A stretch of DNA of 64,000 bases from Planctomycetota bacterium (GTDB taxonomy: Bacteria; Planctomycetota; Planctomycetia; Pirellulales; Pirellulaceae): positions 162,086-226,085 of the forward strand of contig JABAAE010000008.1 of the NCBI GenBank assembly GCA_014238905.1, read 5' to 3'. The stretch's first letter is position 1, and every line of letters starts with the position of its first letter. Positions 1 through 64,000 of this stretch are shown piece by piece. The notes under the pieces are model-generated. The model worked only from the letters and a program-made list of their open reading frames with translations, was not told where the DNA came from and ran no database searches. The position numbers were made by a program, and so were the translations under genes.

Positions 1-74
1 CCGATGACCCCTCAAAACCGATGACCCCTCAAAACCGATGACCCCTCAAAACCGATGACCCCTCAAAACCGATG
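1..74. repeat. 17-bp tandem repeat, 4 copies plus a partial
   Basis: The unit CCGATGACCCCTCAAAA is repeated four times without change and then partially, and it may continue beyond the window edge. Each copy carries ATGA, so a six-codon reading (M-T-P-Q-N-R) started in one copy ends at a TGA that overlaps the ATG of the next. It lies about 100 bp upstream of the first gene. A role in translation is inference only. Confidence 0.95.
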
Positions 75-175
75 GTCATTTCAACACTGAGTTTTCCCAG
101 GCATGACTCGATATTCCGCTCAACGGTGTAATACGGTTTTCCATCCTCATCCTTCCGCCCTGCATTAGACCCACC

Positions 176-1624
176 ATGAAATCCACTTTGATGATCGTGC
201 TGCTGAGTTCCTTCCTGATCACTCGTCCCTTGCCGGCCTCGGACTTGGCTCCTCTCGAGACTCAGCCCAACTCCTGGATGTGCTTACCCGGGGAGATCGT
301 TTTTTCGGATTCTTTCGACCCAAAATCGGTTTCTGATCGTTGGTTCTTTAAGGGAGAATTTGCCCTGCGTTCGGGTGGACTCCAAAGAACCCTCATTAAT
401 CCAAATCAAACCAGCCGGGTCTTTCTCAAAGACGCCAAATTCCACAATACGATCATCCAATTCGATTTCCAAATGGCCGGAAACACAACCGATCTACGCC
501 TGATCACAGGAAGCGGAGGTCACTACAACAGTGTTGTCCAGATTCGCACCGGCCACTTCGAGATCAACACTCCAGTCGACCGCACCGCCGGATTTGTGCC
601 AGACCAGCTTGGTGAATCCAACTTTAAACTGACACGGAATCAATGGCAAACCATGACGGTGGAATACTGGAACGACGAGGTCATAGCCCACCTGGGAAAT
701 GACTCATATGTAGTTGGCAAACACCCCATCGTCGATCGGACGCGTACCTATTTTGCATTTCAATTCGATCGCCCGGGAGCTTTCATCGATAACGTGCGAG
801 TATGGAACGCGACCGGCCAACGCAGTGATTGGGATACCAAAAGAGCCATTCTTTTAGAGGTCCAAAAAGAGCGACCGCCTGTCAAGCGGAATCCACGCGA
901 ACGATTTGACGTGGTGTACAAAAAGCTAAAATCCCGGCTTTCCCTGGAGGACCAGACCTACATCGGACTGGTTTCACGACACGCAAAACTGAAGGACTCA
1001 CTGCATTCCGATTACCCGCAAGCGTTTTTGACCCACAAACAGCTCGCCAAATCCATCAACGAAAAGAAAAAAGAAATCAAACGAACCGATCCCAACTTTC
1101 AAATCATGGAAACCCAGGTTCATAAAGCCGCCCGCGCAGAAGACCACTACGTGCTTTCAACCGGTCCGACCCTGGCCAGTCTTCCCAAACACCTCTATGC
1201 CTCCGAACTCAATCAAGTTCGAAAACGACTTGAGGACGCCGAGGACAAGCACCTCAAAAAACTGGTCGAGGAAACAGCTAAACGCCAAGAGGCACTCCGG
1301 TCACGATTCCCCGCTGCATTCCAAGACGTGGAATCGCTGGTTGCCAAACGCAACGCGACTCGAAAGTCTCTCAATCACGACACCGTCTTTCAGGCCCGCA
1401 ACAGAATCCTGATCGACGCCCAACGGGCCATCAAAGATTACGAGCGAAAGATCGCTCCGGCATTAGTCCAGCTTGAATCAGCTTCGAAAACGTACCTCGA
1501 TTCTCTCCAGCAAGGCCCCTCAGAGAGTCAATCTCAGGAAAATAAAAATAAAGAATCACAACGCAAATCAGGACAACGTAAATCAGGACAACGCAAATCA
1601 GCACAAGGCAAATCAACAAAGTAA
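176..1624 (+). CDS. Secreted LamG/DUF1080-like protein with coiled-coil and basic repeat tail
   Basis: Not assigned to a characterised function. The N-terminus is a signal peptide ending near PLPASD (residue 22). Residues about 40-215 look like the concanavalin-type jelly roll seen in DUF1080/LamG proteins (SFDPKSVSDRWFFKGEFALRS at the start, FIDNVRVW near the end), a fold that often binds or cleaves glycans. Residues about 225-450 are charged and helical with likely coiled coil. The last 25 residues are Lys/Ser/Gln-rich and built from a five-residue repeat (KSGQR). The next gene, a sulfatase, starts about 135 bp downstream on the same strand, so co-expression is possible. Confidence 0.75.
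   Translation: MKSTLMIVLLSSFLITRPLPASDLAPLETQPNSWMCLPGEIVFSDSFDPKSVSDRWFFKGEFALRSGGLQRTLINPNQTSRVFLKDAKFHNTIIQFDFQMAGNTTDLRLITGSGGHYNSVVQIRTGHFEINTPVDRTAGFVPDQLGESNFKLTRNQWQTMTVEYWNDEVIAHLGNDSYVVGKHPIVDRTRTYFAFQFDRPGAFIDNVRVWNATGQRSDWDTKRAILLEVQKERPPVKRNPRERFDVVYKKLKSRLSLEDQTYIGLVSRHAKLKDSLHSDYPQAFLTHKQLAKSINEKKKEIKRTDPNFQIMETQVHKAARAEDHYVLSTGPTLASLPKHLYASELNQVRKRLEDAEDKHLKKLVEETAKRQEALRSRFPAAFQDVESLVAKRNATRKSLNHDTVFQARNRILIDAQRAIKDYERKIAPALVQLESASKTYLDSLQQGPSESQSQENKNKESQRKSGQRKSGQRKSAQGKSTK
1565..1617 (+). repeat. 15-bp in-frame tandem repeat encoding KSGQR
   Basis: Three copies of AAATCAGGACAACGY (the third diverged) plus a partial copy form the end of the preceding gene. The 15-bp period keeps the reading frame and yields a basic tail. 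Confidence 0.9.
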
Positions 1625-1759
1625 TCACCAGACTCGGCCTTGGTGCGGACGCATCGAAAAAAGTCATACGCAAAAACCACTTGCCCAACGTAACCAACAG
1701 TACCCATCGGCCTTTTCAGGTCCGGTTAAATTTACAGGAAAACTGGAGCTTCCCCCAAA

Positions 1760-3730
1760 ATGAAAAAAATCCTGCTGATTGCCTGTCCTCTATTGGTCTT
1801 CCTGGCAAATCTCGAGACCGGTTTGGCAAACGGTCCCACTGTCGAGAAACCAAACATCCTGATCATCTTTATCGACGACATGGGATTTGCAGATCCGGGC
1901 TGCTTTGGAAATCCCCTTATCAAAACACCGCACATTGACCAACTCGCCCGTCAAGGCATTCGGCTGACCAATTTCTACGTCAATTCGCCCATTTGCTCTG
2001 CCTCGCGTGTCGCCATCACCACCGGTCAATACCAGGGACGATGGAAAATCCACTCGTTTTTGAATACACGAGCGGGTAATGCGAATCGCGGCATGGCAAA
2101 TTACCTGGATGCCAACGCACCAACGACCGCGAAAAAGTTGAAACAGGCAGGTTATGCCACAGCCCATTTCGGAAAATGGCACATCGGTGGTGGACGGGAC
2201 GTTGACGATGCCCCCCTGCCGAGTGCTTATGGCTTCGACGAATCACTGGTTTCCTTCGAAGGCCTCGGCGATCGACTCTGCTCCAATCCAAAATCCCTGG
2301 AGAAAGCCAGGGCGTTGGGACATGGCAACGTCATCCTCTGCAAACAATGGGAAAGAATGCAGATTCAGACCGACCGTACCATTGATTTTATTCACCGTCA
2401 TCGTCATGAACCTTTTTTTGTGCGTCTGTTTCCAAATGATGTTCATGACGCCCATGTTCCTCTTCCCGGAACGGCCGATGAGTTTCAGCAGCTTTCTGAC
2501 GACCCGTTTGTTCGAAATTTCTTGGCTGTTTTGAAAGAGATGGATCGTCAAATTGGTCGTGTGATGAAGACTCTTGACGAATTGAATCTCGACAAAAAAA
2601 CCTTGGTGATCTTCACCAGCGACAATGGCCCTACCGACTGGCCGCGAAAATACCTGACGGGCCCGCCCGCCGGTTTTGCCGGTCCCTATCGTGGCCGAAA
2701 ATGGTCCCTTTACGAAGGAGGGATCCGCATGCCGTTCATTGCCCGCTGGACCGGCACGATCCCAGCGGGGATCAAAGACACCACCAGTGTCGTTTCCGCC
2801 ATTGATCTTTCTCCAACGATCTGCCGACTGGTTGGAGTCCCCTCCGAAAACAATCTGGATGGTCTCGACCGAAGCGATGTGCTCTTGGGCCAACCATCCG
2901 AACGCCTTACGCCAGTATTCTGGCAATACGGTCATCCCCACGCCATCCTCAAAGGGGGCAAGCCAGAACACCAAAGTCCTACCTTTGCAGTCCGGCAAGG
3001 AAAATGGAAATTCCTGGTCAATCCCGATGGCAGTGAAGCCCAACTTTTTGACCTTCAATCCGACGAAAGCGAAACAAAGAATTGCCTGCTGAAAAATCCG
3101 GATCAAGCCGAAAAAATGGGCTCTCAAATAGGTAACTGGGCCAGGGAACTCGGTTTTGATTTTGACGCCGACGCCAAACTCACCCCACCAAAACCTACCA
3201 TCGCGATCCCTGCCAGCGGTCAGCTACTTCGCTTTGTGAATCACGGGGTGGGGGGACAGCGGGATTCGCTTCAATTTGACGGAAATTCCTGGCTTGACCT
3301 GCCGGCGTTTAGAAGCCCCCGGGTCGCAGGTGGCCGTTCATTGCAGATCAAGGGGAAGATCCGACCTCTTTCAAAGTCTGGCGTGATTCTGGCGCATGGG
3401 GATCGACAGGCAGGCTACAGCATTTATCTGGACCAAGGCCATCTCTGCTTCGCAACCTGCGCCAAAACAAAACGAACGATTGTCCGTACGCCGGATCAAA
3501 TCCAAGGCTTGGTCCCATTTCAGGCCACCTGGAGCCCCAAGGGAGAAATCTTCCTAAAAATCAATGGCAAGTTGGTGGCCAGGTCAACAGCAGACGTGAT
3601 TCAACGTCAGCCCGATGACTCCATGCAAATCGGGGCCGACCTCCATCAGCCAGTCGGAGATTACACAACTCCCAACCCATTTTCTGGCATAATAGAAGAT
3701 CTCTCATTTCGATATCCCAACGGTAATTGA
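1760..3730 (+). CDS. Secreted sulfatase (S1 family) with C-terminal LamG-like domain
   Basis: Hydrolyses sulfate esters, probably on a glycan in the periplasm or outside the cell. A signal peptide covers residues 1-23. The sulfatase core starts at KPNILIIFIDDMG, with the metal-binding Asp pair. Cys79 in CSASR fits the C-x-P/A-x-R motif that is converted to formylglycine. GKWHIGG and TSDNGPTD are further family motifs. Residues about 490-655 form a second, beta-rich module (SLQFDGNSWLDLPAF and similar) resembling LamG/concanavalin domains, possibly for substrate binding. No maturase is present in the window. The substrate cannot be told from sequence alone. Confidence 0.93.
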   Translation: MKKILLIACPLLVFLANLETGLANGPTVEKPNILIIFIDDMGFADPGCFGNPLIKTPHIDQLARQGIRLTNFYVNSPICSASRVAITTGQYQGRWKIHSFLNTRAGNANRGMANYLDANAPTTAKKLKQAGYATAHFGKWHIGGGRDVDDAPLPSAYGFDESLVSFEGLGDRLCSNPKSLEKARALGHGNVILCKQWERMQIQTDRTIDFIHRHRHEPFFVRLFPNDVHDAHVPLPGTADEFQQLSDDPFVRNFLAVLKEMDRQIGRVMKTLDELNLDKKTLVIFTSDNGPTDWPRKYLTGPPAGFAGPYRGRKWSLYEGGIRMPFIARWTGTIPAGIKDTTSVVSAIDLSPTICRLVGVPSENNLDGLDRSDVLLGQPSERLTPVFWQYGHPHAILKGGKPEHQSPTFAVRQGKWKFLVNPDGSEAQLFDLQSDESETKNCLLKNPDQAEKMGSQIGNWARELGFDFDADAKLTPPKPTIAIPASGQLLRFVNHGVGGQRDSLQFDGNSWLDLPAFRSPRVAGGRSLQIKGKIRPLSKSGVILAHGDRQAGYSIYLDQGHLCFATCAKTKRTIVRTPDQIQGLVPFQATWSPKGEIFLKINGKLVARSTADVIQRQPDDSMQIGADLHQPVGDYTTPNPFSGIIEDLSFRYPNGN

Positions 3731-4258
3731 TTCCTTTGTAGAAAATCAATTCGACAGTCGGCTGGCTATCGACCCCTAGTGACATCGCTGGCATTAAGGA
3801 ATGACCGCATCACCTCGATAGCGAAAATGTGTCTGATACCTGGAGGGGGATCGATCGCCCCAAGGAACAAACCACTGTTCTGAAAAACAAGCGATCCCAA
3901 TGGGGCACCGGCGATGCAAGAGGGACAATGGAAACGGGAATTGCCTTCCCGCAGGAAGGGGCGAACCGAATGATACGATCTTTCGGTTATCGGTCAGAAA
4001 GCCATCACGTCGCTCAGTATCATCCAGCTATTGTGAATCGCATGAAATCCATGCTCAAAAGCGGGGTTGACCAGCGACCCGACAGGTGTGAAAAGAAAAA
4101 CGCCAACAAGAAAAAGCAGAAGCAGCCCCTTTGAGGTAGCTCACTCGCTACCGGCGTTCCCATCGCTGCTGGGGTGAGTCCCGGCCTTGGCTCAATTCAT
4201 GGACGATCCTGATAGTCCCCGAGGACCAACCTAAGTCCCATTGCCCAGCAAACCATCT
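3731..4258. other. Intergenic, 528 bp, no convincing gene
   Basis: An AT-rich inverted repeat (AATTGATT / AATCAATT, 3725-3751) overlaps the sulfatase stop, but no T-run follows it. A 101-codon plus-strand reading (3829-4134) has a Lys-rich end and resembles nothing I know. A short inverted repeat GGTAGC/GCTACC lies near 4135-4152. I see no RNA gene. Confidence 0.5.
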
Positions 4259-5041
4259 CTACTGAGCGAACAACCATTTCCATGTTTTGGGATCCTGATA
4301 GGCCCTTTCCCATGCCTCCACGTGATCGGCATCCTCGTAGGTCGTCAACCTGACCTTTTGATGGCCAGCCTCTTTGAGCATTTGGACCAAAACCTCTGTC
4401 TCCTGAATCGGGACCGAACGATCTTTTGCACCGTGGAAAGCCAAAATTGGCAGCCGGACGGCCCGTTTTAAACCGGCTGGAAGGAACTCGTTGGTAATCC
4501 CTTTCTTGGAACCCGGTCGGTTACTCGGCAGTTTGAACGGATCACCGCCACCACAAATCGGAATCGCTGCTGCAAAGAACTCGGGATAATGTGAAATGAA
4601 GCTCCAAATACCGTAACCACCCATGCTCAATCCGGTCACGTAAAGTCGATCTGTGTCCACATCGCCCCGCTCCTGAACGACTTCTTCTACGAGAGCCTTC
4701 AGAGTTTTGACTCGCCACCAGCTGTCGCGAGGACATTGCGGCGAAATCACAAGACAACCGGCCAGCTCTTTAAACTCCTCAATCAACTTCGGCGGTCCAT
4801 GCTTTTTGACCTTTTTGATATCCGCCCCACACTCTCCGTAACCATGGAGAAACAACAACAAAGGCCAACCATTGGCTGGCTTATTCCCTGTGGGTGCCTG
4901 GACCAGATAACGCAACCGCTGATCACCCACTTTCTGTTTCATTATCTTGGTCACCTCGCCAGGGAAGTCCTCTATCCCCTCCACAGATGAACTGCAGCAG
5001 CACAGAAGGAAACAGAAAGGTATGAATAAAGGTTTAAGCAT
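4259..5041 (-). CDS. Secreted alpha/beta-hydrolase esterase, probable lipoprotein
   Basis: A serine esterase of the prolyl-oligopeptidase/PHB-depolymerase-like type. LLLFLHGYGE provides the oxyanion region. VTGLSMGGYG holds the nucleophile serine (GxSxG), AFHGAKDRSVP the acid, and DADHVEAW the histidine. The N-terminus is hydrophobic and ends in LLCCCSSS, suggesting lipid attachment at one of the cysteines. The ATG at 5041 is preferred over the one at 5056 because GGAG lies five bases before it. Such esterases in sulfatase-rich regions often remove acetyl or feruloyl groups from polysaccharides, but this substrate is inferred. Confidence 0.85.
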   Translation of the reverse strand: MLKPLFIPFCFLLCCCSSSVEGIEDFPGEVTKIMKQKVGDQRLRYLVQAPTGNKPANGWPLLLFLHGYGECGADIKKVKKHGPPKLIEEFKELAGCLVISPQCPRDSWWRVKTLKALVEEVVQERGDVDTDRLYVTGLSMGGYGIWSFISHYPEFFAAAIPICGGGDPFKLPSNRPGSKKGITNEFLPAGLKRAVRLPILAFHGAKDRSVPIQETEVLVQMLKEAGHQKVRLTTYEDADHVEAWERAYQDPKTWKWLFAQ

Positions 5042-5171
5042 CAGGACTCCACGCATTCACAAGAAAAATTTTTAATCGACATCCTAGTCCAGTTGCCATT
5101 TCAAATGCAGCCCCGACCTTGCCACACCCATTGCCGCATCAAACACATCTTCCACGCCATCCCCCTAACTC

Positions 5172-5204
5172 CCTGTTGGTAGTTGGACACCAACTACCAA
5201 CAGG
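5172..5204. repeat. Perfect 15-bp inverted repeat
   Basis: The arms CCTGTTGGTAGTTGG and CCAACTACCAACAGG are exact complements separated by ACA, giving a very stable hairpin on either strand. No T-run follows on either side, so it is not a standard intrinsic terminator. It lies between an esterase start and a SUKH-like gene stop, both on the minus strand. The rest of the 5042-5374 spacer shows nothing else. Confidence 0.95.
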
Positions 5205-5374
5205 TTCGCTTGACCACGGACAGGACAAGTGGAGCTGGAAATCAAATAAAATCGATCCGAATCCTCGTTCGACAAACGGCCAAATTGACGACGGCAGTCG
5301 TTTCAACATCCGTAGTCAGTTTGTCTAAACCCAACAGCTAGTGCGATTCCGCCCAGCCCCGGATACGGTGATGA

Positions 5375-6313
5375 TCAACGCAAAAGTAACTCACGCAAGG
5401 CAGCAACATCTTTTTGCAAGGCTGATTCAAGAACCTGATTGGAAGCGCGAAAAAAGCTGATAAAGTCCTTCGCGACCAGCGAAACAGAATCCGGATCATG
5501 AACGAATCTGATCAGTTGCCCATAATTTCCAGACATGGCGGGAATCGCATCGAATCGGAGCACTGTAATTCCGGTGGATTGAGCAATTGGAAACCACAGC
5601 TTGTGCTGCAGAATCCCTGGTTGAATTTCCGGGTCGGCATATTGCTCAAATTCCTGGCCAAAATCTTCTTCATCATCGCTCGGTGGACCTTCCGATTCGT
5701 CAGAGATGCATCCCTGAGACCACAATTTTAATAGCGAGTCCGATAATGAAGAAAACTGGCACGGTGTACACCAGAGTGGATCACTTTCCCCGCCATCCAA
5801 GAACCAGTAATCATCGCCTGACCCGTCAGCTAATCGCCACATAGCCCTGGTGTGATTATCCAGACGCAAACCGACCACCGCCTCCACAAACCGAATGGAG
5901 TGAGGAGATAAACCGGGGCGAATTTTGAACTCGATTCCCAACCTCTTGAACACTCGTCGGACACGTTTCAATTCGACCTTTACTTCATCGAGAGCCTGCG
6001 GATCGACTTCAAAGGATCCTAATTCGCCAGATTTAATGCCCTCCGCCGCAGATTGCACATGGTCTTTCATCGCGGCGTAGGCGTTTTGTGTCGACTTTAA
6101 TCCCTCTACTTCGGTCTCGATGTCCTCCAACAGACTTTTTAATTCCACAATGCGGCGGGAGTCCCTCGCCGCCAACGCCGAATCCATCGCTGACCGCTCG
6201 TGAACTTGTCGCGTTCCAAATGCCGTAATCCCGCTCTGGCAGACCTGCATGCCATGCTGCATCGTTCCGATCAAAGTGGAGACACACTCGTCGATCCAAC
6301 CTGTATCAGTCAT
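5375..6313 (-). CDS. SUKH/SMI1-KNR4-like protein with helical N-terminus
   Basis: Cytoplasmic, with no signal peptide. The first ~115 residues are helical and charged. Residues about 115-300 resemble the SMI1/KNR4 (SUKH) fold: an initial FVEAVVGLRLDNHTRAMWRLADGS segment, the central WFPIAQSTGITVLRFD, then GQLIRFVHDPD and a final LVAKDFISFF. SUKH proteins include many immunity proteins against polymorphic toxins but also general partners, and no toxin gene is seen beside it. The ATG at 6313 was chosen over the upstream TTG at 6325. Confidence 0.65.
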   Translation of the reverse strand: MTDTGWIDECVSTLIGTMQHGMQVCQSGITAFGTRQVHERSAMDSALAARDSRRIVELKSLLEDIETEVEGLKSTQNAYAAMKDHVQSAAEGIKSGELGSFEVDPQALDEVKVELKRVRRVFKRLGIEFKIRPGLSPHSIRFVEAVVGLRLDNHTRAMWRLADGSGDDYWFLDGGESDPLWCTPCQFSSLSDSLLKLWSQGCISDESEGPPSDDEEDFGQEFEQYADPEIQPGILQHKLWFPIAQSTGITVLRFDAIPAMSGNYGQLIRFVHDPDSVSLVAKDFISFFRASNQVLESALQKDVAALRELLLR

Positions 6314-6325
6314 GGGTTCTGCCAA

Positions 6326-6739
6326 TGGGTTGCTTGTTGGTGCCGGTCTATTCCTTAAGTTTCATCACGAAATACCATCACGCTCGACTTTTCTTCCCAG
6401 ATAGGATGGTCCACTACCGGGCAGCCCACGTCGGTACGTTGAACTCAGAATACCGACCCCTTTGTTGTACCAAAGATTCGGTCGCCGTTTTTGGCATCCG
6501 CCAAGAAAGCCACACTTTCACTTCATCGCAGGCATCCCATCCCCGAATTTTCTGGATATCTGGAACCGTAAAAGCACCAAAACGCGCCAAGCCCAACCGA
6601 TTGCGATGGGCCTATCGTAACGCCGGAAGAGATCTGTATTCCTCGATCTCCCCCAAACCAAGCAGGCTATATTTCCTATTCAACGGCCCCAACGATTCGC
6701 TCCCACCAATCGAGATCCACCGGAGAATCGGAATTCGAT
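6326..6739. other. Intergenic, 414 bp
   Basis: No convincing gene. A 60-codon minus-strand reading (6414-6596) and a plus-strand reading running into nanA antisense show no recognisable domain. Confidence 0.45.
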
Positions 6740-7669
6740 TCAATTTGCGACGGGTCCAGTTTCGTGCCATTCAAAAAAACCGATCGACTGTAAATCCGCT
6801 CGCAGATCGGCGACCTCCGTTGCGGATAATCGGCCCTGTGGTAAACGGCAACCACCAACGTCCAAACCCTGCATACACAATACCGATTTCATCGCCGCAT
6901 GAAATGGAAACTGATTCAACACCCGAATCATTTCCACCGACTTTGATTGCCATAGCCTTGCTTCAGCGATTCCTCCGCTGGCAAAAGCGTCGATTATTTT
7001 TTGGTAAATCGGAAATGCAATATTATACGTGCTGCCAATCGCTCCCTTAGCCCCTGTGGCGATAGCACCCAGTAACATTTCATCACATCCCCAAACTACG
7101 TCATATCGACCGTCATCCAATTCAAGACACTCCTGAAATTCAAACAGCTTTGAGTCGGTATACTTGAGCCCCACCAGGTTGGCGATACGATCGCGTGATT
7201 GGCGAAGAAAATCGACAATGTCCAGTGTCGATCCTGTTAGTGTTGGAATGTGGTAATAATAAAAGGGTAACGAAGGCGCGCCACCGGCGACTTCGGACAT
7301 GCATTCAATTAAGACTTCAACGTCGCTGATCTTAAAGTAAGAAGGGCACGTGGCGGACACGACATCCGCACCAATTTCCTGTGCATGCGCTGCCAGATTC
7401 CTGGCTTCCGCCAGACTGTTATGCCCCACCTGAACAATGACCGGGACCCGGCCATTGGTGGCAGTCACGTAGGCTTCGGCGACGCTTTTTCGCTCATCAC
7501 TGGATAACGACATGCCCTCCCCGGTACTACCACAAACATAAAGGCCCGCCACTCCGTGTCCTAGCAGGTTTTCGACCATCGGTTGAATCACCGATAAATT
7601 CAGCCGTCCATCGTCATTCAAGGGGGTATAGGTTGCCGCAACCAGGCCGGACAATTTATTTAATTTCAT
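6740..7669 (-). CDS. nanA: N-acetylneuraminate lyase (DHDPS superfamily)
   Basis: Cleaves N-acetylneuraminate to N-acetylmannosamine and pyruvate in the cytoplasm, the first intracellular step of sialic-acid use. The 310-residue TIM barrel has GSTGEG (47-52), which binds the pyruvate carboxylate. YYYHIP at 137-142 holds the catalytic tyrosine and is typical of NanA rather than dihydrodipicolinate synthase. VGLKYTDSK has the Schiff-base Lys169. The open frame extends upstream to 7918, but the ATG at 7669 gives the canonical N-terminus (MKLNKLSGLVAAT). It lies 82 bp after the stop of the sialidase-containing giant ORF on the same strand, which supports a sialic-acid assignment. Other keto-acid aldolases of the family remain possible. 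Confidence 0.9.
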   Translation of the reverse strand: MKLNKLSGLVAATYTPLNDDGRLNLSVIQPMVENLLGHGVAGLYVCGSTGEGMSLSSDERKSVAEAYVTATNGRVPVIVQVGHNSLAEARNLAAHAQEIGADVVSATCPSYFKISDVEVLIECMSEVAGGAPSLPFYYYHIPTLTGSTLDIVDFLRQSRDRIANLVGLKYTDSKLFEFQECLELDDGRYDVVWGCDEMLLGAIATGAKGAIGSTYNIAFPIYQKIIDAFASGGIAEARLWQSKSVEMIRVLNQFPFHAAMKSVLCMQGLDVGGCRLPQGRLSATEVADLRADLQSIGFFEWHETGPVAN

Positions 7670-7751
7670 TCTCAATACGCTTTCTTTATGGACTGGACCA
7701 TGGTGACCATTCCAGCATAGCCGACGGCGGCAGGAACGGGTTGGGCGTTGA

Positions 7752-10700
7752 TCACTTAACGAGAGAACGAGCATCGTTCCCTGGATGCCCATTTTGTAAA
7801 ACACCCTCGACCGATGGTTGGTCTCTTGGAAAAATGGATTGTTGGGTGGGTGCCAGGTAAGACAAGTACCTCCATCCTTCAGCGGGAGATCGCAACCGGT
7901 TCTTGACCACCTCGTCATTTTCCTGCATTAACAATCGAAGTTTTTTCGGGTCCGCAAGTGGATCATCTGTTTTCTTCTCCCATTCCCGCAGCGAATCCTG
8001 AAGACGGTTTATGATGACGGAAAATTCCTTGTCGCCGGATAGGTCATTCCATTCGTAGGGGTCATTCCACAGATCATAAAGCTGGTATTCGGGTGGATGA
8101 AGCCAACGCTCATATCCCTGTTTTGTTTCGTTGGTAGCTCCTGCAAGTTCCTCTTCCGAAAGACAACCGGTCCAATGCCCCGCGCCATGATCTCGGTAAT
8201 AGCGAGCTGCGGGGTCTTCGCGATCACGCACCGGCGAGTAGATCAGTTTATATCTGATATCCCGCAGGGTCCGTTGGGGAAAAGTATGTCTGGCTGCGTC
8301 ACAGTTGCGTTCGCAGACGAGATAATTCCTGAAACGCTCCTGTGGATTTTCCTGCAGGACGGATCGCAATGTTTGCCCAGGCAACCCGACCTGAGCCTCA
8401 ATACCGGCTGCGTCCAGAAATGTCGGCAAAAGATCGATCGTAGAGACCAGAGCCCGGGATCTCCGGTTGGGCCGGGTTACTCCCGGCCAGCGAATCAAGA
8501 ACGGCACATGCAGTCCAGCTTCGTAGACGGTCACCTTACCACGGGCCATTTGAGCACCATGATCACCAACAAAAACAACTAATGTGTTCTCCGCTTTTCC
8601 GGAGGCGTCCAGCTCCGCCAGCAGCTGGCCAACGCAAGCGTCCAACCTCAACATACTGTTGTAGTAGCTTTCTGCCACCCCACGCAAACGAAGCGTTGAA
8701 CTCCCAACGTATGGCATCAGTTTTACTTTTTCAGGATCGACCGGCCATTTGGGAAGGCCATCGACTGTGTTCTGAAGTGGCCAGTGAGCATCCGGGTAAT
8801 TGACCGTCATGAAAAAAGGAGCGTTGCCATCTCGAAAAAACTTTCCCGCCTGAACGGCATATTCGGCGACCTTTTTCTTTGAGAAATTCGACGTTTTCTG
8901 AAATCGAAAATCAACAAAATCCTCAACCGCCTCAGCGGGAATGACGTGCGTTTTACCTATCAGCCCGGTCCGATATCCCGCTTTCTTGAGTAGCGAATAG
9001 GTCGTCGGCCACTTCCGAAACCAACGGTAGTTGTGTGTCGCCAAACCAAGCTGACCGTTTTGATGAGGATAGAGTCCTGTAAAAAGAGTGCTTCTGGACG
9101 GACTGCAAACCGATTGTGTGACGTACCCGTTTTCAAAGAGGACTCCCTGTGAAGCAAGTCGATCCAAGCTCGGTGTTTCAATTATCGGGTCACCATAGCA
9201 AGACAGTTCACAGCCATGATCTTCTCCAACAATCAACAAGATATTAGGGCGTCTTCTGGTATCCACGTTGATTCCCTGATCCTGCTCCAACCGGGCATAA
9301 AGCGATTCTTCACTTTCGGTCGAAAAGGGAGAGGCCGGCAACCCGGCGCTATTACCGAGGTTCACTGGCGGATCAGGATACGGCAACCACGCGTAACGCA
9401 CATGCAATGGCACACCGACCTGTGGACTGGTCAGCTCGATACTATTGCTGTCCTTCAGCTCGACCTTGGCCGGATGAAAAACCTGATTTTCGCCGCAGAT
9501 TTCGAAGTGCCGTATTGGATGTCCGTCTAACGATCGAAGACCGTCGGCGACGTGTTCAAAATCGACAACCAGCGATCCGCCTTCTCTGTGGACCACATCA
9601 AGCAACGGCCCCGAATAATTGGCATGCGTTTTTGATCGGTAAATGGTACCCAGTGCCCAGTTCGCAAGCCGATCCCCCACCGGCTTCTTCAGCATAGGAT
9701 GCACGTTGGTAGGATGGCCTATATCGATGGTAATCGCCATCCCCACGTTGTTGAGTTGACCGAGCATTCGGCGTTGACCTTCCCGAAACCATGGCCATTG
9801 AGGGCGATTCAACGCCGGCAGCTGAACAAAGAGAAATGGAAAATCACCCTGTCCCCACTCTGCTCGCCATTGTTGGATCAGCAGAGGAAATAACCGCCCA
9901 TGCTCGCGGACCCTGGTTCGTGTCTCGGCATTGGATTCCCCCTGATACCAGATAGCTCCCTGTATGGCAAAAGGCACCAATGGCTTGATACCTGCCGCCC
10001 ACATAAAACCGGGTTTGAATGAGTGATTGGGTCCAAAACCATCCCCTGGAATCGAATCACCCGCCTGGATGGCAGACAGCAGGTTCTGATGTCCTCGGCT
10101 ACGGCAAAAGTCACCCAGTCGCTCATTATCAAGCCAATTGCCGCAAACCAGTCCCTTCAAATCCGAGTCGGCCGCCAAGGCTTCACGAGAAATCCACGCC
10201 TCGGTAGGTGTTCCGCCGACCGCCGGACAGATCAGGCCGATTGGAACATTGAGTTGTTGCTGTAGACGACTCCCGAAATACCAAGCAACGGCTGAAAAGC
10301 CAGGTAGCGATTCCGGCAATGCAACCTGCCAGTGGCCTTCACAAAATGCCCCCGGGGTCAACCGAGCCAAATGTTGTGCCGTGTAGACGCCGGAGGATCC
10401 ACCCGCGCCACCGACCAGATGCAATAACCGGATATTTGGGAACGTCTTTTCCGATAGTACCTTTTTCCCGTTGACCGATTGAGCAACCGACCATTCCATG
10501 TTGGACTGGCCGGCGCAGATCCAAACCTCACCAATCAGAATATCCTTCAATTCCAGCCGTTCTTTTCCGGACTCAATAGTCAGCGAGGTCGCCGTGGCCG
10601 ATACAGCCTGTGGTGGAAATTCAACCCTCCATTCCCCTTGTGAGTTAACGGTGGTCTTGCGTTGCTGACTTCCCAGTCGCAGCAAAACTTCGCTGCCAGG

Positions 10701-13700
10701 TTTGGCGTGTCCCCATACCGGAAGGGGTGCTTTAGACTGCAAAACCATGTGGCTCCCAAAGCAGGCGGGCAAACGCAGTGCACCAGGCAGTTCCTTGCTG
10801 ATCCGCAGCCATCTTTCTGCCAAACGCTGACCGGCGATGAGCTTGCCGTTCTTGTTAAAATGCAAGCCGTCATACAACTGAGATTTTAAATCAGAATTGT
10901 CGATGTACTCAATGGCTTCATTTCGCGCAGCTTCGGCCGCTTGTTGGTTGCGGACGACGTTGCGACGACTACCCGTCACGGCGATACCTCCGACAAGTAG
11001 GCGAGCCTCTTTTGCATGCGGCAGGTCACGGCGTAGATTGGTAATGAGTTTGGCAATCCGCTCACCGGCCAGCTTGGCCTCGGTTTCACTATCGCTCTCA
11101 CCCTGAATGTAGAGAACAGCTCGAATTCGAAACGGGCGGCCGTTGGGAATGGTACTCACAGCCTCTTTCACTGTCGTGATCAGATGCTGATACATGTGGT
11201 CGTCTCTTGAACCTTTCAGCCAGAAGCTGTTGCCTCCTCCTCCACGAGAGGCCTTGATAACGGCAAAATCCTGTTGCCCTGAATCTGCCAGCTTTTGCGC
11301 GAAACCGATTTCCGGTCCCCAAAAGACGGGATGACTGCCCTCCCCTTGCTGAGCCCGCAAAGATAAAAACCTCCCTCCCGAGTCACCAATGATGAAGGAC
11401 TTTCCATCGCCACCTCGACTCGATCGATTACTCCAAAACAATGGAATGAGCTGACCGCTGCGACCGATATCGGGTTCAGCATGACCAATATCGCGAGGGT
11501 CGACCGTCCCCAGAGAGTTGGACTGTCCGGTCACGATATAGATGTCCAGTGGCTGGCCACCAATACCAGCCCCTTGTTGCTGAAGAAGATCGTTGTCGCT
11601 GTTATTGATCAGATTCGCCAGGGGAATTCTTTGAAAAGTCATGTGGGCCTGACTACCCTCATACAGGATACCGATCGTTTGCTCGTCGATCATCGACAGA
11701 CAGGAGTAGCCTGCGCTATTTTCCTCATCCAGCAATAACCGATGTTCTTTGGGCCATGTCAAACCGCGATCGGGTGAAGCCTTAATCGTGATATGATGCC
11801 GCCCAGCGGTGCTGTCCGGATTTGAAAACAGCAACCAATTGCCGAGGTCCTTGCCGACCTCCCGATCGACATCGATTAGACTCGCCATGCAAGCACCGGG
11901 CTCCACCAACGAACGTTCGGAGGTGGGATGCTTCTGCCACGTCCGGCCCAGGTCCCGACTGGTCATCACCACCCGAACCGCTTTTCGATTGAATCGGCAA
12001 TTCAACATCAGTACTCCAGGCTCTATTTCGACAACTTGAGCCTCCGTGGTATCGTCAAAAGCACTGGTGCCAACCTGCCAATTCTTGCCATGATCCTTTG
12101 AGTAGATGATCGTGGAATGCGGCAACCGATTTTTATCAGGTGGATCCTGATACTGGGCTGCGAAAACGAGGGTACCATCCCTCATGGTGATGCCTTTTCC
12201 TGGCCCCTGCAAAATGAAACACCATGCTGGCTTTTTCACCTGGGAAGTAATATTGATCGGCTTGGACCAGGTCAGCCCATCATCATCACTACGGACCAAC
12301 ATCAACTGGCCAGTCTCGTCGGGCGTCAATCCAGGTCCCGAACCTCGCCAAGAGCGATTACCATGGCTCCAGGTTGCCGCCACCCAAATCGTCCCCGTTG
12401 TGCTGTCCACCAATATCGCAGGGTCACCGACGCCGTCATATCGCCAGGCAGGGTCGTTGCCCATGTCCATGATCACCTTCATCGGCTCCCATGATCGTCC
12501 TCCATCGGTAGAACGCGACATCCCGACATCGACATCACCAGGCAAATCACCCCCGGAACGACGCCGCACATCGTAAACACTAATCAGGGTTCCGGTTTTT
12601 GACGTCACCAAACCGGGGATTCGAAAAGTATGAACTCCATCATCGTCATGATTGCGCAATGCCACCCCTATCCGCTGAACGGAGGGAACCGGCGAGAGCT
12701 TAACCGTTTTGCCGTTTGAAAACTTCAACTGCTGGCATACCACGCCAACGCGATGGTCGATATCAGCGTCATCCTGTAGCCGACAGGCGATCCAAATGTA
12801 GTTGGTTCCTTCGACTAACTGGCAGGACTCTCTCGCCAAAGAGAAAACAGCCGACTTCTCTTGCAACGCACTTCCCTTGATGGACCCAACAGGATTACTT
12901 TGGAGAAATCGGCTTTTATCGCCAGAACTGTGCCGGACCTGCCAGAGGGAAACATCAGCGATCTCCGTGTGATCTTGCAGCTTCGCTCGCAACTCGATCA
13001 GCGAAATCGGTTCCAGTTGCCCCGTCGTTTTGATTTTCAATTTCAAGAGAGCGCCTGCGTCATTGCCAACTAACACCGGCAGTGTCATTGGCAGGATTTC
13101 TATGCTTTCGATTTTCTGGCGGCGAGCCGGAGAAATTCTCAAATCGTCGATCAGGATCCCGGTATTGGGCGGACTGGAACAGATGAATCGGAGCGTTTTA
13201 ATATTTTTGTCAGCCAGTTTCACTTTGACATGATTCAAAAACTCACGTCCTACTCGGACATGCGCATCGCCATTGTAGATTTCCTGCCACCCATTTGAGC
13301 CCTGTTTTTCGATTCGAAACAGAAATGGTTTTCTGGCCGTCCAACGTTCGGCCCAAAATGTCAATTCGCCCGTCGTGTCAATCTCCTCCCCCAGGTCCAG
13401 GATGACCGATGTCTTGGCCCCTCCGGTCAACTGCAGACATTGCTTTCCAGTCTTCGAGTGTTGGTTATCAATGAGGGTTTTCCCGATTTCTGACCTCCAC
13501 TTTCCAACACCGGTCGCCAGCTCATCAAACCCGCCTGCCACGGCTTGCTCGAAGCTCGTCGTTTCCTCGGTCTGGAATGATGTTTTCCGAACGGGCGGGT
13601 GCGGAACCGGCGAGGACACAAAGCTGGCGGCGAACGCTTTGATTAAATCCGGTGCTAACTTTGCGACTAACTGGGACGACGAAGCAGCCAGGTTTCTGGT

Positions 13701-13799
13701 TTCAACAAGTCCCTCCGCGTAGTCATACAACTCGGTTCCACGGATTTCACCCGTCTGATGATCAATCCACTGGGTCAGCCGGTGGTCAGCTGTTCGCAT
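7752..13799 (-). CDS. Giant multi-enzyme ORF: sulfatase tail, sialidase, two sialate O-acetylesterase domains, sulfatase
   Basis: A 2015-residue frame. Residues 1-55 are not a new N-terminus but the C-terminus of an iduronate-2-sulfatase (MRTADHRLTQWID, then TELYDYAEG). About 60-225 is a beta-rich region and 230-370 a sialidase N-terminal domain. About 375-732 is a sialidase propeller with FRIP (392-395) and five Asp boxes (W437, W511, W574, W621, W682). About 750-1003 is a SASA esterase (GQSN with Ser760; DGLH 977-980). About 1005-1490 is a second SASA enzyme of classical SIAE type (GQSNMEW 1097-1103; WYQGESN). About 1515-1960 is a sulfatase with Cys1565 in CSPSR. From its ATG there is no signal peptide, although every module belongs to secreted families. 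The upstream ORF, separated by one TAA, supplies one. Together with nanA this suggests stripping of sulfate, acetyl and sialic acid from mucin-like glycans. Confidence 0.9.
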   Translation of the reverse strand: MRTADHRLTQWIDHQTGEIRGTELYDYAEGLVETRNLAASSSQLVAKLAPDLIKAFAASFVSSPVPHPPVRKTSFQTEETTSFEQAVAGGFDELATGVGKWRSEIGKTLIDNQHSKTGKQCLQLTGGAKTSVILDLGEEIDTTGELTFWAERWTARKPFLFRIEKQGSNGWQEIYNGDAHVRVGREFLNHVKVKLADKNIKTLRFICSSPPNTGILIDDLRISPARRQKIESIEILPMTLPVLVGNDAGALLKLKIKTTGQLEPISLIELRAKLQDHTEIADVSLWQVRHSSGDKSRFLQSNPVGSIKGSALQEKSAVFSLARESCQLVEGTNYIWIACRLQDDADIDHRVGVVCQQLKFSNGKTVKLSPVPSVQRIGVALRNHDDDGVHTFRIPGLVTSKTGTLISVYDVRRRSGGDLPGDVDVGMSRSTDGGRSWEPMKVIMDMGNDPAWRYDGVGDPAILVDSTTGTIWVAATWSHGNRSWRGSGPGLTPDETGQLMLVRSDDDGLTWSKPINITSQVKKPAWCFILQGPGKGITMRDGTLVFAAQYQDPPDKNRLPHSTIIYSKDHGKNWQVGTSAFDDTTEAQVVEIEPGVLMLNCRFNRKAVRVVMTSRDLGRTWQKHPTSERSLVEPGACMASLIDVDREVGKDLGNWLLFSNPDSTAGRHHITIKASPDRGLTWPKEHRLLLDEENSAGYSCLSMIDEQTIGILYEGSQAHMTFQRIPLANLINNSDNDLLQQQGAGIGGQPLDIYIVTGQSNSLGTVDPRDIGHAEPDIGRSGQLIPLFWSNRSSRGGDGKSFIIGDSGGRFLSLRAQQGEGSHPVFWGPEIGFAQKLADSGQQDFAVIKASRGGGGNSFWLKGSRDDHMYQHLITTVKEAVSTIPNGRPFRIRAVLYIQGESDSETEAKLAGERIAKLITNLRRDLPHAKEARLLVGGIAVTGSRRNVVRNQQAAEAARNEAIEYIDNSDLKSQLYDGLHFNKNGKLIAGQRLAERWLRISKELPGALRLPACFGSHMVLQSKAPLPVWGHAKPGSEVLLRLGSQQRKTTVNSQGEWRVEFPPQAVSATATSLTIESGKERLELKDILIGEVWICAGQSNMEWSVAQSVNGKKVLSEKTFPNIRLLHLVGGAGGSSGVYTAQHLARLTPGAFCEGHWQVALPESLPGFSAVAWYFGSRLQQQLNVPIGLICPAVGGTPTEAWISREALAADSDLKGLVCGNWLDNERLGDFCRSRGHQNLLSAIQAGDSIPGDGFGPNHSFKPGFMWAAGIKPLVPFAIQGAIWYQGESNAETRTRVREHGRLFPLLIQQWRAEWGQGDFPFLFVQLPALNRPQWPWFREGQRRMLGQLNNVGMAITIDIGHPTNVHPMLKKPVGDRLANWALGTIYRSKTHANYSGPLLDVVHREGGSLVVDFEHVADGLRSLDGHPIRHFEICGENQVFHPAKVELKDSNSIELTSPQVGVPLHVRYAWLPYPDPPVNLGNSAGLPASPFSTESEESLYARLEQDQGINVDTRRRPNILLIVGEDHGCELSCYGDPIIETPSLDRLASQGVLFENGYVTQSVCSPSRSTLFTGLYPHQNGQLGLATHNYRWFRKWPTTYSLLKKAGYRTGLIGKTHVIPAEAVEDFVDFRFQKTSNFSKKKVAEYAVQAGKFFRDGNAPFFMTVNYPDAHWPLQNTVDGLPKWPVDPEKVKLMPYVGSSTLRLRGVAESYYNSMLRLDACVGQLLAELDASGKAENTLVVFVGDHGAQMARGKVTVYEAGLHVPFLIRWPGVTRPNRRSRALVSTIDLLPTFLDAAGIEAQVGLPGQTLRSVLQENPQERFRNYLVCERNCDAARHTFPQRTLRDIRYKLIYSPVRDREDPAARYYRDHGAGHWTGCLSEEELAGATNETKQGYERWLHPPEYQLYDLWNDPYEWNDLSGDKEFSVIINRLQDSLREWEKKTDDPLADPKKLRLLMQENDEVVKNRLRSPAEGWRYLSYLAPTQQSIFPRDQPSVEGVLQNGHPGNDARSLVK

Positions 13800-13802
13800 T
13801 TA
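13800..13802 (-). other. In-frame TAA joining two ORFs (TAAATG)
   Basis: The TAA ends the iduronate-2-sulfatase-like ORF, and the next codon is the ATG of the giant ORF in the same frame. The adjacent stop and start could allow reinitiation, but that would yield a protein lacking a signal peptide. Confidence 0.85.
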
Positions 13803-15113
13803 ATACCCCATCAACCCACCTTTGCGTGGAAATTGGCTCAGAGCGACCTCCTTGGTAAACCATTCCGGATTGTCCAGAGTCTTGGCAAAACTCTTCCCCT
13901 CCAGCTGGTTGAGCCGGGGTAACCCTGCCATCTCGACGACCGTCGGGTATAAATCCACCAACTCCACCAGGGAATGACTGCTCTGCCCAACCGCCTTCAT
14001 TCCTGGGGCTTTCACTATCAACGGGACCCGCGTATCTGACTCGAAATTGGTTGTCTTTCCCCATAAACCCTGTTCCCCCAGGTGATATCCATGGTCTCCA
14101 CACAACACAACAATCGTGTTTTTCTCCAAACCGAGGTCGGTCAGCGTTTTCAACACACGTCCGACCTGGGCATCGATATAACTAACGCAGGCAAAATAGG
14201 CGTGGCGTAAGCGATGTTGATTTTCTTTAGAAATCGGTCCCTGAGCTGGCTGATCCGAATAACGACGCAATTCACTCGAATCATGGCCGGCGTAACCGGG
14301 TGCATGAACCGGAAAATCCGTTTTCGATGCCAATCCGGTTTCTTCATACCAATCGAAATATTTCTTGGGTGCTACAAACGGCGAATGGGGTTTGATAAAA
14401 CCAACGGCCAAAAAAAACGGGACCTGATCTTTCTGTCTGTCTCGAAGTTCTTTCACAGCGGCGTCAGCAACCTTACCGTCATAAAGGCGGTTGTCGAGGA
14501 CATCAGGAGCCTCTGTTGCCAGTCCAAAAACCAGTTTTTTCGTCCAATCGAATTGTCCCGGATTAAGCGGCTTGTAGCTTTTCCGAAAGGCCTGTTTCGC
14601 TGCGGCAATTCCCGTTTCAGTGTAATAGTATCGTGGCCCAAATCGTATCGCTGGTTTTGACCAACTGGGAGGATCCCCCATCGTATCCCAACGGGTCTTA
14701 CTCGCTCCCTCAGGGAAAACGCCATGGAAGATCTTTCCAACGCCCACCGAATGGTAGCCCTGCTGCTTGAAGTACTGGGGGAGCGTTATGACATCAGGAT
14801 TTTTAGTTCGAAAGTGGGAATGATTCCCAACCACGCCAATGGAATCCGGTCGCATACCGGTTAACAGACTCGTCCTCGAAGGATTGCAAACCGCCTGCTG
14901 ACAATAGGCCCGTTCAAATCGCAAGGCACCCGATCCGAAACGATCAATGTGCGGCGATCGAACATGGTCAGCACCGTAGCAACCCAACTCTGGTCGCAAA
15001 TCATCGACGATGATGAAGACGACATTGAGACGCGGTTCAGCCGCAATACCTCCTAGGCTGCCCAACAACAGCATGGCATAAATAGTCCATTGGTTTGAAG
15101 CTGATTGAAGCAT
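13800..15113 (-). CDS. Iduronate-2-sulfatase-like protein, truncated by an in-frame stop
   Basis: A secreted S1 sulfatase with signal peptide (residues 1-25), the FIIVDDLRPELGCYG metal-site motif and Cys76 in CNPSR for formylglycine. GVGKIFHG, GFIKPHSPF and LCGDHGYHLGEQG are typical of the IDS subfamily. The frame stops after KGGLMGY. Family members continue here with Ser-Met-Arg-Thr and about 50 more residues. The codons right after the TAA read exactly such a tail, so the stop probably replaces a serine codon (TCA to TAA would be one change). The loss removes the C-terminal strand region that packs against the core. Whether it is a real mutation, a recoding site or a sequencing error cannot be decided here. 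Confidence 0.9.
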   Translation of the reverse strand: MLQSASNQWTIYAMLLLGSLGGIAAEPRLNVVFIIVDDLRPELGCYGADHVRSPHIDRFGSGALRFERAYCQQAVCNPSRTSLLTGMRPDSIGVVGNHSHFRTKNPDVITLPQYFKQQGYHSVGVGKIFHGVFPEGASKTRWDTMGDPPSWSKPAIRFGPRYYYTETGIAAAKQAFRKSYKPLNPGQFDWTKKLVFGLATEAPDVLDNRLYDGKVADAAVKELRDRQKDQVPFFLAVGFIKPHSPFVAPKKYFDWYEETGLASKTDFPVHAPGYAGHDSSELRRYSDQPAQGPISKENQHRLRHAYFACVSYIDAQVGRVLKTLTDLGLEKNTIVVLCGDHGYHLGEQGLWGKTTNFESDTRVPLIVKAPGMKAVGQSSHSLVELVDLYPTVVEMAGLPRLNQLEGKSFAKTLDNPEWFTKEVALSQFPRKGGLMGY

Positions 15114-15521
15114 ATTCCCAAAAATTCGCCTTAAATTACAGAACGCCGTTGACGCCCATTTCAGTGAGACTCGATCTTACTGGATGTTATCACACAAATG
15201 AAAACAACGCAGGATCCATCAATCATCAAAAAGATCCTGAAAAAAACCAACGCCTTGGCTTTGCTACCCAGAGAAGCGACTTGGTGAGCGAGCCAGATGA
15301 TGGTCCAATCACAGCCGAGAAGCTTGGTGAAAGCCCAGTGAACGACCAGTGAATCAATGAAGACTTTCTCAAGGTCTCATCCGCCTGGCAAGCGGAGTGG
15401 TTCCATCAAACGGCTTCCGCGACGCCAAGCGAACATCGTGCCCAGATGCGATCGGTCAGACGCTCCCTTTGGTCCATCCCGTGCCCCCACCATGACCACT
15501 ACCCTTGGTGGCCCATTTTAC
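15114..15521. other. Intergenic, 408 bp
   Basis: No gene, terminator or clear repeat seen. It separates the DUF1592/DUF1552 pair from the sulfatase/sialidase genes on the same strand, so it probably holds a promoter for the latter. Confidence 0.4.
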
Positions 15522-16916
15522 TCAACCCAGAAAACTCTTGATGGCGCCAACCTGATCGAACTTCTTGCGGGACATCTCCAGATCAAGATCACCATAATGC
15601 TTGATCGGATTACCATGGGCATTGAGTAAAGTGGTATACCAGTTGCCGATCGTTTTGTGGCCTTCGGTGGCATGATACGGAAGACGAATATAACGACCGG
15701 CAATATCCAGTCGGCAGTTATCCCCAGCCAAAACGACAAAAGGAGCTTCTGTCCCATGGCTATGATGGCCTTCGCCATTTTCAGGAAAATAGAGAATAAC
15801 TGTATTATCAAACATGTTACCCTCACCCTCTGGAACCTTCTTCAGGGACTCAACTATTCTTGCCACCTGCTGAACGTGACCGATTCGAATTTTCTCACGT
15901 ATTCTGTCTGCCGAAACACCGCTATACCCCCCGTTGTGACCGAGCTCGTGAATCGAAATTCGGTCCCCCTCGTTGCCGGGCAGTCCCCTGACCGGGGTCG
16001 ACAACTCATCGATCGTGTACGTGACCACATTGGTGAGGCCGGTCACCAAGGCCGAGATCAGGATGGCAGTCATCGCGTCCTGCTTCTCTGGCGTGCTCGC
16101 ATTGATGCCACCGTCAGCATGCACCGGAGCAATTTCAGGAAGGTGCTGGGCGATGGAACCTGCCAGCTTCTGGAGTTTTTTGTTACGGTGCTGAATCGCT
16201 TTGATCGAGTTGATGTGATTGCTGATCTTCAGTTTTTCATAACCCTGTATCGTCGCCGACTTAAAAGACTCCTCACCCTGCAAGAAACTCAGCATCGCGT
16301 TATCGGAATCGACCGCACCTGGATCGGTGACTGATTTGAACAGCTCATTGAAGGCCGTTTGAGGGTCAGCATAACAGTAGTTTCTCTGATGTGGTCCCGG
16401 GGCGGAATAACCCGCCACGATCCCGGTCCTGAAACTGCTGTAATTTCCCGTCAAGGAAAGCTCAACGTGACCAAAGGGCGATGGAAAAAGTTTGGCCACT
16501 TCGAAATCGATAGTTGCACGTTTGATACCGCTGAGTGAATTCCGCCCCGATTTGTAAGCTCCCATTACCGACGAGTAGGACCAGTGACCATTCTCGCTCA
16601 TCTTGCAGGACAAACCATTGAGTAGAGTCAAGTGTTTCTTGTGATCATCCAAAGCCCTTAACCACGTCGGCAATTCATGCTTTTCCAAATCCACATCGAC
16701 AGGTTGTTTTTTCTCGTCAAGTTCTTTTTCCCGGTTACCAAACGATGGAAGAGCGATCTCCCTTGGGCGGATGCCGTTGGACTTCCTGATGAAAACAAAT
16801 CGTCGTGGCTGCCCCGGAGGAGGGGAACCAGCAAAGAGTTCATCTCGCGAAGGCGCCATCGCGACCGCACCAGCGCTCAACGCCGATAACTTCAGAAACG
16901 ATCTCCTGGTTGCCAT
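15522..16916 (-). CDS. DUF1552 family exported protein
   Basis: 464 residues, function unknown. The N-terminus carries a Tat-type signal (RRSFLKLSALSAGAVA). The body has the family pattern, including FVFIRKSNGIRP near the start, LNGLSCKM, GHWSYSSVMGAY and the C-terminal FPENGEGHHSHGTEAPFVV, which resembles the DUF1501/alkaline-phosphatase-like fold. It starts two bases after the stop of the DUF1592-type cytochrome protein, so the two are co-transcribed and probably work together at the cell envelope, as is common for this pair in planctomycetes. Confidence 0.92.
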   Translation of the reverse strand: MATRRSFLKLSALSAGAVAMAPSRDELFAGSPPPGQPRRFVFIRKSNGIRPREIALPSFGNREKELDEKKQPVDVDLEKHELPTWLRALDDHKKHLTLLNGLSCKMSENGHWSYSSVMGAYKSGRNSLSGIKRATIDFEVAKLFPSPFGHVELSLTGNYSSFRTGIVAGYSAPGPHQRNYCYADPQTAFNELFKSVTDPGAVDSDNAMLSFLQGEESFKSATIQGYEKLKISNHINSIKAIQHRNKKLQKLAGSIAQHLPEIAPVHADGGINASTPEKQDAMTAILISALVTGLTNVVTYTIDELSTPVRGLPGNEGDRISIHELGHNGGYSGVSADRIREKIRIGHVQQVARIVESLKKVPEGEGNMFDNTVILYFPENGEGHHSHGTEAPFVVLAGDNCRLDIAGRYIRLPYHATEGHKTIGNWYTTLLNAHGNPIKHYGDLDLEMSRKKFDQVGAIKSFLG

Positions 16917-16918
16917 AA

Positions 16919-19900
16919 TTATTCCCCTGGTTCTTTGCGGTAAATAAAAGAATCCGACGTTAACAACGAGACAATCACCGCATCAAAGCTGCCTCCGCTC
17001 TGGAGATAAGCCTGATCCGCATCCAACAAGGTTTTTGAATCCGACAGGTACTCATTGCGACCCATAAAGTATCGGAAAGCATAACGAATGATCGATTGAC
17101 GCACACGGGAGGATTTTGCGAGACGTCCTGCCAAATCGATCGCATTTTCGACTTTGCCGTCAAGGCGGGGATCGCCAGTCCCCTCCAGAGACCCTTGCGC
17201 GTTCACCGGTAACGTCTTGTAAATATCTCGCAGATCCTCATACACGCCACCTTTTTCTGGATTTTTCTGGATCAGGTTATCCGGATGTTCCAGCGACTCC
17301 ATGGTTCGGAATCGCCCAAAATCATCATACATTTCAAAAGCGTAGCCCAAAGGATTCATCCTTTGATGGCATTTCCAACATTCTTTCTTTTCCGTAACGG
17401 CTACCAGGCGGGCACGCAACGTCTTGTGATGATCCTCGGGAATCACCGCATCAACGGTAATTGGAATGTCAGGGACCGTTCCGGCCAGAAGCTTTTCACG
17501 CACCCATTTCCCACGTTGAACCGGATCGGTCGCGGTATTCTGCGCATGAGCAATCAACCAGGCCGGGTGCGTGAGTAATCCTTTGCGGTTGGGAACTTGA
17601 TCCGGCTGGATCGCCGGGTAATCCCAATGGTCCAACTCAATATTAAAAAAGCGAGCCACCTCTGGCGAACGCAACTGAAGCCCGGTCCGAGTCGATGCGT
17701 TGTAGGCACCATGAGCGGGAAATGAAACAAACGGTGCCGCCGCTGTCTGGCCCTTGTCAAATCTGGCGGTAAAACTGGTCATGATTGTATTGAACGTTCG
17801 TAGCGACCGCTGCAGATCGTTGAACCGCATCCCTCGCAACTGCACTTCTTCTATAAAGGGTCGGTGCTTCTGAAGGTCGGCAGGTTTGAAATTCTGCCAG
17901 TCCAAATCCTTGAAGTAGTCGTAGATTTTCCGAATCCGCTCAGACGATTTCGTCATCGCCTCGTTATCGCCGGAATGAAAAACATAAAAGTCCTCTGTCG
18001 TTAACAACTTTTCGAAAACGTGGCTGTCTTGCTTGAGAATATAGTCGACCAGACGATCCGCCTCGGCGACCAGACGTCCTTTTGCGTTATCGTAATGGGA
18101 TCCAAACCGCTTGTTATCTTTAAAGATAGAAAGCATCTTGTAATATCCGAAAAACTCACGAAAGAAACGCAGTTTGCGGATGGGTGTATTGGTAATACTC
18201 GCAGAAAGCTGAATACGCTGCACGGCCTCATCGATGACGTAATATTGATCGGTTTTCTGCAGCAACCGCTTGACTTCTCGCTCATAGTCAGCCTTGGTAG
18301 TTAATTTTCCGTTTTGGGCGGCTGCCAACAATTCGCGATCCGGACTGCTATCGGTTAGCGCATACGCAAGGGCAAAACTGGCGTCTCTTGGCGAAAGCAT
18401 TCTCCGACCAAATTCATCCTTTTCACCCTGACCAAATTCTGATCGATAAACGAATTCTGATCGGAGGATCAGGGTTTGGATCAGCTTTTCAATCGCCGGC
18501 AGGTTCCCCAGACTCTTGATGTAGTCTCGTGTCAAAAGAGCATATTGCCCGGCTTCTTTAGCCGCCGGCAGTCGCTCGAAAATCTTCATAAACAATTCGC
18601 TAACCAGTGCATCGATCGCCTCCTGAGGAGGCAATCCCGCAGCATGACGTTCCTGTTCAAAACCCCGTTTCCAATCCTCAATACACCGGCCGATAATTTC
18701 GTTATACCGATCACCTTTTCGACGGTGCTTAAAGAGCGATGCGCTGATGACCGCCATTTCATCCGATGACGGAGCGCGATAAACCGGCGGACGGTACTTC
18801 TGTTTGTAACGATGCTGTTCGATCTGTTTTCTAAAATCCTCCAGATATCCCGCCAGAAAGGTCAATCGTGCGGTGATCTTTCTTTCATTGTGACCAAACC
18901 GAAACCATTCCTTCTCGCATTTCTCAATTAGCTGAGCATCGGTGTCACCCTCCCTTTGGTACCGCTGCATCGTCTGAAAGATCAGGACCAATTCCTGCTG
19001 CCCTGGCTGTGCCGCATGAAACGGCGATCTCTTGATCGGTTTCCCATCTGGTGAAGAAGTGACCTTCAGAATGGTGGGTACAAATTCGGGCAAAAGAGCA
19101 TCATGCTTATCCTCGTACAGCTCTTGTAAAACCCGATCGATGAACTGATTGAGAAAACTCTCGCGAGAGGCCAGCAAACCTTCATGTTCCCATTCCCGTT
19201 TCATGATCAAATCCACCGCAGGCAAATACCTTTTATCCCGTTTGGTGAGATAAACCATGTACTTTGCGGCTTCCTTGGCGTTGGTAATCATCGTCAACAA
19301 ATGCCCACCATTGAGCGTGGTATTGGCGTAGTAACGGACTCCGGTATGGGGCGGCAACAAGAATGGGTTGGTCAGGTTGACACGACGGTTATTATCACCA
19401 ACGACGAATTCTCTTTGGCCGTCTATGGTTTGAAATGGCCTGTGGTTAAGCAATCGATTGAATTTGGCGTCAAAAATTGTTTCACTGATCAACCAACGCC
19501 GATCGTAAGTGAATCCCTTGAGCTTCCTGTACTGACCCGAAAACAGCTTGTCATGATCGATATAGTTGCCAAACCCGGGCTTTCGAAGTTTCGCATTCAG
19601 GTCGGATGCCTGATACCTGTCGAGCTCGGCCGCTACCCAATCTGACAAAATCGATCGCTCTACTTTTGCCGGTTGCTCGTGATCCTCAGGCGGCATCAAA
19701 CCAAAAAAAAGCTGATCTTGAACCTTATTCAAAAGGGCTAGACGGTTCTCCTGTTTCATTCCCAAAAAACCATCCAACCTGACCTCGTCACCGGCTCCAT
19801 GGCAATCGGCACAATACTGGCGGATGAGGGCCTGAACCGACGAAGGCATTTCCCAGCCTCGGCTTTGGTCATTCGCATTTTTTTCGTCAGCACCAATCAC

Positions 19901-19951
19901 CGAAACGAGCAGAACCCAAATCAGCAAGACAATCTTTATTCGCATAACCAT
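16919..19951 (-). CDS. DUF1592-type planctomycete cytochrome protein (DUF1587/1595/1592/1588/1585)
   Basis: 1010 residues, exported (signal peptide about 1-21). CADCH at 47-51 is a haem c attachment motif in a planctomycete cytochrome domain. The middle follows the DUF1587-DUF1595-DUF1592 order. The DUF1588 region has a second CxxCH (CWKCHQRMNPLGYAFEMYD). DUF1585 ends the protein (VRQSIIRYAFRYFMGRNEYLSDSKTL in that area). The function is unknown, and redox chemistry on surface glycans or a structural role has been considered for such proteins. The length is normal for the family. Partner: DUF1552, two bases downstream. Confidence 0.93.
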   Translation of the reverse strand: MVMRIKIVLLIWVLLVSVIGADEKNANDQSRGWEMPSSVQALIRQYCADCHGAGDEVRLDGFLGMKQENRLALLNKVQDQLFFGLMPPEDHEQPAKVERSILSDWVAAELDRYQASDLNAKLRKPGFGNYIDHDKLFSGQYRKLKGFTYDRRWLISETIFDAKFNRLLNHRPFQTIDGQREFVVGDNNRRVNLTNPFLLPPHTGVRYYANTTLNGGHLLTMITNAKEAAKYMVYLTKRDKRYLPAVDLIMKREWEHEGLLASRESFLNQFIDRVLQELYEDKHDALLPEFVPTILKVTSSPDGKPIKRSPFHAAQPGQQELVLIFQTMQRYQREGDTDAQLIEKCEKEWFRFGHNERKITARLTFLAGYLEDFRKQIEQHRYKQKYRPPVYRAPSSDEMAVISASLFKHRRKGDRYNEIIGRCIEDWKRGFEQERHAAGLPPQEAIDALVSELFMKIFERLPAAKEAGQYALLTRDYIKSLGNLPAIEKLIQTLILRSEFVYRSEFGQGEKDEFGRRMLSPRDASFALAYALTDSSPDRELLAAAQNGKLTTKADYEREVKRLLQKTDQYYVIDEAVQRIQLSASITNTPIRKLRFFREFFGYYKMLSIFKDNKRFGSHYDNAKGRLVAEADRLVDYILKQDSHVFEKLLTTEDFYVFHSGDNEAMTKSSERIRKIYDYFKDLDWQNFKPADLQKHRPFIEEVQLRGMRFNDLQRSLRTFNTIMTSFTARFDKGQTAAAPFVSFPAHGAYNASTRTGLQLRSPEVARFFNIELDHWDYPAIQPDQVPNRKGLLTHPAWLIAHAQNTATDPVQRGKWVREKLLAGTVPDIPITVDAVIPEDHHKTLRARLVAVTEKKECWKCHQRMNPLGYAFEMYDDFGRFRTMESLEHPDNLIQKNPEKGGVYEDLRDIYKTLPVNAQGSLEGTGDPRLDGKVENAIDLAGRLAKSSRVRQSIIRYAFRYFMGRNEYLSDSKTLLDADQAYLQSGGSFDAVIVSLLTSDSFIYRKEPGE

Positions 19952-20283
19952 TCCGTTTAAAGTTGCACCCCAGTTGGGACTCAGACAAACGAGAACCGAA
20001 AAAGAGGCTCTCAGAACGGGGGCACTTTCTCTAAAAAGAATACCGCATTTTTCGCCTATAAATCAATAAAAATGTATCGAAAACAAGCCTTCTTACCTTC
20101 CTGACTCGGCGATTCGCATTACACCTTCTTCCATCAGCCAATTAAAAACAGCGAATTAATAAAAAGAAAGCCCTCCCCAAGGATTTTCAATCCTAACGTC
20201 CCCGCAGACAACAGGTTAGTTCGATTTTTCATCATCGAACAAAACCGGTGAGACAGGTTGCCAACAAGGTGTTCGTACCCTGT
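19952..20283. other. Intergenic, 332 bp
   Basis: Nothing recognised. It lies between the start of the DUF1592 gene and the stop of the next minus-strand sulfatase, so it likely holds the promoter of the DUF1592/DUF1552 operon. It is AT-rich around 20040-20170. Confidence 0.4.
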
Positions 20284-21804
20284 TTATTTCTGAATCGCTC
20301 TGGCAGCCCGACCATAATACTTGAAACGGTCGAAGCGAAAATCCTTAGCATTCTCGCTGCGTGGATCGCCGGTCAACTTCATCCATCGGTCCAATTTCTT
20401 CGAAAGTTCATCAATTGCCGATGCGGACTCCGGTTTGGCAGCCAAGTTATTGACCTGGTCCGGATCTGTTTTCAAATCGTACAGCTCTTCGGCGGGCCGC
20501 TTGCCAAACCCCAGCTCAAAAAAACGACGCATCCCTGGCTCCTCCCGCTGACCAAGGATCAGGTCCTTGATAGGGGTGTTGTCGACATCTCCAAATGGTC
20601 CTACTGCATGATGCGTTTGCGGGTCGCCTGCTGGCCACAGATTGGGAGCGAGATTGCGAACGTACAGATACTGTTTCGTCCTAACAGCTCGACAGGGATA
20701 GGAACGATCGCCGGAACGGACGTTTGCGTGACGCTCACGTTCAAGAAAAATGGCATCTCGCCAAGGTGGATTTATTTTGCCGCTGCCTGTTATCAGAGGA
20801 AGAAAATCACGACCTGTCATCGTATCGGGTACCGTCAGTTCAGCGGCTGACATTAAGGTCGGCGCAAAGTCCTCAAAGCTAATGAAGTCTCCGCTGGTCT
20901 GGCTTGGGGCAATCTGGGCCGGCCATCGGATCGCCATGGGAACACGCGTGCCAGCATCATAGACATTCGCCAGACCCCGTGGCATCTGCCATCCATTGTC
21001 GCCAACCATGATGACCAACGTGTTTTGCGCTCGGCCGCTCTCTTGGAGGGCCTTGAGAATCTCACCACATTCATGATCAAAACGTTGTACTTCGCAATAA
21101 TAATCAACAATCGTTTGCCGAACGATCGCATGATCCGGCAAATAGCCAGGCACCTTGACCTTTTGAGCATCTAGGTTCCCTCGGAAATCGGCACCTCGGT
21201 CCCACGGCTGGTGTGGATCGTGGGAGCCAAACCAGAAACAAAACGGTTGGTCTGATGACACCCCGGACAGAAACTCCTCAAACGATTTGTGGCGATCACC
21301 GGCTGGGTTAAGTTTGGTATGTCGCTCGTTCCGATAACGTCCTGGTCCCCATCCTTTCACGGAAAAACCAGTCGCATAGCCCGAGGCCTTCAGAATTGCA
21401 GGGTAGGTGGGCAATTCTTTCGGAAAGTCTCCCCACAGGTTAGCAGCCTGTTGGAGGCGATGGGCCGCCTGCCCGGTCAGCAGCACCGCTCGGGCTGGGG
21501 AGCAAGAAGGTACCTGGCAAAACGCATGGGTAAACAGGACACCGTCGCGTGCCAGACGATCAAACGTCGGCGTTTTGACAGACGTATCCCCACCTATGCT
21601 GGCGTGGGGCCATCCCCAGTTGTCAGCCAACAATAGCAGAATGTTGGGTCGCGATGATTTGGTATCCTCACCTTCGGTGGAACCGGGATCAGCAGCCCGC
21701 AGCCAACCCTGGGTAACAAGCTCCAACACTCCCAAGGTGATCAGGATCCAGAGACCACCCCCACTCGGGCTAAAAATCGCTCTTTTAAATATCATCCTCT
21801 TCAT
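20284..21804 (-). CDS. Secreted sulfatase, heparan N-sulfatase-like subfamily
   Basis: An S1 sulfatase of 506 residues. It has a signal/anchor at about 15-36, PNILLLLADNWG as the metal site and Cys101 in CSPAR as formylglycine precursor. FWFGSHDPHQPWDRG and MVGDNGWQMPRG are typical of the SGSH-like branch, as is the ELYDLKTDPDQVNNLA ending. It starts 12 bp after the stop of the upstream iduronate-2-sulfatase-like gene with GAGGGA just before the ATG, so the two form an operon. The substrate is probably a sulfated amino sugar or glycan (inference). Confidence 0.92.
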   Translation of the reverse strand: MKRMIFKRAIFSPSGGGLWILITLGVLELVTQGWLRAADPGSTEGEDTKSSRPNILLLLADNWGWPHASIGGDTSVKTPTFDRLARDGVLFTHAFCQVPSCSPARAVLLTGQAAHRLQQAANLWGDFPKELPTYPAILKASGYATGFSVKGWGPGRYRNERHTKLNPAGDRHKSFEEFLSGVSSDQPFCFWFGSHDPHQPWDRGADFRGNLDAQKVKVPGYLPDHAIVRQTIVDYYCEVQRFDHECGEILKALQESGRAQNTLVIMVGDNGWQMPRGLANVYDAGTRVPMAIRWPAQIAPSQTSGDFISFEDFAPTLMSAAELTVPDTMTGRDFLPLITGSGKINPPWRDAIFLERERHANVRSGDRSYPCRAVRTKQYLYVRNLAPNLWPAGDPQTHHAVGPFGDVDNTPIKDLILGQREEPGMRRFFELGFGKRPAEELYDLKTDPDQVNNLAAKPESASAIDELSKKLDRWMKLTGDPRSENAKDFRFDRFKYYGRAARAIQK

Positions 21805-21815
21805 TCCCTCGGGGT

Positions 21816-23345
21816 CTAAAGCGCATCAAGGGGAATCTGTTGGCGAAATTGTCGCAACAGCGCCTCGCGGCCCGATTCCCCCGCCAAGTTGGTCCATTCG
21901 TTCGGATCGTTGTGCATGTCATATAGTTCTTCGGTTCGATCGTCGTAACGAATGTACCGCCAGCGATCCGAACGCAACGAGACATTACCACGGTCAAAGC
22001 TGGTCAGCACAACTCGCCCGGTCGATCGTTGCGGGTCCTGCAAAAGAGGAATCAGGCTTTTTCCCTCGAGCTGCTCTGGAGCCGGCACATCACAGAGTTC
22101 CGTAAGTGTCGGATAAAGGTCGAGTAAACTAACCGGTTGATGACACCCCTGCCCCAGCTTGGTAAACCTCCCCGCCATGTTTCGAGGTGGCACCACCATC
22201 AGCACAACGCGTGTGGACCGTTCCCAAGGAGTCCATTTTCCCCAATGCTGCTTTTCCCCAAGGTGCCAACCATGATCGCTCCATAACACGACCACGGTGT
22301 TTTTTGCGTAGGGCCCGTTGTCGAGAGCATCCAGCAGCCGCCCGATCTGAAAATCCACGTAAGTCGTACAGGCAAGGTAGCTCTTGACCGCCTCCTGCCA
22401 CTGATCAAATTTAACGACGGTTGAATGCAGACCAGCTGTGACGGCCTCCGTTGCCCAGCGTTGTCCGGATGGACCGAGATCGTTGAGATCGGATTCCAAA
22501 TAGGGTGGCAGCTGAATCTCCTGGCCTTTAAATCGGTCAAAATAGGCTTTGGGCGCCCAAAGTGGAATGTGTGGACGGTAGAAGCCTACCCCCATGAAAA
22601 TAGGTTGGTCCCGTTTGGTTTTGAGCTTCTCGATTGCCCAATTCGTAATCCGAGTATCACCCATCGACGAATCCGGCACGTCGAGCGGACCCCAGTCAAA
22701 AGACTCGCCGGCGGCCGAGTCAGGCTTGCGGTCAGACGGCATTCGGTTGAGCGGGAGCCGAACCGGCTCCAAACCGGTCGCGTGGACCTCATGCCTGGGA
22801 TTGCTCGTCTTTTTTGACGGCAATTCGTCTTCGGTGTATTCGACAGCATCGCGGGTGAAGGGGCTCCATCGTTGTTCCACATGAAAATGTTCGTCAAACA
22901 TCAGGCGATTCGCTTGAGCAGAAGAGTGCATCAGCTTGCCGGTTCCCAAGGTGGAGTAACCAGCTCTGCCGAACGCCCGTGGCAGGACCTGCATCTCGGG
23001 ATGTTGCTGCAACAGCTTCTTGCTTTGGTTCGACCAAACCCCCGTTTTCCACGGCATCTTGCCACTAAACACTGCAGCCCGAGACGGATTACAGGCTGGC
23101 GATGTACAGTGGGCATTGTTGAACAGGATTCCCCGTTTTGCCAACCGATCCATGTTGGGTGTTTGAGCTTGAGGATGCCCCTTGAGGCAACCTACCCAAT
23201 CATTCAGGTCGTCAACAGCAATGAACAACACGTTGATTTTGGCGGGTCGGGCGGTTTCGTCGGCCAACACCCGAGGCGACAGAGACATTGGCCACAAGGC
23301 AATCAACGCAGCCACCGCTGTCACGGGTCGGTGAGCATTCCTCAT
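21816..23345 (-). CDS. Secreted iduronate-2-sulfatase-like sulfatase
   Basis: About 509 residues with a signal peptide ending near VLADE. INVLFIAVDDLNDWVGCLKGH is the subfamily N-terminus, and CNPSR (85-89 from the chosen start) carries the formylglycine cysteine. GVGFYRPHIPLWAPK and LWSDHGWHLGEKQHWGKW are typical. The C-terminus is complete (RYIRYDDRTEELYDMHNDPNEWTNLA), unlike the truncated relative at 13800. The ATG at 23345 is preferred because GGAAAG precedes it by eight bases; the frame opens at a GTG at 23354. It is the first gene of a two-sulfatase operon. Confidence 0.93.
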   Translation of the reverse strand: MRNAHRPVTAVAALIALWPMSLSPRVLADETARPAKINVLFIAVDDLNDWVGCLKGHPQAQTPNMDRLAKRGILFNNAHCTSPACNPSRAAVFSGKMPWKTGVWSNQSKKLLQQHPEMQVLPRAFGRAGYSTLGTGKLMHSSAQANRLMFDEHFHVEQRWSPFTRDAVEYTEDELPSKKTSNPRHEVHATGLEPVRLPLNRMPSDRKPDSAAGESFDWGPLDVPDSSMGDTRITNWAIEKLKTKRDQPIFMGVGFYRPHIPLWAPKAYFDRFKGQEIQLPPYLESDLNDLGPSGQRWATEAVTAGLHSTVVKFDQWQEAVKSYLACTTYVDFQIGRLLDALDNGPYAKNTVVVLWSDHGWHLGEKQHWGKWTPWERSTRVVLMVVPPRNMAGRFTKLGQGCHQPVSLLDLYPTLTELCDVPAPEQLEGKSLIPLLQDPQRSTGRVVLTSFDRGNVSLRSDRWRYIRYDDRTEELYDMHNDPNEWTNLAGESGREALLRQFRQQIPLDAL

Positions 23346-23632
23346 GTCGATCACTTTCCTTTTTCTGTGAAGATGAGTTTTGGCTCATCCGAATTCGTCT
23401 CTCCTGTTCGCCGCCAACCAACGCCCGCAATAACTGTCATCACCCTCTCCATTGGTGTAATATAACGAAAACAAACGCTGCCGCAGGCCTGTCAATCAAT
23501 AAATTGAAATCCCTCGCCCGCTTGGATTAATCTCCATGGCAGTTTCCATCGATAACCAACCCGCCCCATTCTCCTATTAAAATCTGTCCCGTCCAAATCA
23601 TTTTTTTGCTGGAGAGTCAAATCAAAATCCCC

Positions 23633-24676
23633 ATGTCAAATCCTACACGCCGGGCAACACCCATCTATGTTCTGACGCTGACGTGGCTGCTGTTGACCAC
23701 CGTCAGCGGACAGGACCCTGCGGCACCGAATAATCTATTCGGCATCAAGAATGAAAATCAAACCGAGGTGTTCGTTGCTGCGGACGTCCCGAAAAAAGTT
23801 GCCAAAGCGGTCAGAGACACGCTCGCCGTCGGCGTTGATACATGGGGTTCATCGGGGCGACTGGAATACTGGGTGCTGGGGACCGATCGCACCGCTGCGG
23901 TCGAACTGGCGGCGGTATTTTGCAAACGGCGGGTCCAAAGAGGGCAGATGAGAAAACAGGACTGTCTTAACGACAGCACCAACAAAGACCACGGCTTTCT
24001 CACCTATCAGGAAATTGGGGCAAATGCCCTGGCAACCGGAAGACCACACGGAAGTGCTGGCCACAACGGTGGAGCAGAGTGGGGGATGCACCGAATGAGT
24101 TCTTCGCTGCCACTGGGATTTGCAGGGGTCCTCGATATTGCTGGTGAGCAAGAGCAAATCACCATTCTCCACGAGTATTGGCATTCCATTCAGAACTCTT
24201 TCATTCAGTCACAGGATCATCGACTAAGACGCAAACGAATGGGACCGGTCTGGTTCGTCGAAGGCTCTGCAGTCGCCATGGCAGAGATCACCTGTTCCAA
24301 ACTCTGGAAATCCGGCAAGCTGCCAAAGTGGAACAATTCGTCTCAACCCACACAAAATCTACGCAAACGGATGACCAACAAAATGAACGCTGTCCAGCGG
24401 AAAAGAAAAGACTGCCAGACGTTGTTACCGGATTCGTATGACGATTCATGCCGCCAATTAGCCTATGACAGCGGCGGATGGGCGATTGCGTATCTGATGA
24501 ATCAATTTGGGGAAGACGTTTTATTAAAGTCGTTTCATCCCAACGTCAACCGTTTGGGATGGGAAGCTTGCTTCCGAAAAACTTTTGGCCAGAGCTCAGC
24601 AGATTTTGCCGATGAATTTCAAATATTCATGGACCTGCCGCTACAAGAACAGATCAAGATCCTTCCCCAGGATTGA
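23633..24676 (+). CDS. Putative secreted zinc metallopeptidase (gluzincin-like)
   Basis: I do not recognise a named family. A signal peptide is visible (VLTLTWLLLTTVSGQ). HEYWH at 180-184 fits HExxH, and WFVEGSAVAMAE about 27 residues later supplies a glutamate in the position used as third zinc ligand in gluzincins such as the peptidase-MA-like group. The C-terminal YDSGGWAIAYLMNQFGEDVL is also typical of such enzymes. Three or more cysteines suggest disulfides. The ATG at 23633 is preferred over the in-frame TTG at 23606. It stands alone, divergent from the sulfatase pair. Confidence 0.6.
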   Translation: MSNPTRRATPIYVLTLTWLLLTTVSGQDPAAPNNLFGIKNENQTEVFVAADVPKKVAKAVRDTLAVGVDTWGSSGRLEYWVLGTDRTAAVELAAVFCKRRVQRGQMRKQDCLNDSTNKDHGFLTYQEIGANALATGRPHGSAGHNGGAEWGMHRMSSSLPLGFAGVLDIAGEQEQITILHEYWHSIQNSFIQSQDHRLRRKRMGPVWFVEGSAVAMAEITCSKLWKSGKLPKWNNSSQPTQNLRKRMTNKMNAVQRKRKDCQTLLPDSYDDSCRQLAYDSGGWAIAYLMNQFGEDVLLKSFHPNVNRLGWEACFRKTFGQSSADFADEFQIFMDLPLQEQIKILPQD

Positions 24677-24763
24677 TCAACTCAACCCTTTTTCACCACG
24701 CGGTTGTTCGCCGGCCAAATAGGCAACAGGGAATTCACAACGCAACGGACCATCAGGCGGGCC

Positions 24764-24811
24764 GGACAGTCAAATCCGGACAGTCAAATCCGGACAGTCA
24801 AATCCGGACAC
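24764..24811. repeat. 14-bp tandem repeat, three copies plus partial
   Basis: GGACAGTCAAATCC is repeated exactly three times and then GGACA. It lies between two convergent genes, just past the stop of the Gfo/Idh/MocA gene. Confidence 0.95.
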
Positions 24812-24833
24812 CAATCCCGCCAAAAATCGTCCA

Positions 24834-26174
24834 CTATAGTTTGTAATACTGCTCCCAACCTTTTCGTGGCGGTGGCCCCTCCAGTAGCGCGTCGGCGATT
24901 TTGTTATTGGTAATCCGTCGCGTTTTCAGGTCAAACTCGAGCTCTCCTCCGAGTCGCTGCGCGATGACGCCGAGGCAGAACACTTGGCTAAGAGGTCCCG
25001 AAACGGAGAACGGAGAACGAGTTTTCTCTTCCCCTTTAACTCCCAATACAAAATTATGGTGGTGGTTGGATCCACCTCCATATTTTGGTAGATCTTTTTT
25101 CATTTCTTCCTTTTTAGAGTCCGGAATAATACTCAACGGACTTCCGTGGGAAGCCCCTTTAAAGGTAAGGCCCTCGCCATAAATGATCTTTCCGGCATTT
25201 CCAAGTTTTGCTCCTTTGCCAAGCTCAACCGGCGGTTTGGGTCTGTTTTTGGTTCCGTCATACCAGGTAACCTCGCAGGGGGGCTCATTTTCGCGAGCAG
25301 GGAAGTCGAACCGAATGGTCGATCCCATAGGAAAAATCAAGTCTCTTACCCCTTCGCGATGGACGGCGGTAATCCGTTCGGGAAGCCCCAGCTCAAGAAA
25401 TCGATGAGCGGTATCCAGAATATGAGGCCCCCAGTCCCCAAAGGCACCATTGCCATACTCGTACCAACTCCGCCAGTTACCCGGGTGCAGGTATTTACTA
25501 AAGGGGTGCTCCGGTGCGGTCGCCAGCCAGGTATCCCAATCAAATCCAGCCGGCATGTTTTCGCCGGTTTGCCACTGATCAAACTTCCAGGGATGCCAAC
25601 GTCTTCCGGAATTCATAAACGCCGTTATCTTCTTGACGTTCTTGATGATGCCAGCTTCTTTCCAAGCCTTAAATTGATGGTAATTGGCACCGGAATGCCC
25701 CTGGTTCCCCATCTGGCAGGACACCTTGTATTTTTTCTCCGCGGCGATCATCAATTCGATCTCCTGGAAGGTGTGGGCAAGTGGTTTCTCGACGTAACAG
25801 TGAATCCCTTCTGCCATAGCCCGCATCGCAATCGGAAAGTGAGCATGATCCGGCACCCCGATCGTACAGGCGTCTATCTCCTTGCCCATTTTGTCGAACA
25901 TCTGACGAAAGTCCTTGAATTTCGGCACGCCCTCAAACCGACTTTCGATGCGTGATGTATGCTTGGTCCCCATGGCAACATCACAAAGCGCAACCGGGTT
26001 GACCAAACCGGTCCCTTGAACACTATTCGCGTCGCCGGCCCCTTGTGCTCCACAACCGATGTAGGCAACGTTAACTTTTTCGTTCGCACCGATCACCCGT
26101 CCAGGAATGACGCTGAACATCGGCATCGCCGCTGCTCCAATATTAAACTGCCGGCGGTTTAAATGATTTTGCAT
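24834..26174 (-). CDS. Gfo/Idh/MocA family oxidoreductase, exported
   Basis: An NAD(P)-dependent sugar dehydrogenase-like protein of 446 residues. The N-terminus has a Tat-like NRRQFNIGAAAMPMFS signal. The Rossmann motif VNVAYIGCGAQGAGDA binds the nucleotide. YVEKPLAHTFQEIE contains the EKP motif with the catalytic lysine. GNGAFGDWGPHILDTAHRFLELG has the conserved Asp/His pair. These exported members are abundant in planctomycetes and their substrates are mostly unknown. It follows the divergent esterase/glycosidase gene region and may act on released sugars (inference). Confidence 0.93.
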   Translation of the reverse strand: MQNHLNRRQFNIGAAAMPMFSVIPGRVIGANEKVNVAYIGCGAQGAGDANSVQGTGLVNPVALCDVAMGTKHTSRIESRFEGVPKFKDFRQMFDKMGKEIDACTIGVPDHAHFPIAMRAMAEGIHCYVEKPLAHTFQEIELMIAAEKKYKVSCQMGNQGHSGANYHQFKAWKEAGIIKNVKKITAFMNSGRRWHPWKFDQWQTGENMPAGFDWDTWLATAPEHPFSKYLHPGNWRSWYEYGNGAFGDWGPHILDTAHRFLELGLPERITAVHREGVRDLIFPMGSTIRFDFPARENEPPCEVTWYDGTKNRPKPPVELGKGAKLGNAGKIIYGEGLTFKGASHGSPLSIIPDSKKEEMKKDLPKYGGGSNHHHNFVLGVKGEEKTRSPFSVSGPLSQVFCLGVIAQRLGGELEFDLKTRRITNNKIADALLEGPPPRKGWEQYYKL

Positions 26175-26413
26175 GATGATTAAATAGGGTTTGGTAGATG
26201 ACTGGCTGCGAACGATTTTCGACCATCAATTATAACCGCTGGCCATCCCCGGTGCTATTCAGTAAGCTGAAAATCAAGTCGTGAAAATTCTGCAGCGGTT
26301 TTTAAAAAATCCTGTGATAAGGTCTGTTCCGCCAAACGCTGGGGTCATCGAAACCGGGCTCTCGTCGCTTGAAGAAACGAGACTTCCAAACTGTAAGATC
26401 CTCAGAATTCTCG

Positions 26414-29400
26414 TTAATCCACTGAGGACTTCTCCCCTTTGATAAATTCAATTGCGGTGAATTTGTTCATCTTGGGAATTAGCACTTCAAGCATCTGACC
26501 ACGGACATTGGCGGTGGCCGACGCAAAACAGATGGGATTGGTATCCGAACCATCGTCGAGGCTGATATCCTTGGTAATCACGTTCGAAAAATAGGCATCA
26601 CCGTCAGACATTCCCTCTCCGCGAAAATCAACCGCGGAATCGTCGTTATTATAAACCTCACCAGTCTGGATCTTTGCTGGAACGGAAACCGTAGCCGACC
26701 TGGTGCCGTCCGCTCCGCTGCAATAGATCAGAACGGTAAAATGTTCTCGACTGCGATTCCAGGATGAGATCTTATAGCGTTGTTCGCCGTTAAATGCCGG
26801 TCCAGAAACCAGGATATCGTTACCTGCTTCTCCAGCGATAGCGTGCCGGATCACTTCATCTGAACCGCCCGCAATTTGTGCGTACCATTTCCAGATGTAG
26901 TAGTGCAAGTGGTTGGGATCGGAAGGATTGTCATAGTCCTCGACAGTAAAAACACGACCAGAACCGTCTAATATTTCGAACTGATCTTCTCGACCCCGCA
27001 GGCTGACTTTTTGGGTGACGATATCGGCGCCTCCATCGTTCGCGGGAACCACTATTGCTGGCCGAATTTTTTTGATACGACCATTGTAGTCACGGCGTTT
27101 TGTCAGGCCCATCGCCCATGAACTCGAGTTGTCTGACCAGGGTAGGTTGATCGAATTCAATCCTCGCTGTAGACACTCACCCAAAATAGTGACCGCTTTC
27201 TGATAGGCATCTTTTTCATTCTTCAAACCGTCACCATTGACATCATGGGCATTGCCTGCCTTGTCCCAAACGATCCATGACTCCGCTGACAGTACAGAAA
27301 TCGCACGGTGCCCCTCAGCATCCAACTTGCTTCGCACCAATTGGTACTGATCCCAAACCGTCGCAATGGAGTCATCAATCCTCCCGTAACCGTTCGCATG
27401 GTCGGAGACATTCAGATTCAAGGCATCAACGGTCTGCATTAAATCCGGGTTACCGATCATTAAATCGTAAAAATGACTGACAGCCCTTCCCCCTCGCCCA
27501 GACAAACCTTTGGTCGCCGGGCACGGCTCACAGGGAGACATTCCTGTTGTGGATATTAGAACAGGAATAGCCGGTTCGGCATCATAAATCGCACGGATCG
27601 TTCGACCACCGTCGAGCAAGATTTTATTAATAATAAAATCAATATCCGCACCCTCCATCAATCCTTGCAAGTTCGCCTCGTGCGAAAGCTGATAGGCATG
27701 CACGCGTCCCTTGAAGTACGCCGCCATACGGCCGACATATCCCTGAAACAAGTCGCCACGTGGTTTGAAGCCACCTGCCTTACCGGACTCCGATGCCCAT
27801 GCCGGACAATGAAAAAAAACCAGTTCCACTTTTAGCCCGTTGGTGTTACAAAAATCAACCGCTCGTTCAATGGCTTGCAGTGATGCCGAGGGGTGGAGTT
27901 GATAGTTTTGATGTGCGGGTGTGGGCTCCATCGCCCTCCAACTGGCCCACATTTGCACATAACTGCTGTCGTTGGCAATCACTGGACGCTTGGAATCATA
28001 GGCATTGTTTTGCGGCCGACCTGCAAACGGTTGCCACCTAACGCCAAGCTGCATATGGTCGGTGGTCCAGTCATAGTCTTTTTCCGCAACGGTAGCCCGC
28101 GGGAAATCGAGAAAGCAATGACTTTGCTTCCAGTGCAGGTTGCGGAATTGAGGAGGACTCCCTTTCCAAATTCGGCCAACCCGTCGCGGGGCAGTCTTAA
28201 CGCCCCGTGGAGGCCTGAGATGCTCTGTCGGGGTAATTTTCAACTGGCGAATCGATTTCCAATCCGAGCGAGGCAACCGGTGATAGTCTTTGAAATCCGC
28301 TGGTTTCAGGTCAACCGACTGCCACTGCGGTCCACCGGCAAGATCCACCTCCGCCGCGTATCCATCCAACAAGATGACCATGCGATTGGGTTGGGCCGAC
28401 TGCACGTCAAGGGATAACCGTGCGCCAAGTGGAGCTTGCCAGGCCTGGTGGCCAATCTTAAATGTCGTCCGGGCCCAATCACTCGGGCGATAGGTAAACC
28501 ATTCCTTAGCCCAGTCATTGGCAAAATCCTCAATGATGGGTGAGGTCGCCAGGCCCTTCTGCACGCCAGCCGCCTTGAGCTGATTTGGTTCCACCATCGT
28601 CAGCACTGACGATAAATTATAGGACTCTGCCTGATAAGGCTGGTAATAGTATCCTGCTCCTTGAAGTGGTTGCTGGAGGGCATAGACGACATTGGCATAA
28701 ACCCAAAGAGGTTTTTCCGTATTGGCCAAAGGAAGATCAGCTGTCCATACGTTGTTCGTTTGGTCAGATTCAGCATGGTGCCAGAATCGCGACATCACGT
28801 TTTGCCGGTCCAAAGGACCTCCGTCCTTTTTACCATCCTGGGTGTAAAAGACGTCCACCGAGAGAATGGGCCGGGAGGTATCCGGGCTGACTGAAAGCAA
28901 AGGCTGACCGTTACCGGTTTTCAACTGTAATTTGGTTTTGGGTGTCTGTGGAAATGTAAACGAATCCTTCAAATGCTGATCCATCCATAGTAAAGTTGTC
29001 ACCTCGTAGGGCGGCGTATCCTGATGGTTGTGGTGGGGAGAGCAGGTCACTCGCCAATCCTTGCTCGCAATTTCAGTCAGAGCCGACGGCAGATCGTCAA
29101 TGCGGCCATGAAAATCATTGGCCGGGCTGAGAAACAATATCGGGCACGAAATGTTCTCAAGACTGACATTATCTCCAAGTGTTTTCTGATAAATCGGACT
29201 TCGGTTATCACGATCACTAATGCCTCCACAGGATGGGGCAGCAGCTTTGACCCGTGAGTCTACCGCGGCGAGCACACTCAGCTTCCCACCCATTGAGTGA
29301 CCATAGACTCCCAGTCGTTGCGGGTCGACCTCGGGTTGTTGTTCTAAAAACGTGATCGCCCGACGCGCCGCCAAAGCACAAAGAAACCAACCACTGTTTC

Positions 29401-30010
29401 TAGGTGAATCAACCGGGTCCAATGTCCAGGATGCGGCTCGTATCTCGGGAAATTGATTGCCGGGGTTTCTACCGGGAGCATGATAGCCGTCGACAAGACC
29501 CCAGTCAGTGGTCAGTTTGTAATTTGGGTCATCGACTTTCCGATCCCAAAATAATTTAACTTCGGCGGGAGAGACGCTGTAGCCGGGAGCACTGATCCGT
29601 CCGGCCCAAGCGATCGAAATAGTCGCATAACCCCGTTTCGCGTTGAGCAGGCAGGCCCTGTGATCGGCATACTGTCCACCACCGTGAATCTGAACCAGCC
29701 CCGGTATCTTGGCCCGATCACGCCGGGAGCTCTTGGGAAACCCGTAAATAGCAGCCAGCGTCGTTTTTTTCCCCTTGAATACGCCAATTCGAAATCGAAC
29801 CACACGCATCACAACATCATCCTGCTCCCACTGCTTTAAGACCTCCAATTCAAGTGGTTCGGCACGGGGATCGAAACCAGCCCACATTTCCGCCAAGGTC
29901 TGTGGCGGTTGCTGATTCCTGAGACTTGGCAAAGTCTCTTTGTCATCAGCTAACGCCTGGCAGGCAATCAAAACCAAAGCCAATAAGGACCAGCGACCAT
30001 TAAATTGCAT
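26414..30010 (-). CDS. Fusion of alpha/beta-hydrolase esterase and TIM-barrel glycosidase-like domain
   Basis: 1198 residues with a signal peptide (1-21). Residues about 45-370 form an acetyl-xylan-esterase-like alpha/beta hydrolase: HGGG at 109-112 forms the oxyanion hole and GHSMGG (237-242) carries the nucleophile Ser239. FLSPANDFHGR and SPHHNHQDTPP supply the Asp and His. A linker region of beta type follows (about 380-630). From about 640, GVRWQPFAGRP opens a TIM-barrel-like domain with AYQLSHEANLQG and VLSAESWIVWDKAG as candidate acid/base and nucleophile segments of a clan GH-A glycosidase. The last ~170 residues look like a beta-sandwich. It probably deacylates and cleaves the same polysaccharide. 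The glycosidase assignment is inferred from pattern only. Confidence 0.78.
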   Translation of the reverse strand: MQFNGRWSLLALVLIACQALADDKETLPSLRNQQPPQTLAEMWAGFDPRAEPLELEVLKQWEQDDVVMRVVRFRIGVFKGKKTTLAAIYGFPKSSRRDRAKIPGLVQIHGGGQYADHRACLLNAKRGYATISIAWAGRISAPGYSVSPAEVKLFWDRKVDDPNYKLTTDWGLVDGYHAPGRNPGNQFPEIRAASWTLDPVDSPRNSGWFLCALAARRAITFLEQQPEVDPQRLGVYGHSMGGKLSVLAAVDSRVKAAAPSCGGISDRDNRSPIYQKTLGDNVSLENISCPILFLSPANDFHGRIDDLPSALTEIASKDWRVTCSPHHNHQDTPPYEVTTLLWMDQHLKDSFTFPQTPKTKLQLKTGNGQPLLSVSPDTSRPILSVDVFYTQDGKKDGGPLDRQNVMSRFWHHAESDQTNNVWTADLPLANTEKPLWVYANVVYALQQPLQGAGYYYQPYQAESYNLSSVLTMVEPNQLKAAGVQKGLATSPIIEDFANDWAKEWFTYRPSDWARTTFKIGHQAWQAPLGARLSLDVQSAQPNRMVILLDGYAAEVDLAGGPQWQSVDLKPADFKDYHRLPRSDWKSIRQLKITPTEHLRPPRGVKTAPRRVGRIWKGSPPQFRNLHWKQSHCFLDFPRATVAEKDYDWTTDHMQLGVRWQPFAGRPQNNAYDSKRPVIANDSSYVQMWASWRAMEPTPAHQNYQLHPSASLQAIERAVDFCNTNGLKVELVFFHCPAWASESGKAGGFKPRGDLFQGYVGRMAAYFKGRVHAYQLSHEANLQGLMEGADIDFIINKILLDGGRTIRAIYDAEPAIPVLISTTGMSPCEPCPATKGLSGRGGRAVSHFYDLMIGNPDLMQTVDALNLNVSDHANGYGRIDDSIATVWDQYQLVRSKLDAEGHRAISVLSAESWIVWDKAGNAHDVNGDGLKNEKDAYQKAVTILGECLQRGLNSINLPWSDNSSSWAMGLTKRRDYNGRIKKIRPAIVVPANDGGADIVTQKVSLRGREDQFEILDGSGRVFTVEDYDNPSDPNHLHYYIWKWYAQIAGGSDEVIRHAIAGEAGNDILVSGPAFNGEQRYKISSWNRSREHFTVLIYCSGADGTRSATVSVPAKIQTGEVYNNDDSAVDFRGEGMSDGDAYFSNVITKDISLDDGSDTNPICFASATANVRGQMLEVLIPKMNKFTAIEFIKGEKSSVD

Positions 30011-30443
30011 CGAGAGATTCCTATCGTGGAAGACCCATTAAACGGTTGGATTCTATCATCGAGGCCTGATCGTTCAATATCCGTATGGTAAACTTTCAGC
30101 GGACAACCCTTGTGGTAGCTTCCTGAGACCATTCAGGTTTGGCGGCCTACCAGAAGACATGATCCGCCCCTATGCGATTCTGTTTTCTCGGCAGCAGATC
30201 CAAGATTATTGGCCCCAGATTTCGTTCAAAGAAATTCGGTTCATCAGCGGAACCATTCCCGTTAGAATGCAGTCTTCAATCGATCATTTTCCATTAGACT
30301 AAACAGGCAATACGATGCCTTGCTCAATTTTGGCGAGTCCATTGGATCATCTCGCTCCTTAAAAAACCCGAGGACCAATGCGTTCGAAAATCAAATCCTC
30401 CGAGTGCAATGACATTCGCCACCCATTTCGACAGTTCTCAACA
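30011..30443. other. Intergenic, divergent promoter region
   Basis: No gene seen between the two divergent starts. It must hold promoters for the esterase/glycosidase fusion (minus) and the sulfatase (plus); no clear box is proposed. Confidence 0.4.
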
Positions 30444-30509
30444 ATGATTAGATATCCCAAATGATTAGATATCCCAAATGATTAGATATCCCAAATGATT
30501 AAGTATCCC
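30444..30509 (+). repeat. 17-bp tandem repeat whose last copy is the start of a gene
   Basis: ATGATTAGATATCCCAA occurs three times exactly (from 30444, 30461 and 30478). The fourth, diverged copy, ATGATTAAGTATCCC, begins at 30495 and is the first five codons of the sulfatase. Each copy reads M-I-R-Y-P-K and then TGA, and that TGA overlaps the next ATG as ATGA. No standard ribosome-binding site is visible upstream. Confidence 0.95.
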
Positions 30510-32441
30510 ACGCTGCTCTTTATTCTCGGGATCTGCATTGCACCGGGTCTCACCTACGCTTTAGCAGATCGTCCCAGCCAACCCAACATTATCTTGATTC
30601 TCACAGACGATCTGGGTTGGCAAGATGTCAAGTGTTACGACATAGACACGCCATCGCCGATGGAAACACCCAACCTCGACCGCCTGGCGACACGAGGAGT
30701 TCAATTTTGGCAGGCCTATTCACCCGCACCCACCTGCGCACCCAGTCGAGCGGCGATTCTTAGCGGGCATCATCCCGCACGCGCCCAGATGACGCACGTA
30801 TCTGGAGGCAGGCCACCGCATCCCCACCACCCGACGGCGTGGACGATGATGTCGCCTTGGTATAGCGCCCGCATGCCATCCTCGACCGTTACCCTGCCCG
30901 AAGTTCTAAAAGAACGGGGCTACGCCACCGGACATAGTGGCAAGTGGCACATCGCCAAAAACCATCATGGATTCCCCCAGCCCGGCGATCAGGGATTTGA
31001 CTTCACACGTCACAGTCGCGGAGTTCAGGTAACCATGAAACCCGATCGGCTCAGCGATTTTGCCACCGATTCCCCCTCTGATCCATTCCGACTGGATGCC
31101 AATGGATTTCCATTCGACCAAACGCATCACGACGCCATGACTTTTGTCAAAGACAACCGAGACAAACCTTTTTTCCTCTATTACGCGACCTGGCTGGTTC
31201 ATACTCCTATCGTGATGCGTAGCGAATCGTTATTGCGAAAGTACGAGAAGAAACTCGGGATCCAGATCACAGACAAACATCGTCAAGGCTGGCAAACGAA
31301 AGGACAAACCAATCCGTTTTATTGTGCCATGGTCGAGCAACTGGACTATAACATTGGTCAGCTGATTACTTATCTGGAAGCGACCGAAGACCCACGTTGG
31401 GCCGGACATCCACTGATTGAGAACACCTACATTATTTTCACCTCTGACAATGGTGGTATGGAGGGCAGTCGCAACGAAATCATCACTGACAACGCACCTC
31501 TGGACAAAGGAAAAATCTCGCTAATGGAAGGCGGAACCCGCGTTCCCCTGTTAATTAGCGGCCCCAACATTCCGACTGGAATCGAATCCGACGTCATGGT
31601 TAATGGCCTGGATTTTTACCCCACCATTCTAACACTGGCCAATGCGACTCCACCTAGGGGAAAACAGTTGGACGGACTCGATCTGGTACCACTATTGACC
31701 ACCAACCCCCAAGACCCAACCGTTGTAAAACTCAAAGACGGCAGCGTTCGCAACAGCATGATCTGGCATTTTCCCCATAGCGCGGCGCAGGAAAGCTCCA
31801 TCCGAATCGGTGATTTCAAGTTAGTACGAAACTACATGCACCAACCGGCATTGGAACTCTATCGCTTATACGATTCCCGGAGCAGCAAAACGACTCGATC
31901 GGATATTGAAGAAAAGAAAAACTTGGTGAGTTCAATGCCTGACAAAGCAGTTCGAATGAATGCCAGGTTGACCCAAATCCTTACTGAAATGAATGCCAGC
32001 TACCCTTACTACAATCCGCTTTGCCCCCGTTTGCCCAAACGAAAAATGACCGCAACCGTGTTGTCCCATTCCCAACGGGAAGTTGCCCAACAGGGAAATG
32101 CAGACCAGACCATCAGCGTCGAATTCAAGTTTCAGGAAAATGGTGCCAAAGTGATCCAGGCCAACCTGATGTACACACCCAACGGAGGCGATCGTTTTGA
32201 GGAATGGTTTCGTCTGCCGGCCATTCTCGGACCAAACAGTACCGCTGTCGCCAAACTTCCAAAGGGAACCACCCATTTCTTGATCAACCTGATTGATGAA
32301 AACAGATTCCTGATTAGCTACCCCGAGATCGATGCACTTAAAATTAAAAAACTGAAAATCCCCTATTCGAAACTGGCGATTCCGACGAGAGGATTCTCTT
32401 TGGTTCCATCCCGCAAATCGCCGGGGCAATCCAAGGACTAG
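30495..32441 (+). CDS. Secreted sulfatase with C-terminal beta domain
   Basis: An S1 sulfatase of 648 residues. The signal peptide runs to about ALA (24). PNIILILTDDLGWQDVKCY gives the metal site and Cys81 in CAPSR is the formylglycine precursor. GHSGKWHIAK, LYYATWLVHTPI and FTSDNGGMEG are family motifs. Residues about 530-640 form an extra beta-rich tail that is not part of the sulfatase core. The start is fixed by the 17-bp repeat array, because the ATG is the fourth repeat copy. Genes on both sides are on the minus strand, so it is transcribed alone. Confidence 0.93.
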   Translation: MIKYPTLLFILGICIAPGLTYALADRPSQPNIILILTDDLGWQDVKCYDIDTPSPMETPNLDRLATRGVQFWQAYSPAPTCAPSRAAILSGHHPARAQMTHVSGGRPPHPHHPTAWTMMSPWYSARMPSSTVTLPEVLKERGYATGHSGKWHIAKNHHGFPQPGDQGFDFTRHSRGVQVTMKPDRLSDFATDSPSDPFRLDANGFPFDQTHHDAMTFVKDNRDKPFFLYYATWLVHTPIVMRSESLLRKYEKKLGIQITDKHRQGWQTKGQTNPFYCAMVEQLDYNIGQLITYLEATEDPRWAGHPLIENTYIIFTSDNGGMEGSRNEIITDNAPLDKGKISLMEGGTRVPLLISGPNIPTGIESDVMVNGLDFYPTILTLANATPPRGKQLDGLDLVPLLTTNPQDPTVVKLKDGSVRNSMIWHFPHSAAQESSIRIGDFKLVRNYMHQPALELYRLYDSRSSKTTRSDIEEKKNLVSSMPDKAVRMNARLTQILTEMNASYPYYNPLCPRLPKRKMTATVLSHSQREVAQQGNADQTISVEFKFQENGAKVIQANLMYTPNGGDRFEEWFRLPAILGPNSTAVAKLPKGTTHFLINLIDENRFLISYPEIDALKIKKLKIPYSKLAIPTRGFSLVPSRKSPGQSKD

Positions 32442-32566
32442 GCACAATCCAAGGACTCGATACCTGAAAGAAAACCGTCCAGTACCATCCAGTACCATCT
32501 GTCAGACCGGTAGCAACATCATCCTGGCAACACGTTCTGGCAACACGTCCTGGCAACACGTCCTAT
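32426..32566. repeat. Cluster of short tandem repeats (18, 10 and 13 bp)
   Basis: Three arrays follow the sulfatase stop: CAATCCAAGGACTAGGCA almost twice (from about 32426), CCAGTACCAT twice (about 32483-32504) and CTGGCAACACGTY three times (32524-32562). Confidence 0.85.
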
Positions 32567-32631
32567 CAGGCCGGTTCTCGGCCTTTTCCATTAAACCACC
32601 CTCGCCCATTCCGCCGATCGAGTTCACCCCT

Positions 32632-33924
32632 TCATCGCGGCGAGTAAAACTCAGCGGCCAAAGTGACGTCTGCCGAGGGCATCACAAAAGTGAAAGATCG
32701 CTGGTACGGAATCGTCACATCAAGACAGGGCGAACCGCTCTTCCAGTAGAAATAACGCTTTCCCTTTTGGTTCTCATCGACGGTTACCTTTACGATATCG
32801 CCGGGACTCGGTGCGGCCGGTTCTGCAAAACCGCCCTCGATCGTCAACAACGTTTTTTTGGTACCGTAAATCGCGCAGATCTCGGCATCACTCTTTTCGG
32901 TGGTAAAAGTGGAGGATCTGGAGAATGCATCAGAAAAGCCCCCCCTGACACAGGCCCACTTAACAAAAGGCTGGCCATTTTTTGTCGCAGGGGCATCCAA
33001 ACCAATGACCGTACCGGGTTCAAAGAAACCGAATCGGCTATCGTCCCCCTTAAACGGCCGCATCCCACTTTTGATTTCACCAATGGTGCCACCGTTGACT
33101 TCCACCATGTAGTTAAACGGTGTTTGGTAGTCCTGAGCCAGCATCCAGCTCATTCTCTTGTTGAAGAACCGCCCGTCATTGGCACCCCGACTGATATGCC
33201 CCTTTCCGGGAATCATCGTGAAGCGGCCGTATCCACCACACTCGATGTGCGAATCAAACAACCGCAGTTGCTCGGAAATTTTGGAAACCGGATCCAGCGG
33301 ACAGTGCTGAACCCAAACCGCCGTTTTCAGTGTCCTGCAGGTCTCGGGGGTCTTTCCATGACGGACCTCTCGACATCCCCAGGCACCCAAAGGCATCATG
33401 GCGGCGATCTTGTAATTCCCTGGATTGCCGCAGGCAACATGCCAGGTTCCCTGTCCGCCCATACTGAAACCAGTCACGTAAACGCGGTTTTCGTTGATAC
33501 TCACTTTGTTTTTAACGTGCTCCAGCAATCGACCAAATTGCCGTGCATTCCAACGAGCGATGGGCTTCACCGGTGAGACAAGAATGTAGCCATGGAAACC
33601 TGATTGATGACGACTATACCCGGCATCGGTTGTCCGGTCATTGTCCAACAAGGTCGCCGAGACCATATTTCGTTTGCCATTATCCGGATGCTTGCGACCT
33701 TTTCCGCCGCCATGCAGGTAAAAGACTACCGGATAGGTTTTAGCCGGCTGATAATCCTTGGGTACCCAGACGGAATACTGGTAAACATCCTTCGGCACGT
33801 CTCCAGATGCATGCGTGTAATTGTGCTGCTTGCCGGGCGTATAATCCGTTGCAGCATCAACGAAATTCGCCGTCAATCCCATCCCCATCAACAAGACTTT
33901 AATTACCGATCTATTTGAGTTCAT
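32632..33924 (-). CDS. Secreted esterase with InlB-type C-terminal repeat
   Basis: An alpha/beta hydrolase of 430 residues with signal peptide (about 1-24). VVFYLHGGGKGRKHP is the oxyanion region, VTGFSMGGQGTW carries the nucleophile serine, and GKGHISRGANDG probably the histidine. The last ~70 residues (LTIEGGFAEPAAPSPGDIVKV to the end) resemble the divergent InlB B-repeat domain found on surface proteins, which may tether the enzyme or bind substrate. Related hydrolases lie at 4259 and 39420. The target is unknown, and an acyl group on a polysaccharide is likely. Confidence 0.85.
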   Translation of the reverse strand: MNSNRSVIKVLLMGMGLTANFVDAATDYTPGKQHNYTHASGDVPKDVYQYSVWVPKDYQPAKTYPVVFYLHGGGKGRKHPDNGKRNMVSATLLDNDRTTDAGYSRHQSGFHGYILVSPVKPIARWNARQFGRLLEHVKNKVSINENRVYVTGFSMGGQGTWHVACGNPGNYKIAAMMPLGAWGCREVRHGKTPETCRTLKTAVWVQHCPLDPVSKISEQLRLFDSHIECGGYGRFTMIPGKGHISRGANDGRFFNKRMSWMLAQDYQTPFNYMVEVNGGTIGEIKSGMRPFKGDDSRFGFFEPGTVIGLDAPATKNGQPFVKWACVRGGFSDAFSRSSTFTTEKSDAEICAIYGTKKTLLTIEGGFAEPAAPSPGDIVKVTVDENQKGKRYFYWKSGSPCLDVTIPYQRSFTFVMPSADVTLAAEFYSPR

Positions 33925-34065
33925 TTTTTCTCCAACTGGAACATCGACTGAATCGTTAGATCACGGGGAAACCGCCTCGGACGAAATCGGCACCCATCAA
34001 AGCCTCTTGTGGGCCGTTTTTGAGTGACAACGAAATCACCAATAGCGGCCCGCGGGCTTTGCCTG

Positions 34066-35814
34066 TTAACGACCACCAAACATCTTCTTCCGGGCGGCAA
34101 CCAGCTTTTCTTCCGCTTCACCCTTGGACAGTTTGCCCGCTTTGACCGCCTTCATCAGCTCCGATTCAAGCGCCATGTATCGCTTCTTCAAAGCATCGAC
34201 GCCCCGGTCCGATTGTTTCGCCTGACCGCCTTTCTTCTGTTGACCATCACCAAACATCTTTTTCCGGGCGGCAATCAGCTTTTCTTCCGCTTCACCCTTG
34301 GACAGCTTGCCCGCTTTGACCGCCTTCATCAACTCCGATTCAAGCGCCATGTATCGCTTCTTCAAAGCATCGACGCCCCGATCCGATTGTTTCGCCTGAC
34401 CGCCTTTCTTCTGCTGTTTACCACCGAACATTTCCTTCCGCAGCCCGATCAGCTTCTTTTCCGCATCACCTTTAGACATCTTGCCCGCTTTGACCGCTTC
34501 CATCAGTTCCGATTCCACCGCCATGTATTTCTTCTTCAAAGCATCGACGTCCCGATCCGATTGTTTCCCTTGGCCGCCTTTTTTCTGCTGAGAAGAACGC
34601 TCCAGAGCCTGCAACATCAAACGGGCTTGATCTTCAGACAATTCCTTGGCCTGAACAGCTTTTCCCAATCGTTTCTTAAGAGCGCCATAGTCTTGAGAAA
34701 AAACCAAGCCAAGCGGAAGGACACCAATTGCCAAGGCGACGATGGATACCCGCAACCAAGTTGGCGACTTCACTTTTTTTTCATTAACAATCATTTTCAA
34801 TCGTTTCTCCAGCATTCCGCCACTGTTAAATGAGCTGGCAACGTTCGGCGGACGGATAGCCGTTATTGTCAATATTTCTGCCATATTCAGCAAACCACTA
34901 GCGTATTTGTGCCTTTTAACTCCTACCGATTCGATGGTGAATTCATCGCATGCCATTTCCTCAGTGACCCTCAGTTGCCGGCGAGACCACCACAAAACGG
35001 GATTCCACCATTGGGTCATCACGACCAACCACTCTAGCCAACGCACCCAATGATCCCCACGTTTGACATGCGCCATTTCATGGGCCAAGACCGTTCTTAT
35101 ATCGTTTTTGTCCAACGATGCGATTGCCAATTTCGGAATAACGATCTGAAGCTCTCCTCCAAGCCACCACAAAAATGGCGAGATGTTGGCCTCAACCAGA
35201 GTGATCCGCGGAGCCCTGCGCAATTTCATTTTCCCGGCAACCTGAGTCGCCATTTTTGAAAGCCATCTTGGCGGCTCTATCCTGTTGCGACAAAGAACGA
35301 AATGAAATTGAATGATTCTTGTCAATGAGCAACTGAATAGGATCGCACTGACGGCAATCCACAGGGTCGCCAGCCCAATCCAGCTGAGGCCAAGCGATTC
35401 AATGCCTACGCTCCACCCCCCTGCTACTGGATTCTGTTCTGCCAATGAATCGATCGCTGAGCTGACCGAGTGTGCCATCGTTACAGGCTCATCCATCGTT
35501 GCAGGCTCATCCATCGTTGCAGGCTCATCCATCGTTGCACTTTGAGCCGACTCCAAGCTACCGTCGACCACCGATGAACTGCTCCTCAAATCTAAACCGG
35601 CAAGGCCAGGAGGTGAACCAACGGAAAGACGCTGCATCTCCAAAAGTGGTATGGAAAACAAAGGGGGAGTGATCATTTTCACCAGGACCAGCACCCAAAG
35701 TAAATTCGCAATCGACACCGCTCGCAGGCGACTTTGGGCGAGCCAAGCAAAACCGGCGATCAGGGTCGATACAATCAAATTGCTTATCGTCACTTGGATC
35801 CAAAAATCAGCCAC
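34066..35814 (-). CDS. BlaR1/M56-type membrane metallopeptidase with long repeated C-terminus
   Basis: Membrane-embedded zinc peptidase of the M56 family, the signal-transducing partner of BlaI-type repressors. The first ~60 residues and 140-175 are hydrophobic spans. HEMAHVKRGDHW (HExxH at 245-249) is the zinc site. A span near 350 is followed by an unusual extension. After about residue 370 the chain has three near-identical 58-residue helical repeats (KKGGQAKQSDRGVDALKKRY and following), plus a weaker first copy. Residues 93-110 hold three copies of a six-residue ATMDEP repeat. The GTG start overlaps the end of the repressor gene by eight bases, so the two are translationally coupled. The repeats replace the usual penicillin-sensing domain, so the signal is unknown. 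Confidence 0.88.
   Translation of the reverse strand: MADFWIQVTISNLIVSTLIAGFAWLAQSRLRAVSIANLLWVLVLVKMITPPLFSIPLLEMQRLSVGSPPGLAGLDLRSSSSVVDGSLESAQSATMDEPATMDEPATMDEPVTMAHSVSSAIDSLAEQNPVAGGWSVGIESLGLSWIGLATLWIAVSAILFSCSLTRIIQFHFVLCRNRIEPPRWLSKMATQVAGKMKLRRAPRITLVEANISPFLWWLGGELQIVIPKLAIASLDKNDIRTVLAHEMAHVKRGDHWVRWLEWLVVMTQWWNPVLWWSRRQLRVTEEMACDEFTIESVGVKRHKYASGLLNMAEILTITAIRPPNVASSFNSGGMLEKRLKMIVNEKKVKSPTWLRVSIVALAIGVLPLGLVFSQDYGALKKRLGKAVQAKELSEDQARLMLQALERSSQQKKGGQGKQSDRDVDALKKKYMAVESELMEAVKAGKMSKGDAEKKLIGLRKEMFGGKQQKKGGQAKQSDRGVDALKKRYMALESELMKAVKAGKLSKGEAEEKLIAARKKMFGDGQQKKGGQAKQSDRGVDALKKRYMALESELMKAVKAGKLSKGEAEEKLVAARKKMFGGR
34081..34602. repeat. 174-bp tandem repeats inside the M56 gene
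   Basis: Copies start near 34081, 34255 and 34429 with a period of 174 bp (58 codons). The first two are nearly identical and the third is more diverged, which implies recent duplication. Confidence 0.9.
35476..35538. repeat. 18-bp in-frame tandem repeat encoding ATMDEP
   Basis: CATCGTTGCAGGCTCATC is repeated about 3.5 times within the M56 gene. The period of 18 keeps frame and encodes ATMDEP repeats in the predicted extracytoplasmic loop. Confidence 0.93.
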
Positions 35815-36187
35815 TTTTCTGAGCCTCCTCGAGGATTTCTCTGAGTCGGTTGATTTCCGCTTTCCCGAGCTTCTTTTCGACCAAAAGATGAGTCAACAAA
35901 GGAGCGATCGAACCCTCCGTCAATTTATTGGCAAGCGTCTCCAACTGAGTGCCCCCGTAGGCTTCGCGGCTGATGCAAGCTGAAAAAAGCTGAATACCTA
36001 AACTGCGGTCACGATGAATGAACTGTTTTTCTTCCAAGCTCTGCAAAAGACGCTGGACGGTTCCATGTTGGGCTTTTTTTGAATCGGCGTAGAGCAGCTC
36101 CCGGATTCGACGTGCGGTCAACTGTCCCGAATCCCAAAGCAATGTCATGACGGCCATTTCCGCGTTGGTGAGTCGATCTGAGCTCAA
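35807..36187 (-). CDS. BlaI/MecI-type winged-helix repressor
   Basis: A DNA-binding repressor of about 126 residues. LTNAEMAVMTLLWDSGQLTARRIRELL and HGTVQRLLQSLEEKQFI form the winged helix, and the C-terminal half has the helical dimerisation region that is usually cleaved when the M56 partner is activated. The frame is open to 36337, but the upstream residues are unlike the family. The TTG at 36187 gives the normal BlaI N-terminus (SSDRLTNAE) and is preceded by AGAGAG at good distance. The stop overlaps the M56 gene start. A 21-bp repeat about 45 bp upstream is a likely operator. Confidence 0.88.
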   Translation of the reverse strand: MSSDRLTNAEMAVMTLLWDSGQLTARRIRELLYADSKKAQHGTVQRLLQSLEEKQFIHRDRSLGIQLFSACISREAYGGTQLETLANKLTEGSIAPLLTHLLVEKKLGKAEINRLREILEEAQKSG

Positions 36188-36505
36188 GGGACATCTCTCT
36201 GAGGGTCGCTGACGGCTTTCAAACGTCGATATACGCCAATAAACCGTAAATGTACGGCAATAAACCGTAGTCCGCAATAGGAGGGAATTCGAAAAACTGA
36301 AACGGTGAACCACCAATGAGCCGCAAAGACCAGCCACGCAGATGCACTCGATTATCTTGAACTGAAATTATTTTGAATTGAAAACACCGGTACCATGAAA
36401 TGAAAAACAGCGGGAATTGAAATATCCCCGGAAAACAAGCTCAACCGAGAGATCGTTCCGCAGTTAAAATCCTGCCCCACACCCGGGCGAGTTTGAACAG
36501 GCAAA
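36188..36505. other. Intergenic, 318 bp, upstream of the BlaI/M56 operon
   Basis: It holds the operator-like 21-bp repeats described separately. The remainder toward the cysK stop shows no gene or terminator. Confidence 0.5.
36232..36273. promoter_or_regulatory. Two 21-bp repeats with dyad symmetry, candidate BlaI operator
   Basis: TACGNCAATAAACCGTA occurs twice, 21 bp (two helical turns) apart. Each half-site pair TACG...CGTA is palindromic, and CCGTA-AATG-TACGG (36244-36257) is a further perfect dyad across the junction. Its place just before the repressor gene fits autoregulation, as is known for BlaI operators. The actual binding is inferred. Confidence 0.6.
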
Positions 36506-37555
36506 TCAACTAGTGCTGTCCAACTGATAACCGGGTGTTGATTTGGAAAGAGCAAGCTCTGTTGCGGACATGGTTTCAGGAATGCCCTCCAATAACGGCC
36601 CTGAAAGATATCTTTCAGCCGTATCGGGCAACATGCAGAGGATGACGGATCCTTTTTTTGCAGTTGTTGCCACCTTCATCGCAGCTGCGAACGTCCCGCC
36701 TCCAGAGATCCCGGTTAGGACTCCTTCTTTTCGAGCCAATTGCCGAGACCAGTGGATCGCCTCTGGGCCCGAAACCGAAACCACGTCATCGATAAAATGT
36801 CGATCGACAGATTCCTGCAATACCAGAGGAATAAAGTCCGTCGTCCAACCTTGAATCGGATGCGGATTCCAGTCCGGGTGTGAAACAGAAACAGACCCGT
36901 CTTCTTCTCTTGCCTGCTTTTTTCCGTTAGCAACCAACGGTGCTACATCGGGCTCAGCGAGTATTAACCGGGTGGTGGGCATCTCTTTCCTCAGAGTTCT
37001 GGCAACACCAGAGAAGGTACCGCCAGTTCCATAACCGGACACCCAATGCGTCAACTTCTTGTCTCCAAAATCGTCAACGATTTCCTTTCCTGTGGTAATT
37101 TCATGAATGTCAGCGTTGGCACTATTCTCAAACTGCCTGGCATAAAACCAACCGTTCGCATCCACTAACTCTTTTGCTTTCCTGTAAGCTCCAGAGCCTT
37201 TTCCAGCGGCCGGAGTAATCACCACCGTCGCTCCCATTAATCTCATCAGCTGCCGCCTTTCCACCGAAGCGCTTTCCGGCATGACAATAACCAGTGGGTA
37301 GTTCCGGGTGGCGCAAACAACCGCCAAGCCAATTCCGGTATTTCCACTGGTTGCTTCCACAACGGTTTGACCGGGCTTCAACGCCCCGGATTTCTCCGCC
37401 GATTCAATGATGCTCAGCGCCAGACGATCCTTTACCGAACTACCCGGATTAAAGAACTCCGCCTTGACGTATAGATCAATGCCTGAAGGGGCAACATTTT
37501 GCATTTGAATACAAGGGGTATTCCCCACAGTGTCGAGAATGTTTGGGTAAATCAT
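36506..37555 (-). CDS. cysK: Cysteine synthase (PLP-dependent, fold type II)
   Basis: Makes cysteine from O-acetylserine and sulfide in the cytoplasm. The N-terminus MIYPNILDTVGNTPCIQM is canonical. NPGSSVKDR has the PLP Schiff-base Lys42, SGNTG (70-74) binds the substrate carboxylate and GTGGT the PLP phosphate. At 349 residues it is longer than typical CysK (about 310), because of an insertion around GKKQAREEDGSV before HPIQGW and an extended C-terminus. Cystathionine beta-synthase-like activity is possible. Sulfide assimilation would fit an organism that frees much sulfate. It lies upstream of the BlaI/M56 pair on the same strand. Confidence 0.9.
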   Translation of the reverse strand: MIYPNILDTVGNTPCIQMQNVAPSGIDLYVKAEFFNPGSSVKDRLALSIIESAEKSGALKPGQTVVEATSGNTGIGLAVVCATRNYPLVIVMPESASVERRQLMRLMGATVVITPAAGKGSGAYRKAKELVDANGWFYARQFENSANADIHEITTGKEIVDDFGDKKLTHWVSGYGTGGTFSGVARTLRKEMPTTRLILAEPDVAPLVANGKKQAREEDGSVSVSHPDWNPHPIQGWTTDFIPLVLQESVDRHFIDDVVSVSGPEAIHWSRQLARKEGVLTGISGGGTFAAAMKVATTAKKGSVILCMLPDTAERYLSGPLLEGIPETMSATELALSKSTPGYQLDSTS

Positions 37556-38300
37556 GGATCCGAAAAGTCGTCGAGATGTGAAAAAAATACTTACTAGCGG
37601 AAGAAGCGTTCAAAACAAAGAGCTGTTTCCAAAAAGAATCGAGAGCTAATAAAACGAAAGCATCGGTCTCAATCCAGCCACGGCTGCCAACATTTTTTAA
37701 AACTCGCACTAAATGACGTGTATACAAGATCATATCGACTGAAATCCATCACACATCAACTCTGATTTGAGATTGCTCATTGTCCGAAACACACCTGTTT
37801 CGTCCGCTCAGACTGATAGTCGGATTATTATTGCCCACCACCATGATGGGTTTATCTCCGGCACAAACGTCATTCGCTTTTCCGGGCAACAAAGCGTATC
37901 TTTAGGGAAGCAACATCAAGCTCAAAGCAGCCGAGGAAAAGCGAATGGCACAGTCAAGATCACGTCGATTGGGGAGACTCTTTATTATTGGCCCAACGCC
38001 AACGACAGGGTCACAGACGGCGAGGTCGAACTGAAGTTTGTCCGGTCGTGGGGCCAGCGAAAACCCAAAGTCAAGCATCTTGGCCAGACGAATTCTAACA
38101 CCGTTAATTCTTTGATCATCGTCGACTCGCGACACAATACAACCTTCATCCATCTGGGAAGAATCGATAACAGATTGACACTCCGCCAAACGAGAATTGA
38201 ATTTGGAATGATCCGGAGAATCCGCTTTCAAAAACCGGCGACAAACTCGCAAAGTCGGTACTAACATGCCTCAACCTCCAGCAATAAAAGAAACGCATCG
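37556..38300. other. Intergenic, 745 bp, no convincing gene
   Basis: Long readings exist on both strands (37767-38264 plus; 37902-38267 minus), but neither has a recognisable domain, signal or good ribosome-binding site. It could be a decayed gene. Confidence 0.4.
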
Positions 38301-38858
38301 ATGCATGACAAAAAGAGATTTGCAATCCTTCTAACGATGCTGGCGTGCATGGGGTTTCCCGTTTTAACGGGTTGCCCCGTCTTTCCAAACCCACCTCCAT
38401 CGAACAAGAAGGCAAGACTTCTTGCTCGCCACTGGCAACCTCCGGTCCAGCCAGCCAAACAGCAGGATTTGTTTTCCGGCAACGTCGCCGAATTCAATCT
38501 GGTCAGCAGCCGTCCTATCGAACGATGGGATGATTTTGATTACGACCACCAGGGTTACCATGCCCGATACACTGACCCATCGACCACCATTGAGGTGGTT
38601 GTGTTCTGGAATTTGGACACGACAGAACAGGATCAATTGAGAGAGACCGCCCTTCAATCCATACACAAACCGGGACCTCATCGCTCCATGTTTTCTACCG
38701 GTTCGGGAAACTGGCAATTAACCTGCCGCAACGGTGATCTTTACCGATTCTTTGTCAAGGATGGTTGGATCGCTGCTTTCAAGTCAACGGACAGTTTTGA
38801 TTCAATAGACTTTGCTGATCTTCTTCTACGTTGGCAAACCAACAAAAAACGAAGTTAG
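38301..38858 (+). CDS. Putative lipoprotein, unknown function
   Basis: 185 residues. The N-terminus has a short basic region, a hydrophobic core and a lipobox (VLTGC, Cys25), so it is probably anchored in a membrane. The mature part has a DYDHQGYHARYTDPSTTIEVV segment and no cysteines typical of enzymes. I do not recognise a family. No neighbours on the same strand are close enough to suggest an operon. Confidence 0.6.
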   Translation: MHDKKRFAILLTMLACMGFPVLTGCPVFPNPPPSNKKARLLARHWQPPVQPAKQQDLFSGNVAEFNLVSSRPIERWDDFDYDHQGYHARYTDPSTTIEVVVFWNLDTTEQDQLRETALQSIHKPGPHRSMFSTGSGNWQLTCRNGDLYRFFVKDGWIAAFKSTDSFDSIDFADLLLRWQTNKKRS

Positions 38859-39419
38859 CCCCAAATAAACCGGCGTCGTTTGGGCTACTCTGGCCCTCTC
38901 TTTGAATCCGCGGGAACCCACACTTCAGCCCAAGAAGAAAATCAATGACTGCCACAAAATCGCCCTCAAGACATTAATCGCTGATCACCCGCTCTCGATT
39001 AGTGGTGCTCGGGTTGGCCATTACCTCGCTACCGAGTGTTGCTCAGGCTCACCAACTGGACGCGAAATGGGGCCCGCAAGAGGTTGATGTTTTGCTGAAA
39101 TGACTGGCCGACTCCATAGCATTTTTGGGACCCGTGACTCCTCTAGCGATTTACCTAAAGCGTCGGTCAATTTAACCGGTGATGGTACCCCAACACGATA
39201 AGAGCCGCCTAATTTCCGAGGATCAAAATCTTATTCTGGCGAAGTTATTGCAAATCGTATGAGCAGGCTAACCGGACTGAAGATCAGCTAAGTAGAAAAA
39301 ATGCCGGTCTTTTATCTACCCTCGTATTTCAACAAACCCGTATAATCACATTTTGTGATTCTTGATTCGACAAATTCATTTCGAGTCTCCAAAATGATTC
39401 CGAATTTTTCCCATCCCAA
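38859..39419. other. Intergenic, 561 bp, possible gene remnant
   Basis: Around 38995-39100 one plus-strand frame reads a signal-peptide-like segment (VVLGLAITSLPSVAQA) and then stops at a TGA, after which similar coding-like sequence resumes for about 30 codons. This may be a broken gene. No terminator or RNA gene is seen. Confidence 0.3.
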
Positions 39420-40199
39420 ATGCCACATCCGATGACAAATCTCCACGGTCACCATTGCATTATCGCGCTGCTTTGCCTGATTCCCATGACTGTAGCCGGC
39501 CAGCTGCCCGATCAGGATGACAACGTCCGAGGTAATCTTCGATTGGAGGTCATCCAAATCCCTGCAGCAATCGCCCAAGATTTTGAACGTCTTAATCCGC
39601 AGGCATTGCTCTATCATCCAGTTCAGGCGATGGAGAAGAAGAGCCCTTTACTGATCGTGCTACACGGATCCGGAGGTTCCAAACGCAGCATCGAACGGGC
39701 AAAATGGACGGGTGAAGTCAGAAGGTTCCTAACGGCCAGCAAGGGACAGCCGACCACCCATCTCCTGGTACCTCAAAGCAACGGCCATTGGGACCCGGGC
39801 TCCCTTAACAAAATGCTCGATTATGTCCTGAAAGCAACCCCGAGCATTGACACTCGTCGGATCTATTGCGTCGGCTATAGCATGGGGGGCAAAGGGACAT
39901 GGGAATGGGCCATGAATTCGCCTGAACGCTTCGCCGCGATTATCCCCAAGGCTTTTATCCCCGACCTTTCGGGGCTCGATGCCATGATAGAACTCCCGAT
40001 CTGGGCCATGGTTGGAACACGGGATACCAAGCCGCGTGTGACTGGAATCCAGGAGCTGGAAATGTCCCTCAAGCGTCGCGGTTCAAAAGTCGTCAAAACA
40101 ACTTTTTTTGACGGGGCCAATCATGGTTCAGCTCAGGGAAAAATCAAAAAACTGAACGGTGTTTACGACTGGCTCTTTTCACACTCGATTCCGGAATAA
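39420..40199 (+). CDS. Secreted esterase, PHB-depolymerase/prolyl-oligopeptidase-like
   Basis: An alpha/beta hydrolase of 259 residues. A signal peptide (IIALLCLIPMTVAG) follows either of two ATGs (39420 or 39432). LLIVLHGSGGSKRS gives the oxyanion loop, CVGYSMGGKGTWEW the nucleophile serine, MVGTRDTKPRV the acid and GANHGSAQG the histidine. Its arrangement matches the esterases at 4259 and 32632, so the window has three of this type. The substrate is unknown. Confidence 0.87.
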   Translation: MPHPMTNLHGHHCIIALLCLIPMTVAGQLPDQDDNVRGNLRLEVIQIPAAIAQDFERLNPQALLYHPVQAMEKKSPLLIVLHGSGGSKRSIERAKWTGEVRRFLTASKGQPTTHLLVPQSNGHWDPGSLNKMLDYVLKATPSIDTRRIYCVGYSMGGKGTWEWAMNSPERFAAIIPKAFIPDLSGLDAMIELPIWAMVGTRDTKPRVTGIQELEMSLKRRGSKVVKTTFFDGANHGSAQGKIKKLNGVYDWLFSHSIPE

Positions 40200-40367
40200 C
40201 ATGGGTGAGGGATGCCAACAGGCTGACTGTTTTGGGAGCGACAATAGATCGACCAACGTGATTCAGCCGGACGTTTGAACTAACGGAAACCTGACCTGTA
40301 TCATCTATTGTGTTGGACAACAAATCATGCAAGGTGAAAGAGCAATGACAGTCACAAGGGAAAACCG

Positions 40368-40802
40368 ATGAACGAAGAACAAACAGCCGCTCCCAAATTC
40401 GTTGTAATCGTCGCTATTATTTCATTGGTGTGGAATCTGATGGGATGCGGCATCTTCCTGACCGAAGTTTTCGCCCAGGAATCGATGATGGAATCGATGA
40501 CCGAAAAACAGAAAGACTGGGTTCGTTCAACCCCAAGTTGGGTTTACATCCTCTTCGCGATATCGGTGAGCACCGGTTTGGCCGGCAGTATTTTTCTTTG
40601 GGTCCGAAATCGATATTGCGTTGTATTGTATTCAATTAGTTTAGGCGCTGTACTGCACCAGATGATTTATACGATGGTGATCGCCGGCGGCTTGCAAGTC
40701 ATGGGACCATCCGGTGCCGTGATGCCGACGATCGTCATCCTTCTGGCGGTCACGTGGTTGATTTACGCAGTTTCGCTATTGAAAAAAAAGGCTTTGCATT
40801 AA
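40368..40802 (+). CDS. Small integral membrane protein, four spans
   Basis: 144 residues with four hydrophobic segments (about 10-30, 55-80, 85-108, 115-138) and a hydrophilic loop rich in Glu/Met/Lys between the first two. VVIVAIISLVWNLMGCGIFLTEVF resembles the start of a family of uncharacterised bacterial membrane proteins. No catalytic residues are evident. It stands alone on the plus strand, 168 bp after the esterase. Confidence 0.7.
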   Translation: MNEEQTAAPKFVVIVAIISLVWNLMGCGIFLTEVFAQESMMESMTEKQKDWVRSTPSWVYILFAISVSTGLAGSIFLWVRNRYCVVLYSISLGAVLHQMIYTMVIAGGLQVMGPSGAVMPTIVILLAVTWLIYAVSLLKKKALH

Positions 40803-40883
40803 GAATGCAAAACGGAGGATTGATTGAAAACCACGTGAGACGAATCTATTCCGGCGAGGCATCCTGCAGAGTGAGGTCACCGA

Positions 40884-40951
40884 AGCACCAACGTGACCTA
40901 AGCACCAACGTGACCTAAGCATCAACGTGACCTGAGCATCAACGTGAGCTG
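40884..40951. repeat. 17-bp tandem repeat, four copies
   Basis: AGCACCAACGTGACCTA and variants are repeated four times; copies 1-2 are identical and copies 3-4 share a C-to-T change. The array ends 29 bp before the start of the next gene. Confidence 0.93.
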
Positions 40952-40980
40952 TCATTTTTTTCAACAAAGGGCTTCCGAAA

Positions 40981-41421
40981 ATGAACCAGTTGATAGTTCG
41001 AAAAAACAACGCGTGTACCCTTGTTTTTATTTTATGCCTGACCGGCTGCTCCAGTATTTCTCTACCCTCCGGCCAAAAGTTATTAACAGTCCAGATTGAG
41101 TCTCAGGGTCAAGTCGTGCTAGAGGGGATCGTCGGAGTTTCTGATCGTATGGCCGTCGACCAAATGTGGAATGTACTCGGCGATCTGAGATTTGAGTCTA
41201 CCCATGACATCTTCCAAGCAAAAGAAACGGGGCAGCAGAGTCGCTCTATCGTTGGCACCGCGATTGTGAAGATCCTACACGTTGATGAGGTTTTGGCCAG
41301 CCGGAAAATTGATTCACTCTCGGTAGTCGAACGGGGCGAGGGTGAATGGTGTTTCTCAGCCACCGAGTTGAGTAGGATTAAACAGGCAGAGGACTTGGTG
41401 AGTAGCGATGAGGGATCCTGA
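40981..41421 (+). CDS. Putative small lipoprotein, unknown function
   Basis: 146 residues with a lipoprotein signal (VFILCLTGC, Cys23). The mature part is a mixed alpha/beta chain (LLTVQIESQGQVVLEG, TAIVKILHVDEVL). No family is recognised. The four-copy 17-bp repeat lies just upstream and may include or disturb its promoter. Confidence 0.55.
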   Translation: MNQLIVRKNNACTLVFILCLTGCSSISLPSGQKLLTVQIESQGQVVLEGIVGVSDRMAVDQMWNVLGDLRFESTHDIFQAKETGQQSRSIVGTAIVKILHVDEVLASRKIDSLSVVERGEGEWCFSATELSRIKQAEDLVSSDEGS

Positions 41422-41553
41422 TCGACGAATAAACTCTCGATTCACCTGAAAGAGGGATACCAGAAGAAACAACTTTTCTGCACAAACCAAACAACATCGC
41501 CACCAATAATCTCCGAAGCATCAGCTTTCGGATCCTCGCCGCCAGCATCAGTT

Positions 41554-42852
41554 TCAAGCTGACGGATTCCCACCGAATTGGCTCAATGCCGCTTCAAAAA
41601 CCCGAAGGCCGGCATCGATTTCATCTTGAGTCACATTCAGTGGAGGAAGCCATCGAATAACGTTCCCACCAGGCCCACAAATCAGCAACATCAATCCATC
41701 CTCAAGACATTTTGACTGAAGGTTCTTTGCCATCTGGCTTTCGGGTTGCCCGTCGCGAACCCATTCGACTCCGACCATCAATCCCTTCCCACGCACATCC
41801 ACTTTCTGTGGGAGGCGTTCAACCAAAGCCTCAAGCTGCTGCTTGAGATAACCACCCATTTTGGCCGCATTTTCCAGCAATCCCTCTTCTTCAATGACTT
41901 CCAATGTTGCCATCGCCGCAGCCATCGCTACCGCCGAGCCACCACCATACGTTCCACCATGAGATCCCACCGGCCATTTTGACATCAACTCCTGCGATGC
42001 TCCTATGGCCGACATCGGCAAACCGGAGGCGATGCCTTTGGCCATCGTTAAGACATCAGGAACAATACCACTATGTTCATGAGCCCACATTTTCCCCGTC
42101 CGTCCAAACCCGGACTGAATCTCATCGACAATCAGGAGGATCCCCGAACTATCGCAAATTTTTCGTAATTCCTGCAAGAAACCGCTCGGCGCAGGAACGA
42201 ACCCACCCTCACCCAAGACCGGCTCGATAATAATCGCAGCTGTTTCCTCTGGCGAGGATTGGGTTTTAAAAAGGTGCTTTAATTGTTGTAGACAAAACGA
42301 TACTGTTTGTTTGGAATCCCAATGGTGCTGAAATTCCTGATAGTAAAATCCACTGGGAAAAGGCGTAAAAAAAACGCCTGACGGCAAAGGTTGATACCCG
42401 GCGCGATAAACACTTTTACTACTAGTAAGAGCCATCGTCATGGCTGTTCGCCCATGAAATCCACCCTCCATTGCGATTATGTTCGGACGACCGGTTGCCA
42501 TTCTGGCCAATTTGACCGCACCTTCGACAGCTTCAGCTCCGCTATTAGCAAAAAAGAAAGTCTCGATCGTTTCGGGTGTTTTTGCAACAAGAGCTTTCGC
42601 ATATCGAGCAGACATCTCTGGCAGCATACAGTTCATTTGTCCGAACAAAAGCTGATTGGCTTGCGACTGCACCGCCTTGACGACTCGGGGATGGCAATGC
42701 CCGGTCGAAGTCACACCAATGCCACTGGTAAAATCGAGAAATCGATTCCCTTGATCGTCGAATACAAAACTACCTTTGCCGCGCACGATCATCGCGTTGT
42801 TCAGGCGACCCCAAACGTTGGACAGAGCCACATTGCCAATTGAGTTTTGCAT
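41554..42852 (-). CDS. Class III aminotransferase (4-aminobutyrate aminotransferase-like)
   Basis: A PLP-dependent enzyme of 432 residues that moves an amino group from an omega-amino acid to a keto acid. FLDFTSGIGVTSTGHCHPRVVKA is the typical start, FFANSGAEAVEGAVKLAR binds PLP, DEIQSGFGRTGKMWAHE is conserved, and LTMAKGIASGLP holds the Schiff-base lysine. GabT, ornithine or acetylornithine aminotransferase are all possible. The ATG at 42852 is preferred over the one at 42888 because the intervening residues are basic and unlike the family. It is divergent from the amidase and permease genes, suggesting a shared amine or amide pathway. Confidence 0.9.
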   Translation of the reverse strand: MQNSIGNVALSNVWGRLNNAMIVRGKGSFVFDDQGNRFLDFTSGIGVTSTGHCHPRVVKAVQSQANQLLFGQMNCMLPEMSARYAKALVAKTPETIETFFFANSGAEAVEGAVKLARMATGRPNIIAMEGGFHGRTAMTMALTSSKSVYRAGYQPLPSGVFFTPFPSGFYYQEFQHHWDSKQTVSFCLQQLKHLFKTQSSPEETAAIIIEPVLGEGGFVPAPSGFLQELRKICDSSGILLIVDEIQSGFGRTGKMWAHEHSGIVPDVLTMAKGIASGLPMSAIGASQELMSKWPVGSHGGTYGGGSAVAMAAAMATLEVIEEEGLLENAAKMGGYLKQQLEALVERLPQKVDVRGKGLMVGVEWVRDGQPESQMAKNLQSKCLEDGLMLLICGPGGNVIRWLPPLNVTQDEIDAGLRVFEAALSQFGGNPSA

Positions 42853-43066
42853 AGCGCGTTTTTTTCTTAAAGGCGAAACACCCAACAACTAGAATCCGCG
42901 AGGAGCCTATCCAAGCACGACATGGTATCATCGAAACAGATTTTCGCTATCTCCCAACCAAAATTCAATCTTTCACCACTTCAATGAAAGACGAAAAACT
43001 GATGGGATGGGGAACATGACGACCGGAGTGAATAATTCGACACCTTTTAAAGACGGATGACAAGTC

Positions 43067-44686
43067 ATGACCGGCACCCGGCACCACAACAGCTCTTTTT
43101 TTATGGAACAACTGGAGCTAGATCGACGCACACTATTGCAGAAGAGTGGACTGTGCTGCACGTCCGTCACAGGTTGGTCTACCGGCCAGTTAAGAGGTGA
43201 AAATTCAAATCATCGGAGAACATCAAGAGGACCTGACAGTGAGGGTTTATCCGAAAGCGAATTCCAGCAATACGACGGCCTTGGCCTGGCGGAACTTGTC
43301 CGTACCAAACAGACCACGCCCCAGGAACTATTGGAGTTGTCCATTAAATGCATTGAAAAAATCAATCCCAAAATCAATGCCATCGCTGCCACGTTTTTTG
43401 ACGAGGCTCGCCAAGCGATTCAACGCGGTCTGCCCGATGGCCCATTCACCGGCGTGCCGTTTTTGCTGAAAGACCTCAGCTTTGCCATGAAGGACAATGT
43501 CTCCTCTTACGGGTCCCGCCTGTTTCAAGGTCGAAAATCCAAATCCGACAGTACCGCTGTTGCCCGATACCGAAATTCAGGCCTGGTTCTGTTGGCTCGC
43601 TCGCGGGTCCCTGAGTTGGGGATCCTACCTACCACGGAGTCAACCATCGGCGGAATCACCCGCAACCCGTACCGTCTTGATCGGACCGCCGGAGGTTCTT
43701 CGGGTGGCAGTGCGGCGGCAGTCGCCGCAGGAATTGCCCCCATGGCGAGCGCCAGCGACGGGGGCGGGTCGATCCGCATCCCTGCCTCCTGTTGCGGAGT
43801 TTTCGGTCTCAAACCAACGCGGGCGAGAATCCCTCTGGGGCCCAACCGATTCGAAGCATGGGGCGGTTTGGCAACATTGCATGCCGTCACACGGTCGGTT
43901 CGTGACAGCGCTGCATTACTGGACGTGGCATCCGGGCCAGCCTTGGGAGACAGTTATCATCCGCCATTTTTTCCTGGTTCGTTCTTGAATGAAGTTGGGA
44001 AATCACCAGGAAATCTCAAAATCGCTTATGTTGAAACGATGCCCCCGACTACAGCGGTCCATCACCAATGCAAAACCGCGGCCAGTCAAACCGCAAAATT
44101 ATGTGAATCTCTGGGCCATACCGTCGAAGACTGTACCGAGCAATTTGGTCAGTTGTTTGAATTTGACAGGCTACGAAAATCTCACGGTGTCAGTGTTTTG
44201 GTTGCGGTTCGCCGAACCCTACTCGCCAGATTAAAAGAACTCGGCCGAGAATTACAAAAAGAGGATCTCGAACCCGTCACACGATACTATTTTGACATCG
44301 CTGCGCAGTACACCGCAGTCGACATTGAAGACGCCCGTGCGGCATTTTTCTCCGCTGCCCGTACGATGGCAAAATTCCAAAAACAATTTGATGTCATCTT
44401 GACTCCCACCCTTGCGTTACCTCCTATACAACATGGTAAAATCACGTTAACCGGAATGGCCCAAGATATTGTGGATGGAATTCTCGAGTTTTCACCCTGC
44501 CCGGCCATGGCCAACTGGACGGGTCAGCCCGCCATGTCCGTGCCGATGCACCAGACACCGCAAGGGCTACCGATCGGTGTACAATTTTTTGGTCGATTCG
44601 GAGATGAAGCCACCCTGTTTCGACTGGCAGCCCAACTGGAAAATGCACAACCCTGGAAAAACCTCCGTCCCAAAATTGCAGATTAG
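43067..44686 (+). CDS. Amidase signature family hydrolase
   Basis: 539 residues. It has the Ser-cisSer-Lys triad of the amidase family: Lys135 in GVPFLLKD, the GGSSGGSAAAVAAG signature (209-222), and the nucleophile Ser235 in DGGGSIRIPA. The C-terminal region NWTGQPAMSVPM is also typical. The first ~40 residues contain RRTLLQKSGLC, a Tat-like motif, so export is possible. It hydrolyses an amide bond of unknown identity. It is not a GatA, since no GatB or GatC is nearby. The permease starts about 30 bp downstream, so the two are probably co-transcribed. Confidence 0.9.
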   Translation: MTGTRHHNSSFFMEQLELDRRTLLQKSGLCCTSVTGWSTGQLRGENSNHRRTSRGPDSEGLSESEFQQYDGLGLAELVRTKQTTPQELLELSIKCIEKINPKINAIAATFFDEARQAIQRGLPDGPFTGVPFLLKDLSFAMKDNVSSYGSRLFQGRKSKSDSTAVARYRNSGLVLLARSRVPELGILPTTESTIGGITRNPYRLDRTAGGSSGGSAAAVAAGIAPMASASDGGGSIRIPASCCGVFGLKPTRARIPLGPNRFEAWGGLATLHAVTRSVRDSAALLDVASGPALGDSYHPPFFPGSFLNEVGKSPGNLKIAYVETMPPTTAVHHQCKTAASQTAKLCESLGHTVEDCTEQFGQLFEFDRLRKSHGVSVLVAVRRTLLARLKELGRELQKEDLEPVTRYYFDIAAQYTAVDIEDARAAFFSAARTMAKFQKQFDVILTPTLALPPIQHGKITLTGMAQDIVDGILEFSPCPAMANWTGQPAMSVPMHQTPQGLPIGVQFFGRFGDEATLFRLAAQLENAQPWKNLRPKIAD

Positions 44687-44716
44687 CGATTGACGACCAA
44701 TCTCTTTTTCTAATGC

Positions 44717-46150
44717 ATGATGAATCAAGATCTTCATTCCAACCCAAGACCACAGTTAACAAAAGCAATCGGCCGCCTCGGCTTTTTCTCGCTCGCATTT
44801 GGCTCCATGATCGGTGTTGGTTGGGTGACAGGCCTGGAAGGATTGTTCACCAAAGCCGGACCGGTTGGCACAAGCATCGCCTTCATATTCGGCGGGCTAT
44901 TGATGATTGTCATCGGCCGCTGTTACGCCGAGGCAATGACGATGTTGCCGGTGACTGGAGGCGAGGTCGCCTATGCCTACAAGGCATTTGGAACAGAAAA
45001 GGCATTTATCGTTGGATGGTGCCTGGCGATCGGCTATCTGGCTGTTTCTGCATTCGAAGCGGTTTCGATTGGGATTGTGATTTCCTACCTCGTGGATATC
45101 AATAAGTGGCCATGGTATGAAATCAACGGATCAACCGTTTACGGATCTCACGTATTGCTGGCTTTTCTATTTACCAGCTTCATTGCGTTGATCAACTATC
45201 TCGGCGTCGGACTAGCAACCCAGATCCAAACTGGTTTGACGATGTTACTCATTGTTTTTGCCTCGGCATTTATCACCGCGGGATTTTGGACCGGAAATCT
45301 CGCCAACCTGGAACCTGTCTTCGGACATGCCGAAGGGAGGGTGGCACTGGGCGGCATTCTTGCTGTTTTTGTAACGGTGCCGTTCTGGTTTGTGGGATTC
45401 GATACGATTCCGCAGGCGGCTGAAGAACGAAGGGATGACTTCCCTGCCCATCGACTGGGACGAGTTCTAGTTTGGGCAATTGCTGGTTCCACAGTTTTTT
45501 ATGTTCTGATTTTTTTGAGCGTCGGCACAACAACTCCCTGGCAGACAATCATTGATCAAGACCTTCCCACGGCAGCCGCTTTTGAGTCGGCATTTGGGTC
45601 TTCATTTTGGGCTCGCGTGGTTCTCGTCGTTGGATTGATTGGGCTTTTAACGAGCTGGAATGGTTTTTTCTTATCGGGTTGCCGAGTTCTTTTTGCGTTA
45701 GGTCGTGGACACATCATCCACCCTGCCTTTGGCAGAACCAACCCAAAATTCGGTACTCCCGCGGCGGCGATTTTGTTCAGTGCTGTGATTACATTCGCCG
45801 GATCTTTGCTTGGAAAACAGGCGATTCTCATTTTTGTGAACGTGGGCTCATTCTGCATAGCGTTGGCTTTTCTTTTCGTAGCGATCTCTCTCAAGCGGTT
45901 AAGGGTAGACTCCAGCTCAAAACGGCCATGGCTCAATCGGGTTCTACCATACGTTGCCGCACTGGGGTCCATTTTCATTTTGGCGGCTATGGTAGTCCCA
46001 AACAGTCCCGCCATGTTGACGACCTGGGATTGGATCGTGCTCGCAGGCGTCGCGGTTGGCGGAATCATTTTTTGGATGAATGGGCTTCAAACCCGGCAGA
46101 ATTTCTCGGAATCGTCACGCCGGAAAATGATTTTGAATGAAGACGATTAG
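44717..46150 (+). CDS. APC-family amino acid permease
   Basis: 477 residues, about 12 membrane spans, in the inner membrane. LGFFSLAFGSMIGVGWVTGLEG is the first-span glycine-rich signature of the amino acid/polyamine/organocation superfamily. FVGFDTIPQAAEE is a loop typical of the group of permeases related to ethanolamine and basic amino acid carriers. It directly follows the amidase gene and faces the divergent aminotransferase, which suggests uptake of an amino acid or amine used by those enzymes. The substrate is not determined. Confidence 0.92.
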   Translation: MMNQDLHSNPRPQLTKAIGRLGFFSLAFGSMIGVGWVTGLEGLFTKAGPVGTSIAFIFGGLLMIVIGRCYAEAMTMLPVTGGEVAYAYKAFGTEKAFIVGWCLAIGYLAVSAFEAVSIGIVISYLVDINKWPWYEINGSTVYGSHVLLAFLFTSFIALINYLGVGLATQIQTGLTMLLIVFASAFITAGFWTGNLANLEPVFGHAEGRVALGGILAVFVTVPFWFVGFDTIPQAAEERRDDFPAHRLGRVLVWAIAGSTVFYVLIFLSVGTTTPWQTIIDQDLPTAAAFESAFGSSFWARVVLVVGLIGLLTSWNGFFLSGCRVLFALGRGHIIHPAFGRTNPKFGTPAAAILFSAVITFAGSLLGKQAILIFVNVGSFCIALAFLFVAISLKRLRVDSSSKRPWLNRVLPYVAALGSIFILAAMVVPNSPAMLTTWDWIVLAGVAVGGIIFWMNGLQTRQNFSESSRRKMILNEDD

Positions 46151-46619
46151 TGCCGGGAGATGCCGTTGGCACTTGAGGATGCAGACTAGATTCCCGTCCA
46201 TCATGACTGCTTGGACCTTTTTGTTCTCCCCTTTTTCCAATTTCGAAAACCCGTATTGTTCATCGCCCAATCCGTTTTACCTGGTCTGACAGACGAGGGA
46301 ATATGCCGCTGCGGAATGAATCCATTTTGGCATCGGGCAATCGAATAAGACGCACCATTGGAACCATCGATTTTCCTGGCAAGCGCAATCCAAAGCTTGA
46401 TCGCCAAAGACCAGGATATTCCGTAGAATGGAACGGCGCCGTCGAAAACAGAATCAAGAGAGATCCTAACCATCACGCCGAAGTCACCTGCCTGTTTAAT
46501 TGTTACAATGATCGAAGCAGCCAGGCCTCGCTGCGACGCCATGGAAACCAACTTTGTTAAACCCGATGTTGGCTCTCTCCTACCCAGCTACCTTTTGTGT
46601 TTTTTTGAAAGACAAATAG
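46151..46619. other. Intergenic, 469 bp
   Basis: A loose inverted repeat AGTGCC/GGCACT (46149-46173) just after the permease stop may be a weak terminator. Nothing else recognised. Confidence 0.4.
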
Positions 46620-47165
46620 ATGACAGGCAAGTCCATTCTTCTAATGGTGTTATTGGTGGGCATGCCGGCTCGCTGTCATGCTCAGAACAGACCAAAATCG
46701 CAACCCGCGGAACTGGATGTCTTAAAATCCTATGTCGGCACTTGGGATGCTGATATTGAAGTCTGGCCGCAGGGCCCCGATGCGACATCGATCAAGCTCA
46801 AGGGCGTCGAAAAAAACCGTGCCTACGGCAAATACTGGCTCGCGTCTGACCTCGATTCCCAGTTCATGGGACAGACCATGAAAGTTCATTCGATTGTCGG
46901 CTTTGACGTAGACCAGAAGCAACTGGTGGGAAAGGTTATCGACGACGGGATGTATGCGGCGAAAATGGTCGGCAGATATGACCCGCAATCGAAGATCGTT
47001 CACTGGACCACCACCGTCAAGAATGCCAGTGGGGAACCGCTGGTACAGAAGACAACAATTTCCCACAAAAATCCCGGCGAACGATTGCTGGTGCTGTCGG
47101 TACCGGGCAAGAAAAATAAACCGTTCACCAAATTTATGCAAATCAAATTCACCAAACGAAAATAG
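46620..47165 (+). CDS. DUF1579 family exported protein
   Basis: 181 residues with a signal peptide (about 1-19). LDVLKSYVGTWDADIEVW opens the lipocalin-like DUF1579 domain, and SIVGFDVDQKQLVGKVIDDG and WTTTVKNASGEPL continue it. Function unknown; members are common in planctomycetes. It converges on the reverse transcriptase gene. Confidence 0.85.
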   Translation: MTGKSILLMVLLVGMPARCHAQNRPKSQPAELDVLKSYVGTWDADIEVWPQGPDATSIKLKGVEKNRAYGKYWLASDLDSQFMGQTMKVHSIVGFDVDQKQLVGKVIDDGMYAAKMVGRYDPQSKIVHWTTTVKNASGEPLVQKTTISHKNPGERLLVLSVPGKKNKPFTKFMQIKFTKRK

Positions 47166-47296
47166 ACTTACGGTGACCAGTCGGTGCAGAACACCTTGTT
47201 CGTTGGTTCATCGACTACCCAGAGTGGAGAAACTCATCCTCTCCCCTCTTTAGGGCCGCTATTGCCAATCAACCCTGATGAGACCCTATGTCACCA

Positions 47297-47320
47297 AATA
47301 AAAAGGCACGCGACTTGCCT
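47297..47320 (-). terminator. Intrinsic terminator after the reverse transcriptase
   Basis: On the minus strand AGGCA and TGCCT pair over a seven-base loop, followed by TTTTATTT. The stem is short, so this is moderate evidence. Confidence 0.5.
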
Positions 47321-47373
47321 GAAGCAGCAACGCAACGAAAACTTGCCCTGCTGCCTTTCCAACGACAACGACA

Positions 47374-48267
47374 TCACCGACTGATCATCTCTTGAAGACT
47401 TTTCCAGCCTTCGAGTTGATTGTGGGAAAGCGTAGGCCGGTTACCCAACACGTCTCCGTCTTTGATGACCTGAATTCGGTGTTCGACAGCCCGCAACCAC
47501 CGGCGAGTTTCTCGCGGCAATTGAGCCTTTTGATTAACCACCAGTCCTGTCACCATTTGACGACGATAAAATCTCCTCACCGAAAATTTTTTGCCAACAT
47601 GGGGCGTAAAACCGAGCTTTCCAATGGTGTTAAAACAGTATCCTATGAATCGATTCAGATCCTCAGGCTGCGTGTTGAAAGAGATCGTGATGTCATCCGC
47701 GTAACGGGTATAAACACCTCCCTTGGACTGGGTGATCCTTCCCAATTCTAAATCCAATGAAAACGCCACCAAATTGCTTACCGCCGGACTAGTTGGCGCA
47801 CCTTGCGGAAGCCTATCGTCGTGGCACAATAAACCGGCCCGTAACTTGGCGACAGGACGACTCCAGCCGATCCGAATAAAATAGCCATAAACTGACGTGG
47901 AAGAGATCGAGGGGAAAAAATCCACTAAGTCAATTTTTATGACCATTTTCTGGTTTTGGTGCGACCGTGCGTTGTCAACAAATGAAACGCCTTTTCGAAA
48001 ACCCGTTGCTTGTCGAGCAATGGGTAACCGATTCAGAAGACGGCGCAGAATTCGTCTTTGCATTTTTTTCAGATCATCATTTAACGCGTTGATCTGGCGA
48101 GGGATTCCATTCTTTTTTGGGATCGAAAACTGATCGTATGACTCGTCAACCGATCGCAGCGCATCAATTCTTAAGTCAAGCCTGCGCACCAACTCCTTGA
48201 ACCCTTTTCCCGGGTGCCGAAATTCGCAGAGCTGATCCCCCAGCCATTCTTTGAGCCACTGAAACAT
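47374..48267 (-). CDS. Retron-type reverse transcriptase
   Basis: 297 residues, cytoplasmic. KIDLVDFFPS (Asp113) and YADD (189-192) give the catalytic aspartates, and LPQGAPTSP (153-161) is RT motif 4. NARSH (99-103) fits the NAxxH motif and VTG (239-241, in QMVTGLVVNQ) the second retron hallmark, which separate it from group II intron, DGR and Abi-type enzymes. It is compact and ends shortly after the VTG segment, the usual retron length. RT of this type copies part of an upstream noncoding RNA into msDNA and works with an effector in phage defence. No large effector gene is adjacent; the only candidate is the 38-residue membrane peptide upstream. GGAG lies about 10 bases before the ATG. Confidence 0.92.
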   Translation of the reverse strand: MFQWLKEWLGDQLCEFRHPGKGFKELVRRLDLRIDALRSVDESYDQFSIPKKNGIPRQINALNDDLKKMQRRILRRLLNRLPIARQATGFRKGVSFVDNARSHQNQKMVIKIDLVDFFPSISSTSVYGYFIRIGWSRPVAKLRAGLLCHDDRLPQGAPTSPAVSNLVAFSLDLELGRITQSKGGVYTRYADDITISFNTQPEDLNRFIGYCFNTIGKLGFTPHVGKKFSVRRFYRRQMVTGLVVNQKAQLPRETRRWLRAVEHRIQVIKDGDVLGNRPTLSHNQLEGWKSLQEMISR

Positions 48268-48281
48268 CGTTTCATATCTCC

Positions 48282-48310
48282 AAAAAAAACCCAGCTGATT
48301 AAATCAGCCG
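48282..48310 (-). terminator. Terminator-like hairpin directly upstream of the reverse transcriptase
   Basis: CGGCTGATT and AATCAGCTG pair (one G-U) and are followed by eight T on the minus strand, ending 14 bp before the RT start codon. It could close the upstream noncoding RNA or microprotein message, or act as an attenuator for RT. Confidence 0.65.
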
Positions 48311-48317
48311 AGGTCTC

Positions 48318-48516
48318 GTCTTGCACATTCCTGAATTGATTGTGTAACACACAATCGATTCGGAAGTTTCTACAAATCACTGATGATTCGCGGGCGACGA
48401 AACATCGCCCTGGTTAAGAAAACCACCAAGACAACCGCTAGGATAAAAAACATTCTTGGAGATTGTAAGTTTTCGTTGATTGCCATCAATTCCTTTTTTG
48501 TGACATAACGCAAGAC
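48318..48516 (-). ncRNA. Candidate retron msr-msd RNA
   Basis: The position just upstream of a retron RT is where the template RNA normally lies. GTCTTGC and GCAAGAC (48510-48516 with 48318-48324, extended by two G-U pairs) could form the a1/a2 stem. GAATTGAT and ATCAATTC (48485-48492 with 48333-48340) nest inside. Internal hairpins are GGGCGA/TCGCCC (48392-48410) and GATTGTGT/ACACAATC (48338-48356). Complementary 7-8 mers of this kind are expected by chance at low number, so boundaries are tentative. The region also encodes a membrane peptide. Confidence 0.33.
48370..48486 (-). CDS. Possible 38-residue single-span membrane peptide
   Basis: The ATG is preceded by AAGGA at five bases. The chain has a polar start (MAINENLQSPR), one hydrophobic span (FFILAVVLVVFL) and a basic tail (RRPRIISDL). 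It lies between the sulfatase-esterase gene and the RT. It overlaps the candidate retron RNA, and only one of the two readings may be right. No homologue is known to me. Confidence 0.4.
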   Translation of the reverse strand: MAINENLQSPRMFFILAVVLVVFLTRAMFRRPRIISDL

Positions 48517-48573
48517 TTGACAGGCCGTGGCAATCCAAGACGATCGGACCGGGGAAACCGTGCAGAAAACCAC

Positions 48574-50835
48574 TCAATTCTGGAGTTGAATCTTAAAAAA
48601 CCGGTCCGCCGATTCGACCATTTCATCAAACCAAATCTGTTTTCCAAGAAATGGATGGGGTGCCTGAGGGACAATCGTCAGGCCGGACTCGATACCCAAT
48701 TCTTCCAACCGATTTCGAAAACGATCCGCGCGTGTGCTAGGATCGTCTTTCTCGCCGCAAACAAACCAAAACGGTGGATCATCCCGATCTAGATGATAAA
48801 GCGGTGACGCGAGGCGATAATTCCCCAAACTGTCTTCCTGGGAACCGCCTAGGAACTGGCGCCAAATCTGCCCCTTGGCCTTATTGGAAGAGACCTCCCG
48901 GGTCCGCTGCGACAGCAAGTCGGTTTGGGCTCCCATTGGAACTGCGGCTTGGATCGCGCTACTAAATCGTTGATTCCCCCCTTCTCCCTCAAGGTCTTTC
49001 TGGCCAGCTGTCACTGCGAGCAGAGCGGTCAAATGCCCACCCGCTGAAAGGCCGATCGCACCGATTTGCTTTGGATTGATCCCAAAACGCTTGGCGTTTG
49101 CCCGCAGGAACCTGACCGCTGCTTTACAATCGTGAATCGCTGCCGGAAAGGGAGCTTCACCACTCAAGCGATACGAAATCGTGACGGCCACGTAACCACG
49201 TACTGCGAGTGCCTGCGCCACTTTGGTGTGGTTGCCCCGATGACCATTTGCCCATCCGCCGCCGTGAATACAGACGACCGCGGGCAACTCGCCCCAAATT
49301 TTCTGCGGGCGAAAAATATCCATTTCCAAGGTTCGATTTCCATAACGAGCATAGGTTACACCTAGTTTCGAAGCCAGGCTCGCTAGAGTCTCCTTTGGAA
49401 TTTCAGTCCGTCCATCCGAACGGACTGCCCGCGGAACTTCTCCGGCTGCACGAGCGTCGATACGCATTTCCTCCTGAAACAGGATCGCCATTCCGCGCAG
49501 CTTTCGAACGATTTCCCGGTTACGGACGCGAACGGATTCTCCAGGGTCCTTCTGGAGATCATACAGCTGAAGACTCGGGTTCAAGTAGAGCTTCCAATTT
49601 TTCCAACGAACAGCCGCGAGAGCCCCCTGGCTACCGTGATAAAAAAAAGCGTCATTGTATTGGTTACGTTGAATCAAATCGGCCCATTCCCCGGGTGGAT
49701 CCCATCGCCGCCGAAGTGGAACTGCCGCATTCAGCGATTTTTTCATTCCTGGCGGGGGCACGATCTCGGTTTCCCCTTTTAGCAACGGACTGACGTCTCG
49801 ACCATCAATCACTCGCCCCTTCGGCACCTCGATACCCGCAAATGTGGCAAGCGTCGGATACCAGTCCATGGCTCGAACGACGGCAGATGACTCCACTCCT
49901 CCCTGCAATCCAAGCCCCGGTCCCCAAGCGATCGCAGGGACACGAATACCGCCCTCGTACGTAGAGAGCTTACCTCCTCGAATCTTCTGTTGTGGCGTCC
50001 GCCCTGGCCCTCGGCCATTGTCAGAAGCATAGATGACAATTGTGTTGTTATCGATGTCCAACCGCTTCAACGTATCCAACAAACGACCGACGTGATGGTC
50101 TAATTCCTGAATGGCGTCGCCGTATTCTCCCCATTTCGAACTGCCCTTGAATTTCTCGCTCACGCCAAGCGGATTATGGAGCATCGTGTGCGGAAGGTAT
50201 AAGAAAAAAGGACCTTTGCTGTTCTTCTGGATAAACTCAATCGCTTCGTCAGTGTAGATTTCTGTCAACTCGGCGGGGTCGGCAGGACGCTTAACGACAT
50301 CACCGTTGCGAATCAGTGGAACCCCACCTCGATCCTCAAAATAGACGATTTCAACCGGGTCCAAATTGTGCAGCAAACCAAAGTAATGATCGAATCCTTG
50401 ATTGTGAGGCAAAAAGGGTTCGTGAAAACCAAGGTGCCACTTGCCAATACAGGCTGTGGCATAGCCATTTTCCTTGAACAACTCCGCCAGAGTCAATTCG
50501 TCCGAATGGATTCCTGTACGTGAATCGGCTCGATGAACCCAAGTTTGGTTTCCAACACGCCGCGGATAACAGCCAGTTAAGAGGCCCGCCCGAGACGGAC
50601 TGCAAATCGGGGCGGCGGCATAATAATCGGTAAATCGCAGCCCCTCTTGTGCCATCGCATCGATGCGCGGCGTTTTGATTTCTGTGGCACCGTAGCATCC
50701 AAGATCGTAATATCCCTGATCATCGATAAAGATGAAAACAATATTGGGCGGAGCGTCAGATCCAGCTTCCAACCATCCCGGATCGAACCAAAATAGCAAA
50801 GCCGTCAACAAAGTTATCCCAATACGGAAATCCAT
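48574..50835 (-). CDS. Fusion of secreted sulfatase and BD-FAE-like esterase
   Basis: 753 residues from the ATG at 50835 (AAAGGA precedes it); an upstream ATG at 50967 gives an unlikely leader. Signal peptide about 1-26. The first part is an S1 sulfatase: PNIVFIFIDDQGYYDLGCYG, Cys78 in CSPSR, GKWHLGFHEP and YASDNGRGPGR. From about residue 495 an alpha/beta hydrolase follows: HGGGW as oxyanion loop, GLSAGG with the nucleophile serine and a C-terminal PQAPHPFLG histidine. The hydrolase resembles acetyl-esterase/BD-FAE enzymes. A single chain that removes sulfate and acyl groups would suit a decorated polysaccharide. Confidence 0.93.
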   Translation of the reverse strand: MDFRIGITLLTALLFWFDPGWLEAGSDAPPNIVFIFIDDQGYYDLGCYGATEIKTPRIDAMAQEGLRFTDYYAAAPICSPSRAGLLTGCYPRRVGNQTWVHRADSRTGIHSDELTLAELFKENGYATACIGKWHLGFHEPFLPHNQGFDHYFGLLHNLDPVEIVYFEDRGGVPLIRNGDVVKRPADPAELTEIYTDEAIEFIQKNSKGPFFLYLPHTMLHNPLGVSEKFKGSSKWGEYGDAIQELDHHVGRLLDTLKRLDIDNNTIVIYASDNGRGPGRTPQQKIRGGKLSTYEGGIRVPAIAWGPGLGLQGGVESSAVVRAMDWYPTLATFAGIEVPKGRVIDGRDVSPLLKGETEIVPPPGMKKSLNAAVPLRRRWDPPGEWADLIQRNQYNDAFFYHGSQGALAAVRWKNWKLYLNPSLQLYDLQKDPGESVRVRNREIVRKLRGMAILFQEEMRIDARAAGEVPRAVRSDGRTEIPKETLASLASKLGVTYARYGNRTLEMDIFRPQKIWGELPAVVCIHGGGWANGHRGNHTKVAQALAVRGYVAVTISYRLSGEAPFPAAIHDCKAAVRFLRANAKRFGINPKQIGAIGLSAGGHLTALLAVTAGQKDLEGEGGNQRFSSAIQAAVPMGAQTDLLSQRTREVSSNKAKGQIWRQFLGGSQEDSLGNYRLASPLYHLDRDDPPFWFVCGEKDDPSTRADRFRNRLEELGIESGLTIVPQAPHPFLGKQIWFDEMVESADRFFKIQLQN

Positions 50836-51105
50836 TTTAGCGATCCTTTGAGGTTTGGTCGTGTTTTCGCAACTACCCAAAAACAGTTTTGAACAAAATC
50901 CAAACAGATTAAAAGCAAGAATCATCAGGAGCCGATTTACCGGCGACGCCTCTGCTGACAAAGCCATTTCAAGGTTTTAACATCCGAATAGGTTGAGGTC
51001 CATCTGCCGTGGCCCACCCCTTCGTACTCGGTATCCTTGGGAGAGCCTCTACCCTACCCTGTCCTGTCCTTCATGATTTGAGCCCTTCCCAAAAGCAATC
51101 GGAAT

Positions 51106-52452
51106 TCATCGGCCATCGCCGATTTCCCACCCCCAACCCTTGGGAATTTTCCCACCACCTTTATAGTCAGCACTGGGCTTGAGCGGCGGAAGTGTCGCAA
51201 CAAATGCGGCATGCTTTTTTCGCATGCCCGTCACGACTTGAGGATAACTGGCGGAAAGGTCTTTCAATTCTTTAGGGTCTTTTTTTAAATCAAACAAACG
51301 CCAGTTTTGCTCGGCTTTCACCAGTCGCCAATCTTTCCATCGAACGGCGGAGAGGTTGCGACGCGGAGCATCAGTTGGATCCGCATTGTGCCAGTAGAGG
51401 TAATCGTGGACATCCCCTTGCTGATCTCCTTTTAGATAAGGCAAGAGGTTTTTACCATCGCAACGATCGGGAAGTGGTTTATCGATCGCTGCGGCCATGG
51501 TGGCGTAAAAATCAATTGTACCCATAATACCTGGGAACGTCGTTCCAGCAGGAACGGTCCCCGGCCACGTAACAATGGTAGGAGTGTGCACCCAGCCCTC
51601 CATTTGTGTGTGACGGCCCTTTCCACCTCGATAGGGTTGCGAAGTTCCTCCCTCTTCAATGTTGGCGCCATTATCACCGGTAAACATCAATAGCGTCTTT
51701 TTCTCCAGTTTGTGTTTTTTCAACATTGCCCGAAGTTTCCCCACCGCATCATCCACCGCAACGACCGCTCCCTCGTAGGCTGTCCCATTTCCCCCGGGCA
51801 CACGATCCCGATAGTGTTGAGGGGTATCTTTGACCTTGGAGTGAACCGCTAGTGGCGAAAAGTAAAGAAAGAAGGGATGCTTCGCATTTCGTTCCACAAA
51901 TTCGGCCATGTAATCGCCATCGAGATTGGTAAGGTAAACCGGACTGCCGTCTTTGCGTTGGCGGTTGTACTGTTCCCCCGGTGCGACACGAGCAACTTCC
52001 ATAAACCCGCGTTGATGCGGACCCTGTTCTTTCGAACCGATATCCCATTTTCCGATGTGTCCGGTGACATAACCGGCATCTCTCATGAATTCTGCCATGG
52101 TTGGATGATCAGCGGGAATCGGCAACCCCCGAGCCATCCCCGATTTACCGAAACGCTGAGCGTACATTCCGGTCATCAAGCTGCAGCGGCTTGGTGAGCA
52201 GGGTGGATTAGTAATGTAGGACATCGTGCACCGACTACCCTGGCGGGCCAAGGCATCAAGATGGGGTGTAGGAATCCGTTTATTTCCGAAACAACCAATA
52301 TCGCCGTATCCCAGATCATCGATCATTAGAATGATGATATTGGGCCGGATCGTTTCAGCGGCTGCCGCCTGTTTACCGCTTAAATCTGTTACCTCAATCG
52401 GGGCGATCAGAAGCAAAATGATTGTCTGAAAGATCAAGCCATTGGGATTCAT
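51106..52452 (-). CDS. Secreted sulfatase
   Basis: An S1 sulfatase of 448 residues with signal peptide. IIILMIDDLGYGDIGCFG is the metal site, Cys85 in CSPSR the formylglycine precursor, and GHIGKWDIGSKEQG and FTGDNGANIEEG family motifs. The chain is close to a bare sulfatase core without extra modules. It follows the DUF1501 gene by about 100 bp on the same strand and may be the last gene of that operon. Confidence 0.93.
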   Translation of the reverse strand: MNPNGLIFQTIILLLIAPIEVTDLSGKQAAAAETIRPNIIILMIDDLGYGDIGCFGNKRIPTPHLDALARQGSRCTMSYITNPPCSPSRCSLMTGMYAQRFGKSGMARGLPIPADHPTMAEFMRDAGYVTGHIGKWDIGSKEQGPHQRGFMEVARVAPGEQYNRQRKDGSPVYLTNLDGDYMAEFVERNAKHPFFLYFSPLAVHSKVKDTPQHYRDRVPGGNGTAYEGAVVAVDDAVGKLRAMLKKHKLEKKTLLMFTGDNGANIEEGGTSQPYRGGKGRHTQMEGWVHTPTIVTWPGTVPAGTTFPGIMGTIDFYATMAAAIDKPLPDRCDGKNLLPYLKGDQQGDVHDYLYWHNADPTDAPRRNLSAVRWKDWRLVKAEQNWRLFDLKKDPKELKDLSASYPQVVTGMRKKHAAFVATLPPLKPSADYKGGGKIPKGWGWEIGDGR

Positions 52453-52553
52453 TTTCAGGTTCGCTTTCCAGGTAAATGGTTAAATTGTGTGATTCGCATC
52501 CTAATAATGTGTTTCGAATTCAGGCGGTGACAGGCTCAGTGGATCACCGGTGG

Positions 52554-53948
52554 CTAGGCAATCAGTTGGTCGATGACTTTTCCACCAAATTGACTGAGCT
52601 GCTTAAACCGTCCAGCATGGTAATAGGTGAGCTTATTGTCATCGAGTCCAAGCAGTTTAAGTAGAGTCACATGAAAATCTCGCACCGGGTGCACCTGATC
52701 GACCGCGGTCATTCCGGTCTCGTCAGTAGCCCCAACGGTATGACCAGCATTGCATCCCCCACCCGCCATCCAAATGGTCATCGCGTTAGGATTATGATCC
52801 CGGCCATACGCAATGCCCCCGCGGACACCATTGTCAGGTGTGCGGCCGAATTCCCCACACCAAACGATCAGAGTACTCTCCAGCAGTCCGCGTTCTTTTA
52901 AGTCACCGACCAACGCCGCGATCGGTTGATCGACACCCCGCACCAGATTGCCATGAGCCCGCTCGAGGTAATCGTGACTGTCCCAAGAGCCGTTGAATAG
53001 CTGCACAAACCGCACTCCCTTTTCAACCATCTTCCTTGCCAACAGACACTTGCGTCCAAACGAGTCCGTGGCAGGGTTTCCAATCCCGTAAGACGCTAAT
53101 GTATTTTCCGTTTCGTCTGAAATATCGATCGCGCCGGGGACTTCTGTTTGCATTCGATAGGCAAGCTCGTAGCTTTCCAAACGCGCCGTGAGCTCCCCAT
53201 GTTGGGGATGTCGTTGCGAGTGCTGCCGGTTGAATTTCGCCAATAAATCAAGGTTGATTCGCTGACGCTCTGGTGTGATCCCCTCCGGTGGTGCCAAATC
53301 AAGGATGGGCGAACCCTTGGATCGTAAAGGTGTTCCTTGATAGGAGGCGGGCAAGTAGCCGTTCCCCCAGTTCGGTGCGCCCCCTTGAGGAAAAGAGACT
53401 TCCGGCAGGACGATAAAACCAGGAAGGTCCCGGTTTTCGGTTCCCAAGCCATAGGTTACCCAGGCTCCGATACCGGGATCTCCTCCAAACCGGTTACCAC
53501 AGTTCATCTGATACATCGCCGTAGGGTGATTAACACTGTCAACTTGACATCCCCGATAAAAGCATAATTCATCAGCAACGGACGAAAGATTCTCCCAATT
53601 TTCCGCCATATCGGCACCCGATTCGCCGCACTTTTTGAATCGAAAGGGACTCTGCACGTAATAACGTTTCCCGCTCTCCATAGCGGATTTTTGTTTCCCG
53701 TTTCGGGTGAACTCCTTCAAGTGCAATTTCTTCAGAGCAGGCTTTGGATCGAAGGTGTCGACATGTGAAGGGCCACCTTCCATCATCAGAAAGATGCAGT
53801 TTTTTGCCTTGGCCGGAAAGTGACCTTTTCGCGGTGCCAGTCGATCGGGTTTTTCATCAGCTCGAGATGTATCTGCCAGCATGGACGAGAAGGCAATACT
53901 GCCCAGCGATGTACCTAGTCCATAAAGAAAATCTCGTCGGTTATTCAT
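52554..53948 (-). CDS. DUF1501 family exported protein
   Basis: 464 residues. MNNRRDFLYGLGTSLGSIAF is a Tat-type signal. FLMMEGGPSHVDTFDPKP and WCGEFGRTP are the usual motifs of DUF1501, an alkaline-phosphatase/sulfatase-like fold without known activity. Its ATG overlaps the TGA of the upstream sulfatase (ATGA), so the two are coupled. It normally pairs with a PSD1 cytochrome protein, which here is two genes upstream. Confidence 0.93.
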   Translation of the reverse strand: MNNRRDFLYGLGTSLGSIAFSSMLADTSRADEKPDRLAPRKGHFPAKAKNCIFLMMEGGPSHVDTFDPKPALKKLHLKEFTRNGKQKSAMESGKRYYVQSPFRFKKCGESGADMAENWENLSSVADELCFYRGCQVDSVNHPTAMYQMNCGNRFGGDPGIGAWVTYGLGTENRDLPGFIVLPEVSFPQGGAPNWGNGYLPASYQGTPLRSKGSPILDLAPPEGITPERQRINLDLLAKFNRQHSQRHPQHGELTARLESYELAYRMQTEVPGAIDISDETENTLASYGIGNPATDSFGRKCLLARKMVEKGVRFVQLFNGSWDSHDYLERAHGNLVRGVDQPIAALVGDLKERGLLESTLIVWCGEFGRTPDNGVRGGIAYGRDHNPNAMTIWMAGGGCNAGHTVGATDETGMTAVDQVHPVRDFHVTLLKLLGLDDNKLTYYHAGRFKQLSQFGGKVIDQLIA

Positions 53949-55981
53949 TGATTCCCCTTTTTACTCGGTGCGTGTTTGTCTTCTGAGGGGAGAGCCGGAT
54001 TTGAAAACTCCCACGATTTTTGTTTGCCAGCTTTGTCCTGGAAGACAATCGACTGCAATTCGATCGGTGATTGGTCGAGCGGAAAGTAAAGTCGAATAAC
54101 TTCTGATCTGCCTTGAATTGGCAATCGAATTGCTACGTCCGACCATTGATCACCACCGGGGAGACGATAGCTCACAACCTGTGTCGATTTGGGGAATGCC
54201 TCTTGCCCGGTGGTCCTCCACTGCACCTTGCCAGTCCCACCTTCGCTGCTGCGCACGCGCAGACTCAGTGTGAGTGCCCCATTCATTCTGACTTGACCAG
54301 TTCCCAAGAAAGTTTGACGACCGTCACCGACGATCCGAATCTTCTCGCCAATTCTCAAAATTTTACAGTTTCTCGGAACAAGCCCCCGGACTGTCTGAGA
54401 TTTTTGGTCCCCCATTATACCGACGATTTTTGAGTTAAAATTCGGATTTGGTTTGGGATAGAGCGCACCGGTTTGTTCTACAAACTGATCAATCAACCCA
54501 TTGAGCTGATTGACTTTGTCTGGTTTTTCTCGGGCCAGGTTATGGGTTTCTCCAATGTCTTTTTCGAGATGATAAAGCTCTAGGACTTCCGGGTATTTGG
54601 GATGAGGCTCAAAGCGACGAATTAATTTCCATTGCCCAGCACGAACAGAAACGGCTGGGATCAGGTGAGGGAACCAGGTGAAGTAGGCTTCTCGATCGAG
54701 TTCGCCGGTCTGCTGGAGGACGGGCATGATGGAAACGCCATCGAGAATGTGGCCTTCCGGTTTTTTAATTTCCGCAGCTTCAAGCAGCGTTGGGAAAAAA
54801 TCTATCGGGCCGACAATGGCATCGCTGGTTGAATTGGCTTCGATTTGCCCGCCCCAGCGAATCATCAACGGAACACGTTGCCCCCCCTCGTAGATTCGGC
54901 CTTTACCTTCGCGGAGTGGTGCGTTGTTGGTAGGGGGCTGGTCTCCCGCCCACTTTCTCCAATTCTGAGCGAATTCCCATTTTGGATGGCCTTGCTTGAC
55001 GTCCATTCCCCGGCTGCCGGGTACGTTGCTGTGGGTATTGCCACCGTTATCGGAATAGAAGATGAATATTGTATTTTCAGTGAGTTTCAGTTGATCAAGT
55101 TTGTCCATCACTCGACCGAGGCTGTCATCGACGCTCTTCAACATGGAGGCCATGATTGGGTTCTTCTGCTGCCCCCGAGGGTCTCTTTTTTTGGAGAATT
55201 CCCGCGTGTACGTCTCCTTATGCCCCCAAGGTCCGTGGACTGCGTAATGCCAAAAATTGAGAAAGAAGGGTTCGTTTTGATGGCTCTCGATGAAAGCAAT
55301 CGCCTCATCGGTCAGTCGGTCGGTCATGTATTCTCCCACCGGTCCGTCTGTGATCGTTCCGACATGTCTTTTTGGTCCGGGTTCACCGTCTTGATGAACG
55401 CCGTAGGGGGAAAAATAGCTCCGTGGGCCAGGACTCGGCTGGGCATGAAAGGCGACTTCGAATCCATGTTTCTCCGGCCAATGCTGACGGCTCAATCCAA
55501 GGTGCCACTTACCAAAATGCCCCGTACGATAACCAGCGCTACGCAGGACCTTGGCCATGGTTTTCAACTCCGGATCAAGAAAACGTTTACTCGCCGCATA
55601 AATGTATTTCTGATGAACGGCCCCCTTTGCCGGGTAACGAGATGCCTGTCCCGCAAGGACGGCTTGATGACCACTGGCCGATGTCACACCATGACGAGAC
55701 GAATATTGACCGCTCAGAATCGAAGCCCGTGTCGGTGAGCACAAGGGTATCGCGTAGGCGTTGGTAAACTTCATCGACTGGCGTCGCAGCCGCTCCATAT
55801 TCGGTGTTTGGTAATACTCGGAACCATAGGCCGAACTGTCCAGCCAGCCCATATCATCCACCAGAAACAGAACAATGTTCGGTTGGGCCGCGCCTGTTCG
55901 GTGATCCGCTGCCAGTGCAGGGCATTGCATCACAAGGATGATTGCACCAAGAACGACCAGACCGGATATCGTAGTTCGCAT
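53945..55981 (-). CDS. Secreted sulfatase with C-terminal beta domain
   Basis: An S1 sulfatase of about 678 residues. The ATG at 55981, four bases after the PSD1 stop, gives a clean signal peptide (ISGLVVLGAIILVMQCPALA); starts at 55996 or 56002 are also possible. PNIVLFLVDDMGWLDSSAYG, Cys88 (counted from 56002) in CSPTR, GHFGKWHLG and YSDNGGNTHSN identify the family. The last ~130 residues (GLVPRNCKILRIGEKIRIVG onward) form a beta-sandwich. It sits between a PSD1 cytochrome gene and a DUF1501 gene with coupled translation on both sides. Confidence 0.93.
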   Translation of the reverse strand: MRTTISGLVVLGAIILVMQCPALAADHRTGAAQPNIVLFLVDDMGWLDSSAYGSEYYQTPNMERLRRQSMKFTNAYAIPLCSPTRASILSGQYSSRHGVTSASGHQAVLAGQASRYPAKGAVHQKYIYAASKRFLDPELKTMAKVLRSAGYRTGHFGKWHLGLSRQHWPEKHGFEVAFHAQPSPGPRSYFSPYGVHQDGEPGPKRHVGTITDGPVGEYMTDRLTDEAIAFIESHQNEPFFLNFWHYAVHGPWGHKETYTREFSKKRDPRGQQKNPIMASMLKSVDDSLGRVMDKLDQLKLTENTIFIFYSDNGGNTHSNVPGSRGMDVKQGHPKWEFAQNWRKWAGDQPPTNNAPLREGKGRIYEGGQRVPLMIRWGGQIEANSTSDAIVGPIDFFPTLLEAAEIKKPEGHILDGVSIMPVLQQTGELDREAYFTWFPHLIPAVSVRAGQWKLIRRFEPHPKYPEVLELYHLEKDIGETHNLAREKPDKVNQLNGLIDQFVEQTGALYPKPNPNFNSKIVGIMGDQKSQTVRGLVPRNCKILRIGEKIRIVGDGRQTFLGTGQVRMNGALTLSLRVRSSEGGTGKVQWRTTGQEAFPKSTQVVSYRLPGGDQWSDVAIRLPIQGRSEVIRLYFPLDQSPIELQSIVFQDKAGKQKSWEFSNPALPSEDKHAPSKKGNQ

Positions 55982-55985
55982 GAAT

Positions 55986-58823
55986 TTAATACACATAAAC
56001 AAATTCGTTACTATTCAAAAGAACAAGACAGACATCGGACAACGCGCGGGCATGTCGATTCACATCGGCGGGTTGCAAATCGGATACAAAGTCCAAGTTG
56101 GAATGGAGCTGCTCAACAAAACTAAATTTTTCGCCCGTATTTTCTTCGACCGCTTGACGCACTATCTCCGCTGGTGGCATCACTCTGGCCGGCGGCTTAA
56201 CAGGCAATGTTTTTTCTATCTTGCACCAATGCGAATAAAATTCTTCCAATTCCTGGGGGAGAGGATCACGAGACAAAGTCAATTGAAAACACCGCATTAT
56301 CGCAGCCATGTCGTTCTCGGTTTCGCTCAATGCCCGGGCAGCCAGAGCCAATGCACGAGAATGCGTGTTTTGACTGTTTAACAAGCTGAACACCTGGGGA
56401 GTGACCAAAGAATCCTCCCGGCGTTCACAGGAAAAATCGGGTGCCGGACCATTGAAGACTTCCAACATCGGGTGGAGTAAACCGCGGAGCTTTAAAACAT
56501 AAATGGACCGGCGATGCCTTTGTTGAGGTTTTGGATTTGGCACCCACGCCGCAGCAAATGTACCCATTACCTGACGCGGTTGCATCGCGACTTCGGCGTT
56601 GATTTCGGGTCGGCAGGGGACTCCGCCGAGAACCGGATTTAACTCATCGGTCACCGCCAGCATCGTATCTCGCAATTCTTCACCTGTCAGCCGACGCGGC
56701 CTAAACACCGACAACGCAACCCCCTGCGGATCAAGTTCCGCAACAATCCGCGGTTGGGGGTGCCGTGACGCCCGGCAGTAAGCATCCGAAGTCATGATAT
56801 GTCGGTGCATCGCTTTGATGGACCAGCCCTCCTCGACCAATGTTGTCGCTAACCAGTCGAGTAATTGTGGGTGAGAAGGCACCTTGCCGGTCAATCCAAA
56901 GTTGTTTGGATTTCCCGCAATCCCTTCCCCAAAATGCCAAAGCCACAGGCGGTTAACAATCACACGAGTCACCAGCGGATTCTTTGGATCGGCAATCCAA
57001 TTGGCAAAACCGGTTCTCCGGCCCTCGATACCGCTGGGTATCCGGGCAGCTACCTGGTCAGACAAAACGCTCAGAACACCAGGCTTGACCTTTTGGCCTG
57101 GAGAAAAAGGATCTCCACCGGTAAGGATTGCCGTCTGCTCCAACTCTCCCCTTTGCAGGCGATCGCTCGGAATACGCGTCGGCGCAGCCACGCTACCAAC
57201 ATTCCTTGTCCGTCCGTTGTAGACCGCCAGCGCATAAGGTTGGTACCGGTCGAATTCAAAGCCCAGCCTTTGCAAACCTTTCCGAGCAACCCGCTCCCGC
57301 CCAAACTGCTGGGGGGTGAAACCGACTAGCTTCGGCGGGTAGTCCGTTGCCCGAACATCAGCCCTGCGTAGCAACGATCTGGCAGCATTAAACAGGCCCC
57401 CGTTGCGACCTTTGGCCTCTAGGTTTTTGATCGTTTCATCCCAGGTTGCCGGAGAAATACCCTTTTCTCGATACCACCGCTGGGCATTTTCCAACAACAC
57501 CTGATCGAGTTCAACCAGCGTCTTTTGATGGCTTTGCTCTATCTTTTTCAGGTAGACCTGCTCCTCAAATCCAGACGTATTTTCATCCCGCAAAAACGGG
57601 GCTTTTCGGTCGGCAAGCTGTGCGGTGCCAAACACCGCTTGTATCGAGTAGTAGTCCCGCGTGGGAACAGGATCGAATTTATGGTCATGGCATCTGGCAC
57701 ACTGTAAGGAATGACCCAAAAATGTCTCACCAACACTATTGGTCACATCATCCAGAAATCTTTGCCGAGCGATCTTCGGGACTTCCATACCGGTCAATTC
57801 CCAAGGGCCCATTCTCAAAAATCCTGTGGCGACAATCGATTCGGGATTACCGTCGTCCATTTCATCACCCGCTATTTGCTCGCGGACAAATTGATCGTAT
57901 GGCTTGTCCTCGTTGAAAGACCGAATGATGTAATCCCGGTAACGCCATGCATTGCCACGTTCAAAATCGTTGGCAAAACCAGCCGAGTCTGCGTAGCGAA
58001 CGACATCCAGCCAGTGCTGAGCCATCCGCTCGCCGTAATGAGCAGAGTTCAGCAACCGATCTAGCAAATCTGAAAAAGCCTTCTGGTCAGACCTGGCATC
58101 GCTCAAAAACGCCGTCACTGCGCTCGGAGTGGGCGGCAACCCAGTCAAATCAAAAGTAGCTCGGCGAATCAGGGCTCTGCGACTGGCGCGAGGTGCAACC
58201 GTTAACCCAGTCGGCAACTTCGCATCGACCAATACATCAATTGGATTTCGCCGTCCTTTGATCTCTAATTTGACAACCGGTTGGTAAGCCCACAATCCAG
58301 CACGATCATACCTTCGATTGGTCCATTCCGGAGAAAGGCCACCCGAGGTCGCCACACCGATTCCATCTTCCAATGTCCACGCCTGTAAATACCGCTTTTG
58401 AATCGCTGCCTGACGTTTTTCATTGGGCCACTTACCGCCGGAATCTATCCAGTCGCGAAGCCAACCCAGCTGTCGTTCGGAAAGTTTTTCCGCTTCTTTG
58501 GGTGGCATGGCTGCAAATTGATCTTCTCCACGTTCGGCAGCCAGGTAAATCGAACTCTGGTCAGATTGTCCCGCAACGATCCCTGATTTTTCACTATCGC
58601 CCCCTCTCAATACAGATTCAAGCGATCGCAGGTCGAACCCTCCCTCGATTTCATCCGGTTTTTCGCCGTGACAGGCAATGCACTTTTCGCGAAATAAAGG
58701 TGCGATTCGTCGCGTAAACAGAACCTCATTGGAGTCAAAGTCTTTCGGCTTCTCATCCGCTATCGCAGAAAAAGACAACAGGACAAACAGCAGTCCCGAT
58801 AAACGCAGTCTGATTATTTTCAT
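55986..58823 (-). CDS. PSD1-type planctomycete cytochrome protein (DUF1549/DUF1553)
   Basis: 945 residues with signal peptide (about 1-22). CIACH at 48-52 is the haem c site of the cytochrome PSD1 domain. FDLTGLPPTPSAV opens DUF1549, and a C-terminal DUF1553 has VNRLWLWHFGEGI and NPNNFG. These exported proteins are highly multiplied in planctomycetes, with no proven function. It is the first gene of a coupled operon with a sulfatase and DUF1501, which suggests activity on the same substrate. Confidence 0.94.
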   Translation of the reverse strand: MKIIRLRLSGLLFVLLSFSAIADEKPKDFDSNEVLFTRRIAPLFREKCIACHGEKPDEIEGGFDLRSLESVLRGGDSEKSGIVAGQSDQSSIYLAAERGEDQFAAMPPKEAEKLSERQLGWLRDWIDSGGKWPNEKRQAAIQKRYLQAWTLEDGIGVATSGGLSPEWTNRRYDRAGLWAYQPVVKLEIKGRRNPIDVLVDAKLPTGLTVAPRASRRALIRRATFDLTGLPPTPSAVTAFLSDARSDQKAFSDLLDRLLNSAHYGERMAQHWLDVVRYADSAGFANDFERGNAWRYRDYIIRSFNEDKPYDQFVREQIAGDEMDDGNPESIVATGFLRMGPWELTGMEVPKIARQRFLDDVTNSVGETFLGHSLQCARCHDHKFDPVPTRDYYSIQAVFGTAQLADRKAPFLRDENTSGFEEQVYLKKIEQSHQKTLVELDQVLLENAQRWYREKGISPATWDETIKNLEAKGRNGGLFNAARSLLRRADVRATDYPPKLVGFTPQQFGRERVARKGLQRLGFEFDRYQPYALAVYNGRTRNVGSVAAPTRIPSDRLQRGELEQTAILTGGDPFSPGQKVKPGVLSVLSDQVAARIPSGIEGRRTGFANWIADPKNPLVTRVIVNRLWLWHFGEGIAGNPNNFGLTGKVPSHPQLLDWLATTLVEEGWSIKAMHRHIMTSDAYCRASRHPQPRIVAELDPQGVALSVFRPRRLTGEELRDTMLAVTDELNPVLGGVPCRPEINAEVAMQPRQVMGTFAAAWVPNPKPQQRHRRSIYVLKLRGLLHPMLEVFNGPAPDFSCERREDSLVTPQVFSLLNSQNTHSRALALAARALSETENDMAAIMRCFQLTLSRDPLPQELEEFYSHWCKIEKTLPVKPPARVMPPAEIVRQAVEENTGEKFSFVEQLHSNLDFVSDLQPADVNRHARALSDVCLVLLNSNEFVYVY

Positions 58824-59700
58824 TGTTTTCTGGAAATTAACACCGATAAAATCATTGGCTCAGCTCAAAACGTGTTTGAGCAACTCTAAATGAAAGAGAA
58901 ACAGTAGACTACCGGTTCATCCATTCAGAGTCCATCAACTGACTCGTTGGCGGGTTATCTACGTGGGTGATGTCTATTCTCTTTCGGTCCACATCGACGA
59001 CGTTCCACTTTAAACGATGATCAATTCGTTTGAAAAAATGCTCTGGTCAATCTCGACAACCGGGTCAACCCGTTTTCCACACCGTCCCGCTTTCTTGTAG
59101 AACCCATTTCCTATCGAAGGCGTGCCTATACAAACCATTGCCTGGCGAGTTTCAAAATCGAAAAGGCGATTGTTCAGTACCCAGATTCCCCTGACAAACG
59201 TGACATTGGCTTGGCCCCTCCCGGATGACGCCTGAATCTCTCGGCTCCGGCACAACCTTAACCAATGAATCTTAACCAATATATCCTGATGACGGCCCCT
59301 TTGAAAACGGATTTGGGGACCAACAGAAAACTTCACAATACTGGGAGGTTCGGTAGGCGGTCAGTAAGCCAGCACTCTTCAACGGTCGGTTCGCCACCCA
59401 ACAATAAAACAAGCGGTCCTGATCTTAGCAGGATCAGAAGTCGACAATAAAATGCAATTCCCACCCTGCCGGCCAACGACCCTGACCATTTCTGTTGGCA
59501 GTACATGCCCCCCATTCCACCGGTAAAAATCGCCTTAAGCCGCCAACAATGATCCTGGAATTTCCTTTTCCATAATAGATTTTTTCGCCGCTTCGTCTAA
59601 ACTTGAAACTTCACCGAATCATACTCCCCTCCGCCAAATTCGACGATCTCGTTCTTTCGCGGGTCGTTAGTCGTTAAACCACCTGACAGGATTGCATTCC
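58824..59700. other. Intergenic, 877 bp, possible frameshifted gene
   Basis: On the minus strand a reading from 59336 runs in one frame to 59010 (ending FYKKAGRCGKRVDPVVEID). At a run of six T the coding-like reading moves to another frame and continues to a stop at 58909 (RIDITHVDNPPTSQ). No domain is recognised. The rest of the spacer shows a weak 14-bp direct repeat near 59256-59283 and nothing else. Confidence 0.3.
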
Positions 59701-61068
59701 ATGACGTTTCCTCATCCAACCTCCCGCCGCCAATTCATGGGTGGTCTCGCCGCCGGTACGACAGGTCTGTTATTCCCTTTTTCCGACAGCGCCCCTGCCT
59801 TTGGATCTCCCATCGAACGTCCGGTTTTCGCGACCATCGGTTTACGTAACCAGGGATGGTCTATTACCAATAAGTCGACCAAGTTTGCTGATTTCGCCGC
59901 GTTGGCCGATGTCGATGCCAATGTGCTGGGAGCCAACGTTGAAAAACTGAACAAGCGACAAGGTAAAAAACCGGATTCTTATAAGGATTATCGTCAAGTC
60001 CTGGACCGTAAAGATATCGATGCCGTGATGATCGCCACACCAGACCACTGGCATACCAAGATTGCGGTCGAGGCGATGCTGGCTGGCAAAGATGTGTACT
60101 GTGAAAAACCGCTGACCCTGACCATCGACGAAGGCAAACTGATCGAAAAAGTGGTCAAAAAAACCGGGAGGATATTTCAAGTCGGAACCATGCAGCGTAC
60201 CGAATCAGGACAACGATTTCTGCAAGCGATTGCTTTAGTCAAAGCAGGTCGCATCGGTGAGGTGAAAAAAGTCACCTGCGGTATCGGAGGATTTAAGCCA
60301 TCACCCACGATTCCGGTGACAACCGTTCCCGAAGAACTTGATTGGGATCTCTGGCTAGGACCCGCTCCCAAAACGGAATATCGAGCTCTACCGGAAATGC
60401 GCAAGGGCTACGGCGGAGGTGTGCCACTTTACAGCAATTGCCATTATGCTTTCCGTAACTGGCATGAATACTCAGGTGGAAAACTGACCGACTGGGGAGC
60501 CCATCACGTCGATATTGCCTGCTGGGCCATCGGTGCCAGCAAGACCGGTCCCACTCGGGTGACTCCCCTGAACTTTGAAATGGGCGTTCCCTACAAGGAC
60601 GGTCACCCCCTCAAAGACGATCAATACAATATCGCCATCAAATTTAACATCCGCGCCGAAATGCCTTTCGGGATAGAGATGCTGATCACCAATGAAGGCG
60701 ATAACGGCATCCTGTTTGAAGGGACAAAGGGTCGTTTTTTCGTCAACCGAGGCAAAATTGTGGGCAAACCAGTTGAGGATCTGAAAGAAAATCCCCTTCC
60801 GGATGACGCGATAGAAAAAGTTTATGGTGGTCCGGTGGCTGAGAACCACACCGCCAACTTTATCGATGCAATGAATTCCCGAAAACAACCTATTTCAGAT
60901 GTTTGGTCTCACAATCGCATGCTGGAAATCTGCCACTTGGCCAATATTGCCATGCGACTGGATCGCGAAATCAAGTGGAATCCCATCAAGCGTGAGGTCA
61001 TGGGAGACGAGCAAGCCAATTCATTTTTATCGCGTGAAAACCGAAAAGGATTCGAGATCAACATGTAG
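59701..61068 (+). CDS. Gfo/Idh/MocA family oxidoreductase, exported
   Basis: 455 residues. TSRRQFMGGLAAGTTGLLFPF is a Tat-type signal. The nucleotide-binding half has a relaxed Rossmann start (PVFATIGLRNQG), and DVYCEKPLTLTIDEGK has the EKP motif. GGKLTDWGAHHVDIACWAIG carries the catalytic Asp/His pair. The ATG at 59701 is preferred over the in-frame TTG at 59692. The role is likely redox chemistry on a sugar, with substrate unknown. It has no same-strand neighbour. Confidence 0.92.
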   Translation: MTFPHPTSRRQFMGGLAAGTTGLLFPFSDSAPAFGSPIERPVFATIGLRNQGWSITNKSTKFADFAALADVDANVLGANVEKLNKRQGKKPDSYKDYRQVLDRKDIDAVMIATPDHWHTKIAVEAMLAGKDVYCEKPLTLTIDEGKLIEKVVKKTGRIFQVGTMQRTESGQRFLQAIALVKAGRIGEVKKVTCGIGGFKPSPTIPVTTVPEELDWDLWLGPAPKTEYRALPEMRKGYGGGVPLYSNCHYAFRNWHEYSGGKLTDWGAHHVDIACWAIGASKTGPTRVTPLNFEMGVPYKDGHPLKDDQYNIAIKFNIRAEMPFGIEMLITNEGDNGILFEGTKGRFFVNRGKIVGKPVEDLKENPLPDDAIEKVYGGPVAENHTANFIDAMNSRKQPISDVWSHNRMLEICHLANIAMRLDREIKWNPIKREVMGDEQANSFLSRENRKGFEINM

Positions 61069-61195
61069 AGGTTGTCCAAGGCGGCAACCGGGACTATTTC
61101 TAATACGTCGTGATTGGACAGCCAATATTGAGTCCCCATTCTCTTTATCAATTGGGGTTAACCTCTACAGTAAATTATCGTTCTCAGAATATCGC

Positions 61196-61249
61196 GAAGA
61201 AGACCCCTATGTTGAAGAAGACCCCTATGTTGAAGAAGACCCCTATGTT
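61196..61249. repeat. 18-bp tandem repeat, three exact copies
   Basis: GAAGAAGACCCCTATGTT is repeated three times without change, between the oxidoreductase stop and the beta-barrel gene stop. Confidence 0.95.
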
Positions 61250-61395
61250 GATGAGTGATCACGAGTCGCGTCATGTCATCATGGTCGGCAACTATCGTTG
61301 TTGTCACGATTTCTTTTTCATTAAAACCAGACGCAAACCTGCTGCCTGATCTCCGGTCAAAGAAACATCATCCCTCAAAACTCTCGCCAACCAAC

Positions 61396-61420
61396 ACAAA
61401 AAGAGGCCCAAGGGCCCCTT
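61396..61420 (-). terminator. Intrinsic terminator of the beta-barrel gene
   Basis: On the minus strand AGGGGCCC and GGCCTCT pair with a tiny loop and are followed by TTTTTGTG. It lies about 60 bp after the stop of the minus-strand gene. Confidence 0.65.
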
Positions 61421-61479
61421 CTTGATCTGAAAATTTCTTCGTTTTGAAATCCAGGTTAGACGATTTGAATAGCCAACGT

Positions 61480-62481
61480 TCAAAAGTCCATGGCCGCAGA
61501 CATCACCAACCCAAACAGTCCGAAACTACCAGCATCGCCTGCCCATTGAGCACCACCATCGTCATCGTCATTAGTAAAATCCCAACCGCCGCCGCCGACT
61601 AAAAGCTGAGACTCGACACCCGCACGAAGCGTCATTGTGTTTTGACCGATGCAGCTTTGCCATTGGAATCCAATTTGGGTTTCCATGATCGGTAATACGG
61701 TATAATGACGGAGTCTCTCCAATGTCTCAATGCTCCCATTATCAGTGCCGGATACAGATTCCGACTCCCTTCCAAACATCAAAGAACCACGAGCGTTGCC
61801 GAACATACTGAATCCCCGACGAGTCTTTCGAACCGCTTCGAATCGAATCGTGGGTCCCAAGCCGTCGAAACTTTGTGATGCTTCTAAAATTTCTCCTGCA
61901 AAATCGGTTAATGCCGTGTACTCTCGCGCTAGATGGGCATAACGAAGTCCCCCGCCCAGTGAGAATTGCATGCCGCCAACATCGAATTGATTAAAAGACT
62001 CAAAATCCATTGTGTCCAGTGAAAGCCGGTTGGTAATGCTAAGCACATCCGATGAAACATCCGGGCCAATTGAATCTCGGATGAACGATGCTTCCAGAGC
62101 GTTGGGACTGGTGGCATGGGTCAGGCTGTTGTGATCAAAATTGAAATAAGTGAACCTCCAACCAAGGCCCTGTTCGTTCATTTTGCCGAACCAAATCCGA
62201 GGATTGTATTTCAGATCCCAAGAATTGCTATATTCGGTTTCCAAGGGGCTGTCTATTTCCTTAAAAATGGCCTCTCGTTCGAAAAACGGCATCAAGATGA
62301 CGTGCTCGTATCCGACATTCCATCCGGGAGATCTACCTTGAACTGACTCGATGGCGTCGTCCACGGTTGTAGCGGGAATTTGAGCCGATTCCTGGCTTTG
62401 CAAAAGAGCATTCCCGCCCAAGGCAAGAAAGACAAAGCCAACCATGGTTAATAATCGCAAACCGGTTAATCTATTTTCCAT
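61480..62481 (-). CDS. Predicted outer-membrane beta-barrel protein
   Basis: 333 residues with a signal peptide (MVGFVFLALGGNALLQS). The chain shows alternating hydrophobic strands and turns and ends in phenylalanine (SAAMDF), both typical of outer-membrane barrels. It resembles the Lpg1974/MOMP-like pore family seen in planctomycetes (WNVGYEHVILMPFFERE, GGGLRYAHLAREYTALTDFAG). It may allow passage of solutes. An Asp-rich DDDDDGG turn near the C-terminus may bind calcium. Terminator present downstream. Confidence 0.72.
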   Translation of the reverse strand: MENRLTGLRLLTMVGFVFLALGGNALLQSQESAQIPATTVDDAIESVQGRSPGWNVGYEHVILMPFFEREAIFKEIDSPLETEYSNSWDLKYNPRIWFGKMNEQGLGWRFTYFNFDHNSLTHATSPNALEASFIRDSIGPDVSSDVLSITNRLSLDTMDFESFNQFDVGGMQFSLGGGLRYAHLAREYTALTDFAGEILEASQSFDGLGPTIRFEAVRKTRRGFSMFGNARGSLMFGRESESVSGTDNGSIETLERLRHYTVLPIMETQIGFQWQSCIGQNTMTLRAGVESQLLVGGGGWDFTNDDDDGGAQWAGDAGSFGLFGLVMSAAMDF

Positions 62482-62831
62482 TTTTTATTCCCCCAAGGTC
62501 AGAGAGGTACATCCTTCGAAGTGCATAGCGCTACCAGAAGACCTATATCGAACTATGACAGCCTAAACACCAGCGATTTCCTAGAAAAAGCAGCTTCAAC
62601 CTACCGGTATATTTCCGATTCGTCCGAAGCAATCGTTGATCGTCAATTTCCAATGGTCCATCAATCAGCAGACACCGCCTAGCTTGCCGATAGGAACGTC
62701 GAATCCGATTGGTTCCGGGAAATGCCCGCTAGCAATACAAGCGGTTGTCAGGCGAGGACCCACCATCGTTCAGCATGCCGTTACACCTGACTTGATCTAC
62801 GGCTGGAGGCTGGAGATTTCTGGTCACCGAT
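62482..62831. other. Intergenic, 350 bp
   Basis: Nothing recognised; it lies between the start of the beta-barrel gene and the stop of the alcohol dehydrogenase gene, so it likely holds the barrel's promoter. Confidence 0.4.
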
Positions 62832-63935
62832 TCAAGGCCGGATCGCGACTCGAACCGGTTGACGTTCTACAGCGTATTCAAACGCTTCCTGAATCTGTTC
62901 CAGTGAAAATGATCGGCTGACCAGTTTGCCAAATGGGTACCGATGATGTGCCTCTTCGAGAAACCTCAGAGCGTGCTCCAGGTCAGTGGGGAGATAATTA
63001 TGAAGCCCTCGTATGGTCAACATTCGCCTGACTAAATCTTCGGGAGCAATCGCCATGAGCGGGCCAGGAAATACCGATCCAGCCAATAAAACGCAACCGC
63101 CAATCCTTGCCGCGGCAATACAGGACTCCACTGCCGAAGTGATCCCGGAAACGTCAAGGCAGACATCCACACCCCGCCCTTGGGTAAGAGACTCCGCCAA
63201 CAATGCGATTTCGTTGCAATCGGTCGTGGCGAGGCAATGGGTTGCTCCAAATTCGGTCGCCAGCTCCAAACGACTGATATTTGGATCGACAATCATGATT
63301 TGCCTGGCGCCAAGACTACTGAATTGAGCCGCCGCAGTCAGGCCAAGCATGCCAGCGCCCATAATCAAAACGGTCGAATCAGAAACGGCATTGATCCGAT
63401 CGATGGCATGCGTTTCTCCTATCATTCGCAAAGCAGCCGAAACAGTCGCCGTCGCACAATTGGCTGGGCAAATCACTTCGTCGGCTAGTGACTCGCCAAC
63501 AGGAAAAATGGGCGTCCCGGGCACCAGCAGGCAGTTTTCAGAAAATCCACCAGTCGGACAAGCACCGCTGGCCAGATGCCCATACTTATAAAGCGATTCA
63601 CATTTCTGCGTTAGATTCACCTTGCAAAAAAAACAATGACCACATCCAACCGCCATCGCCCAGGTGACGCGTTGATGAAGCTGAAGCTGGTTTCCATAAA
63701 AATCCAACGGCGGATCGTCTCCCGCCCAATCCTCGATCTCCCCGATAATCTCATGCCCCATCACACAACCGCAAGGGGCGTCACGTCTACCAGAAAACGT
63801 ATGTATGTCACTCCCGCAGATCGTGCAGCAGGTAACCCGGACCAATACTTCTCCTGGTTTGACCTTCGGCCTGTCGAAAACATACCGAGCAAACGATCTT
63901 GTTTCAGAGCTGAATTGAAATGCAACTCGATTCAA
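62832..63935 (-). CDS. Zinc-dependent alcohol dehydrogenase, phosphonate-associated type
   Basis: 367 residues, cytoplasmic MDR family. CTICGSDIHTFSGRR and GHEIIGE are the catalytic zinc region. CGHCFFCKVNLTQKCESLYKYGH holds the structural zinc cysteines. VLIMGAGMLGLTAAAQF binds NAD. The NLTQKCESLYKYGH segment resembles alcohol dehydrogenases linked to phosphonate breakdown in other bacteria. That link is inferred, since no phosphonatase gene is in the window; upstream genes may lie beyond the edge. Confidence 0.85.
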   Translation of the reverse strand: MNRVAFQFSSETRSFARYVFDRPKVKPGEVLVRVTCCTICGSDIHTFSGRRDAPCGCVMGHEIIGEIEDWAGDDPPLDFYGNQLQLHQRVTWAMAVGCGHCFFCKVNLTQKCESLYKYGHLASGACPTGGFSENCLLVPGTPIFPVGESLADEVICPANCATATVSAALRMIGETHAIDRINAVSDSTVLIMGAGMLGLTAAAQFSSLGARQIMIVDPNISRLELATEFGATHCLATTDCNEIALLAESLTQGRGVDVCLDVSGITSAVESCIAAARIGGCVLLAGSVFPGPLMAIAPEDLVRRMLTIRGLHNYLPTDLEHALRFLEEAHHRYPFGKLVSRSFSLEQIQEAFEYAVERQPVRVAIRP

Positions 63936-64000
63936 AATATTTCTTTCATTCCTGCACCAGCAATAAACCGAAAACCTTTTTCAGTCCCCATTGTTGATTC

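Follow-up and report, generated by a model that had tools for sequence, protein, structure and literature searches.

The window, a 64-kb stretch of planctomycetal DNA, carries on its minus strand a predicted msr-msd RNA gene (48316-48434), followed by an intrinsic terminator-like stem-loop and then by the gene encoding a retron reverse transcriptase (RT) (Table 1). Together, the structured RNA and the terminator span approximately 48434-48282. The genes flanking the retron encode a sulfatase/esterase, a DUF1579 protein, a permease and an amidase and are metabolic or housekeeping in type; the one located directly upstream (48574-50967, minus strand) is a 797-aa ORF in which a sulfatase is fused to a BD-FAE/alpha-beta hydrolase domain.

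Table 1. Features of the retron locus in the window, in the order in which they are read on the minus strand
Feature	Coordinates	Strand	Basis and remarks
38-codon ORF MAINENLQSPRMFFILAVVLVVFLTRAMFRRPRIISDL, judged spurious	48370..48486	-	frame test, promoter position, no family match
-35-like hexamer CTTACA of the RNA promoter, 18-nt spacer	48464..48469	-	weak copy, 4/6; assigned by position
-10-like hexamer TATCCT	48440..48445	-	position of the conserved -10-like hexamers in homologues
a1 inverted repeat TTGTCTTG, predicted 5' end of msr	48427..48434	-	pairs with a2; 6/8 pairs changed on both sides
GG at the a1 end, containing the candidate guanosine for priming (2' branch), most probably 48426	48426..48427	-	both G columns invariant, 28/28
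msr stem-loop 1, TGGTT/AACCA	48411..48425	-	fold; homologous stem with 4/4 pairs changed on both sides
msr stem-loop 2, GGGCGATG-TTT-CGTCGCCC, 8-bp stem, UUU loop	48392..48410	-	99.1% of cells paired, compensatory changes
msr stem-loop 3, GCGAATCA/TGATTTGT	48372..48391	-	predicted fold of the window
msd, imperfect 18-bp hairpin, predicted msDNA template	48325..48367	-	fold; placed between msr and a2
a2 inverted repeat CAAGACGA	48316..48323	-	covaries with a1
Intrinsic terminator-like stem-loop with T-tract	48282..48312	-	terminator-like stems at the same place in many homologues
Retron reverse transcriptase, 297 aa	47374..48267	-	NARSH (= NAXXH), YADD, VTG; retron RT models

The RT, present as a single copy in the genome, contains region X (NARSH), region Y (VTG) and the YADD core, the motifs by which retron RTs are defined (NAXXH, VTG and YADD; PMC6868368). 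The PADLOC retron RT models lead among its matches; the best of them, RT_XIII (232 bits), scores only 17 bits above type III-A, and the RT was not assigned to type XIII. This model also matches all 11 aligned relatives, and no PADLOC retron partner protein, of type XIII or otherwise, was detected among the flanking genes. By sequence profile as well as by predicted fold, the closest solved structure is the RT of Retron-Eco1 (Ec86): a profile of the 11 relatives matched it in the PDB at 8e-63, and it was the best Foldseek match of the predicted RT structure (mean pLDDT 81), with about 28% identity in the fold alignment.

Conserved RNA structure and its distribution

The upstream regions of homologous RTs share a motif composed of (G)NCUUGG-YGG, stem-loop 1, a stem-loop 2 of the form GG(N)NGAUGUUUCGUC(N)NCC, then stem-loop 3 and msd, both variable, and finally GCAAGNC. 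In the window the stretch upstream of the RT, taken as a whole, folds with an energy of -88.5 kcal/mol, compared to -64.1 kcal/mol in shuffles (z -4.8; equalled by 0/200 shuffles), and the hairpins and the terminator-like stem described previously from the sequence are present. An analysis of covariance over homologous upstream regions, which the earlier note had proposed as a check, was performed on an alignment of 28 sequences and revealed strong covariation in the a1/a2 helix, stem-loop 1 and stem-loop 2. In this alignment 95.2% of the cells were paired, compensatory changes occurred in 14 of 20 pairs, and cells with double changes amounted to 83 vs 23.7 in shuffles (0/500), while sliding the partners by 1-3 columns reduced pairing to 28-55%. 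RNAalifold, run unaided on the same sequences, returned exactly these three helices. Likewise, a script that started from a 5' arm with the conserved G as its last base and searched for any complementary arm downstream located the latter at the same place in nearly every homologue, with co-varying bases (GTCTTG/CAAGAC, GCCTTG/CAAGGC, GCTTTG/CAAAGC, GACTCTG/CAGAGTC, GCATTG/CAATGC and ACCCTG/CAGGGT). The stem of stem-loop 1 in the window is off by one base in register relative to the homologous stem. At the site of stem-loop 3 a hairpin of the GGTC..GGACC type is visible in many homologues, with variable sequence, and the msd sequence also varies across homologues.

Two long-range pairings had been put forward for this stretch, 48516-48510/48324-48318 (GTCTTGC/GCAAGAC) and 48492-48485/48340-48333 (GAATTGAT/ATCAATTC). 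The complementarities are exact, but such matches arise at near chance frequency: five complementary 7-mers were observed vs 3.0 expected, and 85% of simulations yielded one or more; for 8-mers the figures were two vs 0.8 and 45%. Neither pairing corresponds to a conserved helix. As near-chance and unconserved pairings both were discarded, and the second is in addition in competition with the msd hairpin. The conserved enclosing helix retains the 3' arm of the former proposal, CAAGACGA (48323-48316), and pairs it with another 5' arm, TTGTCTTG (48434-48427).

A covariance model constructed from 23 homologues, from which the window and its four closest relatives had been left out, recovered the window at 48436-48315 (49.7 bits, E 2.1e-8), the sole match in the 64 kb and in the whole genome, as well as the held-out relatives (L002-L005). 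When this model was run, blind to RTs, over 392 genomes of the phylum, matches were obtained in 27, and in every one of them a retron RT encoded on the strand of the best match lay 48-503 nt downstream of it. A tree of 96 retron RTs grouped the 58 that carry the RNA (five of which rest on a weaker or by-eye RNA match) in one clade of 58 rows with support 99/93, and the presence of the RNA required 2 label changes vs 31.7 in shuffles; the model had no match to the RNA in the loci of the 38 RTs outside that clade. The clade is almost wholly planctomycetal, and one deltaproteobacterial MAG (L052) carries the RNA family. Among the Rfam (15) families, there was no match at the gathering threshold, nor a meaningful weaker one, in the window or in five homologous loci.

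Upstream of a1, TTGAC was found 36-45 nt before the end of this arm in 26/56 homologues (0-1 at other offsets) and -10-like hexamers 16-24 nt before it in 19/56 (0-5 elsewhere); both boxes with proper spacing were present in 31/56 homologues vs 0-2 in control windows. This pattern suggests that a conserved sigma-70-like promoter sets the 5' end of the RNA at a1. The boxes of the window (CTTACA and TATCCT) are a weak match at the right place, and an alternative promoter retrieved in the scan (48489-48462) would also initiate transcription downstream of the ATG of the 38-codon ORF.

Retron reading and alternatives

Sequence comparison shows a conserved RNA with an a1/a2 closing helix, stem-loops and an msd hairpin, constantly located ahead of RTs of a single clade. 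The favoured reading (probability about 0.95) is that this stretch is a retron's msr-msd RNA gene and that the RT gene following it belongs to the same retron, a call well supported by covariation, the independent model match, linkage to the RT and clade specificity, which bear out the msr-msd option of the earlier note. In agreement with the retron organisation, msr precedes msd upstream of the RT and the RNA is closed by a covarying a1/a2 of 8 bp, at the short end of the range known for retrons (approximately 8-30 nt). As regards the msr hairpins (one to three in retrons, with 7-10 bp and loops of 3-10 nt), stem-loop 2 (8 bp, UUU loop) and stem-loop 3 (8 bp, 4-nt loop) fall within these values and stem-loop 1 has only 5 bp; the long imperfect hairpin typical of msd corresponds to the 18-bp hairpin of the predicted fold. 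Retron-Eco1 shares with this locus a1/a2, the 5'-to-3' order msr, msd and RT, and an RT with NAXXH, YADD and VTG, and its RT-binding stem-loop (PMC6868368) equals stem-loop 2 in size and loop. It differs from the window, which has no linked effector gene, a priming context of UUGG instead of the AGC type and a short msd. The context UUGGYGG places the invariant GG at the right position but is outside those listed for validated retrons (TAGC, CAGA, CAGC, GAGC and ACGC).

Based on validated retrons (PMC6868368, PMC8989520, PMC12887533), a mechanism can be proposed in which a sigma-70-type promoter would start the RNA at a1 and the RT would bind the UUU-loop stem, the presumed recognition element by analogy. 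For priming, the RT would then use the 2'-OH of the invariant guanosine adjacent to a1 (48426), the role attributed to the guanosine at this position in validated retrons (PMC6868368, PMC8989520), and, starting beside a2, it would copy some 45 nt of the msd, after which host RNase H would remove the template to leave a short RNA-linked msDNA of about 45 nt. The resulting RNA-RT-msDNA complex probably serves in phage defence, as other retrons do, a role assigned by analogy because no effector gene is linked.

Two other readings were considered. A leader or attenuator of the riboswitch kind, which would regulate the RT mRNA and not act as template of the RT, would be in line with an RNA directly upstream of the RT and with the terminator between them; yet it is extremely improbable considering that a1/a2, the UUU-loop stem and the invariant G fit the msr-msd organisation, that msr is conserved while msd varies freely, that the RNA is confined to a single retron RT clade and occurs in tandem copies before one RT, and that Rfam contains no match. 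The alternative that the retron has decayed, its RNA and RT being inactive and its effector lost, is unlikely, even if it would account for the missing effector, the weak promoter and an RNA score (49.7 bits) under that of nearly all relatives (mostly 50-94). Against it, the RT is intact in its YADD, NAXXH and VTG motifs, the RNA helices are still paired via compensatory changes and the clade as a whole lacks, as a rule, a linked effector.

The 38-codon ORF noted earlier within the same bases exists as described, with its ATG and a GGA-type ribosome-binding site, and had been taken as a possible tiny membrane toxin, or as toxin and RNA at once. A single-span membrane toxin or retron effector held in check by the RNA would benefit from that good ribosome-binding site and from a clearly hydrophobic span (maximum Kyte-Doolittle 2.19), and a membrane module would suit a clade in which related RTs bear N-terminal transmembrane segments. 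Nevertheless, conservation of the frame among homologues, the test named for it, was absent: ORFs of 30 or more codons run through a1 in 30, 31 and 22 of 55 homologues in the three frames, ORFs with ATG in 11, 13 and 11, and an ATG ORF reaching 30 codons in the frame concerned is absent from all four closest relatives. The hydrophobic stretch VVLVVFL is the conserved RNA motif GTTGTCTTGGTGGTTTTCTT read as codons, and since another 29 open codons precede the ATG, the openness of the frame is nothing special. Because the promoter would place the 5' end of the RNA at a1, the ATG (48486), some 50 nt upstream of the predicted start, would lie outside the RNA. No family match was found for the 38-residue peptide, nor a conserved small membrane ORF as in type I toxin-antitoxin systems, neither frame nor peptide being conserved in homologues. 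On the basis of the frame test and the promoter position the ORF was ruled out as a gene; a toxin sharing its bases with the RNA is very improbable, and the membrane peptide is very probably an accidental reading frame.

Effector question and variants in the clade

Returning to the retron reading, the effector may be unlinked, absent or, in relatives, the N-terminal membrane segment of the RT itself. The neighbouring genes were rejected for this role: clustering of ORFs over 44 loci disclosed no conserved neighbour next to the RT, and the downstream genes resemble unrelated housekeeping proteins. Retrons are known to include stand-alone cassettes of msr-msd and RT (PMC6868368). An N-terminal hydrophobic span, with a Kyte-Doolittle value of at least 1.6, occurs in 19/55 RTs of the clade vs 2/38 outside it. 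It may be speculated, with considerable doubt, that the clade consists of RNA and RT alone with UUGGYGG priming, that the effector function resides in the RT N-terminus and that the state of the msDNA controls a membrane-acting RT; this N-terminus would be a transmembrane segment in roughly one third of the members, the others having a short hydrophobic helix (MFQWLKEWLGDQLCEF in the window). The RT of the window has no transmembrane segment and, instead, a short N-terminal helix (residues 2-17) is predicted with low confidence. An amphipathic N-terminal helix was also considered as a feature of the clade (mean hydrophobic moment 0.43 vs 0.35 in shuffles) and rejected on the few significant cases (6/33 individually at p<0.05, that of the window not significant), and it is retained as a weak lead.

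One or two N-terminal transmembrane segments were predicted on the RTs of L009, L042, L045, L046, L049, L054, L232, L235, L238-L240, L243, L244, L246, L248, L253 and L254. In L008, L009, L011, L012, L014 and L015 the RT measures 470-580 aa and has a C-terminal domain, and most of these RTs also have the N-terminal hydrophobic span; the C-terminal domain, for which the three scanned (L008, L009 and L012) gave no Pfam match, is possibly a fused effector. The myxococcal retrons (Mxa1, Sau1) share with many members of the clade an N-terminal extension of the RT, but their RTs branch apart in the tree and, except for the deltaproteobacterial MAG L052, no instance of the RNA family was found there. 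A literature search on planctomycete or membrane-fused retrons found no paper on the subject.

In three loci two msr-msd copies stand in tandem before a single RT (L039:5561-5882; L232, G505:C212:13285-13651; L237, G472:C52:138234-138511), with msr 81-89% and msd only 39-54% identical, as though two distinct msDNA templates were used by the one RT. Besides, a short msd with a small end hairpin and a GATCGCATC or GTCGCAC-like loop is recurrent (L032, L035, L038, L040, L041, L043 and L050), which suggests a conserved short msDNA in a subset of the clade.

In sum, the stretch is read as an msr-msd of a retron, a kind already known, and its clade shows several unusual traits, including the priming context, the lack of linked effectors, the N-terminal spans and the tandem RNAs. 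The case also illustrates how a conserved RNA motif may give rise to an artefactual hydrophobic peptide. As compared with Rfam, from which it is missing, a covariance-supported msr-msd becomes available for a whole retron clade of the Planctomycetota, and the exact coordinates proposed for a1, a2, the priming G and msd allow the msDNA to be sought directly. Given a clade without linked effectors, often with a predicted membrane anchor fused to the RT, the role of a partnerless retron becomes testable.
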